From Spinellus fusiger (taxonomy: Eukaryota > Mucoromycota > Mucoromycetes > Mucorales > Phycomycetaceae): DNA of 64,000 nt. The stretch spans positions 372,001-436,000 of the forward strand of contig JALLLS010000017.1 in the NCBI GenBank assembly GCA_025094145.1, read 5' to 3'. A program made the translations under genes and the position numbers. Below, piece by piece: positions 1-64,000 of this stretch (positions are counted from its first letter, which is position 1; each line of letters starts with the position of its first letter). The notes beneath the pieces were generated by a model. The model made no database searches. It worked only from the letters and a program-made list of their open reading frames with translations, and was not told where the DNA came from.

Positions 1-364
1 ACAGGACCTCTGAGCCTACAATGGCAGCCTCTACATTCTCAAGACTGTATTGGCTGGTGATGTCTGCCAATGCCTTTAATTCACTATCAAATGTCTCTGG
101 ACGATCAATCCACAGACCCAGATAGAGATGGAGACCCACAGCCTGAGATGCCTGAAGTGCCAATGCACCTTGGTTGCAGACAGACAGAGAGAAGATACGA
201 AGGCGTTGTGTGTAGGGCTTGAGGGCACGGAAGTCATTGGTGATTTCCTCGAGACTGGGACACTTGGTCTGATCAATGCCATAGTCCAGTCCATAGAAAT
301 ACTGTGCATTCACGGTGGCTGCCACCACTGCAAAAGTAAGCGCTGTCCAACGAGAAAAGAGCAT
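1..364 (-). CDS. Secreted GH17 beta-1,3-glucanase, N-terminal part (gene runs off the left edge)
   Basis: The start codon is at 362-364. The first 20 or so residues (MLFSRWTALTFAVVAATVNA) form a typical signal peptide. The mature part begins YFYGLDYG, followed by a CPS segment, a DFRAL segment and a conserved pattern ending in a cysteine (RLRIFSLSVCNQ). This is the opening of a GH17 fold of the Bgl2/Scw type; the last residues in the window (VGSEVL) match the GH17 motif carrying the acid/base glutamate. Family members cut or remodel beta-1,3-glucan in the cell wall, so an extracellular wall role is inferred. No intron is seen in the 121 codons available. A TATA box lies 43 nt upstream. The C-terminal two thirds, including the nucleophile, lie outside the window. 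Confidence 0.85.
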   Translation of the reverse strand, partial: MLFSRWTALTFAVVAATVNAQYFYGLDYGIDQTKCPSLEEITNDFRALKPYTQRLRIFSLSVCNQGALALQASQAVGLHLYLGLWIDRPETFDSELKALADITSQYSLENVEAAIVGSEVL

Positions 365-406
365 TATGGGGACGTGTGGAGATTCCGTTTTGTTAATTCG
401 TCAGTG

Positions 407-414
407 CTTTTATA
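407..414 (-). promoter_or_regulatory. TATA box of the GH17 gene
   Basis: TATAAAAG on the minus strand, 43 nt upstream of the GH17 start codon. The same spacing (43-50 nt) is seen for at least three other genes in the window, which supports it being functional. Confidence 0.55.
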
Positions 415-772
415 CCCTTTCTCTCTCTCTCAGCACTGATCCCATACTCGGCTACTCTTCTTATTGTCCATTGGGTCGAATCCATCGACGCTTACTGGAT
501 GGGTTCCACAGCCGAACACTTTTTTTTTTCTTTTTCTTTTTTTCTTTTTTTCTTTTTCTTATTTTAAGCAGGCGACAGTCTTTCTTCATAAGCAACCCCC
601 TCCATTGACAACTAGCAGGCATTGTCGTGTGCTACCATGCAAAGGAGGAGTGACGTGGACATAAGGAGGACCCTTTCTATGTTTCTTTTCTTTTTTTCCT
701 TCTCTCTGCCAAAGACACTTTGCACTCTCTTTTTCTTATCCACTAAAAAAGTCCCTTGCTATCCAAACGAGT

Positions 773-1529
773 ATGCTCAATGCTTTAAAAAGGGCAGTCC
801 AAGCAAGGGGGTTCAGTCGCAGTCACTCTAATCTTCTAGACTACCTCACCCACTTCCCACTAAGAAATAACACTGAGCTTGGTCAACTCAAGTCTATGGT
901 AGAGTTCTATGGCCGATGGTTATTGACAGTAACAAGAATTACAGGTGAGGATGAAGTGTAGGCCTGCACTAAGACAGAAACCACCTCTCTACTCTGTACT
1001 GTGCTCTGTACTGTGCTCTGTACTGTGCTCTGTACTGTGCTCTATGCTCTCTACTCTATGCTCCCTACTCTCTACTCCATACTCTCCACTACACTAGACG
1101 GGGTTGCACTAGACCCTACCCCAGAGACAGACAGCCTATCAGAAGGTGCCTCTGTGGGCTCTGGTTCTTCCGAGGGTCCTGTAGATACACCCAGCATACA
1201 CTCCTCAGACTCTCCACACGTCTACTATGACCACCCACAAGTAATGACTCTACATTAGTATAGAAACAAGAAAATAAGAAAGAGAAAAAGAAAAAAAAAG
1301 GAAACTTGTGCTACTTAAAAACATCTCTTTCTTTTTCTTTTTTCTTCTTTTTCTCTAGTTCAGCCTGTGTTATGCTGCAGAGATTCCTACCAACAGTGTA
1401 TGGGAAGCAGAAGAAGGCACCGAGGAAGACGCTTCTACGTCATACTATCACACTGCACTGAGTGATGTCTATTCCACCTGTCTTGACCGTCCCCTCCCGT
1501 CCTGCGAAAAGAGAAAGACGCTTTGTTAG
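773..1529 (+). CDS. Unknown 161-residue protein, three exons
   Basis: Exons 773-944, 1098-1240 and 1359-1529 join in frame, with GTGAGG/GTAATG donors and CTAG/CTCTAG acceptors; the last has a strong pyrimidine tract. The N-terminus (MLNALKRAVQARGFSRSHSN) is basic and hydroxylated and could be a mitochondrial presequence. It is followed by a YGRWLL segment, then an acidic, Ser/Thr/Pro-rich stretch and a C-terminal half with many Tyr and Glu. I do not recognise a family. An upstream coding exon cannot be excluded. The gene is followed within 200 bp by SRP9 on the same strand. Confidence 0.45.
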
Positions 1530-1699
1530 TGTTGTCTGTTGTCTGTTGTCCAATGCATTCCACGTGGGGTGGGAGGCCAAATACATTGTCTGTTCATAGT
1601 ACGTCATGCTTCTTGTCACATGATTTGATGTCAAGGTGGCTCGACTGTTTTCCTCTTCTTTTTGTTCTTCTTTTCTGTTTTTCCACTCCAAGTTCTGTC

Positions 1700-2233
1700 A
1701 TGTATATCTGTCAGTGGGATGAGTTTCAAAAGGCGTGTGAGGAGCTCTATGTTCAGTCTCCAGACACTGTAGGTGCCATAGACATAGGGTGGACTCTTCT
1801 TTCTCTTTCTCTTTTCTTTCTCTTTTTAATCCTACTGCAATAGACACGGTATGTGAGTCAGTTCCGTCGTGTGGATGGAGAGTTGGTGCTCAAGGTCACT
1901 GACGATAGAACGGTAAGGGGGCTGTTACAGAGAGTCCAGGTGCTGATGGAGGGCGACAGGTGATCAAGTTCAAGACACAACAGGCGTCAGATTTAAAAAA
2001 GTTTATTCAGTTGAATGAGAGTCTTATGGTGTTGATGCAGAACAGACAAGCAGAAGAAGAACCCACAAAAGGTACCATTGAGCCCCACTCCACCCACAAG
2101 CAGCTGTAATAAAGCTGTACAAAGCTGTAATATAACCTTGCTCTCTTCTCCTATAGATGAGACTGCACCAATGATAAAGACAGTCACCACTGCACCTGCC
2201 AAGGGAAAGAAGAGCAAAAAGAGAAAGGCATAA
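1700..2233 (+). CDS. srp9: Signal recognition particle 9 kDa subunit (SRP9)
   Basis: Four exons (1700-1768, 1844-1912, 1960-2071, 2157-2233) give 108 residues, close to the family length. The order of features follows SRP9: an N-terminal W-x-E-F helix (WDEFQKACEELY), a strand with RYVSQFRRVDG, the segment LVLKVTDDRTVIKFKTQQA, and a helix with DLKKFIQLNESLMVLM. The C-terminus is a lysine-rich tail (KGKKSKKRKA). SRP9 pairs with SRP14 on the Alu domain of the SRP RNA and pauses translation while the nascent chain is delivered to the ER. All four exons join in phase. Ascomycete yeasts use the divergent Srp21 instead, so a recognisable SRP9 fits an early-diverging fungus. Confidence 0.88.
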
Positions 2234-2550
2234 ACAAAAAGAACAAGAGAAGAGAAAAAAGACTCTTCGTGTCTCCTCTTGGGGAAGTAGACTGGGACTG
2301 CTTTTTAGCTGCCTTTTTGTCCATCCAACATACCCCTTTCTTATTCTTTTTTTATTTATTTTTTAAAAACAAAACACACTCTGCTCCATCTACAAAACAA
2401 AACAAAACAAAAAAGGACTCTTGACTCATATAAACCACACTTGCAAAGATAGACACACCCCTTGATTGATTTTGTTGTATATATTTATTCGTTCTTTTCT
2501 ATTTCCTTTTTTCCAGGCTTAAAAAAGAGAAAGACAGTGAATAGATCTAT

Positions 2551-2983
2551 CTATTGCTGGTAAGACCAGACATTCTTGAGGTCTATGAAAGAAAAGAGAG
2601 TGAATCAACAGGGCGTTCCTCTTCTGTGACTAGTCTCCAACAATCACTTACAGCCATCCTGGGTAGCAAGACGGTTGAGAGCATCATCAGCCTCAGCCTC
2701 CTTGCGGATGAAACCACAGAAAGCGTAGGTGGAGAAGGTCTTTTGGAAACGACCTTCAGCGTCAACATCAGCCACGTTGATTTGGACAGAGGCGTGGTCC
2801 TTGGCTGTGATAAGACGGTTGGTGGCAGAGCTACACATGAACGCATCTTACAATTGAGTGCTCTTTTGTTCTTACACTGCACACTGCACACACACTGCAA
2901 ACAAAAGGGCGAGGAGAGAAGAAGAAAACTCACCACTTGCGGGGGATGTAAAGATCGACGAATTTGCCTTCAGAGTTCTCCAT
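2551..2983 (-). CDS. rps21: 40S ribosomal protein S21
   Basis: Exons from the start codon: 2934-2983, 2652-2830 and 2551-2582. The product is 86 residues: [16 protein letters not shown], then CSATNRLI and [15 protein letters not shown], then the core to LNRLATQDG, ending LKNVWSY plus two residues. This matches eukaryotic eS21 over its whole length, including the fungal NVWSY ending. That ending is recovered only when the third exon (32 nt, after a TTTCATAG acceptor) is used; reading through instead gives a stop four codons early. The protein sits on the 40S subunit. The 3' end faces SRP9 (convergent, about 320 bp apart). Confidence 0.92.
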
Positions 2984-3482
2984 TGTCAATGTTATTGCCT
3001 CAAGTGTAGCGAGAAAGAGAAAGAACTGCTGTCTGACCCAAAAGAATACAAAATATTTTTTCAAAAACTAAGCCACTGCTTGATGTGAATTCAATTCCAG
3101 TCTCCGATCGACTGAGACTCTCCTTTTGTGGTTTGAGGGAGAGGCTGACGACACAACAGCACAGTCCTACTCTATGACGCCATCCGTGGGTGACTGCTAT
3201 CCCTCTTTTCCTGTTCCTTCCTTCCCTCTCTCTCTCTTTCTTTCATTAGACTCCATGATGATTGGCTAGGCAATACTAAGCAATAGGGTGTCTTTATACA
3301 AGCAGTCTATTGTGTGTTGGTGGCGTGGTAATAGAAAGAAGAAATAATAATAAAAATAATAAAAATAACAAGAGGAGTGTGGGATGCTAGGTAAGTTGGC
3401 AGGAATGAACACTGCCACTGAGGGGTGTCTATAAAGAAAAAAAGAAAAAAAGAAAAAAAGAAAAAGGGGCCGTTCTACACAT

Positions 3483-4262
3483 TTATTGGGGATCAGCCAC
3501 AACGCCCACCTGAGCAGGACGAAGCACTCGGCCCTTGAGACTGTAGCCCTTCTTCTGCACAGAAAAGACAGTGCCGGGTTCCTTGTCAGGCATGGGGGCT
3601 TGGAACAGGGCCTGGTGTCTGTTGGGATCAAACACTTGATCCAGAGGGTCTTCTTGTTCCACACCGTGACGCTTCAATGTCTTTAGGAGTTCTGCTTCTG
3701 TCATGGACACACCCTTGTAGAGGTTGTTCAGCTGGTCCAGTGCCTTATTCTCTGCACTGCTGCCCTGAGAAGCATTCTCACGCAGCTCCACAGGAACAGC
3801 AGCCAGTGCCATACCGAGAATATCCACTGTGTCCAACAAGTCCTTGGCGAACTTCTGGATAGCAAACTCCTTGGCACTCGACACCTCTTTACGACTGCGT
3901 TCGCGGATATTCTCTTGATCTGCCAGACAGCGAAGATAGGCATCCTAACCACCCCCACCCAAAGGTGTGTAAGTGTGTGGAGCTCTTCACCCTGGTCAAG
4001 ACAGGCCCAACCTTACCTGCAGTTCAGCCAACTTTTTGTTCTTTTCAGCCAGTTCTTTGGTGAGTGGATCCACAGTGGCTGTCTCCTTCTCGTCCTCTTC
4101 TGCCTGGGGCTCCTTGGCCTGCTCCTTCTCCTCCTTGCCACCCTCAGTGTCAGTGGTCAGCTGGCGGACAGAGAGAGTCCAGCGGGGCGTCAGAGTGGAG
4201 AGGGCGAGGGGCTGTCGGGCAGAGGCAGCAGCAGAATGGCGCAGGGCAGCAAGACTGAACAT
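3483..4262 (-). CDS. mge1: Mitochondrial GrpE nucleotide-exchange factor (Mge1)
   Basis: Two exons (4017-4262 and 3483-3944) encode about 236 residues. The first 35-40 residues (MFSLAALRHSAAASARQPLA and on) are rich in Arg/Ser/Ala, as in a mitochondrial presequence. A charged linker with many Glu/Lys residues comes next, then the GrpE long helix (KELAEKNKKLAELQ, DAYLRCLADQENIRERS, FAKDLLDTVDILGMAL) and the C-terminal beta domain containing GVSMTE, FDPNRHQALFQ and GYSLKGRVLRPAQVGVV. It releases ADP from mitochondrial Hsp70 during import and folding. An in-frame Met five codons earlier (4277) is an alternative start. The first intron is short (about 70 nt) with a GTAAGG donor. Confidence 0.93.
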
Positions 4263-5026
4263 TGAAGAAAGAAACAAAATGAATCGAATGGAATTTGATG
4301 TTTTCCGAAATTCTTACCAGGCACAGGGAGGCTAGCTGTGACTTTGGACGAGTCTTTTTTTTTTTTTCCTTCTCTCTTCTTCTTTTTTCTTTCTTTTAAA
4401 GCCAGTAATGTGTCACACTAAGGAATTGTGGGTGGGTGAGTGGAGGAAGAGGAGGAATCAATGAGATGGCATGTTAGGAGTGGCCTGTGGATAAAAGAAT
4501 GTGTGTGTGTGTTGTAACTGTCTGCAGGTCATAAAGTGTAGAGGGGTCATGGAGATCTATCCATAACAACCAATGAAGTCAACACCTGCTACTGACGAGT
4601 GTTTCCATTAGCTGTCTCCCTTGCCATCCGTCCTCATCCAAAAAATATAGAATAAAAATAAAAAAGGAAAAAACCAAAGTGGGTAGATATAAGTTAGTTT
4701 TTTATTTTTATTATTATTTTATTTTATTTTTATTTTTATTATTATTTTATTATTATTATTATTATTTTTATTATTATTTTTATTTTTTTATTTTTATTTT
4801 TATTTTTATTTTCTTCATTTTCTTCATTTTCTCATATTTTCTTCATTTTTCAATCTTCACCCGCCACTCTACCTTCTTTTCCAAGTCAAAAGAAAAGAGA
4901 AAAAGAAAGAAAAAGAAAATAAAGACAACCAACAAGCCAAGAAAAAGAAAAGAGAAGAGAAGAAGTAAACAAAGAAAGAAAGAAACAACATCTCACAGGC
5001 GTCCATCTCTTAAAGACGTAATATCA
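4263..5026. repeat. Divergent mge1/TBL1 spacer with a TTA/TTATT low-complexity tract
   Basis: No gene is seen. From about 4696 to 4815 the plus strand is almost only T and A in TTA and TTATT units, followed by TTTTCTTCA units. A (GT) run lies near 4500. The spacer must hold the promoters of both flanking genes, but no clear TATA box was found for either. Confidence 0.7.
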
Positions 5027-7911
5027 ATGACACTAACCAGTGAAGAAGTCAACATTATTGTATACAGATACCTTCAAGAATCTGGTGAGTCATCTTTCAC
5101 TTGTTTCTGTCTGCTACACTATGCTACACTATGCTATACTATGCTATACCATGCTATACTATACTACACTACACTACACTATGCTATACTACACTATGCT
5201 ATACTATGCTACACTATACTATGCTACACTATACTATGCTACACTATACTATGCTATACTATACTACACCACACCACACTATACTATACTACACTACACC
5301 ACACCACACCACACTATACTACACTACACCACACCACACCACACTATACTACACTACACCACACCACACCACACTATACTACACTACACCACACCACACC
5401 ACACTATACTACACTTCATTAGACACACACACAAGCCCATCTCTGCTCAGAAACGCGACCTGTCTTTTTCTTCTTTTTTCTTCTTTTTTTTCTTCTTTCT
5501 TCTTCTTACCTCTACACTGCACTAGGGTTTCGCCATTCATCCTTTGCATTTCAATATGAGAGTCAGGTGCAAACATCAGCTTATCGTGATATCGAGATTC
5601 AACAAGGCATGCTTATCAATATTATCCATAAAGGACTTCAATTCATGGAAATTGAAACCCACATGAATGAGGTCAGTGGCAGCCATAGTCTATGGCTCAC
5701 TCTGTCTGACAGTCTATAGGATGGCGAGTTGATGGAGTGTAATGCTCCCTTTTCGCTTCTAAAACAGCACCAGTGCGACTTGACGGGGAAAGTCTATGAG
5801 TCTGCGGATGAAGCCCAAGGCACCCACACTTCCAATCCAAGCACAAAACGGCAGCGAAAAGAAGAAAAGAAAGCGCAAAAGGAACGTGAAAAGAGAGCAC
5901 GCAAAGATCTGGACGAGGCAGGTACAGGTACAGGCACAGGTACAGGTACTGGTGCAGGTACTAGTGCAAGTGCAGAGGCAGGGAGTGCAAATAGTACAGC
6001 CACCCTGTCGACACTGTCTCTACTGCCCACGTCCACAGCACCCATGTCTACTCATGCCAGCCACCCTTCTGCTACTGCTCATCCTATGCCTACTCATGCC
6101 TCTCTCCAGTCTCTCAATGGACACACCATCAAAGAAGAAGCCGAGAGTAAGTAGCTGTGTTTTCTCTCTCTTTTTCTCTCTCTTTCTTCTTTGGTGGAGA
6201 AGAAAGAGACAAGACACTCATCTAAGAAATATACCCTATAGCCTCCACCATAGAACCCACACAGTCCAAACCCCATACAGAAGGAACAAACCCCCATACT
6301 GTGATTGATCAGAAGGATGTGATTGTCCTAGAAGGCCACCAGAATGAAGTGTTTTCTTGTTCATGGAATCCTGTGCTTCCTAATCTACTGGCATCAGGGT
6401 AGGGCTTCCCGTCGTAGAAAGAGACCTTGCTTCAGAATGACTCATCTGCTTATAGTTCTGGAGATGCCACCGCTCGTTTCTGGCAGGTGCCTGATGAAGG
6501 GCCTGTGCCTGAGCCGATTGTTCTTAACCATCTTCCTAATCTGAATGATAACAAGGATGTCACGACTCTTGATTGGGATGTAAGTCCACTTTTTTGTCTC
6601 ATCCTGTGTCTCATCCTGTGTCTCATCCTGTCTCGAATGGCCTTGCTACCACCATTAGCCCTCAGGAACATTTCTTGCTACTGGCTCTTATGATGGTCAG
6701 GCACGTATATGGACACAAAAAGGTAGTTGGACAAGAGAGCGTGGGAGAGAAGGAGGAGGAGGAGGAGGAACTCAACTGCTTCTAGGCCAATTGCGGTTGG
6801 TGATGTCTCAACACAGAGGCCCCATCTTTTCATTAAAGTGGAATAGAAAGGGAGATCTTGTTCTCAGTGGCAGTGCAGACACAACAACCATTGTATGGGA
6901 TCCAGAGACAGGGGATATAAAACACCAGTTCAGTATGCATACTCGTAAGTGCACTGGTGTGATGTAGTGTAGTGTAGTGTAGTATATAGTGTAGTGTAGT
7001 GTAGTGTAGTGTATTGGTGCGCTGGTGGAGGAGACAGGAATAATCCCCCTGTACAGTAGCCATTCTGGATGTGGATTGGATGGACAATACTACCTTTGCT
7101 TCGTGTTCTTCTGACAAGACCATCTATGTCTGTCGCGTGGGGTCTTCCACTGCCCTCAAGAAATGGGTGGGCCATGAGGTACATTGAATGCGTCGACAAG
7201 ACATGAACAGGAAGACTAACGCCTGGTCCCTACAGGATGAAGTAAATGCAGTGCGTTGGGATCCTACAGGACAGTACCTTGCTTCTTGTTCTGATGACAT
7301 GACCACCAAGATATGGTCGCTGGCTTCAGATCAGCCTGTGCAGGTCATCAAGGGCCATCGACTACAGATCTATACATTGCAATGGGCACCCTACACGCCA
7401 TCAAAAGACGAGAGTGCACCACGGATATTGGCCACAGCTAGCTTTGATGCCACAGTGCGTCTGTGGGATGCTCTGACGGGCAGCTGTCTGCATGTGTTGA
7501 AGAACCATTCAGAGGCTGTTTACTCTATTTCTTTTAGTCCTGATGCACGTCTCTTGGCGACAGGCAGTTTTGATGAGGTGCTGAATGTGTGGTATGCCAA
7601 GGTAAGAAAGTGACTTTTAATGTTCCTCTTTCTTTCGACAAGCCGGACTTGGCATGAGAGTGTTGATGTTGATGTCGTTACTAATGCCGTTGCTAATGTC
7701 GTTGCTAGGATGGAACACTGCAAAAGACATTCAAGGCCAATGGTGGTATATTTGAGGTACATTTCAATAAGAATGGTGATAAGTTGGCCGCATGTACATC
7801 AAACAAACAGGCAAGTGACCTTTGATCAAGTGCAGTCCAATCTCATCTTTGTTTTCATTCTATTTTCTATGCATTTGTTTATAGCTGGTGATTTTGGATA
7901 TGAAATCATAA
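5027..7911 (+). CDS. TBL1/Sif2-like LisH and WD40 repeat protein
   Basis: Eleven exons: 5027-5084, 5526-5671, 5720-6146, 6242-6398, 6456-6579, 6659-6722, 6786-6944, 7060-7178, 7236-7601, 7709-7810, 7885-7911; 582 residues. The N-terminus (LTSEEVNIIVYRYLQESGF) is a LisH motif followed by the GLQFMEIETHMNEDG segment typical of TBL1/TBLR1. Then comes a Lys/Glu-rich linker with a Thr-Gly repeat, and seven or eight WD40 blades ending in the propeller's closing strand (NKQLVILDMKS). Family members are core subunits of SMRT/NCoR- or Set3C-type histone deacetylase corepressors in the nucleus. Intron 1 (442 nt) is filled by a satellite. Intron 10 has a GC donor (CAG, then GCAAGT, at 7811), the only choice that reaches the conserved ending. 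Confidence 0.9.
5108..5414 (+). repeat. Composite satellite filling intron 1 of the TBL1-like gene
   Basis: First about 150 bp of CTATG/CTACA pentamer variants, then near-identical copies of a roughly 40-bp unit made of CTACACC and CACACC pieces. It has few G residues on the plus strand, so the intron transcript is a C/A/U-rich array. It makes this intron about five times the local median length. Confidence 0.8.
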
Positions 7912-8428
7912 TTCTTTACCTAATGTCCCAAACATCCTCAAACTGTCTATTTACACTCACACTCACTCACACTCACACTCACATCTATGTCTACTCCACA
8001 CAAGCAAAGCATATATCTTCTATAGTCACCTGTCTTTTTTTTTTCTTTCTTTTTTCTTGTTTTGTAGACACTCTAAAAAACACACACACACACACACTAT
8101 ACACCTAAAAACACACCTAAAAACACGCTCACTACACACCTAAAACACGCTCACTACACACCTAAAAACACGCTCACTACACACCTAAAAACACGCTCAC
8201 TACACACCTAAAAACACGCTCACTACACACCTAAAAACACGCTCACATCTATAGTCTTTTCTTTTCTTCTTCCTTGTCTCTTCCTTGTGATGCTGCTTAA
8301 AATGGTGTTGTGCAAATACGCTTGTTGTTTTGTTATTTCCATTTATTGTTTTCATGTTGATGACCCACTCTTTATTTATTTTGCATTATTATATCTCTGT
8401 GAGAAACCCACATACACTCCACTAGAAC
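7912..8428. repeat. Intergenic spacer with a 23-bp minisatellite (about 8099-8246)
   Basis: Between the 3' ends of the TBL1-like and oxysterol-binding genes. After (CACTCA) and (CA) runs near 7950-8095, a unit of about 23 bp (ACACACCTAAAAACACGCTC plus ACT) recurs six to seven times with little variation. No ORF of note. Identical spacers are absent, so it is not a CRISPR array. Confidence 0.8.
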
Positions 8429-10142
8429 TTAGGCAGCAACCACAATCTGCTCTGCTGTCACAGTCTGCTCCTTGAGAGTGTCTTGTGCTGACAGTGGCAA
8501 GGGAGGTCGACTAAAGATCCATGTCTCCAACTCCTGCTGTGTTTGTCTGGGTTGAAGTCTATAGAAAGAAGCATAGACAAGAGGATGAGTTTCCAGTGAT
8601 AAATGTTAGTAGATCAACAAAAGAGAGTGTGTGTGTGTGTATGTTTTGGACTTGCGTTTTGGATCCTTTGAAGCAGTAATGACTGCCACGGGCAATAAAG
8701 AAGCGTGGCTGCCATTCCATTGTTTGTTTCTGACGTGTGCCTGCTTCTTGTCGCTGCCAATCTTCAATCCACTGCTTTTCATCCCGAGCAAGTTCCATGT
8801 CATTGGCCTTGATAGCAGCAGTGACCTTGGACCACAGTCTATACAATAGATCAATCACCCACGCCACTTGCTACTCTCTCCACTCTCTTGCTGAAACTGA
8901 CCTCTTGGATTCTCGCATTTCTTGGTCTTCTTCTGCATCCAGGTGTTTGAGAACAGGTGCACTGGCTGTTTTGACATCGAAGAAGAGTGTGGTCTGGGCA
9001 TTGGTTTTCTTGGGTGAATGGATGAATATCTGGTGGTTCCATGTGCCTGATAATTCATAAAGGACTTGCTGTGTGGATTCTCGTTTGATTTTTCCTACAA
9101 TGCCGTGGTAGTGGCCTGAAAAGACACCCTACGAGAAGGATAAGGAAGGATAAGGATGTAGGGAATGGAGGATCCGTGCGTTGTTACAAGTCTTGTCTAT
9201 CCATAGCACTACTTATAATCCATCATAGAGGTAGCCTACCTTTGTTTTGAATTCAACCTCACATACCAGATCAGTAGAGGCACATCGAATAGTAGCACGG
9301 TCCCCAAGCTCCATGATCATTTTACCAACTATACTCCAATGTAAGAAGCACTCTGCTGTGCTCTACTCTATTCCACTTACATAGAATGCCACGAGCATAC
9401 ACATTGGGACTGGTAATATCATAGACTTCTTTATGGTGTTCAAGATGAATACGCGTATACCCCTGCATCATGGAAGCCACACTATTGCCTAGGAAGCGTG
9501 CCTTTGGATGGATTTCTCCTTCAATGTGGATACCATTCTCAGGACTGCCAAAGTAATAGGCAGAGATGGGAGGGTGGTGGGACATCTGTTCTGCAATGTA
9601 ATAGGCCTTGGTGGTGTCGCTGAACTGCCATTGACAGCGAAAGAACTCCCCAAGCACTGGATTGTAAGGCTTCTTGACACCCTAACACCCATCCATGGAA
9701 ACAAGATGAAGAGATAAGACAGCAGAGTAGAATAGACTGTACCTTTGGCTTGACATGCCATCCGGACATAAAATAGCGCACAATCTCCACAAATCTCTCC
9801 ACTGGATCTTGCTTGGCTTTGGCACTAGGCATGAAAGAAACAGTCAGCCAAAAAAGAAGAAAAAAAGAAAAAAAAAAGAAAAAAGAGAGAGAGAATGCAT
9901 TCTACTCTAGTGTATACTCTCTTGCACTCTACACCTTACGCCAATAGAAGATCGGGGTGACTCATAAAGTCCGTGATTTTCTCGAGCATGCTGCGTGGCT
10001 CAAGCACAAAAGTAGGCAAGGCAACTCTCGACAGATCCATGTCTTTTCTCAATTGGCCAATGATGCCCATGATCATGTTCTTGGAGTTGTCTTCAAGCAC
10101 CTCCACACCTTCACTCTCCTCAGTAGGGGTTTTCTTGAACAT
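8429..10142 (-). CDS. Oxysterol-binding-protein-related lipid transfer protein (Osh6/Osh7 type)
   Basis: Seven exons from the start: 9940-10142, 9743-9824, 9381-9681, 9240-9328, 8902-9128, 8656-8838, 8429-8558; 404 residues, i.e. a bare ORD domain without PH or ankyrin parts. Key segments: DLSRVALPTFVLEPRSMLEK, HVKPKGVKKPYNPVLGE, the family signature EQMSHHPP near residue 128, PNVYARGILFGKMIMELGD and SGTWN. The order and wording match yeast Osh6/7 (ORP5/8 relatives), which exchange phosphatidylserine for PI4P at ER-plasma membrane contacts. Intron 6 has a GC donor (GCAAGT at 8655 downward), needed to reach the open ending with WIFSRPPLPL. A Met 19 codons upstream (10199) is an alternative start. 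Confidence 0.9.
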
Positions 10143-10545
10143 TATGCACAGAGAATATTTATATAGGATCTTTGTAGATAAGTTTATTCTCAAATCCAAG
10201 GCTATTTAAATAATTAAGTACAGTCCAAATCTATTCAACAAAATAAAGTGTCTAAAAAGGAGGGTCTGATCTTATCAACATCCCATCTGCACCCCAAGTT
10301 ACCCTCACCCCTCTCCCTTTAAAGAGCATGACATTTAAAGGAGCCCAGCGCTGCTGATACACTGGGCTCAAGAAATCCATTAGTGCGGGGGTTAGATGCG
10401 TGCTACTGTCACGTGATGCACTCGGATCCTACAGGCTCGGGATGAACCCACCACCCTTCTCTTCCTTTTCCCCCTCTTTTTCTTTTTTTTTTCTTTTTCT
10501 TCTTTTAACCCCCGTTGCCTTTTTGTTTCCCCTTGGACTGTCTCC
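10143..10545. other. Spacer upstream of the oxysterol-binding gene
   Basis: Holds the promoter of the minus-strand oxysterol-binding gene, with a TATATAAA-like stretch near 10156-10166, and a C/T-rich tract near 10450-10510. No convincing coding exon. Confidence 0.5.
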
Positions 10546-10975
10546 CTACACACTGTTTCCATTCTCAAGTCAAGAAAAAGAGCAGTCCAATAATACACAG
10601 CACCCACTCTACTCGTACTTTTTTATTTTTCCTTTCTTCTCTCTCTCTTTTCTCTTTATTCATGAGCATGTGTACCTCCTCCACACGAATGTCTGTCTCA
10701 TTAACAAGTGCTTCCACAAGGCCTAGACAACTGCTGCAGAAACCATAATAATAATAATAATAATAAAAGAAGAAAGAAAGAAGAAAGAAGAAAGAAGAAG
10801 AAAGAAAAAAGAAAAAAGAAACTCTCATTCCATGTGGGGTAGTGGCTCCATTGTTGAGTGTCTCCTGCACAGCCACAGCCACAGTAAAATGCTCTTGGCT
10901 GAGTGTCTTTATTTTCTGATAAAGTGGATTCAAGTCGTCGTCATCATCATCATCATCATCATCATCAAGAAAAAG
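10546..10975 (-). CDS. Possible small acidic protein, 5' end unresolved
   Basis: Three pieces look coding on the minus strand. About 10850-10975 encodes a run of Asp (GAT repeat) followed by LNPLYQKIKTLSQEHFTVAV and QETLNNG. 10676-10722 encodes LVEALVNETDIRVEE between a CTAG acceptor and a GTACAC donor. 10546-10563 encodes NGNSV plus a stop after a CTTGAG acceptor. The last two join in phase; the first junction does not have an obvious canonical donor, and no start codon lies upstream before the 3' end of argJ. The helical, heptad-like first segment hints at a small coiled-coil subunit, but I cannot name a family. Confidence 0.3.
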
Positions 10976-11011
10976 ACTAGTCCCTCTCTCTCTCTCTCAA
11001 AGGACTCTATT

Positions 11012-12486
11012 TCATGAGCGGTAGTCGGCATTAATTGTCACATAGTCATGACTCAAATCGCATGTCCAGAACTTGGCATCACTGGCACCAAGATGAAGAT
11101 CCACCTCAATAAAAAGGTCCTCCATCTTCAGGATATCAGACGCACGTGCCTCATCCATACGGTGGGGCTCTCCTTGTGTCATCAAAGAGAGGGGTTCTGA
11201 TCCATCGGTAGGGATAAAACGAACACTCACTTGATGAGGGTCCACAGGAACCCCGCTGTGGCCAAGACTGGCACAGATTCTTCCCCAGTTGGCATCCTGA
11301 CCAAACAGGGCTGTTTTTATCAACAGAGAGGTTGAGAGATGAGAGGCTGCTTTTTTGGCTGATTCAAAAGTATCTGCTCCCTATTGATGGATAGGATAGA
11401 TGGATAGGATAGGATAGATGGAAATGTAGATCGATAGATCGATAGATAGAACAGAAAAGAAAAAGAGCATGGTGTCAACAAACCCAGTGAGATGGAAGAG
11501 AGCTCTTGTCCACTTACCTTGACATGGATCGTCACAAACTTGGTGGCGCCCTCACCATCTCTCACCACCAACTGAGCCAAGTCAATGGCAAAGGCTGTCA
11601 ATTGATCTCTAAATACAAAATACGCCTCGTTCTCCTCGTCAATCCGCACACCACTCGCACCATTGGCAAGAACAACAATCGTATCATTCGTACTCATGTC
11701 CCCATCCACACTCATGGCATTGAAGCTGCGGTCCACAGCATACACCAGGGCCTGCTGTAGGAGATCCGAGGCCACATGGACATCAGTGACAATGCATCCC
11801 AGCAAGGTTGCCATGTTAGGGTGGATCATCCCTGCACCCTTGGCAATGCCTGCCATCCGAAACACACGCCCTAGCGCCAGAGCGCAGTGCTGCGAACGTA
11901 GCTTGGGGAAGGTGTCGGTCGTCATAAACGCCTCGGCTGCATTGGCCCAGGCAGCGGGCCCACTGTCCAGGGCATGGCAGGCGTCGTGGATGCCCTGCTC
12001 CACCCTGTCCATGGGCAGGGGCTGTCCAATCACACCCGTGGACATCACCAGGACACTGTTGGGCTCGCCTGTCCATTGATCCACGGCTGCCTGCATCTGT
12101 CTGGCATGCACCACGCCCTGCTCGCCAGTGACTGCATTGGCACATCCAGAGTTTGTGACAATGCCGCGAAGAGAGGCCGGGTTCTGGTGGAGCGTGGCCC
12201 TGCTGACAAGGACGGGGGCGGCCTGGAATGCGTTGGTGGTGAAGACAGCAGCCCCTGAACAGGGTGTCTCGGACAGAATCAGTGCCAGGTCCGGGTGTCC
12301 GTTCTTTTTGATGCCGCAAGAGAGGCCAGCGACCTTGAATCCGTGTGGGTAGGTGCCTTGGGTGACAATAAGGGACTGCTTGCGAGGGGATAGGTGAGTG
12401 TAGGACTTGTGTCGGAAGGAGAGGCGAGTGGTGGCTCTGGCATGGATCAAGGGACTGTAGAGCAATCTATAGGTGAGCAAGGCCAT
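11012..12486 (-). CDS. argJ: Mitochondrial glutamate N-acetyltransferase / ornithine acetyltransferase (ArgJ)
   Basis: Two exons (11518-12486 and 11012-11380), 445 residues. After an Arg/Ser-rich presequence of about 35 residues come the ArgJ hallmarks: GTYPHGFKVAGLSCGIKK, VFTTNAFQAAPV, TNSGCANAVTGEQG, VMSTGVIGQPLPMD, KGAGMIHPNMATLLG (self-cleavage before the Thr of ATLL, giving alpha and beta chains), MSVDGDMSTNDT, VRDGEGATKF, FGQDANWGRI and the ending CDLSHDYVTINADYR. The enzyme makes N-acetylglutamate and regenerates ornithine in the acetyl cycle of arginine synthesis in mitochondria. The single intron (137 nt) carries a GATAGATC microsatellite. A 7-bp tandem repeat starts directly before the start codon. 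Confidence 0.95.
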
Positions 12487-12955
12487 GGAAGGTGGAAGGT
12501 GGAAGGTGGAAGGTGGAAGGTGGAAGGTGGAAAGTGGAAAGTGGAAAGTGGAGGAGGAGAGAAGAAGAAAAGAGAAGAGAAGAGAGGATTCTTTAGTAAA
12601 GTACAGTCACGACGACTAGGAGACACACTACACACAGCATGAGTCATTATGATGTGGAGGCTATTGAATCCTATCTCCTCACTTGGAGACATTTCACTAG
12701 AACATCACAGTAAGAACAAGTGTGCATTTTATTGATTTCTTATATCTTGTCTTGTGCTTTTTTATACCCTGTCTTGTGCTTTTTTTATATATATCCTGTC
12801 TTGTGTTTTTTTTTATATCTTAGCTGGGTGGATGGGCGGGTGAGTAGGTAGCGGAAAGACAGACTACCCCTTGGGAAGAAAGAAAGGGCAATGGATAGAT
12901 AGACAGAATAGACAGAATAGACAGAATAGATTCTTTTTCTCTTTTTCTCTATTGT
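12487..12955. repeat. Spacer with a 7-bp tandem repeat (12487-12552) next to the argJ start
   Basis: GGTGGAA is repeated about nine times in 12487-12552, immediately 5' of the argJ start codon, followed by GAAGAGAA purine tracts. Three copies of a TTGTGCTTTTTTATA-like unit lie near 12750-12820 and GAATAGACA repeats near 12900. A short plus-strand ORF (12639, 24 codons) is not convincing. Confidence 0.7.
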
Positions 12956-15513
12956 CTATAATGCAAGCGGCCCTTCTTCTGCTTGTTCCTGTAACCCCTC
13001 CACAGACGACCCATTGACTTCTTCGTCTGTTCTCTTGAATAAACCAGCCCAGTACTTGATAGGATGTGTGTCTGGGAATAAAACACCCCCTCCATCCACT
13101 AGATCATGGTCCTTCATGGGATCAAACAGGGGATTCACAAACCGTGCCTTTTCTGTATTCAGGTAGTCCCAAATACACTGGGTTCTTTTCTCTGGTCGGT
13201 GGAGTGTCCGTTCTGCCTCGCAATTGAACAGAAAATTACCAAACTGGCACGAGTACAGGTGATAGTGCAGCTCAATCAACATGGTCTCGTTGAATTCAAA
13301 GCGCGTTGGGAACTGCAGCATCAATTGGTAAAGACAGTCGAGAAACTGATGAAAGACAGGACTTGTTTCTCTCTGGTAATAGTTGGACTTGTAGAACTTG
13401 TTCTGCATGTCTTTGATCGTGTTGGTCGCAGCATTGCCTCCACTGTGGGCTAGATTCACAAAGCACTTGTCATGGGCAAGATGGCCCGACCGATCAGAGA
13501 ACTTGTGGCCAAACGAGACCCACTCCTTTTCGATCAGGACTTGGAGTCCTTGGTAGGTGCGGTAATAGGGGTCCAGACAGATTTCACTGATGGACACTAG
13601 CTGGGCGGTGCGATCCCAGCCATCTGAGCAGTGGACAAGCACATGGGAGTTGAAGACATGGACGTTCTTTACAATAGAAAGGGCGCCGTCCATGATGGTG
13701 CCAATGTGTTTTATCCAGTTGGAGCGATGGAGGGCCAAGCGGCTGACTTGTCCATTGGTTTCTGTCCCTTGCATGGCTATTTGGTGTGGTATATATATAA
13801 AAAAGATATATAGATGTAGATGTAGATGTAGATGTAGATATAGACATATAGACATATAGACATAGGAGAGGTGGATATAAAGATGTATGGATAAAGATCA
13901 GTCGCTTGTGGGTTGGCCTTGGATGAACACCTACCTTCTACTAGCTTTGTCAGACTGTCTCGCATACTATGGATGTTCTCAATGGCAACATAGATCTTTT
14001 TGCAGTTGCGGTAGTTCTCCATGTTTTCTGTGCCTGCCCCCCGTGCAACATTCCCCATTGCATTAGCCATGGGTCGAGCATCCACAATAAGATTGGCTGC
14101 TGTGGATCCGTACAGTGTCTGTCCACTCGGCACCACAGGCACATTGGAGGCAAAAATAGCCTCAATGAGCTTCTCGTCTTGAATAGAGCGTGCCTGTTTA
14201 AATCCAACCATGGGCTGGCTGCTTCGGGTGATGGTGGCCTAGCATGTTCTTCCTTTGTGAGATGTCGTATTTCTTTTTCTTTTTCTTTTTTTCTTTTTCA
14301 TTCTCTCTCTCTGTATATAGTGTGGTGGTGATTGTTTACCATATTACTCCAATGTAAATAAGACAGGGCAGGAATGCGTGCCTTGCTTCGGTATTTGGCT
14401 GCATAATTCAAGGTAGCGTCTGTCATCCTTGTCGGTACTACCAAGAATCGAGGATAGGTAGGAGAATACTGCATAAGAGGATGAGAACACACACATCTAC
14501 ACAACTTTCTTTTTCTCTTTCTCTCTCTTGTCTATATTTATATCTACATATCCATAGCTAAAGGTGGACCTGCCTTGTAGTCTCTGTTCAGTAATGAGAT
14601 ACGCCAACTGTCAGAGGTCACATCCACACCCATACGTGAATATTCGTTGACAATATCATACACCTCCCAGCCATTGTTAGTGACATAGGGTTCTGGGGGT
14701 TGGAACTGGTAGGCAAACAACTTCTCGGGTGAATCTATAGAATACAGAGAAGTTTGGCCTTTTCTCTCTCTCTCTCTTTCTCTCTCTTCTCTCTTCTCTC
14801 TCTTCTCTCTCTTTCTTTACAGTAGGGAGGACTTACCCACACACGTCAGCTTCTGTATAGCATCATAGACATAGTGGGTCTGCTTGTCTTCTTCCAGTAG
14901 AAATGTCACAATCGTAAAATCACGGCATCGGATATGAAGAGGGTGTCGTCCAGAAGGAAGAGGTGGCCGCCGCTCCACCGTATGTATCATTGGATAGGAA
15001 ATCTGTGAGAGGACAGCCGAGACTTAATATATATCAATATATATAAATAGATAGATAATATACATATAAAGGTATAAAGATATACATATAAAGATATACA
15101 TATAAAGATATACATATAAAGATTCCTCCTGTGAGGTACCATAAGGAATAGAAGAAAGAAAGAGATGAAAAATGAAAAAAGTTCCTTGCTGTCTAGCCTC
15201 TTATCAGCTACACAACCAACAATAGCCAAACCCCGTCTCTCCCCGTTTCTCTTCTTCCTCTTCTTCTTCCTCTTCTTCCTCTTCCTCTTTCTCTTCCTCT
15301 TCCTCTTCCTCTTCCTACCCAGAGTTCTTGGTCATTTTCGAACCTGTAGATAAGGCACTGTAGGTTCAAGTGGATAGTGCCTGTAGACACCTTCTGTCCC
15401 TTTTCCAACATGACATTCTCAACCTATAGGCAGAGTGAGTGGTGTCGCTTGTCTTTGTTTGCTCAGAAACTGCTCTTATTTACTTTGGTGGCTAATAACT
15501 CATCGGTGTTCAT
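12956..15513 (-). CDS. Myotubularin-family phosphoinositide 3-phosphatase
   Basis: Seven exons from the start: 15484-15513, 15319-15423, 14837-15002, 14574-14734, 14340-14468, 13935-14238, 12956-13776; 571 residues. The N-terminus has a PH-GRAM-like region (VENVMLEKGQKVSTGTIHLN). The phosphatase domain holds TYPRFLVVP, RSKARIPALSYLHW, SQPMVGF, ENIHSMRDSL and the catalytic loop HCSDGWDRTAQL around residue 350 (CX5R with the family's Asp residues), then GHKFSDRSGH. It removes the 3-phosphate from PI3P and PI(3,5)P2 on endosomal membranes; yeast Ymr1 is the nearest role model. Exon 1 is only ten codons. Intron 4 uses a GC donor (AAG, then GCAGGT, at 14573 downward), forced by phase. Confidence 0.93.
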
Positions 15514-15874
15514 CTTCCAACAGGAATAAGAAAAGGGTGAATAGAGGAAAGAGAAAAGAAAAAGGTGGAGTCGCGTGTGACGGTTGGATTCTGTGTAATC
15601 TATGGATATATGTTTGTATGTATGTATGTATGTATCAAAGAAAGAGACCCAGGACTTTGTTCTAATACTAAAGAACAGGAGAAGGAAGAACAGAGAAAGA
15701 AGAACAAGCCAGTGGTCTTGGCACGAATGAAGTTACTGTCAGCAGAAAGGGATCACGTGCAACAGACAGTGCCAAAAAAAAAGAAGGCAAAGTGTAGTGT
15801 AGGGTAGGACTTTAATTCAAAATGCACGCATGAATGGAGACAGACAGTTAGAAATGGATGCCTCTGTATGGAAA

Positions 15875-17578
15875 CTACAGGGAATAGACAGCAAGAGCCG
15901 CTGTGTTATTGACACCCACACCTGCTGCTGCCACAAGAGGACCACTTCCTGTGTCCATGGAGGTGAGCCAGTTCAATTTAACAAAGCGAGAGTCCAATTG
16001 AGATGTTTGCTTCAGTTCATAGGCCTGTTCATTGGAGGGGAGAAGTGTCCATCTTGCCAGGGATCCATTGGAAGCACCCGACAGCAAGTCATGATCCGTA
16101 CCAGAGAGAAATGTACTGCTCATCCATAAGGGGTGAATACAAACAGTCCCTCTTTTTCTCTTCTTTTTTCTTCTTTTTTCTCTTTTCTCTTTATGGACTT
16201 ACAGACTACTAATCATACTGGCATGTCCCTCTTCCAGTCGAATAACAGTAGGAGATTCATGCTTTGATTTTTTGGCTGGATCAAAAGACAGGACTTGGAC
16301 AGTAGTATCTCCCAAACCAGCAGCTATTCTTTGGCCGTTGGTGGAGATGGCCAGGCAGTAGACAAAGGGAGGGTTGAACATATGCTCAGCACTTGGCTCC
16401 TTTGGATCTATACCAACCCATATGAATACAAGTGCACACTGCAGTAGAATGCAACTCACTTGTATCGTAGGTAGAGAGAATGGATCCACGGGAGAAATCC
16501 CACTGCAGCACCTTGTTATCCAATCCTCCTGACCAGACTAAAGGGAGGAGTGTAAGGACAGGGTGTACAGACAGTGGCTGTGTTTACCTTGCCATGGCTT
16601 CTTGGGACGGAATTGGACTACCATACAAATCTATTTCTTTGATGAATGCTGTCTGTGAGTGAAGAAAGCTCTTTTACTTACAGAACGATGCTTCTTGGAG
16701 AAGGGTTTATATATTTTATGGGTGGTAAGATCCACTGTAAAAAATAAGTGTGTTGGATAAGAGAATGGATTAGAATAGAATTACCAATGGTTACTTGGCC
16801 ATCATCATCGGCTGTAGCTAGGAATGTGTTCTTTTCATTAATGTCGATCTAAAGAGCATACATTAGAGTATAAGAGAAGGGATCCTACTTGTATTTCTAC
16901 CAATAGAAAAGAGAAAGGAACTTTTTTTACCGTATTGATTTCATCTTTACTAAAATGATACTCTCTTTCTGCCTGTGTTAAAATCATGCTTGTATTTCTC
17001 AAATCATATGTAAACACCTAATGTATTCATTATTCATTATTCATTATTCATTATAAAATATCAGAATATCAGAATATCAGAATATCAGAATATCAAAAGA
17101 ATAGAGCTACTCATTTCTAACGAGTGACCAATGCATTCATATATCTTGCTGTCATTTACCTTTGTACCCGAAGCAAGGTAGAAATGAGGAAGACTCGACT
17201 GACGAGCAAAAGAAACACTGGAGACCTAATGCATATATAGATAGATAGAAAAAAGATCAACCTAACCGTCAGTCTTTCTCTTGTTGCTATGTAGAAATGA
17301 CCCTCTTTACCGGAGAATCAAATCCCTGGATGCCCTTGACTGCCTTGGAGAGTCGAAGATCCCATAATCGACAGGTAGCATCCTCTTTGGATGTCCCACA
17401 TCAAAATAATAATAATAATAAAAATTCGCTCCTTTCTTATAGCACCCACAACAGACATACCTGAACCTGAAGCCAGAAGATGTTCTCCCAAGTAAGAATC
17501 CTTTGCGTGGTGTAGACATACGACAGGTGCCTTGTGTCCAACAAGTATTTGGAGGGGTGTCATGGGTGACAAAGACAT
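15875..17578 (-). CDS. WDR53-like WD40 repeat protein
   Basis: Ten exons from the start: 17461-17578, 17311-17384, 17160-17225, 16931-17017, 16785-16848, 16682-16734, 16588-16630, 16460-16537, 16203-16407, 15875-16115; 342 residues. Blade signatures: GHKAPVVCLH, HLLASGSEDATCRLWDLR, DEINTIDINEKNTFLATADD, then VVQFRPKKPWQVWSGGLDNK and VLQWDFSRG, which parallel human WDR53 in order and spacing. The function of WDR53 is poorly known (reported CUL4-DDB1 substrate receptor candidate). The last intron has tandem acceptors GAG and CAG three bases apart, so two isoforms differing by one residue are possible. In-frame Mets at 17578 and 17563 are both possible starts. Confidence is lower for the smallest exons. 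Confidence 0.75.
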
Positions 17579-17624
17579 GTCAACAAGACAGGCACAAAAT
17601 AATAATAAACAGAAAGTAAGATAC

Positions 17625-18958
17625 ACACCAGGAGATCTTTAGGATATAAAAGGAAATAGCCAAACTACAATTGTTTAAGAAATGACACATCGATTTGAGA
17701 AGGAGCAAAAATAAATTATGTATTCATGTTAGTTTTTAAATAAAGATTATTATGTAGATTTACCTGTAAATATCTGAATCCCGAAGGAAATCACTTTCGA
17801 TGTGGCGATATATAATATGAATACGAATATCTATTCTTATGTGGCTGTATAGATACCTTTTGATGCATTCACATCTCTGTTCCAAACAATTCCGCAACTT
17901 TGGCAAGCGCGGATATTGTTGAAATTCACTAATACCTCAGTGAGGATATTTGTGTTGCAAGTATGGCAGATCTTGAGAATAAAAAAAGAAAACAAAACAG
18001 AGTAACTGTTAAAAGAGCATTTTATATTGAGTTAGAGGTCAATCATGCTTACCCTCGATGTAAAGAACTCATCAACATCAACCAAAAGAAGATCACCATC
18101 TTTTTGTCTCTTTTTCAGTGATTGATATAATATTCTTGTCAAACCAACACGATGGCCTTTGAACTTGACAGCATCCTTTCCTTTCATTCCTGTGCCATAG
18201 GCAATGACTGGCGGCTTGGTAGGATCATGCTCCAATCCTTTTAGGTGCCAATACCCCTTTTCAATAATAAAATAGTAGTAAGAATAATTAGTTCGAGATG
18301 TATTAATGTACTCTCTATGTGTGTCGTATTACCCTTGCACTGGCACCTTCTTCTTGCCTTTGTCTTTGTAATGGAATCACTGGGTTTATTATAGTAAAAG
18401 AATATACAATAGAAACTGACTAACATGTCAGACATAATAAACATATACAAACACTTACCAGATCACAACTGTTGGTTTATATGCCAGACAAAGGCAAACA
18501 AAATAAAGAGGGTAGAAGATATGGAGAAAAACAGACAGTGTGGTTGGCAGGTATTTATATCCGAACAAGAGGACAATACGAAACTTCACAAGTCATTTGC
18601 TTAATCAAAACTACCAAAGTAATGCAGACTACAACAACATTCTAGAAAGAAAAAGAATTGCTTAAAGAACAGTTGCCTAGTTACCCGTTGTATTCAAATC
18701 GTGTTGTGTTCCTGTTCATGTATCCTCTTTGATTTCCCTAGACTATACTTTATTCCAATACTCTATTTCTTTGTCCCTTCTAGAGACCAAATATCTATAC
18801 ATTTATCTCTCTAGTGGTCTTGTTGATAACCTTAGTACTCTTTATTACAAATACTTACAAACCTTTGATTTTAAATACAGTTCCATAAAAGGCAAGAAAT
18901 TTTGGACGTAAAGGGATGATTGTGTCACTGATTAAAGGCCAGAAAATCTGCTGGTGTG
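17625..18958 (-). mobile_element. Element A: 1.33-kb TIR transposon, TA-flanked, with Fanzor remnant
   Basis: The left end reads CACACCAGGAGATCTTTAGG and the right end, read inward on the other strand, CACACCAGCAGATTTTCTGG, so the termini are imperfect inverted repeats of about 20 bp. Both are flanked by TA, as expected of Tc1/mariner-type target duplication. The first 330 bp or so are almost identical to the left end of element B at 27748, and the last 100 bp resemble the right ends of B and C. Inside, on the minus strand, lies the C-terminal part of a Fanzor protein. No transposase was recognised; the element may be non-autonomous or a deletion derivative. It sits 46 bp upstream of the WDR53-like start codon. 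Confidence 0.82.
17837..18256 (-). pseudogene. Fanzor (TnpB/IS605 OrfB-like) nuclease, C-terminal part in element A
   Basis: Two exons (18053-18256 and 17837-17971) joined over an 81-nt GTAAGC...CTCAAG intron read 112 codons without a stop. They contain PVIAYGTGMKGKDAV, KGHRVGLTRILYQSLKKR, then LLLVDVDEFFTSR, which places the RuvC-II glutamate in the usual V-D-E-aromatic-T-S context. A four-cysteine zinc finger (CHTC ... CQSC) is followed by GIVWNRDVNASKGI, with the RuvC-III aspartate of the RD-x-NA motif. Fanzors are eukaryotic RNA-guided DNA nucleases related to bacterial TnpB and to Cas12. Upstream sequence may hold one more exon (HYKDKGKKKVPVQ), but the N-terminal domains and RuvC-I Asp are not visible, so this copy is probably inactive. 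Confidence 0.8.
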
Positions 18959-19405
18959 TAGAGTGTAGTCGGAGTTTATACAAGTACGAGTGAGGTCTCT
19001 GTTTGGACATTGATGGCCCTTGGATGAGGTGTAGTTTCTTCCTTAGCAACACGGCAACAACATTTTACTTGCCTGTGAAAGCATAGATAAAGAACATGGA
19101 TAGAAAAAAGCATAGAATTAAGTCATGTATCTATGGTAACCCTCTTTCTTTCCTTTTTCATCAGACACATCACTATAGGTTGTCATGGATCCCACTCCAC
19201 AAATCATTTCTTACGCCTTTAGGACACTAACATTTTCTTTCTCTCTCTCTTTTTTTCCCTGATACTGTCATATGTCACACAGGTCGGTGTTTTTCCTTGT
19301 TGCTTCTTTATTTATTTATTTATTTATTTATCTATTTATTTATTTACATGGAGAAAGTAAATAAACTCTTTTCTTTTTCTTTTCTTCACAGAGACACATC
19401 CTGCC
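18959..19405. other. Spacer between element A and ask1
   Basis: AT-rich, with a TTTA repeat at about 19308-19345 and a C/T-rich tract ending CTTCACAG at 19391, which could be a 3' splice site of a 5' leader intron of ask1. No coding region seen. Confidence 0.5.
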
Positions 19406-20993
19406 ATGTTGCGTGATAAAGAGAAAAGAAGGGAAATACTACACCCCACACGAACAAGTCACGAGAAACAAAAGGAGACACCTGCTCAGAGAACAGTTGT
19501 AGTAGAAGAGGAGGAGGAGGAAGAGGAGGAGGAGGGAGTGGACAATAGCGACGTGGCTCTCATGACAGAGGAGGAGGCAGATGCAGAGATAGAAAGACTG
19601 AATCAAAATATCACTCTTACCTTGCAAGCCATTGACGAAAACTTCTCAAAGTGCAATCAGATTGTGTCGGGTTCTATTATTCCTGAGGTAGATAAGATTT
19701 CAGAGGCAAGCAGTGCTGTTCTCAAGGGAAATGAAGTAAGTAAAATAAAGATAAACAATAGACTTATGGCCTACATCACCTTTTATGTGTAGATCTGGCG
19801 ATTCTTTTTTCGACACATACAAAACACGTCCCTCTCAGGCACCAATCGACCTCCCCTGAGCCATGATTCAAGCAACTTTATTGATAAAGACACTCTTTCT
19901 GATGTGACTTCTATTACAGATGGGTTTAGAAGCATTACTCGGAGTATTGTTGGGACGAATGGGGTCTACCATTCCATGGTGCCTTCACTAGAGCGCTCTG
20001 ATCATCGCAAGAGACGTCGTTCCTTTGATAATGAACTAGGCAGCAGACTATCACGTACACTGGGGACAGATTTAGATATGAGTTATTCCGTCAGTGGTGA
20101 CCCCCACTACCGACAGCCCAATGAAGATATGTTTACATCCTCTGTGAATATCACCGGGAATATTACAGGGAATACCATGGAATATTACAGGGAATACCAT
20201 CAGGAATGCGCTGGGGAATAGCCACCCCTCACAACCACAGCAACCACAGCAACCACAGCAACCACAGCAACCACAGCAACAACACACAACAGGCAGTGAC
20301 TCTGTGCTTCCGAGAGAGTACTCTGAAGAAGACCAGCACACCATGTCATCAGAAGACATCTACTTTGATAAGAGAAAGGCACGCTTTCTTAACATGGCTG
20401 ATGAGGAGGAACTGCCGTTTATTCGGAATGGAGAAGAGTCGCCCTACACCCCTGAAGAGCCCCAGAAGGAAGCACCAATGTCAAGCACACCCACCACCCA
20501 ACGTGTCTACCAGAGCTACAAGGAAGATCTACGAAAGAACAAACGCCCCAAACACACTGAATTTGATCATTTTGACTATGCCATGGAGCCCAAAACATCC
20601 CTGACTGCAGGAGGAGATACAGAGCCATTGATGTCGACAGGAGGAGCGGGACAGGATCCACTGCAGAGAGGATCCATGAGCGTAGAGAGCAGTCGAACCC
20701 ACGTCACTCGCTCCAGTCTGTTCTCAGAGCCTCCCTCTCTCTATCCAAAGCCCTTTCATCTGTACCTGTTTGATACGTGCTTCAGAGAGCCTCCAGGATC
20801 CACTCAATTGACGCGCATTTACGGCGTATTTTCCTCACGTCCTGGTCAGAAGATCACCAGCAGAAACGTACTGGAGATTGTGGAAGATGGGAGTCATCTC
20901 TACACTCTTGAATCTGTGCGTCTTATTCTCCAGCAACTGTACAGGAAGCGGTTTGTTCAACGCGTGAATGATGGCTGGACACTGCGACACTAG
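19406..20993 (+). CDS. ask1: DASH (Dam1) complex subunit Ask1
   Basis: Exons 19406-19735, 19793-20089 and 20169-20993; 483 residues. The core Ask1 helix pair is clear: EIERLNQNITLTLQAIDENF, CNQIVSGSIIPEVDKI, then WRFFFRHIQNTSLSG across intron 1. DASH rings couple kinetochores to microtubule plus ends. A poly-Glu run precedes the core, a Gln-Pro repeat lies near 20225-20285, and the C-terminus has a compact segment (RPGQKITSRNVLEIVEDG, LQQLYRKRFVQRVNDGW) that looks like a winged-helix-type end. The plain frame of exon 2 stops at 20219, while the downstream 220 codons are open in another frame. A GTCAGT...TTACAG intron of 79 nt (20090-20168) restores the frame; the alternative is a small indel in the imperfect AATATTACAGGGAATACCAT repeat. 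Confidence 0.85.
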
Positions 20994-21271
20994 ACGGGGT
21001 GTGATTTATATCAAGAAAACAGCACTAAGCATGGACAGATTCAGTGTGAATCAATGGAAATCAGTGTGAATCAGTGTAAATAGTGGCCAATGTAAATACA
21101 CCCCCCTCTCTCTTTCTCTCTCTTTCCCTCGAGAAAAGGTCTCGTCGGTGTTTCTGTATTTTTTGTGACCTTTAAAATCCGTTTTTTTTTCTCTGCTCTA
21201 TTTAAATTTTTATTTTTATTTCTTCTCGTTCTTTTCCCTCCCTCCCCCCATTTTCTTCTTTACTGCTCATC
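20994..21271. other. ask1-pdb1 spacer
   Basis: Contains three imperfect copies of a TCAGTGTGAATCA-like unit near 21040-21085, C/T-rich tracts and TTTAAATTTTTA; presumed terminator of ask1 and promoter of pdb1. Confidence 0.5.
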
Positions 21272-22972
21272 ATGGCCCTCATGTCAGCCTTGCACCGTAT
21301 AGCCCCTGTGGCTTCCATGGCCAAGAAAGCCGTTATGGTCTCTTCCAAGCCTGCTATTGGTTCTCTTGTCCAAAAGCGTCTTCAGTCCACCACTGTTGAA
21401 GTAAATAAAGTTCTCCTTTCCTATTTCCCTGAACAACTATAGACACATAACAGCAGCAACAGCAACCACTACTACTACCCCACCTCCTTCCATGACTGTT
21501 TTCTATCTACCTACCTACCTACCTATCTATCTATCTATCCATCTATCTATCTACCTATCTACCTATCTACCTATCTACCTATCTACCTATCTCTACAAAG
21601 AGAGACAGAAAAGAAAAGAGAGAAATTGATGTGTTTCTATTATTTTATTCTTCTTGGTTAGATGACTGTACGTGATGCATTGAACCAGGCCTTGGAGGAA
21701 GAAATGCTGAGAGACGAAAAGGTCTACTTGTTGGGTGAAGAGGTAGCCCAGTACAATGGTGCCTACAAAGTAAGTTGAACACTCTATCTACACACAGAGA
21801 AAGAGAAAAGAAAAAAAAAGAAAAAAAAGAAAAAAAAATTGGGGAAAAGTTGGGAAAGAACGGGAAAATATGGCAAAGTGAGCTTAAAATAAAGAGAGAG
21901 AGAGAAAGAATCCACCTTTTGTACCTATCACCAATGGACCCTTTGACATGTGCTAGGTTACCAAGAACCTGTTGGATAAGTTTGGTCCCAAGCGTGTCAT
22001 TGATACTCCCATCACTGAAATGGGTCTGGCTGGTTTGGCTGTGGGTTCTGCCATGTCGGGTCTTAAGCCTGTCTGTGAATTCATGACATTTAACTTTGCC
22101 ATGCAGGTAATAAACAAGGAATCCTAGAGCGAAGAAAGAGAGGGAAGAGAAGGGAGCTGACGTTGTTTGTATGTGCAGGCCATTGACCAGATTGTCAACT
22201 CTGCTGCAAAGACCCACTACATGTCGGGCGGCACTGTCACTTGTCCCTCGGTCTTCCGTGGCCCCAACGGTGCTGCTGCTGGTGTGGGTGCCCAGCACTC
22301 GCAGTGCTTTGCTGCCTGGTATGGATGCATTCCCGGTCTCAAGGTGGTGTCTCCCTGGAACTCCGAGGATGCCAAGGGTCTGTTGAAGGCCGCCATCCGT
22401 GATCCCAATCCTGTGGTGGTGCTTGAGAACGAGCTCCAGTACGGTCTCTCCTTCCCCATGTCCCAGGAGGCTCTGTCTGCTGATTTCGTGCTGCCCATTG
22501 GTAAGGCCAAGGTGGAGCGTGAGGGCAAGGACATCACTATTGTCTCCCATTCCCGCTCGGTTGGCTTCTCTCTCCAGGCTGCTGAGGAGCTTGCCAAGTC
22601 GGGTGTGTCTGTCGAGGTGATCAACCTGCGCTCCATCCGCCCCCTGGACATTGACACTGTGATTGCCTCTGTCAAAAAGACCCACCGCCTTGTGACTGTC
22701 GAGGGAGGCTGGGCTTCCTTTGGTGTTGGCTCCGAGGTGGCTGCTCAGATTGTAGAGTGTAAGTAGAAAGTACGCTATGCTATTGAGGCTTGACTGACGG
22801 ATGGGATGGAATGGAAATAGCCGATGCCTTTGATGTGCTCGATAGCCCCGTCATCCGTATTGGTGGTGCTGATGTGCCTACACCCTACGCCGCCAACCTT
22901 GAGAGCTTTGCCTTTCCTGATGAGAAGGTGATTGTGAAGACTGTGAGAGAGATCCTCGACAAGAAGATCTAA
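21272..22972 (+). CDS. pdb1: Pyruvate dehydrogenase E1 component subunit beta, mitochondrial
   Basis: Five exons (21272-21400, 21662-21769, 21957-22106, 22179-22758, 22821-22972) encode 372 residues, the usual length. A basic presequence of about 40 residues is followed by [15 protein letters not shown], the thiamine-site region with [16 protein letters not shown], then [37 protein letters not shown] and [20 protein letters not shown]. The C-terminal domain has [23 protein letters not shown] and [12 protein letters not shown]. With the E1 alpha subunit it forms the heterotetramer that decarboxylates pyruvate in the mitochondrial matrix. Codon use in exon 4 is markedly C/G-ending, as in highly expressed genes. 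Intron 1 holds a CTAC/CTAT tetranucleotide repeat (about 21510-21590). Confidence 0.97.
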
Positions 22973-23814
22973 GACAAGAAGACAAGTGACTGTGCTTATC
23001 TACTTGATAACTCATCATAGTTATATAACTCATCATAGCTATATAACTCATCACTATTATCTAATCATTATCTAAATGTGTGTGTGTGTGTGCTGTACAA
23101 ACAAAATAAAAAATAAAGAGACATTCCATAGTAGGACAATGAGAGAATCATGACAAGAAAAGAAAAAGAGAAAGTGGGTCCTCCATTTCAACCCCCGACA
23201 AAGACAACAGGCCCTTTACTGTGCAGGGTATCTGTGCCCTTCAAAGTGTAGCTATTTCGATCCACACACTTCATCCTAGTGTTGAATAAGAATCCGCGGA
23301 CATTGGAAGTAAATAGCCATGACATCGTTGTCTTTCTGATTCAGTCTCCGCAGGGAGTAAATGAATGTACTTTCTGCATTCGTCATCCGTAGTGAACCCT
23401 GTCGTCATTGTACTTTTTTTTTTTTTTTTCTTTGCACACAAATAGAAATAGCATAAAATAGCAGCATGGCCATCGATCCCCCCCCCTTCCTTCCTTCCTT
23501 GCTTGCTTGCTTTTGTCCATTCCTAACAAATACACATAAATATAGCCCATCTTTTTTATTCTTCTTCAGTTCCTTCTTTCTTTTCCTTCCTTTCTTTTCC
23601 TGTTAAGAGTCAACGCTGATTCTCACTGCAAAACAGGCCAAAATTACAAGTCCGTTCTTTCTTTTTTTTAAATCCAGAGAACACACCTCCAACTCAAAGA
23701 AAAAAGAAAAGGCGTGCTATATTTTCTCTCTTTTTCTTATAAAATTATACAGTCCATTCCATTGTTATACAGTGCAATTCCTCACCATCACCACCCACCA
23801 CCACCCACCACAGG
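22973..23814. other. pdb1-kinase spacer
   Basis: Contains TATAACTCATCA repeats (about 23000-23060), a (TG) run, poly-T at 23410-23430, CTTC/CTTG tetranucleotides at 23490-23510 and CCACCACCCA repeats just before the kinase start. One small minus-strand ORF is listed separately. Confidence 0.6.
23188..23325 (-). CDS. Small ORF, 45 residues, unknown
   Basis: MSWLFTSNVRGFLFNTRMKC and a tail with KGTDTLHSKGPVVFVGG. It starts with ATG and the composition (no long runs, balanced codons) differs from the low-complexity DNA around it; the GC content is higher than the flanks. It could be a genuine micro-protein or the last exon of a longer minus-strand gene, since the sequence upstream (to 23405) is also open in another frame. 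I do not recognise it. Confidence 0.3.
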   Translation of the reverse strand: MSWLFTSNVRGFLFNTRMKCVDRNSYTLKGTDTLHSKGPVVFVGG

Positions 23815-26043
23815 ATGCTCAGTCAAATCAAAACCCTCTTCCAAAAGAAAAGAAAAGGTAAACACCAATGTCAAAAGCTGAGCTTGCATCCTCACACCAA
23901 CACTCTATGTCTCCACAGAAAATACATCTCTTGAAAAGTCCACGGATGTAGCCACTCGTATTATCAAAGAAGAAAACCACCGAAAAACACAAATCCCTGT
24001 ATATCCTGGACTAGAACGATATGAAATGATTGAGAAGATAGGAGAGTAAGTGAAGTTGGGATAGAAACTAAGGCAGGAGAAATAAAATAAAATAAATATA
24101 ATAAAAAGGTCACCCAGTGCATGCATTCTTATTCTTATTCTTATTCTTATTCTTATTCTTATTGATCTTTCTCTCTTTCTCTCTTTAGTGGCGCCTTTTC
24201 CAATGTCTACAAGGCACTCGACAAGGAAACAAACAAAAAAGTTGCCATTAAAGCCGTCAGAAAACATGAATTGACAGCCTCAGAGGTAGGTGCTTTATGA
24301 CAATGACTATTCATTGGCCAATAAAGACTCCTATTCCTACAATAAACATAACACACTCTTTTTGTTGATCTATAGCATGGTAAAAGCCATCTTCATCCCA
24401 ACATGAAGAAAAAGACCAAAGTCACAGAGGTAAGCGAGGAGAAAAGAGCTGGAGAAAGAGAGAAAAGGGCCACCCACCCATGTCTCCTATTAGAGAGCCA
24501 ACATTCTTAAAGAAGTACAAATCATGCGCACCCTCCAACATGAGAACATTGTTGATCTGATCCAATTCTCAGAATCCGATGACTACTACTACATTGTCCT
24601 GGAGCTGTGTGAAGGAGGAGAGCTCTTCCATCAGATTGTAAAGTTGACCTACTTTAGTGAGGATCTGGCTCGTCATGTCATTGTCCAAGTGGCACAGGGC
24701 ATTCGATATCTCCATGAAGTGTGTGGCGTAGTGCACCGGTAAGTGGACACCCCAGAGACACTCCCTGCCATGGATCCTACAAAGAATCCTGCCAAGGGAG
24801 ACGGACAGAAAGACTAACTTACTTTGCATGCAGTGATATCAAACCAGAAAACATTCTCTTTGATCCAATCCCCATCCAACGCTCTTCCAAACCCTACAAC
24901 CCATTCCACGATGAAGACAAGGAAGACGAAGGTGTATTTGAAAAGGGCCTGGGAGGGGGTGGCATTGGCAGAATCAAACTCGCTGACTTTGGTCTCTCCA
25001 AGGTCATTTGGGACAGCTCCACCCTCACACCCTGTGGCACGGTCGGCTACACTGCACCTGAGATTGTACGGGACAAAAAGTACTCCAAATCCGTCGACAT
25101 GTGGGCCATTGGCTGTGTTCTTTATACCATTCTGTGTGGATTCCCCCCCTTTTACGACGAGTCCATCCGTGCCCTGACAGAAAAGGTGGCGCGTGGACAG
25201 TATACCTTTCTCAGTCCTTGGTGGGATCCTATTTCTGATTCAGCCAAGGATCTCATCAGCCATCTTTTGTGTGTGGATCCAGACGATCGCTATACCATTG
25301 ACCAGTTCTTTGAACATCCGTGGGTGACAGAGAGTGTGTTTGTCAAGAAAGACGCGGCATCCACCAGAGGGCCTCTTCATGTCAAGCCCAAGACTCATCC
25401 CTTGGATGCCCGTGCACTGGCCATGCAGAATGCTGCCAACAAAGTACAGCAACACTACCAGCCCCTCCATTCATCTCTGGGAATGTCTCAGGGAGTGTCT
25501 CAAGGAATACCTCATGGAATGTCTCAAGGAATACCTCAGGGAATACCTCAGGGAGTGGCCTATCCAATCCAAGAAAGGGCACAAGGAGTAGAGTCTACAA
25601 CACGACGCAAAGATCTCTTTTCACCTGGAGTTGCTTCTATCAAAGAGATTCTGGATATTACCTATGCTGTACAGAGAATGGGAGAGAGCAAAACAAGACG
25701 AGCCAATGCTTCTGTGATGGCTCAGGGTGCTGGGTTCATGGGTGGGTATGACTCTATATCAGAAGACGAGGAAGACGAGGAAGACGAACAAGACAAAGAA
25801 AAGGAAAAGGAGAGTAGAAAGGAAGAAGCCTCTGTTAGCCAACACAAGGCCATAGCAGAGACACTGGCCAAGAAAGGCCACGGTCTTATCCCAACCGGCC
25901 CATCTGCATCCACAGTAAAGGAAGTACCTGCTGCTACAGTCAAAAGGCGTCATAAAAATGCATTCCAGCTTGATCTTAGCAAGGCCACTTTGCTAAAGAA
26001 CCGAGGTGCATTTCACCAGACTGTTCCTCCTGTTTCCACCTGA
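23815..26043 (+). CDS. CAMK-group serine/threonine protein kinase (Rck2/Srk1-like)
   Basis: Six exons: 23815-23857, 23919-24045, 24189-24285, 24376-24429, 24494-24738, 24834-26043; 591 residues. Kinase subdomains in order: IGDGAFSNVYKA glycine loop, VAIKAVRK lysine, HENIVDLIQFSES, VLELCEGGELFHQIV hinge, HRDIKPEN catalytic loop, LADFGLSKV, GTVGYTAPEI, DMWAIGCVLYTILCGFPPFY and HPWV at the lobe end. A 20-residue insert follows the catalytic loop, and an insert between the Lys and the alpha-C helix is also seen, both as in fungal Rck1/Rck2/Srk1, the MAPKAP-like kinases downstream of Hog1/Sty1. The C-terminal tail has tandem GMSQGIPQ units (25480-25560), a Glu/Asp run and a basic end with RRHKNAFQLDL. 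The stress-kinase role is inferred from similarity. Confidence 0.9.
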
Positions 26044-26226
26044 TATATGTGTCCATAGTCTCTTCTCTTCTGATCTTTCTTCCTAGTGCTTATTGTAATT
26101 ATTCTCTCTTCTCTTCTCTCTTATGATGAACTCTTGTTTTATTTTGTTGTACGATTTTTATGCATTAAAGATCAGGTGGTATAAGAGCTTCTTGTTTTAA
26201 TAATAAAATCAATCCATCCCATACAA

Positions 26227-27526
26227 TCACTGTGCAAGAGCATGAGGATAGCCCTGCTCATTCAACAAGGAAGCCTCTTCTCCCAGCACACGGGGTCCGT
26301 CGTGTGTCTTTGTATGCAACAAACGACTCACACTACCTGCAGCATACACAGGCACCACCTGTTGGAATCCAGCATGAGGAGGCTGGTAGTCCTGCAACAC
26401 CGCCCCTTGCAACACACCATACGTGTCCTTGAAGTAGGCCTCTGCATTGTTAGGAGGGAAGTAGTGTGCAATCAATTGAATGATCTCACGCATGTTCTGC
26501 TTGGGAGCATAGATCACTGCATTGGGTCCAGCATCAAAGGTATAGGCTGCCTTGAGCTTGCCATCAGGACTGGTTCTGTTGTACTCGTGGATCAGTTGAA
26601 TAATACCACGCGATGTGTCATTCAAATAGAAGATGGGAGGAAAGGTGTCCAGGCACACGGCATGGAATTGGTTGGAATCACGCATGGTCAACTCTGCAAA
26701 TGTCTCGAAATCACGGTCAAGAATGGCTTTTTTCATTCTCTCCATGCGTCCAGGCACCACCTCAAGACGCTCCTTCATCAATGGACTGGACTGGAGAGTG
26801 TTCTGCATGCCCTGAGTAGACGAGGTGCCCTTTTTGGCATCAGAAACAACACAGACAAGAGCCTCAAGGTCAGGCCAGTGGGTCTCGGGGGCGACCTGGA
26901 CAGCCAAGGAGTCTGAGCCATCTGTCTCCTGGCCCATCTCCCAAGCAACAAATCCACCAAACAGAGAGCGACAGGCAGAACCAGAGCCCTGGCGAGCAAT
27001 ACGCGACAGGTCGGACATGGACGTGTCGAGGTCAAAGGCCTTGGCTAATGTAAAGACAAGAGCAGCAAATCCAGAGGCAGAGGACGCCAGGCCTGCAGCG
27101 GTGGGGAAGTTATTTTCAGAGCAGACATGGAGAGAGTAGCTGGACAGGGGCTCAAGACCTGGTGTTTTTTCCTCCATGGCCTTGCGGAGAGCACGGGTTT
27201 CTCTGAAGCAGTTGTGCATGCGCTTGCTTTTGCTAATGTCTTCTTCAATGCCATTGAGCCAAAGACGGTCGCTGCTGTACTCTTTGCCTACAGAGACTGT
27301 GGTTTTGCTGTGGAGAATGTCTTGTGAGAGTGTGACAGAGAGAGAGTCATTGGTAGGAAGAATAAGCTGGGTCTCTCTCTTTCCCCAGTACTTAATGACC
27401 TGTGGGTGAACAAAGTCAGTATAATGTGTGTGTGTGTATTTTTTTATCCTATGGTTACGTAAGGGGACAAGAGTCGGGTGGACTTACAGCAATATTGACA
27501 GGTGCAGTGCAGGTAACCGTCTTCAT
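26227..27526 (-). CDS. mvd1: Diphosphomevalonate decarboxylase (mevalonate pathway)
   Basis: Exons 27488-27526 and 26227-27399; 403 residues, standard length. MKTVTCTAPVNIAVIKYWGK, with KYWGKR, and TNDSLSVTLSQ are the N-terminal signature. NNFPTAAGLASSASGFAAL is the GHMP phosphate loop, ARQGSGSACRSLFGGFVAWE holds the conserved Ser/Arg region, and AYTFDAGPNAVIY carries the catalytic Asp. The enzyme makes isopentenyl diphosphate from mevalonate-5-diphosphate with ATP, feeding sterol and carotenoid synthesis. Exon 1 is only 13 codons, with the intron right after the NIA motif. A TATA box lies 48 nt upstream. Its 3' end meets the kinase gene (convergent, 183 bp). Confidence 0.96.
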
Positions 27527-27573
27527 GATGAGAGGAAAAGGAAAAAGAAACAGGTCTGTGCGGACTTGGGTTT

Positions 27574-27581
27574 ATTTTATA
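27574..27581 (-). promoter_or_regulatory. TATA box of mvd1
   Basis: TATAAAAT on the minus strand, 48 nt before the mvd1 start codon, matching the spacing seen at other genes here. Confidence 0.5.
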
Positions 27582-27747
27582 AGGAATAGAAGGGACTGCT
27601 TTATAATGGGCTATTTAAAGGCACGTCCCACCCCGCTGATCTTCAGTCAAAGAAGAAAAAAGAAACCCCGCTTTTCTCTATTAAGATCCAATACTGCTTT
27701 TTATTTCTATTTATTTTATTTTTATTGTCTATCACTGCAACTCTTTA

Positions 27748-30263
27748 CACACCAGGAGATCTTTAGGATATAAAAGGAAATAGCCAAACTACAATTGTTT
27801 AAGAAATGACACATCGATTTGAGAAGGAGCAAAAATAAATTATGTATTCATGTTAGTTTTTAAATAAAGATTATTATGTAGATTTACCTGTAAATATCTG
27901 AATCCCGAAGGAAATCACTTTCGATGTGGCGATATATAATATGAATACGAATATCTATTCTTATGTGGCTGTATAGATACCTTTTGATGCATTCACATCT
28001 CTGTTCCAAACAATTCCGCAACTTTGGCAAGCGCGGATATTGTTGAAATTTACCAATACTTCGGTGAGGTTATTTGTGTTATAAGTGTGGCAGATCTTGA
28101 GAACAAAAATAAGAGTAACTGTTAGAAGAGCATTTTATATTGGGTGAGAAGTCAATCACATTTACTCTCGATGTTCGAAATTTATCAACATCAACCACAA
28201 GAAGATCACCATCTTTGTCTTTTTTTTCAATGATTGATATAAAATTTTTGTCAAACCAACACGACGACCTTTAAATTTGATATTATCTTTTACCTTTATT
28301 CCTGTGCCATAAACAACAACTGGCAGGCTGGCAGGTATTCATATCCGAACAAGAGGACAATAGGAATTTTCACAAGTCACTTGCTTAATCAAAACCACCA
28401 AAGTAATGCAGACTACAACAACATTCTAGAAAGAAAAGAATTGCTTAAAGAACAGTTGCCTAGTTACCTGTTATGATCAAATCGTGTTGTGTTCCTGTTC
28501 ATGTATCCTCTTTGATTTCCCTAGACTATACTTTATTCCAATACTCTATTTTTTTGTCCCTTCTAGAGACCAAATATCTATACATTTATCTCTCTAGTGG
28601 TCCTGTTGATAACCACAGTATACCTTTATTGCAGAATAAAAGATTTATTTTACAAAGCTACATAGTATAGATCTTGAGGCTACTTATATACATATCTTTT
28701 TAAGCTATAAGGATCAAAGCTATACGATAATAACATCTCAGTAAATTCAGAGATGGATTTCTTTTTCTTGTCCTATGTATGTTTCAGGGAAGAGAGAAAC
28801 CCCTCTTACAATAAAATCACTTTCTGGAATTCTATGGACTTGAAATACAGGACCAAGATTATACACACTGTAGGATAGGGCAGCCACCTTTCCCAGTCTG
28901 CTTGGATATTCTATGAAATCGATAGCTATTGCTTGAGAATAGCAAATTAGACAAATTCATAGTAAAAAAAAATAGCAAACTAGTATAAAAGTATAGTTGT
29001 CTACATCTTTAATAAAATAGACTTTGATCCAAACAGCTTCCTAGAGTATAAACAAGATAGGCTTTAAGAACTTGAACAACTGACTGCTTATTGTTCTCGA
29101 CTTGTTTTCTTTGGTTGGTTAATGTGTTTGAAAAGAACCTTTTCACTGTCTGTCTGTCTGTCTTGGCATTGACTATGGACTGTGTAATTAAACACTATAA
29201 AGTTGGATAAAAGGAAGAAGTAAACCTGACATTACAACTCAGTCACTGCATTTAATGTTTAACATACATTGTCCATAAAATAGAACCAAACTCACTTGTG
29301 TTAAGAGCATTGTAGACATTCATTGACTCAATCTTTATAATCACTTCAACAACTATCTTATTGTAACTGGTATTAACAATAGTACTTGATGACAACAAGG
29401 TATTGTTTCTAATACTGGGCTTTAGGCTCAAGGCAAATAGAGTGTGAATTGTTTGACTTGTAAATCTAACTTATGAATTTTAACTTAATTATAGGAAAGT
29501 AAAGGCTAAAGTGATACCTCACCAGAATGAAAATATTTTCTATTCTTTGGTCTTGTTATTATCTTGTTATTTCTTACACTGTCTATACAACTTAATATTT
29601 AAGCACTTATTGAGATAAGCATAACTGAGCAAGGTAATGTGCTATTATTAACAAAGAGAAACAATAGAAGGTGATAGACACCACCAAGGACTATTCTTGA
29701 GATAAAAAGGTAAGCAGTGTCTTCATCTGGGCTTGAGCTCATTGTATTCCATAAGACATAGTATTGACTCTTCTTCTAATAGATAACATATGGATTATTA
29801 TTCTCAAGACAGGCACTAAGTACAAGGTAAGCCTATTATCTCTCTTGATTGAACTATTACTAATACACTCTTCTGTTATTAGATAGGTTAAGACTCTTTC
29901 TCAAGTCAGTCTCAGGCGGTCTTCTTCCTTCTATACTGTCTAGAGTGCCTAGGGTGTATTCTCTAGTGATATCTATCTCCCAATAACAAGGCACAAGGCC
30001 TTTAGGGTATATATTCTATTGCTATGAGAGAACACATTTAGGCAGTATCTATAGTCATAATACACTATTACAATAAACAATTTTATCCACCAACACTATA
30101 TTTTATTGATAATACAATTTGATAGTGAAGTATACTACAAAAAGAAGTAGTAGTTTAGATGCTTGCAAACCTATTCATCTTAAACACAGTTCCATAAAAG
30201 GTAAATAAATGTCTCAAAAGGAAGGAGATATCACCACTTAAAGGCCAAAAAATCTCCTGGTGT
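27748..30263 (-). mobile_element. Element B: 2.5-kb relative of element A, decayed
   Basis: The left end is CACACCAGGAGATCTTTAGG, identical to element A. The right end, read inward, is CACACCAGGAGATTTTTTGG, so B has the better-preserved inverted repeats. TA flanks both ends. 27748-28095 is nearly identical to A. B then lacks about 300 bp present in A (the region before the V-I-A-Y-G segment) and, after 28622, has about 1.5 kb that A lacks. Part of that extra DNA (about 29934-30130) is shared with element C. No transposase ORF survives. The mosaic pattern suggests A, B and C are different deletion products of a longer element. Confidence 0.8.
27961..28286 (-). pseudogene. Fanzor C-terminal remnant in element B
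   Basis: The zinc-finger exon (27961-28095) is open for 45 codons and nearly identical to that of element A, but the first CxxC pair is CHTY and so has lost a ligand. The preceding exon (about 28166-28286) has a one-base loss in an A-run that breaks the frame. The residue at the RuvC-II position is Lys instead of Glu (VDVDKFRTSR). Three independent lesions mark this copy as dead. Confidence 0.75.
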
Positions 30264-30436
30264 GTACAAGTCAGAAAGAGAAAAAAAGAGAGAAAAAGAG
30301 AAAAAAAGAAAAGAAAATACTTTGAACTGTACGTGTCCTTGGAGAGATCGTCCAGTGATCACGTGTACAGTGCACTCTGGAGACTGCCATGAGACTGCTT
30401 GCTACCCATGGTCCCTTGTTGGGCTGTTACTTATAG

Positions 30437-32878
<2,442 letters not shown>

Positions 32879-34191
32879 TAAAGTGTCTGTAATTCTCTTT
32901 GCATCCATTCATAGAATAATATTCTCTTATAGATAAACATTATAGACTGTATTCACAAGGGGGCTGCTTGTTTGTTGTCGTGCTATTTAGACAGCAAAAC
33001 TGTGTTTATGTCATTAGCCTTTCAACTTTTTTTTTTATTTCTTTGCCTTTGTTAAAAATGAGCTTCTTTCTCTCTCATAAAACTCTAAAAGTAATTCCTA
33101 GAGTCAAGATAGAATGGCTGTTCAGTCTAGTTCTTTATGGTCAACGAAGCCTATACTCAATGGATCATGGATGAACTTTTTTTCTTTTTGTATTTTATAT
33201 CTTTGATATTACTACTGATACAATCTGTTTCTTATTTAATCATTGTTTCCTGTGTTAAATAGTATTGACTTGTCAGTGTTATTCAATATGCTCCTTTTCT
33301 TCTCAAGATACACAGACAATATTCTTTTCTCTATACAATCTAAAAGAACATTCTCTCATTTTTAACCATGTTCATTATGACAATAGTTACAAATGGATTA
33401 TTCAAAAACAACACGACAATGTAAAGTATTTTTGATGTAGACACTTGAAATACATGCTGTTGATTAATGAGTGTATATCTGATACTTTCCGTAGTCTTGT
33501 TAGGATGATCTTGCTATCTGTGGTCTCATATGACACATTGATATTTCTATTTGATATAAAGAATAATGATCCAGTGATCGTTAAATCAATAGATAGTTGA
33601 AGTTGAATGTACATCTGGTCCAGACCTAAAGACTATGGTGGATAGAGAATGAACTTGTGAAGTAATAAATAAAGACATAACTCCTTTGTTTATAGTAAAG
33701 GTACCTCTTCTTATTGTGTCTAATGAAAATAATAATTTTATTTTTCTCTTTATCCTTGAGGCTATCGTCTCCCCTTCTTTTTTCATCCTTCATCTTTTTG
33801 GTCAGTGTTATAAGTTTTGTCATCCCAACAGCAGATATTAAAGGTTTCAAGTGTAAAATATTCATTTGATTGAGTTTATTTACTTGGATCCACTCTTTAT
33901 TTTTGTAAAATTGAGATAAATGTTGAAAAAGGTATTATCTATACCGTTATATAGATTCCTTATGTTGTTTGTTGTCTATAGAAATAACGAATCTCGGTGG
34001 CCTTTTTAACAAGTGCAAATATCAGCACAGTTGGCGGTGTGTTATGATACACTACCTATGTTAATATGTGGAGTTGATAAAGATAGAATTAAATTAAATT
34101 TATATGAAATGAAATGAAAAGATAGTATAGAGTATATCAATTACAATAACTTGTTCAATGAATAGTTAACAAAGAAGAATGTTGCTTGACT

Positions 34192-34227
<36 letters not shown>

Positions 34228-35743
34228 GCAATCACTCTTCTTGAGAGTATATTATATTCACTTCAAAGCCAATACAACTCCACTGAATTAGAACACTTAT
34301 AATAGAGAGGTGAGTATTTTAGAAATTAGAATCTACTGTAGAGATAGTCAGGTTCTCCTGACACTCGACAGTCACTGTTTCAGATACTAGTAATAGGAGA
34401 AAAGCTAATTAGGTGACAAGAAGGACGATAGCACACTAGAAAGTATTTAAAGACATATTTTGAGACTACAATAAAATCATTGAACTTCTATTATCTTTTT
34501 TCTGTGTACTGCCCTTAGAAGCTCGGCTTTCTAAGCAATCGTGCAAGTCTGGTTTTGTTCTTTCTTTTGTTCTGTTCTGCTCATTTCTGTCCCTTGGTTA
34601 TTCTCTTGTTTTGCTCCTGTATCTGGTCGATACATACCCTCTGTCCCTTTCGTTGGTCTTCGTCGTCGGTACCTCTTTTTCTGTTCTCCGGAAGCCTCTG
34701 CTCCACTGAGCATCCCACACCATCCCACAAATCGGTCTTCTTTGTGTCTCCCCTGTATCAGTAGCCCTCTTACCAGAGACCTACGCGCTGGCAACAAGAT
34801 CCCATCGCCCAACATTACACTACTAATAACTAACCCTACTTTTATAAACCTGGGTTTTATCTTTCTTCCCTACTGTTTTTATTTGTTTATTTTCATTTTA
34901 GCAAGTAGTTGTATCTCACTTGTTGTTCATCTTTTGCTCCTAAAGAACTATCCTACTTTCCATGGCGTATGATATGTATCTGTAGTGTGGTATTGTCATT
35001 GAAATGTATAGATTCAACCTTTGGACACGGATACTATACACTACTAATCAATAGAAAACAATGTATTTGTTAACTAGGTTTGTTAGGCATTTATTAAGCT
35101 GAATAGATATGAATTTATAGTATTATTTCTTCACACCATACGTGATTCTGGTAGGCATAAAAGAGACATGGGATAATATACTTCTTCAATGAGCAACAAG
35201 AGTACAATAAAATGTATAAAATAGATCAAAGCATTCTATAATACAGTAATTACACTAGACTCTTGCTGTAATTAGTTTTTTTTTAACTTATAACCCCTTG
35301 GAAGCTAATCAGTACATCTATTTTGGTTGAATTTTTGTTTGTTTATTTTGACTAACTGATTATTATTTCTACAGATCCCTCATTTAGACTCTAGCGTACT
35401 ACTCTCCCTTTCACTAAACCTCTCTGTTAAAAATGAACACCTTTAGTATTCAATGCCAGCAATGGCTTAGGCAAAACATTGCTGTAAATGCAAAGTCAAT
35501 TATATCAATACCACCACCCGTGTCCATTGGTATACATACACAACTCATAGGCAAAAGAAGAGGTATTATCTCATGCTTAAATTGGAGGGGTAGTAAATTT
35601 GCCAATCGCAAATTACATAGCCTACAAAGACACAAACTACGCTCTGCTCACTGCTCTCTTTTTATTTCCTTATCAGCAGTGCTATTGAGTCGCTGTCTCT
35701 TGCTGACTTGCTTTGATTTGTTCCTTCTAGAAACTTTGTTACT
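32879..35743. other. 2.9-kb AT-rich gene desert
   Basis: No exon chain could be built on either strand. Contents: AT-rich DNA of near-random appearance, an (ATT) run at 34194-34227, and a distinctly more GC-rich island at about 34520-34820 that contains a 94-codon minus-strand open frame rich in Arg/Gln/Glu (GEQKKRYRRRRPTKG). A possible upstream coding exon of the RecQ gene (35433-35590) could not be joined in phase. Confidence 0.55.
34194..34227 (+). repeat. (ATT)n microsatellite
   Basis: Eleven or so perfect ATT units in the desert upstream of the RecQ gene. Confidence 0.9.
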
Positions 35744-35912
35744 ATGCAAATAGGCTGTTTAGATTACAAGACGTGGTTCACAACAACAGTTCAATCCTAT
35801 CTTCTTGCTTCTCATAGTGATACATTTGTTGTATATCCCTACGAACAAGGCCTTTCTCAATCCAAAGTTCCTCTTGCAGCAACAATCACAGGTACATAAA
35901 GAAAAGAACAGA

Positions 35913-35943
<31 letters not shown>

Positions 35944-38524
35944 AAGAAAAAGAGAAAGCAACCGATAGCCTGTCTTCTCAACAGTACAGATGCATCCTTT
36001 TTTTTCTATATATTTTTCATCCTATTTCCAATATGCACTGACAAATATTCACTCTAATAATGATAATAAATGATAACAAAATCAGGCAGTAGTTTAGAGA
36101 GAAGCGCGGATTTATTGCCACAGAAAAGAACATATAGCGCTGATACGCTTGCCATTTCTCACGCAGCACCGTCTGATTACCCAGTGAAAAGGCCTTACAT
36201 TCACCCTACTGTCATGTCAGAGCTACCCATGCCCTTGTCTACATCTGCATCCACCTACCCACCTGTCTCTACACAGATCTCCAATGATGATGTTGACAAT
36301 GACTCTCAGGCAAGGGTCTTTCTTTCTCTTTCTATCTATTTGCCACCTATGCTCATGCACACATTGTTGTCTACCAACTGCTATTTTTAGGATGAATATT
36401 ATAATGACAGTGATGAGCTACAGGCAGAGTTTCTTGAAATGGCAGACGCTCTGGAGAGAGATTTCAAAAAGGTAAATACAGCAACAATAACAATAATAAA
36501 TAGTAAGGTGTGTTTATTGACAAAAAAGATGTGTTATTACGCTACGGGGGGATTTCCTTTTCCTTTGTGGATCTCAAGTCCTTGCTGACTTCATCCTTGG
36601 AATCAAAAAAACAGCATACTAACAATAACAACAAAAATAACAACAACAACACCAGCTATGACTACAGCAGCAATCACTCTAATTACAGTCAGTCCAATCT
36701 AGTCACCACAACATACACCGACTCTCCCTCAATCTCCTCTGTAGCCGCCTCACTCACCTCTACTTCTGACAGCACTCCTTCAATGAATGAAATTAGCTTC
36801 AGTTTATCTTCTTCTTCTTCAGATGTTACTCGATCAACGACACCTTCTCTTCAACAGACTCTGTCCTCAACCAACCCAGAAACACGGCATCCTTGGTACA
36901 GCAAGGTATTAGCTGCCCTTCATGACAAATTCAAGCTATCTACCTTCCGACCCCATCAATTGGAGGCCATCAATGCTACACTCAAGGGAGAGGATGTGTT
37001 TGTCCTTATGCCTACAGGTGGAGGCAAGAGTCTCTGCTACCAACTCCCTGCCACTGTTCAGCAATCCAACCAAAAGGGCATTACCCTTGTCATCTCTCCT
37101 CTTCTTTCATTAATGCATGATCAGGTCCACCATTTGGTCAAAGAAAGAGGGATTCCTGCCGCCCTTCTGAATGGACAAATCTCCCAACAAGACAGATACA
37201 ATGTATTCTCTGCCTTGGACAAGAGTCCCCCTTCCATAGAACTCCTTTATATCACACCAGAACTCCTCCAACGCTCCGAGGCACTCCAGAATACATTAGC
37301 CCACCTGCACAAGAACAATTACCTGACTCGATTTGTTGTGGATGAGGCCCATTGTGTGTCGCAGTGGGGACATGATTTCCGTCCTGATTACAAACTCCTG
37401 GGCAGTTTAAAGCTAACGTATCCAGGAGTCCCTATTATGGCACTGACTGCCACTGCCAATGCTACCGTACAGAAGGATGTACTCTATCATTTAAAGATGG
37501 AGAATTGCAGGGTGTTTAAGCAGAGTTTCAATCGAGTCAATCTTAGGTGAGCCACTTTTTTTTCATAGAGATAAGATAGAAACATCTAAGCATCTTAATC
37601 TCAATCCTCCTAGCTATGAGATTGTCAACAAGGTTTCAAAAACCATTTTGCAAGATATCAATGAATTCATCAAAAAGTTTCCAGGACAATCAGGGATTAT
37701 TTACTGCTCCACACGCCGTCGATGTGAAGAAGTAGCTGAAAAGCTGTCAAAAGACTATCACGTCAGTGCCAAATTCTACCACGCTGCCATCTCGTCCCAG
37801 GAACGACTTGAAATCCAAGATGAATGGCAAAGAGGAGAAACCCAAGTGATTGTGGCAACCATTGCATTTGGCATGGGCATTGATAAACCAGATGTCCGAT
37901 TTGTCATTCATTTTACTCTCCCTCAGTCAGTAGAAGGATATTACCAGGAAACAGGTCGTGCTGGACGTGATGGGCTGCCTGCGAATTGCCGACTCTATTA
38001 CAACTACGGAGACACAAAGACCCACTTGTCACTGATTGAGGCAGGCGATGGGAATTATGAGCAAAAGCAGCGGCTGAGAGATAATCTCAGCAAGATGATC
38101 CGTTACTGTGAAGACAAGATGGAGTGTCGACGGCAGTTTGTGCTGGGCTACTTTGGAGAAAGATTTGATCCTGCCTTGTGTCGGTATACCTGTGATAATT
38201 GCAGTGCACAGCGGAATGGTGTACGCACACAAAGAGATGTGACAGAAGAGGCGTTGGCGTTGATGGGTATGGCCAAGTGCTTGCAAAAAGATAAAATCAC
38301 ATTGTCAAAAATGGCAGATTCTTTCCGTGGGTCTCGTGGAAAGATACTGATGGAAAAGGGGTTTTTAAGGGCACCTGGGCATGGTGTTGGAAAGAATTGG
38401 ACACGTACCGATATAGATCGTCTGCTTCGTCAACTGGTTTCGCGTGAGGTGTTGAGAGAAAAGCCAGAGACCAACCGTAGTGGGTTTGCGCATACGTTTG
38501 TGACGGTAAGAAGGATATATATAA

Positions 38525-38563
<39 letters not shown>

Positions 38564-39456
38564 TGTGTGTGTGTGTGGTGAAGAGTCATAGGATCTAATA
38601 TATCTATTTGTGCAGCTTGGTTCTTGTGCAGAAGCTCTAGAGAGAGGAGAACTCCATATTTTTCTCGACTTTCCTAATGAACTGGCTCAAAAAGTAAATG
38701 TGTATTAAGCAGAGACATATTATTGATGGATGATGATTACATAGGCTAGTGCCCCTGTTACTATGAAGATGAGTTATTATAATCCCTACACTGATGTCAG
38801 TACCAGTGCCAACACGAGTACAATCACTGTGCCAAGCATTGTGCCAAGCATTGTGCCAAGCAGAAGTACAAGTACAAGCACCAACAAAGGCAAAAAAGGA
38901 TCTACACCTACACCTACACCCACAAGTACAATCTCAAGCTCAAGCTCAAGCTCAAACCAAAGCATACCCGCAAGAGCAAGAGCAAGTACAAGCACAAGCA
39001 CAAACACAGATACAAACACAAACACAAACACAAACACAAACACAGACGAAAGCACTACACATTCATCCACTGCACTTGTTCAATCCAGTGAAAGATTCAA
39101 GCACCAAGTGGAATGCTTGGAAGAAATGAAAAAGCTTAGAAATACGGTAAGTAATAGAGCAATAAAAGACATATCTACTTATGCTCTCTAATTTGTTTTA
39201 GATTTTATCTCAACAAAACATACGCAATCCAGCCTGGTTATTTACAGATACGCAACTACAGCAGATTGTAAGATGTTCTTTTTGTCAAAAAGAAATGAAA
39301 GAAATGAATTAACCCCGTATATATATTGACTAGGCCCAACAACTCCCATCTACCATTGTGCAAATCTTTAAATCAGTAGAAATGACAGATGAAAAATATG
39401 AAAAATTTGGAACACAGTTCCTTAAGATTTCTAAAAAGTATGCAAGCAGATGCTAA
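35744..39456 (+). CDS. RecQ-family DNA helicase (BLM/Sgs1 type)
   Basis: Nine exons: 35744-35891, 36086-36309, 36391-36471, 36579-37546, 37614-38505, 38616-38693, 38745-39146, 39202-39267, 39334-39456; about 993 residues. After a disordered N-terminus with a long Asn run come the helicase motifs: [32 protein letters not shown] (Walker A near residue 296), [19 protein letters not shown] (DEAH), [34 protein letters not shown]. Then the zinc-binding region ([16 protein letters not shown]), a winged helix with [14 protein letters not shown], and an HRDC-like end (QLQQIAQQLP). Such enzymes unwind recombination intermediates with Top3-Rmi1. Intron 2 has a GC donor (GCAAGG at 36310). The start is uncertain: the first ATG of this exon lies just after a CTTCTAG acceptor-like site, so an upstream exon probably exists. 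The exon boundary at 36579 is also a best guess. Confidence 0.92.
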
Positions 39457-40416
39457 ACATTCAAGTATTCTATAGAACAAACAAACATATAGAGAATAAT
39501 TCCCGTTACTATTGACAATTCCAGATACTATTGTAATGAATAAATACATAATTGCTATTAGAATTAATTTTAATGATGAACTCATCGTCTTTATTACAAC
39601 TTGTCATCTGTGGACTCAATAAAAGAAATCCGTATGGCCAAGATAGAGGTGCAAATATTTAAGGTGATGAGTGGGTTCTTTGGTGATATCTTTTTTGCTG
39701 GGGTGTTTTTACATTACTCTTTTACTAATAGACCAAGGACTGAGATCCTTAGCATCAGATCCACTTTGATAGACTCATTGACCAACAACAACAATAACAA
39801 CAGACGTGGTGTTAATGTCAACCATGTATCTTTTCCTTTCTTTGGGCAGGATGTGGAGAGATCACAATCAATTGAAATAGATCCATAAATACAGCTCAAG
39901 GTATTTATTTTATTTTATTATTGGGCGTGAAGTGCTACTCTTGCATTGGGCATGTCATCCACTGTATGAGAACTTTTTTTTTTGAGAATAAAATAATAAA
40001 CATAATGCATTAATACACTGATGAGAAGTAGGGAAGTGCTGAGTATCTATGCTTGGATGACTCCACACTCTTTATACAGCCTATGAAGAACATATTAATA
40101 GTAATAGCCTGTCTGTCTATAGCTTTGAACAGAGTCTATTGACTCTTACCAAGTTGAATAAATACAAGCTATATGATATACACTCTACACTCTACGATAT
40201 AGACATTTCTATCATTTATTAAGATGAATAATTAAATAAATAAATAGATCTATTAGCAATATCAATATATCAATGTATTGCTTAATGAATTATACACTCA
40301 GGCACATATTACATCCTCAGCCCATCTAACTTATGACCCAAAAAGAAAAAAGAAAGAGAAAGACGTGCGACTGCTGATAAACGCATACTCATCATTTCTG
40401 TCACAGTGGAAGAAGA
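39457..40416. other. RecQ-Mch1 spacer (convergent 3' ends)
   Basis: 960 bp, AT-rich. An open frame of about 95 codons at 39601-39888 (plus strand) has no ATG start and contains an Asn run from AACAACAAC repeats; it is not supported as a gene. Otherwise nothing is seen. Confidence 0.5.
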
Positions 40417-42342
40417 TTAAAGAGCACAGCGGTACAGTTTTTGTCTTGCAATAGCCAATGACAAAATGCTCGTACAAATAATAGAACATACAATGCCTAC
40501 TGAGAAGGTGCCTTGGAAGCAAACGACACCTTTACAAATCTGAGTGCCCTGGTCTTTTGCTTGGTTGTCATACAGAATACCAAATAGGATATTGAAGAGT
40601 TGACTTCCAAAGGCAGGTGAATACAGTAGCCATCCCCTAGACAATACCGTGGTGTGGATGAGTATCTGCTATCCAAAGAGAAGAGAGAGAGAGAGAAAGA
40701 AGATGATGATGAAGAAGATGGTGGATGACTTACCAATTATGAACAAAGACCTACCAATGCATTGAGAAGAATAGATGAGTATACACAACAGTAGATACAC
40801 AACACAAATGAAAACAAGCCCCTCTCTCACACACTCAGGACACACAGACACACACACATATATTTATATATACATATTTATACATATACATATACATATG
40901 TGTGTCTGTGTGTTTATGCCAAGACTTGCTGTTCTAGCTATGGATCTCTTCTTACCTGAATGCCAAACTCTGTAGTGGCAGCAGGCGCAACCCCAAATAC
41001 AGCACCATAGATGATGGCCATAAAAATAGTACTATAAAACATATCATTGGCATTGCTGACCTCAAACACCAAAAACATAAATGTAAGTGTGGAACCAATG
41101 GAGGCCATCCAAAACACCCAGAGACGATGAACACCAAAGCGTCGTTTCATAACATCACTGAGAGTACCAAATATAGCACGTGAACCACAGTTAGCAATGC
41201 TAAACAGAGAAACATGGACATTGCGGAGATGCTGGGGTCCAGAGACAGGGTCTGAAGGAAGTGCCAAGAGCATTGGGCCGATGCTTGCTAAATACACATA
41301 ACCAAATCCAAGAATAATAAACAGAGTAAAGAATAAAGAGAATCCCACCGGATGCAAGAAAAAGTCGATTCCGGTGTAGGTCAATTGAGTGGATGGAGTT
41401 GTAGGCTGGGTCGTGGGCTGAGTAGGGAGAAGAGGGGAGGTCTCTGTCGACACCACCACACTATCAGAACGGGTCTCCACATGAGGACTCTCCTGATGAA
41501 GAGAATGGTCAATGTCTCCCAAGAAGAAGGCACCAAGGAGCATGCCACCTGACATGGCTACAGCCATAAAAAGAAGAAACCCATAGGTGTTATTGTCATT
41601 AGGATCTTCTGGATGGAGAAAGAAGAGGTCATTCATCTGTGAGAACACAAGACCACAGAGTCCAATGGAAGCACTCGTCAGACCCATGCTCATGCCTCGA
41701 TGGGATGCAAAGTGGTGGGACTGGGTGTAGGGACTGGGATGAGTGGGGTTATCTTGTGGAGTATAGCATTACCTGAGAATCAAGGGCACACAAATAGGCA
41801 GCAGCACCTCCTACACCAGTGCTCATAAGGTACAAGGCACACAGGCCAACATGCTGGGGCAGATAGCCTGCATACGTCTGTGCTAGTAGAAAGGGTCCTA
41901 TAAAGCACAGACAGGCAGACACCACTAATGTCCTGCCATGTCCAATGCAAAATGTAGAATATCAAAATGTAGAATACCAAAATGTAGAACATCAAAATAC
42001 AGAACATCAAAATACAGAACATCAAAATGTAAAGTGTAAGTAATAGATTACATAAAAGGCATTGGATATTCTTCAAAAGAATCACTGCCCAATGCCCACT
42101 TGTGATGGTCTGCCCTTCTACCTTGATATCCCTAGTCTATCCACCATCCTGGCACACAAGGGCCCTGAAAAGGACATGCCCAGAAAACTAGCTGTGCTTA
42201 CTAGACTGTTCTCAACAGCAGTCCAGCCAAAGCGTGTTGTTAATGAAGTCCCAAAGGCTGGATAAATATACTGTGGACCAGACACATTGGCTACAATAAG
42301 TGCAGTAATAAACGATAGAATAAGAGAGGTGCGTGAATGCAT
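40417..42342 (-). CDS. MFS transporter, Mch1-like (monocarboxylate-transporter homologue)
   Basis: Four exons from the start: 42122-42342, 41773-41932, 40956-41720, 40417-40665; 464 residues with about 12 hydrophobic segments. Segments typical of the Mch1/nodulin-like branch: GPQYIYPAFGTSL, TSASIGLCGLVFSQ, a central hydrophilic loop with TSPLLPTQPTTQPTT, NVHVSLFSIANCGSRAIFG followed by TLSDVMKRRF, AIIYGAVFGVAPAATTEFG and the ending GSQLFNILFGILYDNQ, CKGVVCFQGTF. Yeast Mch1 is a vacuolar membrane protein of unknown substrate, so no substrate is assigned. The last acceptor is a TAGCAG tandem, allowing one residue more or less. A TATA box lies about 50 nt upstream. Confidence 0.85.
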
Positions 42343-42392
42343 AGTGAAAAGAGAAGAAGAAAGAGGGAAGTGGTGGGCTTATCTGTCGTTCC

Positions 42393-42400
42393 TTTTTATA
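42393..42400 (-). promoter_or_regulatory. TATA box of the Mch1-like gene
   Basis: TATAAAAA on the minus strand, 51 nt upstream of the start codon. Confidence 0.5.
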
Positions 42401-42420
42401 CTCATTCTGCTGAATAAAAT

Positions 42421-42498
42421 AGGTAGGCAGGCAGGCAAGTAAGTAAGTAGGCAGGCAGGCAGGCAGGCAGGGTTGGACCTGTCAGTCAGTCAGTCTGC
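42421..42498. repeat. GGCA/AAGT tetranucleotide array
   Basis: GGCAGGCA and AAGTAAGT units followed after a short gap by TCAGTCAG and TGCCTGCC units. The last are complementary to the first, so the region could fold into an imperfect hairpin. Confidence 0.7.
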
Positions 42499-42768
42499 CT
42501 GCCTGTTCAACCTACCCCACTCACCCGTCCACTGGGGATTGGTTCCGTGAAATTGTTGAATAGATCTATGCATAAGGGTAGTACCATCCCATCATCCTAC
42601 TTTCTATTGGCTTATTTACATTCTGCTATGTAGACAGACTCACTTCCCCCCCTCTTCTAATGTCTCCACCTGCTCCACTAACAAACTATCCATCGCCAAC
42701 CCAGATAGACACACACAAGACTACACTTTCTTATGCTTTATTGTAAATGCTGCTTCTAGGCAAGATGT

Positions 42769-43107
42769 TTATTTCTTGACAGTCTGGGACTTGAGAACAC
42801 GCTTAACAATCTTCTGTTCTTCAATCAAAAAGGCACGGACAATGCGGTTTCTGACACAGTGAGCACAGCGAGAACCACCATAAGCACGGCTGACGTTCTT
42901 GTTGGACTTTGAGACATTGCTGAACTGGCGGGCACGGAGAGCCTTGATACCAGCGAGAGCATCACCACAGTCACCGCAGCGAGGGGCCTTGACGGGCTTC
43001 TTCTCGTAGTGGTAGACGAGGTTAGCACCAGGTGTCTTTACAACATGGACACGGTTGGAGCGGGTGTTGTAAGAAAGACGGCGTCTGTAGGTAACTCTCT
43101 GAACCAT
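42769..43107 (-). CDS. rpl34: 60S ribosomal protein L34
   Basis: A single open frame of 112 residues from [26 protein letters not shown] and CAHC form the zinc ribbon, and the body ([32 protein letters not shown]) matches eukaryotic eL34 along its full length. It is a structural protein of the large ribosomal subunit. No coding intron is present. Codon use is strongly biased (C- and G-ending), as for an abundant protein. It diverges from the RbfA-like gene over a 437-bp spacer with several TATATA-rich tracts (43140-43220). Confidence 0.96.
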
Positions 43108-43544
43108 TGCTGATCTTTCTACATTTATCCAACGTTATGTGTCATCCCAAATGCATATACATGTGTATATATACAGAATATAGAATATATATTTATATAT
43201 TTATATATAAAAATCCATCCAACCATCAACAGAAGGATATATTTATATAGATAAAAGATAGAATAAAGAAACGAGTAGTGTGAGTGATTGATTCCTTTTC
43301 ACCTGTCTTTTGTCTAGTGTGTGTTTGGTGTTTAAGGGGTGGGATGGATACGCACCAAATAGCAGCGAGTGGATGAAAAAGAAGGAATCCTATGGAGTAT
43401 GGATGCATCACGAAGAACACTGCACATCGGAATTTAAATAATGAGATGGACCGGACAACCCGCTCCAAAGTAAGCCACACACACACACACATACACATAC
43501 ACTTGTCTCTTTTTTTTTAATCATTTCTCATTTCTCATTTCATA
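43108..43544. promoter_or_regulatory. Divergent rpl34/RbfA-like promoter region
   Basis: TATATATA-rich tracts at 43150-43220 on the rpl34 side, a (CA) run at 43474-43502 and T-rich DNA at 43510-43520 on the other. Probably also contains the rpl34 5' UTR. No factor site was recognised. Confidence 0.45.
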
Positions 43545-44384
43545 ATGCCGCCCAAGTGCTCACTACGGCTATTCAGTCAAAGTATTAGTACAAAGGCACC
43601 CAAGGCACCCAAAGCAGCAGCAGCCACAGCAGCCACCTATATAAGACTAAGACCCAAGCAGGTGATGGAGCAACAGGGATTGGGGGATATTATGATACCA
43701 GGACAATTTCATCACTTTTTCAAACAAGAAAAGACTCGCTCATGGGACACTCGTTTGGTAATCTAGACCTGTTTATATATATATATATAAAAGAAAGGAA
43801 AAGACAAGACTTAACAAAGGAGTCCATAGCCCAAACACGAGACAACCATGTACACCCAAAGTGCCCGTTCTTCTGTCAATGAGTTTGACAGTGCCCCCAC
43901 GATTGCTCAGGAACGTATGGCAGACCGTATCCAACGTGCCTTTATGTCCATGCAATCAGCAGAACCCCTTCCTGCTGCCCTGCTGTCTGATCAACTAAGA
44001 GTTCCTTTGGTACATTATGATATTGGGTGCTATTGAAGGGAGAGTGGGTGGCTTATCTCTGTCTCTATGGAGGATGGTTCTCTAGGTCAAAGTGTCTCGT
44101 CAGCAGCGCAGATGCCATATCTACTATGATCCTGTCTCCAGTACCAAGACAGAAAGAGTAGGTGGAGTGAGAGCGACAATGGGGTGAGGAGAGTGACTCA
44201 TCGCTGCTACCAGGGCAATGTTCATCGTGCAGTACAAAAGCATGCGAGTCTATTAATCACACTGACAAGCTCCTATGCACACTTGAGACGCCCAATGTCC
44301 ATTAAGTTTGTGCCCGACAAGCATACGAAAGAACTCGAAGACATTTATGCACAATTGGAGGCTGAATTAGGGCCGATGCAATAA
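43545..44384 (+). CDS. RbfA-like (ribosome-binding factor A) protein, probably mitochondrial
   Basis: Exons 43545-43757, 43830-44009, 44086-44157, 44214-44384, all phase 0; 211 residues. The N-terminus (MPPKCSLRLFSQSISTKAPK) with an Ala-rich follow-on looks like a mitochondrial presequence. The middle has ERMADRIQRAFMSM, then LRVPLVKVSRQQRRCHIYYD, where RbfA has its strand with V-x-V-S and A-x-Y. The end (YAHLRRPMSIKFVPDKHTKE, LEDIYAQLEAEL) resembles the KH-like terminal strand and helix of RbfA (LRR-P-x-L-x-F-x-x-D). RbfA binds the small ribosomal subunit rRNA late in assembly. The assignment rests on this pattern only. Confidence 0.55.
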
Positions 44385-44569
44385 AGAGCAGCACACTATT
44401 CTATGAAATATACATGTAGATATAAAAAATGTCCAACGATAAGATACAGAGGCAAAAGGAGAGAGAATGGAATAGAATGGAATAGAGAGAGAGAGAGTAA
44501 GTAAGTAAGAGAGAAAGGTCCTTGGTGTAGGGTCCATCTATTTCTCCTTCCTCCAACATCCCAACATCC
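44385..44569. other. Spacer between convergent genes
   Basis: Contains GGAATAGAAT and (GA) and (GTAA) repeats; nothing else seen. Confidence 0.5.
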
Positions 44570-46037
44570 TTAGGTCAATCGATGGGAGGTGGGTGCAAAT
44601 CCAATACGCTGCTTTCCATAGTCAAATACCTAGAGAAAGAAAAAGAAAAAGAGATGACTGAGCCATAACCCATCTGAACCTTGTACTTACTGTATAGTAT
44701 TGTCTCATAAACACACCACCAAGAATCCAAGTATCTGACATGTCCAGAGGCTGTCCTGAGATTCCAGAGATACACATGACACTGCTCTTTGTAATGGGTG
44801 CTAGAATGTAGTTTTCTGGTCGGATGATGAGGGGTGTGTTGTTGATATTAAATACAAGAGGCTCAAGTAAAGGGACAGTCTGGCATGGGATGGACCATGT
44901 GGTATCGCCATTGTTCTGTGCGCCTGGAATACGTGCATGGAACTCCTCTGCATCTGCGGGTGTAGCAATGATCAATGTAGAGCCTATGAAGAGAATGTCA
45001 GCAAGAAAAGGAAAGAGGAAGGAGGGAATGTACACATACACCTAGGACACTTACCACTGTCAACAATGGCCTTGCGATCCTCAAAGACAGCTTCACCAAA
45101 GGCAATGTTATCGGTCTGTATCATCCAATACCCACTGTGGATGAGATCAGCATAGATAAGATCCCCTTGAAAACGAGACCTGTCCACGCCACCAAAGTCA
45201 ATTTCTCCTCTTTCCATCTCTGTATGGATAGCAAAGACGGGATCATCCAACAGCTGAAGATCCATCATAGCATAAAAGGGTGGCAGGTGGGAAGAAGAAC
45301 TCAAATCAGCCAACCCAAGGCCAAATATACCATCAAAGGGGGTGTTCATAAACTCATGGGATAACACAGTGGCATCTCCAATGACTTGGTCTGTCAGCTC
45401 AAGACCTGCCACTTGAAGAGTGTCTCTTCCTACATGAGCACGGACATAGCCTGATCCATACTGCACCTCATATGTATCTTCTTCTTTGTCTCCCTCGTCA
45501 TCGTCCTCGTCGTCCTCGTCGTCGTCCTCATCCTCGTTCTTGTCTTCATCCTCGTCTCCGTCTTCATCTCTATTGTCTTTGTTGTTATCAGAGTCAATGT
45601 CTACATAGGAAGAGGAGGCCTGACGGTGGAATCTTCGGTGGTGTTTACAAAAGGGATCTGGAGAACAGTTGGCAGACACAACCCAAACGTCGGAACTCCC
45701 AGTATCAAATATCACACTAAATGTCTGTGGAGGAGTGCCTATACTGATGTCCCCATAATAGCCTAGATATACACACACTGTGAGGGACTGCCCATTGGAC
45801 ATTGCATTTACCACTGCCATGCCTGTAGCCTAGCTGTTTTTCTTTAGCAATAAGAAAAGAATGGTGTGTGCTGGGTGGATGAAACGCATGGGTGGTTGCA
45901 TTGGTTTGTAGTTTGTAGTTGCGCAAGGAGACTTTGATGGGAAGAGACACACCACTCACCATGGTAGGACCTGTCAAGGTGGCAAGGAGGGATGTCAGAA
46001 GAGCTATAGAAAGAGGGGATAAGAATGTGGGCAGCAT
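44570..46037 (-). CDS. Pepsin-type aspartic protease with an acidic insertion
   Basis: Four exons from the start: 45812-46037, 45055-45762, 44691-44983, 44570-44629; 428 residues. MLPTFLSPLSIALLTSLLAT is a signal peptide, followed by a propeptide of about 55 residues. The first active site is FDTGSSDVWV after YYGDISIGTPPQ; the flap tyrosine lies in YEVQYGSGYVRAHVG. The second active site is IVDSGSTL, with Ser where Thr is usual. The ending WILGGVFMRQYYTVFDYGKQ, RIGFAP is diagnostic. Between the first site and the flap lies a run of about 40 residues, nearly all Asp, Glu, Asn and Lys (coded about 45475-45605). Yapsins also carry a charged loop there. No GPI-type hydrophobic tail is seen, so secretion or vacuolar delivery is more likely than anchoring. 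The intron before GYYGDI is needed to join propeptide and body. Confidence 0.92.
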
Positions 46038-46306
46038 GACAAAGGAGAATGGCAAAAAGAATGGCAAAAAGAATGGCAAAAAGAATGACAAAAACAAGAC
46101 AAAAGAAAACAAAAAGAACAAGAGAGCAGAGATACTATCGTTTTTTTTTCTTTTCTTCTTCTTTATTTCTCTCTCTAGTGTCTGACATTTATCAAGTCTT
46201 TTCACTACAAATAACATGGACATGTTCACAATCCATCCTTTATTGACTTTATAGAAAATGAGTGTAAAATGAGTTCAGTATGGGTTCAAGAGATGTCTTT
46301 TTTTTT

Positions 46307-46337
<31 letters not shown>

Positions 46338-46385
46338 CTAGACATAATAGCATTGCCGTTGCATTGAAAATACCCAAGCAGCGGG

Positions 46386-46431
46386 TTCACCAAGAGACAC
46401 TTGCCATGGTGATAGAGTGTCTCTTGGTGAA
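46386..46431. repeat. Perfect 16-bp inverted repeat with a 14-nt loop
   Basis: TTCACCAAGAGACACT at 46386-46401 is exactly complementary to AGTGTCTCTTGGTGAA at 46416-46431. The loop contains CCATGG. A stem of this length without mismatch is unlikely by chance in this composition. It is not followed by a T-run, and it is not a tRNA. Confidence 0.9.
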
Positions 46432-46457
46432 GCAGACTAGAATAGGAGCAGAATAAC

Positions 46458-46485
46458 AGCTATGACTATAGTTATGGTCATAGCT
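46458..46485. repeat. Second perfect inverted repeat, 9-bp arms
   Basis: AGCTATGAC and GTCATAGCT flank a 10-nt loop (TATAGTTATG), 26 bp after the first hairpin. Confidence 0.8.
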
Positions 46486-47118
46486 ATAAAACAGGGGCAA
46501 TAACACTCATCACCATCATAACACTCATCACCATCATAATAATAAAAGAATGAAACATAGGCTGTGTGGAATGCTGTTATTTTTTTTATCCGTTGCCATA
46601 GCAAACAAAGGGTGTGTAACCTGATTCCCTATTAGGTAGAATGCATTGACCTTTATGGAATATAAGTACAAATGCGTCTTTGTACGAGGATGGGTGTTGC
46701 TATGAGGATGCTTGTTGACACATTCAACAGTCACTCCATTCTGTTCTATGGACGTGCCCACACTCCCTTGTCTTACTTTTCTATACCCATGCTATCTTTT
46801 CCTATAGAAATTCAATCGACAGGGAGTTGTTTATTAGGAATAAAAGTATAAGGCGCAAGATTAAATAGAAAACAATAATAAAAAAAATTAAGCAGTCTAG
46901 TGCAGGGAATAATAATAATGTAAATAGAGGAAAAGGAGAGGTGTTTTTTTGTATGTAAGTATGTAAGTATGTGTGTAAGTGTGTTTGCAAGCTGAATTAA
47001 GAGGAAGGGAGGGAGGGAGGGAGGAGGGGGTGGAAGAAGAAAAAAAAAAAGAGGGCTTTTTCTTTTTTTTTTTTCTTTTCTTTTTTTCCCTTTTTGCCAT
47101 GGCAACACAATCAACCAA

Positions 47119-48850
47119 CTACTCTTTCAATTCAAAGAACTTTTCAGACACAATGTACTGGTCGTTTGGCTTGTACAGGCGCTTGATGCATGCAATGGTA
47201 GAGGGAATGGTCATGAACATCCAAGCAGCAATGGGCAGTGTTGCATAGTCAAAGATGTTCTTCCATGAGCGGGATTCTTGCTTTGACTTGCGGTAGAGCT
47301 CTCTGTCCATGACCCGATGAAGATGCTCATAGATGGCCAGGGTGGCAAACAGAGGAAAGGGAAGGAACACAGTGATGACCTTGACCATGCTCCACAGTGT
47401 AGAATAGAACTCAGACGTGAGGATAGGATTGTCGGCAGGATCGATCCATTGGAGACTGGGATGAGAAGGAGGAAAGAGGATAAACTGCATGAGAGGCACG
47501 GCAGCAAACATAAGCCATCCTGAGGTGACGGGCACCATGTGGGCCTCCAACACCTTTGTACACATCAGCAGCTTATCAATCCAAAAGGTAGGCGAGGCGT
47601 ACATGGAGCTCTTCTTGGTCAGCTGAGTAGGGAGGACGACGCCATTCACATCCACCGTCATACTCCGCACACCAAAGGCATGACGGAGCGTATAGGCAAC
47701 ATCAGCAACACCATTGTAGTGACGTTTTGCCTGGACAAAGCGGGCGTTCATGTTGGACCAGAAGCCTGGTGTCTGCACATTGGTGAGGTTGATGGGCACA
47801 AAGATGGGACAGCAGCGAGCGAGTCCGTCGGTCTTGAAGAAGCACTTGAGCATCATGTGCATGTCTTCTCCTACAGCATCAGCGTCGGTGTCCCAGAACC
47901 CTACTCTCTCTGCCAGGACCATGGAGAGACTGTAGGTGGAGCAAGGAAAGGCAATGCCGCGGCTGTTGCTGAGACTGGACATGACCATAGCAGACCAGGT
48001 AATGTCTGTCATGCGCACGGCAGCAGGCACATCAAATGCATTCCGAGAGAAGAAGATGGGAGGAGCAAACAGCAGAAAGTAAGGATCGTCTGCCTGGACA
48101 AAGGAGCGCTCGACTTCCTTGACGTACAGCTCAGGAATAGACGAGTCGGAGTCAGACACCGTCAACACCACCTGTCTGCGGTCCACTCCACGCTGCATCA
48201 TCTCTGCACACCCTGCACGGGCAGCATGGGCTAGGTTCGAGCCTTTACCACGCGACTCTCCAGGAATATTGGCGGGATGGACAGTGACGATAAAGTGCAA
48301 GAAGCTGTCTTTGAAGTAAGTGGCCAGGCTCTCTGCTTTGGCGGCGTGTCCCTCCTCTGACTCCTCCATGGCGAGGATAATGATATGGTTTGTGCGTGCT
48401 TGGCTACCATGGTGATAAGTGACTTGCTTTCTTCTTCTTTCTTCTTTTTTCTTCTACCAGTTCTATTTCTTACCTGTGATGGGCGAGTCGCTTGATGGTG
48501 TCTTGCAGGAGAAGTTCAGGCTCAGCATAGTTGGGGATGATAAAGGCGTGGATAAGACTGGAGCGCTCAGACGCCTTGACACTGCTCTCCATGTCTTCCA
48601 GTGCGTCATTATCAAGTGCTTTTGATGTGTCCATGGACCGATTCCACTGTCGGACTGTCTTTTTCATGGTGGTGGCCGTAAGATAGAACTTGAAGATGTG
48701 GTTGACTTGTGTATAGAAGAAGTAGGTGAAGTAGAGAAAGAGAAAGACAAGGTAGAAGCGGGGGATGAGAAGAGGACCCAATGGGAGAAGGAGAATCGAC
48801 CCTATAGCAACCATGGGGGCCACCAACTCAAAGGGGTAGTTGAGAAGCAT
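47119..48850 (-). CDS. Membrane-bound GT2-type glycosyltransferase
   Basis: Exons 48474-48850 and 47119-48403; 553 residues. Two hydrophobic segments near the N-terminus (LVAPMVAIGSILLLPLGPLL and the one after) precede a cytosolic catalytic domain: HAFIIPNYAEPELLLQDTIK, NHIIILAMEE, SRGKGSNLAHAARAG, LTVSDSDSSIPE (DxD), FWDTDADAVGEDMHM (ED), and QAKRHYNG at the place of the QxxRW motif. Four C-terminal hydrophobic stretches follow (e.g. TSGWLMFAAVPLMQFILFP). This is the architecture of family 2 processive enzymes such as chitin, cellulose or hyaluronan synthases, but the sequence is not a chitin synthase. The product is unknown. The Met at 48850 is preferred to 48886 because a TATA box lies 49 nt upstream of it, as at other genes. 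Confidence 0.78.
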
Positions 48851-48898
48851 CTCTTCTGTAACAAGCGAAACAACACAAACCCCCATTCTGTCTTTTCA

Positions 48899-48904
48899 TT
48901 TATA
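48899..48904 (-). promoter_or_regulatory. TATA box of the GT2-type gene
   Basis: TATAAA on the minus strand, 49 nt before the Met at 48850 but only 13 nt before the upstream in-frame Met at 48886, which therefore is unlikely to be the start. Confidence 0.5.
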
Positions 48905-49078
48905 AAGAAATGGGACGCAAAAAAAAGGCTTTTTCTGGTGTGACCCTCTTGGCTGTGACCGTCCTTGTTATCCAGTGCCTGTTATCCAATGGAGAATAAA
49001 ATACCATCCAATCACATGCAAGTGTCTATCTATCTCTATCTATCTATAAAAAAATAAAATAAATAAATAAATAAGATA

Positions 49079-49320
49079 AATAAGATAATGATATATTATA
49101 ATAAGATAATAAGAAGAAGATAATAATAAGAAGAAGATAATAATAAGAAGAAGATAATAATAAGAAGAAGATAATAATAAGAAGAAGATAATAATAAGAA
49201 GAAGATAATAATAATAATAATAAGATAATAATAATAATAAGATAATAATAATAATAAGATAATAATAATAATAAGATAATAATAATAATAAGATAATAAT
49301 AATAAAATAAAATAAAAAGG
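49079..49320. repeat. A/T-purine microsatellite array
   Basis: GAAGATAATAATAA units at 49096-49206, then (AATAATAATAAGAT) units to about 49305, ending in a G-run. On the minus strand it is open in all frames, producing spurious Tyr/Ile/Leu-rich frames. Confidence 0.9.
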
Positions 49321-49738
49321 GGGGAGAAGGAGGGGGGGGGGAGCAATAGAAATAGTAAAATAGTAAAATAGTAAAATAGTAAAATAGGAAATGAAACAGT
49401 AAAATAGGAAATGAAATAGCAAATAGAAAATGAAATGGCAAATAGAAAATGAAATGGCAAAATAGCCAGTAACAAATAAGGATGAGTCAATAGCCAATAG
49501 AACACCGGACATGGCATGACGTCCCTTTGTGTGGATACCATGGCGTCATTCTTAGGGGAGAAGCACCTGGAATAGCACGTGATGGCATGGGACAGTGCTT
49601 CTCGTACAGTGTGCAGTATGTGCAGTGGTGAAGGAGTGTCTGTTGTGTCGACCTGTTTTCTTTATTTTCTTTATTTCCTTTTCCTATTTCCTTTTCCTAT
49701 TTCATTTCCTATTTTACTGTTTTACTATTTTCCGTGTC
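49321..49738. other. Spacer 5' of the Cdc25-like gene
   Basis: AGTAAAATAGTAAAATAG and AAATAGAAAATGAAATGGC repeats to about 49460, then ordinary DNA, and TTCCTATTTCC units just before the start codon. Some TTCCTATTT units are complementary to the GAAATAGGAAA-type units upstream. Confidence 0.6.
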
Positions 49739-50265
49739 ATGTCTGTCCAGTACATTGAGGCAGACACGTTGGCAGAGATGATCAAAAACAAACAACGAGA
49801 CTTTCTTATCGTGGATGTGCGTGACACTGATTATGCAGTAAGGCTGGGGTTCTTCTGGATAAACTCATGACTAGGGAGGACATATTACGGGTGCCGTGAA
49901 CATCCCTGCTCACACAATAATAGACAGGGCTCATGAGCTGGTGGTAGAGTATGAACAAGTGCCACTGATGGTCTTCCACTGTGCTCTTTCCCAAGTGAGA
50001 GGCAAGTTGCTATAGAGACCAGAACACATCCCTAGACTATCTATGTGTATCTATGGATGGATGGACTGTTGGATTGATATACAACATACACACCTTAGGA
50101 CCCAAGTCAGCAAGGATCTACAACGAAGCAAAACAACACCTTCGACCCAACTCTTCCCAGCAAGTCAAAGTACTAAGATATGGATTCGAGGGTTGGCTAT
50201 CCAAACACCATCAGGACGGTTTAATAGAAGACTACGATCCTGCTGTATGGGCATGGACAATGTAA
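49739..50265 (+). CDS. Small Cdc25-like rhodanese-fold phosphatase (Ych1/Ibp1 type)
   Basis: Exons 49739-49837, 49875-50001, 50099-50265; 130 residues, the family length. YIEADTLAEMI and DFLIVDVRDTDYA start the rhodanese fold, GGHITGAVNIPAH is the CH2A-like segment, and FHCALSQVRGPKSA is the CX5R active loop with the RGP ending of Cdc25/Acr2 relatives. Relatives are S. cerevisiae Ych1 and S. pombe Ibp1, which have phosphatase activity in vitro and no firmly known substrate. Intron 2 has a GC donor (AGAG, then GCAAGT, at 50002); using the nearby GT instead breaks the frame. It is convergent with the carrier gene, 96 bp apart. Confidence 0.88.
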
Positions 50266-50303
50266 TTCATTTATTGGGCCCATCCTCCTCCTTCACTACA
50301 AAT

Positions 50304-50364
50304 ACAGAATACTTTACAGAATACTCTACAGAATACTCTACAGAATACTCTACAGAATACTCTA
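50304..50364. repeat. 12-bp tandem repeat overlapping the carrier gene stop codon
   Basis: About five copies of ACAGAATACTCT between the two convergent genes. The last copy supplies the stop codon of the carrier gene (CTA at 50362-50364 on the plus strand). Confidence 0.85.
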
Positions 50365-51626
50365 GGTTGCGTGGTCCTTGAACCACTGCGACATGTTCTC
50401 ATACACAAGAAAGGTAATGCAAGTGCCAGGAAGCACCCGAAGAACATTCGGTGCCAGGCCCTTGTAGAATCCATTGTAGCCTTCCAAAGCATGGATCTTC
50501 TTTACACAGTCCACCACACTCTTGTAGGCATCTCTTGTCTCTCGGTTCTATTGTAGTGTAGTGTATATTTTTATTATTATGATGATGATTGTTATTATGA
50601 TTGTTATTATGATTGTTATTGGGGAACAGGAGGAATGAATAAACACCTTTCTTCCCACCCATCGATCTTACCTGAAGACGGCTTCTCAGGACTTGGTATG
50701 GGTAGGTGGCGACAGTGGCCACCACCTTGGAAGACCCTGCCATCAGGAGGTACTCTGTGTTGCTGAGCTTGGTCTCTTTTCCCTTGCACTTCTTCATCTC
50801 CTCATAAGCCATGAACTGCAGTGCACCATGAGACACGCCCAACAGACCAGGGACAAGGCCACGGTACAGCCCACGCCATCCTTCTTCGCGTGCCAGTCGC
50901 TGCAGCCCGTCCCATAGGCCTCGGTAGGCCTCGGGAGACGTATGAGTGGTAGTGCACATTCGTGTTTTGACCACCCAGAGTGGATTTGTCATGACTGCAG
51001 TAACTGCACCTGCTGCTGCAGAGGCACACAGATGTTGCCAGGCTGCCAGTGTGTCTCTCTCTTCTGTGCGGAGTGCCTGCTTGATCTGACTGTACCTATA
51101 GAAAGGGAAGAGAGGGAAAGAGGGGTGGGTATGGGTGTGGGTGTGGGTTGACAGGAGAGGGCTTACCACCAAAAGTACAGACCCCAACTAGCAGTAGCTC
51201 CTGCCATGTTGGGAGTGACGCCTCGGTACAGGCCATGGACCAGGCCTTCGTGCACCAAGATACTGCGGAAGGTCTTGAAGGTGCCTCCTAGCAAGGGAAT
51301 ACCGGGCTTCTGGGTTGTGTTCACTTGTACTCTATCAGTACAGGAAACACGCACAAGTCTATTTACCTTGGAAGCGTATTTTGATCAGGTCCAATGGATG
51401 AAGTATCAATGTAGACACCATGCCTGCACTGAACCCAGCCATGGCCTGGTCCTGTTGCATGCATGAGGAAGGAAGAGGAGGAAAGGGGGTTAGTAGGACC
51501 CATACACACACACACAGAATAGACACACAGAATAGACACACACACATATGAGGTCATCTAAGAGTGCTTAGAAGGTGCTTAGAAGAGGCATACCATATGA
51601 GGAGAAATGGTGAATGACTTTGTCAT
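50362..51626 (-). CDS. flx1: Mitochondrial FAD/folate carrier (Flx1/SLC25A32 type)
   Basis: Five exons from the start: 51594-51626, 51367-51451, 51167-51329, 50672-51095, 50362-50547; 296 residues. Three mitochondrial carrier repeats with HPLDLIKIRFQ, NPLWVVKTRM and YPYQVLRSRLQ. The tryptophan in NPLW and the YPYQV motif of repeat 3 are typical of the FAD/folate branch, as are SHGALQFMAYEEMKK and the ending CITFLVYENMSQW. It moves FAD (and possibly folate) across the mitochondrial inner membrane. The acceptor before exon 3 is GATAGAG, chosen by phase. Intron 4 carries a TTATGATTG repeat. Confidence 0.93.
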
Positions 51627-53410
51627 GACAGCTCAATAGACAGACGCAGACACACACCTCAGTCAACGATAAGAGTGACTGCTTATGTGTGACAGGACTG
51701 TGAAGAAAGAGAGAGGAAAAGGGGCAGTGGTAGTTATCCAATGGGATGGGTGGATACAGTTGTTCCTGAATGGCGGAATTGAAATAGAGTCCTCTGTTGT
51801 ATTCTTGGGCTGTGTTTGAAAATCAGTGTCTAAACAGGGAGAACTGTGGGTAAACTATGAGCATTACGCATGAGTTTCACAGTGTAGGATCCAATAAAAT
51901 GTCTATAAATTGCCTACGGTTGTCTCATCAGCACACATCCAGTCCAATGAAATACCCGCCAGTCATTGTTATCAGTGGTCTGTTATTGTTCCTACTGCTG
52001 TCAGTGCTGCCAGTGTTGTTGGTATTGCTAGTGCTGCTGTTAGTTGTAGTATAAAAAGGGCCTTTTTTTGTCTCTCTTTTTTGTCTCTTTTCTTTCTTTC
52101 TTTATAGGCTTAGTAACTGAAAAAGGCAAAGAAAAGACACGTTGAATCCTTGGGATCTGACTTTTCTTCTTTTGAAATATTGGTCTATCAGTTCCCGTGT
52201 ATTAGGTGGACAGTTGTGCTATCTGGCTTTGAATTATTCTACCAACTCACCATGATTTGCAGAGAACATCAGTAAGATTGGACAGGTAGATGAAATATGA
52301 TTGGCTAATAGTAGGACAGGACAAAGGACACATACAGCTACTATTGTACCTCATCAATACAACGGAGACTCAATCTCACAGACCGTCTGTGTTGCAGAGA
52401 GACTATTCTTCTTGCCAGACAAACAACTCCTCTCTCTTTTCTGATCTCCCATGCATCCATAGAGCGGGTATAGTATTCAAGACAGAGAACAAGAGCGGCA
52501 GTCTATAGGCAGGATTGTTTTATGTTTTATGAGTAGTAGTATTAGTAGTAGTATTAGTATTATTATTAGTAGTAGTATTAGTATTATTATTAGTAGTATT
52601 ATTATTAGTATTATTATTAGTAGTAGTATTATTAGTATTATTAGTAGTAGTATTATTAGTATTAGTATTACTCTTATTATTATTACTCTTATTATTATTC
52701 AGTGCACCTGCTCTGTAACAAGAGGAAAGCCAAAGATGCACATTTGAATGGAGTCCACCTTATTGTGCATAATCTCTACTCCTCTTGTTAAACACTCTAG
52801 CTATGTGGGGTCATTTGTAAATGAGTAGTGAGATAATACTACTCTATTTGACACTTATAGGTGATGGAATAGCCGCAGATAGCTGTTTTGTACGAGAAGG
52901 AAAGAACATCCGATAATGAACAAGCACAGTAAATTATCTTGCATACAAAACACAAGATGTATTCAGTGACGCTACTTCCATGTGTGTGTCCTACTATCGA
53001 CTATCTTTGTCATGGAAACATCTATCATTTTCTGTGTCTTTTCTGTGTCTTTTTCTGTGTCTTTTTCTGTGTCTTTTCTCTCTCTCTCTCTTCTTTTCTT
53101 TTTTATCTCTCACATACAAAATACAGTGGCAGTTCTCCTTGGTTTTATTCTTGGAGAAGAACCTACATCACAGATCGATGGACCAACAATAAAGTTGAAT
53201 GGCCGAGACAGAAGAAAAAAAAAAGAGTATATGTGTGGGTGTTGGACCCATGGCTCCATTTGAATCTGGAGGCACCCCCCTCCTATGAAATTAGTAGACT
53301 TCATTCTATTGGAGGAGGTAATAAACGTAGGAGCTTTGAGTGGGCTGGTGACAAAAGAGGTGTGGATAGGTGGAGGGATGCTTATAGGAGACTATTGCTA
53401 TTGTCATGAT
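51627..53410. other. Gene-poor stretch left of element C
   Basis: No exon chain found. Contains the carrier promoter, an (AGTAGT/ATTATT) trinucleotide array at 52529-52700, and TTTTCTGTGTC repeats at 53030-53080. Short frames at 51857 and 52939 have no support. Confidence 0.5.
52529..52700. repeat. AGT/ATT trinucleotide array
   Basis: About 170 bp of interspersed TAGTAG and TATTAT triplets; open on both strands as Ser/Ile or Asn/Thr runs, which are not genes. Confidence 0.9.
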
Positions 53411-53412
53411 TA

Positions 53413-54608
53413 CACACCTAAAGATTTTTGGGATATAAAAGTAAATATAGGGACAATAAAATATCACTACTTTTATGATTGGCTGATATGTTTAAAAAAG
53501 GTATTTTCGCTGTCTAAATGAACTATTTCAAACTCTGTCTGCCTATTCTAGCAATAACTACACTATTTTCTGAGAATAGTGGTACATTTTTGAGGAATAA
53601 AAGAGTATAGAAATGTAGTATGGTTCAGAAAAGACTTGGCTGTATCTTGATGTAGTGTAGCGATAACTACACCGGATTCTTTTTTTTCTTTTTTTCTTTT
53701 TTATGTTTTGGTGGGTTGGCTACTATTAGCTAGCTGTTTGTCTGATTGTTGGAGATATATGTCCTGACAGGAATAACCCGGCTTCTATTCAATATCAGTG
53801 ATTGAGCCTTTTTACTGTTACAATCTTTAGAGCAGGCTCCATGAAGAAAAGATAAAAGACGAGTTGACCTTTTTTCTTTTTATACTATTTCTGTTTTATG
53901 GCTGGTTTTCACATAGCATTGATTCAATCCGTGATATAAAAACTAAGTTGTGCTAAAGCATAAAGCCTGTATATCTATCAATGGAAATTGTGAATATTAT
54001 GGGCTTTCTATGCACATATACAGTCCCATACAATAAGTGAGTGGACAGAATTATTATTATTATTATTATTATTATTATTTTGAGAAATAGAGATATATCT
54101 ATCAGTACAAGATGTTCATAATAAAAGGTTCATGGAATAACACAAGATTTAGAGTAGATGTTCTTTAACTGATTTTCTACATTCTCATTATAAAGAGACT
54201 GCTCAGTGCTTTGTAACAGAGTCTTTATTTTTAATCACTCTAGTCCCTTTATCATTGCCCATAACTGTCTATGGTGTCTAGGGTGTCTAAGGTATACTTC
54301 CAAGCATAGTGATCTATCTCCCAAGGATAAAGAACAAGGCCTTTTAGGGTATAAATTCTATTGCTATGAGAGAACACATTTAGGCAGTAGCTATAGTCAT
54401 AATATACTATTACAATAAACAATTTTATCCACCAACAATCTATTTTATTGATAATACAATTTGATAGTGTGATATCCATAAAAGGAAACAATTATTTGGA
54501 TATCCTCAAACCTTTTGATTTTAAACACAATTCCATAGAAGAGAATAATCCACATTCTTTAAACGGATGATTGTATTGCCTATTAAAGGCTAGAATAATC
54601 TTTGGGTG
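53413..54608. mobile_element. Element C: degenerate member of the A/B family
   Basis: The left end CACACCTAAAGATTTTTGGG follows ATTA, and the right end TCTTTGGGTG is followed by ATTA. About 54271-54478 closely matches 29934-30130 of element B, and the last 90 bp match the right ends of A and B (AAACCTTTTGATTTTAAACA, then TCCATA and a TTAAAGGC block). No Fanzor sequence is visible, so C looks like a short non-autonomous or strongly deleted copy. It contains an (ATT) run at 54049-54080. Confidence 0.65.
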
Positions 54609-55554
54609 ATTAGTAAATGACATTATTTAACGTTCAAGAGTATAATTTCATAGTATGGATAGTACTCAATTCCTTATTCTGTGTATTTCCAACACCGCAT
54701 GGTAGAAAAAGACTCTTTTATCCAGGCTAATCCTCTTATTGATGGCTGAATAATCTATTTTTTTTTTGGAACTGAGATTACGGTCCATCTATCATGTGGT
54801 TCTATTCTATTTGTCATGAATGGCCCCTGTTCTGTTGGCTTCTTGTTTATACTATGGACATCAACAACAGAGCATTGAATTGGAGGGAGCATTGGTAGGA
54901 GAGCCATAGGTGCCATGAGAAACAATAGGCCATTCATCCATTGGAGGACTTTTATGAGATGGGAAGAATGAAGAAGCAAAACAAAGACATGGCTGCTGTC
55001 TTTTGTTGAGTCTTATCAGAAACAAAGAAATCAAGAGATTAAAATGGCGTGAATTTCATAATAATTGAATCCAAATGAATATCTATCTATAGGTCTGCAA
55101 AATCATCTCATTGTAGATGATGATAAAACCTTACGAATAGTAACCGCCATTGGCCAATCCCATGGGTCTGAGACGCCAACACCTCATGAATGATCGGCAG
55201 GTATGTTTATTTCTACCGAATTTCAAGCCATAGTAAAAAGATACATTCATGGCAAACCATCCCAACTATCAGCCACTTATACTCTACAAGAACACTAATC
55301 ACACGAATCACACGAATCTTTCCATCTGTACTTGTCTTGGATTCTGCACTTGTCCATGGCTGGAGGGCTAGTGTCTGTGCTTTTGTGTGTCCCTTTTGTC
55401 ACAGATGGCTGGAGGGCTATCTATTTTCCGCCCTTTTCCACCCACCCCTTTTGTCATGAATTCCTCCGTACATGCCGTTGCCGATGTGTCTTGAAATTTG
55501 TGAGGGAGATTATTCGTTTGAACTCTGATTTATGGTGCATTTTCTCTTTATTAC

Positions 55555-55680
55555 TGCTGTTGTTATTCTTGCTGTTATTCTTGTTGTTATTCTTGTTGTT
55601 ATTACTATTCTTATTACTATTCTTATTACTATTCTTATTACTATTCTTATTACTATTCTTATTACTATTCTTATTCGTGT
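55555..55680. repeat. TTATTACTATTC minisatellite
   Basis: GTTATTCTT units followed by about eight 12-bp TTATTACTATTC units. Confidence 0.9.
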
Positions 55681-56624
55681 TTTGTTTCATTTCTTAGTGT
55701 CCTTACTACAGTCTCCTATTCTTTTTCTCTTTTATTACATATAGATCAGATCAGATTAGATTTAAAACAAAAACAAAACATTTGTATTATGTTTTCTCGG
55801 CTTCAAAAATACTGATATCTCTCTTTTAGACCTAGTTTAGTCTTATTCCTCGTGCCAACACTATTTTTTTTTGGTAGGATACATCCAACTTTTACCCAGA
55901 TAATTTCTATGTTTAAGAATGAACATACGCATGAGCTGCCACGAGAAACGCCCATTATTTATTATGCCATGACACTATGAGATATATAACACACACACAC
56001 ACATACACATACACACACACACAAATATGGATATCTTCTTGGCACTACTCTTTCTACCATGACCCCTCTCTAGCATGTGTCCATTCAATGGTAACTACAG
56101 ATGGACAAGCAGACACTCCAATGTAAGCTGTAGTGTTATCATTCTTACTCTTCTTCCTCTTTAAAACTCTACTACTATTCCAATCCATGGTGATCATAGG
56201 GTTTGCTTACAAAGTAATTTGAAACCGTTACTAAATGTTAAACGACTTATCTGACTTGCATGAGAACACGTTTTTTTGCCCATACATTCTCTATATAATA
56301 AATATAAAAAGTGTATTACATAGAGTCAGTCATACTAACACTAAAAGGAGAAATAAGATTTTGATGAGTCAACACTAGTGCTGAGTAAGAAGAGGAGGAG
56401 GATAGCCTCATCTGTCATTGATACTTCTTTCATCCCTCCCCCCCCTTTTTCCTTTTCCTCTTGTTCTCTTCACATAGAAAGGCCTAAAACAAGAGACAAG
56501 GTATTTCATCTTATAGGTGAATCAGGGCAGATGTCTCACTGTGGTTCAAATACACAAAGTGCATGTATTTATAAATATATCTCCTATCCTTACTGTTGGT
56601 TATTTATCCCAATCAGAATCGCAT

Positions 56625-56815
56625 GGATTACAAATACAAATATAAAAATAAAAATAAAAATAAAAATAAGAAAATAAAAATAACAATAATAACAGTTATA
56701 ATATTAATAACAATAATAACAATAATAACAATAATAACAATAATAACAATAATAACAATAACAACAATAACAATAACAGTTATAACACCACCACCACCAA
56801 CAACAACAACAATAA
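56625..56815. repeat. AAATA and AATAACAAT arrays
   Basis: AAAATA hexamers, then AATAATAAC units, then CACCAC and AACAAC triplets. Confidence 0.9.
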
Positions 56816-58598
56816 AGAGAGGGTTCAGCTGTAGAGTAGATTCTAAATCGCATCCTTCTTTCCTTGTTACAGAAATAATACATACATGTTTCTGCAGCTT
56901 AGATTACATTTTACAGTGTCCATGGTGTTGTGCCATCTTAACTACCAAAAGTAGACTGTCCACTACATCAAGAAGATACCTATCCATACATCCTCTTGAC
57001 AAGAAAATCCACCATGTTATAACGTCATGAACAGTATTGGTAACAGGTAACAAACAAACAGCACTACAGAATAAGCCCACATGTCCTCTCCTTCCATCTC
57101 TTGAAATCATAGAACATACAAGAACTGTAGGGTCAAGCTGTATAGGTTGGATTCAGTTTAGAATATGAAATGTTAGCTGCCAATAGGGCAATGAGGTCAA
57201 ATACTATATAAATGCTATGTTGATCATGGAGAGAAGACTCTACAAATCTGTCCTTTAGAAGACAACTGCCCATTTGACATACACCACACCACACACACAC
57301 TGCTTGATTTGCTTTAGAGTCAATAGCAAACCCACTCCAAATCACATACAATTCAACAATAGGAATATTTTATTCTTTAGCTTCAAATAGTATGTTGATC
57401 AATACTTTCTATTCAATGGAACAGCCTACCTATAAGAAACAGTAAGTACAATTATTCATTACAATGAGGTAAAAAGAAGGGAGTCTTCAGAGAACAACAT
57501 CAATCAGCACATTTCACATTGTGAAACTTAGACGGCTCTTCCTATTTTTTGATGTGTCTGTTTTTTTCATCCTTTTACAACCTTCTTTTTCTTTTTATTT
57601 ATAAGAGAAAAGCAAAACCTACCTGATGTAGAAGAGACAGCAAAAGAATCGAATAGCATTGGAATAGCAGAAGCATCAGACATCCAAGGAAGTGTTATTG
57701 CTGACAATGAGAGGAGCTACTACAAAGTTTAAGCTTACGCCGTCACAGTGGTTCGCCCACAACGAAGTCTCTTCCAGAGGAAACTGCGAACACGGGATTA
57801 CATCATCATATGCAACTTTATTCACAATGAACTGTGGATGGCTGAACATTCTTCATTGAACAGTTTAGAAGAGACATACTCTTTTTAAAACTCTGATCTT
57901 TGAATATTCTAGAGTGGATTACAGTTAGCTTGGTATGCTTTATCAATGAGGGTGATAGAGTAGGTAAAAGGGTATTATTTGGGATGAGTCAGGAATATAT
58001 ACTGGCAAGTATCAACTGCACTCAGCGAAGCACAGCGGTTTATTTCCCCATGGTCGATAAGATAAATGAAGACAAATGGGTTTTCATCATTCCCATTCCA
58101 AAAATAGAGAGAAAGAGAGAATAATAATAATAATAGTTAAAAAATGGCTTACCAAACAATCCAAAGTGGGAAGAAAGTAAAGTGAGGCATTGGGAACACC
58201 GTTGTTATTATTTATACCACCACTGAAAATTTTTAATGTGTGACTTTCTATTTTGTGGTGTAGATGGATAATGAAATAGAAAAGGAGTCACGGTGTAGTG
58301 TCTGCCTGCCATCAGGTCTACTGGCCCAAATAAGAATAAGAATAAGAATAAGAATAAAAAACCATGGAAGGGACAAGGAGAAATAGACCAATACGGATCG
58401 AGTGAATTTTATTATTTTATACTTGAACTGTGATAGTATTTTATTGATACTATCGAATGAAATCATGAGAAAAGAAATCAGTATCTACCATGAAGAAATA
58501 GACAGAAAAGACCTGTTTCCGACATGTAAAGAATAAAGAATCTCCTGTTTGCTATGTAGAATAGCTTGGAGTTTGTTTATTAAATGTTGAATTTATAA

Positions 58599-58651
58599 CC
58601 AATAAAGCACAATAAAGCACAATAAAGCACAATAAAGCACAATAAAGCACA
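58599..58651 (-). repeat. 10-bp AATAAAGCAC tandem repeat
   Basis: Five perfect copies of AATAAAGCAC (58602-58651). Confidence 0.9.
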
Positions 58652-59009
58652 ATTTGATTAGCAAAATGGTGAATGCCTTATACATTAGGAAGAAATGTTT
58701 TACTGGTAAAAAAAGATAAAATAGATTGCTTTTAACCTCACTGTAAACTAGATCACAGGATGGCATGGTTGAAATAAAGGCACTGAGGTCACAGTCCATC
58801 AATTTACCAACCTATGGATGGGAAAACAAAAGTAAAAATAGACACACTTATACTCTCTTTCTTGGAAAAGCATTCCTTCTAAATGGGCAAAGTAGGAGAT
58901 GACTACATTTAGCCTTCATTCTATGCTGATGATGTGTATTGATCACTTATAATAAATACAGTCAGGAAGACACGCTCTGAGTTCTCAGTTGCCTAGTGGT
59001 ATTGAAAAG

Positions 59010-59430
59010 ATGTCACCCAGTGCATGTAGCATAGCAAAACAGATAAGAGAGCTAGACTGCAAGATGGAAGTGATCAAGCAAGCCAAGAAGGATCAAGATG
59101 AAGTAAACACCTTTTTTATGATGATGCTGGCTGTGTTTTACTCACTCAGATGGCTGAACAATAGAACAAGACGTATGAACTACAAGTGTTAATAGAAGAA
59201 TGGCGTACAGTAGCCCAGGTACGCCTGTCTTTCCATTTTCCTCCTGAATAATATATATAAAATAATAGGAAGTGATTCAAGCCCTCTACAATAAAGCTGA
59301 AAACCAAGAATCCTTTTATGAAGCAAGAGGTGTAGAAGACAGCATCAAAAGCCTAGGTCAGCTTATCTCTGCCTTACGATTAGATCCTGATCTTGTCCAT
59401 TATTATGAGAAAACAGATAGCTTTTATTAA
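59010..59430 (+). CDS. Sfr1/Mei5-like recombination mediator subunit
   Basis: Exons 59010-59102, 59165-59218, 59269-59430, all phase 0; 102 residues. A helix (IAKQIRELDCKMEVIKQAKK) is followed by LQVLIEEWRTVAQEVIQALY and a C-terminus with LGQLISALRLDPDLVHYYEK and TDSFY. This is the C-terminal domain of Sfr1/Mei5 (coiled coil, E-x-W-R, then the I-D-P-x-L-x-x-Y end), the partner of Swi5 in loading Rad51/Dmc1. Family proteins are longer; a CCTAG acceptor-like site just before the start codon means an upstream exon may be missing. The 3' end lies 40 bp from the end of the DIS3L gene. Confidence 0.65.
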
Positions 59431-59470
59431 TAGTAGCAATGGAAAAGTACATGTGTATTCTTCCACCCTC

Positions 59471-62400
59471 TTATTGTGTTGTGCTCTCTATTAAAGACAT
59501 CTTTTTGAATGGCACCAGCACCTCATAAATAGAATTTGTATTCTTTGATACTTTCCGTATCTCCTTTCTCATCTGTCTTTCTTCCTTGGACATATCCTTG
59601 TAGGTATTTCTTTGTGCCGTGGCTTGTTCTTGTTCTGATATGGAGTGCATGATAGCATCTCTTGACATTTGTGTTTGTGTAAAGACACTAGGATGGCTTG
59701 ACTTTTTAGTAGGCTTGAGTCCAACAAGTGTCATATAAGCCATGTGTCTGTGAGCATGTGATTTACGCAACTTCAACGACACACGCACATGGTCAAACAA
59801 GTGAAAAACAATAGCATGGGGAAGGTCGGCTGAGGTGATGGAAACATGCGTTGGCATTTTTGACTCGATGCTGCAATTGGGTATATTATCATCTATTACA
59901 GACAATCATGAATGAATGAGTAGACAGTTGAGTAGATAGTTGAATAGACAGTTGAATAGACAGTTGAATAGACAGTTGAATAGACAGTTGAATAGATAGT
60001 TGAATAGACAGTTGAATAAATAAAGAAAATAGCCAACACTAAATATTACCTGATGCAGTGTTGGAAATAAGAGATAGAGGAATAATAGTGGATCCATTCT
60101 TATCAAGTAAATAAACAGGACCCTTGAGACCAAGTCTATGGGAAAAAAAAGTGAGAATGCATCCACACATCATGACTGACAAAACCACTTTACTTTGGGA
60201 TAAAGACATAAAATCCATTGGAGCGTATTTCAGAAATCACGCCATTCTCAATCAAAGGCTCATCTGAAGTCTAATTACAAGGCATCAGTCAAACTCTTTT
60301 CACTTGTATCAATCGACTTACATGCTGTAGAATATAAAGGCTTTGGAAGAGTTCTGTAGAATCCTAACAGAATGTATAAAATACCATCGCTGGAGAGGTA
60401 GACATAACTGTAATGACTTACCCTTTGTGCTAGTTTGGATTCTCTCGACTTCAGGTTGAGATTGCTGCAAATATTGGCTATCTTGCTGCTGTTAACCATA
60501 ACTGTTCCACGTTGACTATCTGCAATAGTAACTGCATCTTGAACACACATTAACAATTGTCGATGTGCTACCACATCAGCATATCTTCGAATGGGAGACT
60601 AGACAGATGCACAGGGGTGAGAATAAAGAAACACTTATTTATCCTTTCCAATTTGCTTTCTTACGGTGAAATGTGTATAATAATCAATAGCAAGTCCATA
60701 GTGATAATAGCTGGCTACATCGTGTAGGCCGGATGAAATATACCTATTTAAATGACAATGTCAATGGACTGTTTTTCAATCTTGTTGGTATTTTCTTTAC
60801 CCAGCCTCATTCATAGCCATCACCGTCATGCTTTTGAGTATAAGCCCTAGCTCAGGATCATTGCATTCACGAGCAATGATTTCTAATGATCTTGCCAATG
60901 TCTTGTTGGTGGAGAAATCAACAGAGAACCCCTATAGAATATAGAGGTGAGTAAAAGGTGAATAGATTCAATAAAAAGACTTACTCTACTCTTGGCCGCC
61001 TTGAGAAGCCTATCAAATTGACTTGCTGTAGGTGCAGGATGGCGACGCAATAAAGCTGCATCTCTAAAGCCTTGGTAAACTCTCTTTCCAACAGAAGAAT
61101 TAGCCATAATCATAGCTTCGGCTACTAGTCCATGGATCTCCATGCTGTCCTTGGGAAGTAATTCATTGAGTTAAGAACACGTTTAAAACCAAATGGAAGC
61201 AGTTTTGGATCCACTCCATAGTATAAAAAAGGATATTGATATCAGTAATCTTATGGTCCTTTGTAATTTTAAACTTGATCTCCGAACTTTCAAGTTCCAA
61301 TGCACCAGCAGCTAAGCGCCTATTCTATAGAGAGAGAGAAGTAAATAGACAAGGGACAAGAAGAGTCAGATATTTACCCGCATCACACGTAATAATTTTG
61401 CTAATTTCTCAATAGATGGCTTGAGCTTTTTGCAAAGGGCAGGTGCTATAGATAATAATTAATTAATAAATAAAAACCCTTTCTTTCTTATCTTTACAGA
61501 TATAAACTTACCTAGACCTGTAGCTACGGATTTACCATCCAGTAACTCTTGTGCTTGTTCGTATTCCATTTCACAAGCTGATCGGATGATGGTTCTTCCA
61601 AACCATATAGACACCACATTATAAGAACTATCGAGTGTCCAAAGCACAGAGACTAGAGTAAATAAAGCTTAGTCATTGTGGCAATGCTTGAGATATACCA
61701 GTATAACGGTCCACATTTTCCCTTAATGAGCATACACGTTCACTCAGTACAGACGGAAGCATATCAAAGCGTCGATCTGCCAAGTAAACAGTTGTTCCTC
61801 TATGAGTATTAAATATAAACAAGTAAGAGTTTCATTAGAATATTTGACACGGAAACAAAACTACCTTGCTCTTGCTTCAAGGTCTGTGGGTGAATTTTCT
61901 TTTACGAAATAGGTCACATCAGCAATATGAACTCCCAATTCAATGTTTCCATTTTGCAATTCATTGATAGAGAGTGCATCTGCAGCTGTTAGAATATATT
62001 CATCATGCTACACTACCATCAATATCTTGACAATTGGGAGGGTCAATGCTAAAAATGAATGATAAGAGATTGATTCTCTTTTGTTGTATGTATGTGGATG
62101 GGTGTGTGGATGGGTGTGTGTGTATTTTACCTGAAGACAGTATTGGATCTTAGATCTCTTCGTCGTTTAATTTCTTCCTATAAAATGTACTGTCAGTCCT
62201 ATTTTTTTTCCTTGGACTGAATGTCTATCTTTACTTGATCTGGTCTCCATGGCGTGGTAGGAGTATCCGTAGGCATTTCTTTCAGAGACGCCTCACTAAA
62301 TCCCTGACTTGCTTGAGAGACAGAGATACCATGCTCAACAAGAATGGCAGATATTTCTGTATCCAGCTGGTGAATAGGTCCTATTACAAGGCATCAGTGT

Positions 62401-64000
62401 TAATGTAGTATGACCTTGATTTTATAAAGAGAGATGAAAATCTAATGCCCTCTATTTACCCAATGAACGAACGTAATGACCATGAGGATATTGAGAAGAG
62501 ATGGGCCTGAAAACAAAACAAAACAATAGAAAGAGTAAATGTGTGTAGAAAAATGTTCCTTTTTCTTATTCTTACCAGTGATCAATACGAACTACAATAC
62601 GTTGATTTTGAATAAACTTGGGCTCTTGGTGTCGAATAACAATTTTTGGAATGGTAAAATCAAGAGGAACAGAGACATGATAGAATCCTTCTCCACTGTC
62701 TTCTTGCAAAGTAGCTACATAAGAACGCCAGTTTCTATTCAATACACCCACAACCCGGCCTGTGGGTCTTGTTGTCTCGGTCTGCTGTGCTGCCCACTGC
62801 GATTCCCCTTGACCTATGCAAAGACAGCCGATCAGTGCATGTGCAAGAGACAAGAAACGCATCAAGTACCTTCTTCCATACTGCTGCTACTAGTACCATT
62901 GTAGCCAATCTCATTAGAAAGTGCTACCCAATTATTTTCCAACAGCAATTCAACCACTACCGTGTCTCCATGCACTGTTTATACTAGTGTCAGACCTATC
63001 TTTATCTTTATTATGATTCATTTTACCTGTCCGATTTCTGTTCTCATTGCCAACAATAAGAATTTCTCTTCCGGTAGTTTTAACATAGGCTTGGGCCGTA
63101 TTATCGGATCTACAGTGGAGGGTGCCAGAAAAGTAGCGTAATGACTTGATGCCCACCTCAAGCTCCTCTGTTGATTTGTACTAAATAGTGAATGAACATA
63201 CTACGCTACACTACACCACACTACACTAGAAAACAAAACAGAAAGATAGATATAAAAAGATAAAATAAATACCTCTGTGAATCCTGTTACAGAAGAACCC
63301 TTTCCTTTCTTTCTGTTGGGGGATATCTTGATACGCTCCATATCATCCTCCAATACAACATCTGCCAGAACACTCGCTAGATTCTGAAGTAATGGAGATT
63401 CAGACCAATAGACATCAAGATATTCTTTCATTGTATAAACACAGACACCGGGTATTTCTACTTCATTCTGTTTGTGCTGTTCAGATAGAATAACAATCTG
63501 TTTCTGCTCTCCAAGATGATGATAATACCAGTTGGCAAGTCGACTCAATGCTCTCCAATCACGCTGACTAGCAGACTCAGCTGGAAGGCGCGGGGTTTGT
63601 GTATCGTGAAATACTTCATTGTAGAAGATGACGTTCTTGCGTCGAGAGTCATTGATGATATGACGCAGTTTACGATAAGTTCTAGTTTTTTCTCTTTGTT
63701 GGAGCTAGCCACGAGTTATTTTGTGAGATGCAAGGTAATTACACCACGAATATCACTGCAAGACATTATCTCCTACCGAAGCTACGACTGTCTGACTTAG
63801 AATAATGCCCGTCATTTCCTCCTGCTCAAGAATTTCAAGATAGCGTATCACCACCTAACACTGTGGATCAGATTTCTTCTTCTTTTCCCTTCTGAGATGG
63901 CCCTCCACCGCCTCTGCTATTCATCCATTAAAGGGACTTACAGAAATATCAGGAATTATGTAGTGGTCAGAAACTGAATCAAGAAGACCCTGATGAGGCT
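59471..64000 (-). CDS. DIS3L-type exosome 3'-5' exoribonuclease (5' end outside the window)
   Basis: At least 23 exons. From the right edge: 63942-64000, 63777-63854, 63273-63704, 63027-63180, 62870-62974, 62576-62813, 62460-62506, 62235-62380, 62131-62177, 62017-62048, 61865-61979, 61699-61799, 61512-61652, 61378-61445, 61237-61324, 60985-61157, 60801-60931, 60665-60743, 60422-60598, 60322-60363, 60194-60270, 60050-60135, 59471-59892; about 1011 residues seen. Order: PIN domain ([27 protein letters not shown]), cold-shock domains ([15 protein letters not shown]), RNB catalytic core [15 protein letters not shown] with its four-Asp pattern, [34 protein letters not shown], and an S1 domain. [21 protein letters not shown] and [18 protein letters not shown] match animal DIS3L better than Dis3/Rrp44. 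PIN catalytic positions are degenerate, as in DIS3L. The cytoplasmic exosome role is inferred. Confidence 0.9.
59926..60018. repeat. 12-bp minisatellite in the last DIS3L intron
   Basis: About seven copies of AGTTGAATAGAC, inside the intron 59893-60049. Confidence 0.85.
61158..61236 (-). other. U12-type AT-AC intron in the DIS3L gene
   Basis: Read on the minus strand the intron begins ATATCCTTT, the exact U12 donor, has GTTCTTAAC near its end (one change from the TTCCTTAAC branch site) and ends AC eleven bases after the branch A region. It is 79 nt long. Splicing here joins D-I to I-P-K-D in frame and recovers the family segment; no GT-AG or GC-AG pair does so. Confidence 0.85.

Follow-up and report, generated by a model that had tools for sequence, protein, structure and literature searches.

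A Fanzor gene fragment carried by a probably non-autonomous, TA-inserting transposon family of Spinellus fusiger

A transposon family of Spinellus fusiger (Mucorales, Phycomycetaceae) carries the last exons of a Fanzor gene between terminal inverted repeats (TIRs). At a probability of about 0.88, our preferred explanation is that these elements are non-autonomous, TA-inserting TIR DNA transposons, in which the 3' module of a Fanzor gene was joined to another 5' module, amplified, and later reduced to a 1.34-kb sub-line; the gene would be a pseudogene, and the element would be moved in trans. The analysis started from a window of 64,000 nucleotides (C79:372001-436000) and was extended to the genome assembly, which comprises 38.08 Mb in 197 contigs. 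Features of the window are listed in Table 1, where copy A is the short element analyzed in most detail.

Table 1. Features of copy A and of related sequences in the window
Feature	Position	Strand	Remarks
Copy A, TIR element	17624-18958		1,335 bp; ends are 20-bp inverted, TA duplications outside
TA target-site duplication, gene-3' side	17622..17623	.	from sequence
Left terminal inverted repeat, 3' of gene	17624..17643	+	CACACCAGGAGATCTTTAGG
Right terminal inverted repeat, 5' of gene	18939..18958	-	CACACCAGCAGATTTTCTGG
TA duplication plus G	18959..18961	.	TA is 18959-18960; gene-strand 5' flank is ..TCTA, putative motif resembling a target-adjacent motif (TAM)
Internal deletion junction of short form	18851..18853	.	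longer copies have 0.9 to 1.9 kb here
Tract shared with copy B	17622..17921	.	300 bp, 100% identical to copy B (27746-28045)
Short coding piece upstream	18333..18380	-	..SITKTKARRRCQCKG
Penultimate exon	18053..18253	-	67 codons; ..VDVDEFFTSR (presumed RuvC-II Glu)
Last exon	17837..17971	-	44 codons plus stop; zinc ribbon CxxC..CxxC, NRDVNAS (presumed RuvC-III Asp)
Trp codon in A	17882..17884	-	TAG in 19 of 38 copies, TGG in 18, TTG in 1; the stop precedes RuvC-III
Best-conserved part of gene-3' 150 nt	17624..17685	-	candidate guide-RNA scaffold 3' end or transposase-binding end
Putative guide site of ~15 nt	17607..17621	-	flanking host DNA; by analogy with Fanzor1 reRNAs (PMC10711439, excerpts)
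Copy B, longer-form member	27746..30266	-	2.5 kb, internally rearranged; gene-5' flank GTA is an exception to the CTA bias
Decayed relative	53412..54608	.	right limit approximate; has gene-5' module (54268-54541) and similar terminus

A reading of the window made without database searches (the sequence-only reading) had already described copy A as a TA-flanked TIR transposon. Its 20-nt inverted termini and the TA at both sides agree with that description, except that the element starts at 17624 and not at 17625. The 20-nt terminus pattern, with at most one mismatch, has four matches in the window, as against 0.01 expected. Among the fetched loci of the family, TIRs and a TA duplication at both ends, one of the criteria for Tc1/mariner elements, are present, and a few degenerate ends have no TA. 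The decayed TIR relative in the window, which has the terminus CACACCTAAAGATTTTTGGG and the same gene-5' module, suggests modular exchange among TIR families. The neighborhood also includes an ordinary host gene of the ArgJ family at 11320-12486 (PF01960, 335 bits) and short tandem arrays at 8085-8256, 5066-5459, 49055-49350 and 59893-60036, with spacings of 23, 10/15, 17 and 12 bp, respectively.

The family is large. The terminus pattern TACACACCAGNAGATNTTNNGG, with up to two mismatches, has 1,797 matches in the genome (905 + 892), as against three (2 + 1) for a reversed control. A DNA search with the element gave at least 45 matches, with the best 40 of 1,386 candidates scored, and the 39 best matches other than A itself are 84-99% identical to it. 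The loci fetched for comparison (L001-L058) overlap and correspond to 38 places including A. In 17 of the 20 longer fetched regions, a second match to the gene-5' end of A follows after an internal gap; longer elements for which both ends are seen measure about 2.3-3.2 kb, and their internal part, measured in 16 fetched copies, 0.9-1.9 kb. In the short form, 12 fetched copies read across the same deletion junction (L005, L006, L009, which is A, L010, L011, L017, L027, L029, L033, L035, L036 and L038). A limited search of titles and abstract beginnings in the open-access literature, on Fanzors in fungi or Mucor and on non-autonomous TIR elements, found no description of the family, and no open-access literature was found on transposition in, or the genome of, S. 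fusiger.

The coding remnant of copy A consists of three pieces on the minus strand, separated by GT..AG introns. The spliced product has 134 amino acids, including 8 residues upstream of the first coding piece (18380-18333). It matches PF07282 with 44.5 bits (E 1.7e-11; cut-off 26.3), which upholds the earlier identification of a C-terminal piece of a Fanzor-type protein; searches with the profiles PF01385 and NF040570 gave no result. The two exons first recognized read as described, with their motifs and GT..AG boundaries, although the 112 codons then counted are 111 plus a stop and the piece at 18380-18333 had been overlooked. The motif order of Fanzor1 ([TS][TS]xx, C4 zinc finger, RD) appears as TSRICHTC..CQSC..NRDVNAS, in which we take the catalytic labels RuvC-II Glu and RuvC-III Asp to apply as in Table 1. 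When the PDB was searched with the C-terminus alone, the TnpB-like L79 ranked first (E 0.009), with EFFTSR over EYLTTK and NRDVNAS over DRDENAA; weaker matches include an unrelated viral protein. Genome-wide, PF07282 reaches an E of 0.001 or lower in at least 150 matches, at least 147 of them over the cut-off, among the best 150 of 457 candidates scored. With the N-terminal part and the RuvC-I Asp both missing, and with its pseudogene-like behavior, the remnant is not expected to cleave DNA.

The RuvC-I stretch was not found, by tblastn with partial proteins, in the window copies or the 38 fetched family places. It does exist elsewhere in the genome. Queried with the RuvC-I portion of P0001, the genome gave 42 matches, 18 of which span the Asp residue (7 without stops, 11 with stops inside), down to a last match of only 36% identity. 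The earlier expectation of longer relatives elsewhere in the genome is supported by these 18 other places. The stretches that resemble RuvC-I, CGVDLGRKHIF and CGVDPDRKHIF, occur in P0001 and P0003, the latter being L059; L059 and L060 represent one RuvC-I-containing copy on C127. In this copy, the only one that was read (2.6 kb of it), the reading frame is broken downstream. A profile of eight RuvC-I proteins, compared with the PDB, placed the Spizellomyces punctatus Fanzor first at a weak E of 0.019, with DPN on DPN, followed by an unrelated peptidase (E 0.31); a PDB search with P0009 alone gave no match. D383 and N385 are among the metal ligands of SpuFz1 in the available part of PMC10432273.

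Nine longer copies align with the C127 copy solely over the stretch between the linker and the 3' end, as does the window, and their gene-5' side is therefore unlike the DNA of that Fanzor. We rejected the idea of a Fanzor N-terminus hidden inside the longer copies, as this nine-copy comparison and tblastn with the partial relatives P0001-P0008 found none. Six short open stretches from the longer copies have no Pfam match over the cut-off.

We propose the following history. A gene-3' module, made of the last Fanzor1-type exons and the downstream end of the element, would have been joined to a gene-5' module unlike that of the one Fanzor copy compared. The chimera would then have been amplified, and one sub-line, shortened by another 0.9 to 1.9 kb, would have spread in the 1.34-kb form. 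Movement would have been in trans, by a transposase recognizing the CACACCAG termini. No transposase with these termini was found in the six open stretches of longer copies or by comparing the listed termini with DDE_3 places. DDE_3 domains have at least 174 matches in the genome, several in open frames over 430 amino acids, with the best 150 of 1,544 candidates scored. By eye, among the matches listed, two DDE_3 matches lie within 3 kb inside a terminus (C1:726862/725160 and C125:18211/15715), which may be a chance proximity.

The sequence-only reading had taken the intact catalytic end of copy A as a sign that it decayed recently from an active relative. Assessment of the other copies led us to reject this idea. 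The comparison of reading frames covered 38 copies, all of the 39 aligned ones except copy B, which lacks part of an exon. Only five of the 38 (L005, L007, L008, L009 and L035) are open through both exons, a result on which alignment and tblastn agree. Eight of the 38 (L001-L008) form a biased sample, having been picked by zinc-ribbon score; they include three of the five open copies. The other 30 were picked by DNA similarity to A, and the two open ones among them are A and one further copy. Twelve copies have the truncation in common, the TAG codon is shared as given in Table 1, and the open frame of A lies partly in the tract common to copy B. Furthermore, alleles present in one or two copies comprise 86 replacement, 32 silent and 5 stop changes and look neutral (neutral replacement-to-silent expectation, 2.44). 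Several copies (for example, L001, L002, L006, L015, L029 and L034) shift frame in one lysine-rich stretch at residues 47-52 of the penultimate exon, either by one shared slip or by repeated slips in an A-run.

Alleles in three or more copies have a different distribution, with 49 replacement, 33 silent and 3 stop changes. Replacements are fewer than expected under neutrality, and the older lineages were therefore under some constraint. We read this as selection on full-length ancestors, with which a period of function as a fragment is also compatible. A kept, functional mini-Fanzor, consisting of the zinc ribbon and RuvC-II/III and serving some purpose other than cleavage (for instance, binding RNA or repressing relatives), could draw on this constraint and on the uninterrupted frame of A, which runs for 111 codons and has GT..AG splice sites. 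However, TAG stands before RuvC-III in half of the copies, alignment and tblastn both show 33 of the 38 frames to be interrupted, low-frequency changes look neutral, exons are no better conserved than introns or neighboring noncoding parts, and A's own open frame coincides with the tract common to copy B. A functional fragment of this kind therefore seems very improbable to us, and we favor a pseudogene.

The frame of A is best understood from its mosaic structure. The near-identity to copy B that had been noticed over the left 200 bp holds over 300 bp (Table 1); in the next 300 bp, A and B, which lie about 10 kb apart, are 80-87% identical. Another copy, L010 (C79:444004-445096), lies 8 kb past the window and is 98.6% identical to A over 249-1340 and about 89% over 1-255. 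At the stop codon site, L010 has TAG and A has TGG. Because this codon lies inside the tract identical to B, the open frame of A is probably a product of exchange between copies, in either direction, and not a mark of recency. L010 also has about 250 bp near the last Fanzor exon that copy A lacks; at the edges, element sequence overlaps by 7 bp, and this looks like a small nested insertion.

The flanks of the two ends differ. Genome-wide, with exact patterns, C precedes TA at 28 of 35 gene-5' ends and at 138 of 336 gene-3' ends (Fisher p 1e-5), where the gene-5' count covers one exact form (four T) and the other common form (five T, GATTTTTCTGG) is covered in fetched loci only. In the fetched loci, a set that overlaps the genome-wide one, the counts are 22 of 28 and 14 of 39 (Fisher p 0.001); 31 gene-5' ends and 2 unclassed ends were first found, and 28 were kept by requiring TA and the right-end body. 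The background frequency of C before TA is 21% in the window and 20% in the flanks, and the gene-3' ends also lie above it. Copy B is one of seven gene-5' exceptions in the four-T set.

As a sequence pattern, this gene-5' bias resembles a Fanzor TAM of the form (Y)CTA, and a transposase with unequal ends fits it equally. The TAMs reported for Fanzors are located 5' of the target; SpuFz1 has CATA, and CA is conserved ahead of its 5' inverted repeat (PMC10432273). One passage of PMC11423790 gives the TAMs of SpuFz1 and GtFz1 in the opposite order to PMC10432273; we followed the latter. In our view, there is a slightly better than even chance that the bias reflects solely which targets the transposase itself prefers, with unequal effect at the two ends. 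C exceeds the 21% background at both ends, as a common CTA/TAG preference would give, whereas the difference between the ends (80% vs 41%) demands that they be strongly unequal. Pending a control family that is free of Fanzor, we rank such a transposase as more likely than a Fanzor TAM.

The sequence-only reading had placed a guide RNA at the gene-3' end; this location is reasonable, as it matches that in published Fanzors, and such an RNA is plausible by analogy. In the accessible part of PMC10711439, the target-site duplication of Fanzor1 elements is predicted to lie within the guide-RNA scaffold, and reads extend ~15 nt past it. In an alignment of 34 copies, conservation within the gene-3' 150 nt is highest over the final ~60 nt, and parts of the gene-5' side are equally conserved. 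Predicted folds of the gene-3' end of six sequences were no better than those of shuffles (z from -0.92 to 1.88), a double change was found in 1 of 15 consensus pairs, and an Rfam search at the gathering threshold gave no result. Neither folding nor covariation thus supports the RNA.

The element might accordingly be viewed as a carrier of guide RNA, with an omega RNA from the gene-3' end and the host flank as guide. A Fanzor from elsewhere would cut the empty donor site, the copy would be restored after excision, and the C before TA would be its TAM. The flank counts of both overlapping sets, the conserved terminal ~60 nt and the SpuFz1 precedent (PMC10432273, excerpts) speak for this idea. 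Against it, no RNA fold was supported, and no intact full-length Fanzor was seen in the part read of one of the 18 RuvC-I places or among the annotated partial proteins. Moreover, a transposase with unequal ends could produce the same bias, C is in excess on the gene-3' side too, copy B is an exception, and one exact gene-5' form was counted genome-wide. We consider a guide-RNA carrier unlikely. Its extension, that hundreds of gene-dead copies would form a genome-wide library of guides with their own host flanks, served in trans by few Fanzor genes, and that (Y)CTA would be the TAM left by re-homing, is still more doubtful. The preferred explanation also supposes that a Fanzor formerly acted on these sites; this, the mobilization in trans and the order of events go beyond what was observed, namely the structure, the copies, the common junction and stop, the near-neutral recent changes and the RuvC-I-matching relatives.

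Parasitella parasitica also belongs to the Mucorales. No PpFz1 chain was among the PDB matches of the C-terminus, P0009 and RuvC-I-profile queries. PpFz1 of this species is a Fanzor1 of a mucoralean fungus, with a reported TAM of ATN, in contrast to the (Y)CTA bias in Spinellus (PMC11423790, available part). Another system close to the Spinellus family is SPu-1 (SpuFz1) of S. punctatus, for which excerpts of PMC10432273 and PMC3627910 describe a Fanzor1 element with TIRs, TA duplications, a conserved gene-3' end and many gene-less derivatives (134 ghost loci). SPu-1 also has a base bias upstream of its 5' inverted repeat, and in that case the bias is the TAM (PMC10432273, same excerpts). Unlike SPu-1, the Spinellus gene has introns, its derivatives retain a C-terminal fragment, its terminus is far more numerous, and the bias is (Y)CTA and not CATA. 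Tc1/mariner Fanzor1 elements, as described in the accessible text of Bao and Jurka 2013 (PMC3627910), likewise have TA duplications, TIRs and Fanzor-only members; no mariner transposase with the Spinellus ends was found, though DDE_3 matches are abundant in the genome. The Chlamydomonas Fanzor1 families CRe-1,2,3 likewise have high copy numbers and are often 5'-truncated with the 3' part retained, but they are Helitrons, whereas the Spinellus element is of the TIR/TA type (PMC3627910, accessible text).

On the preferred explanation, this family documents well how a Fanzor gene has collapsed into non-autonomous derivatives. It also calls for caution, because an open frame in a single copy can arise by copy-to-copy exchange. 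With about 1,800 terminus matches, the family offers many insertions whose flanks can be read directly for a TAM-like signal, with no need for biochemical screening. Should the asymmetry stem from the nuclease, there would be evidence on a genome scale for an influence of Fanzors on the survival of particular insertions in a eukaryote.
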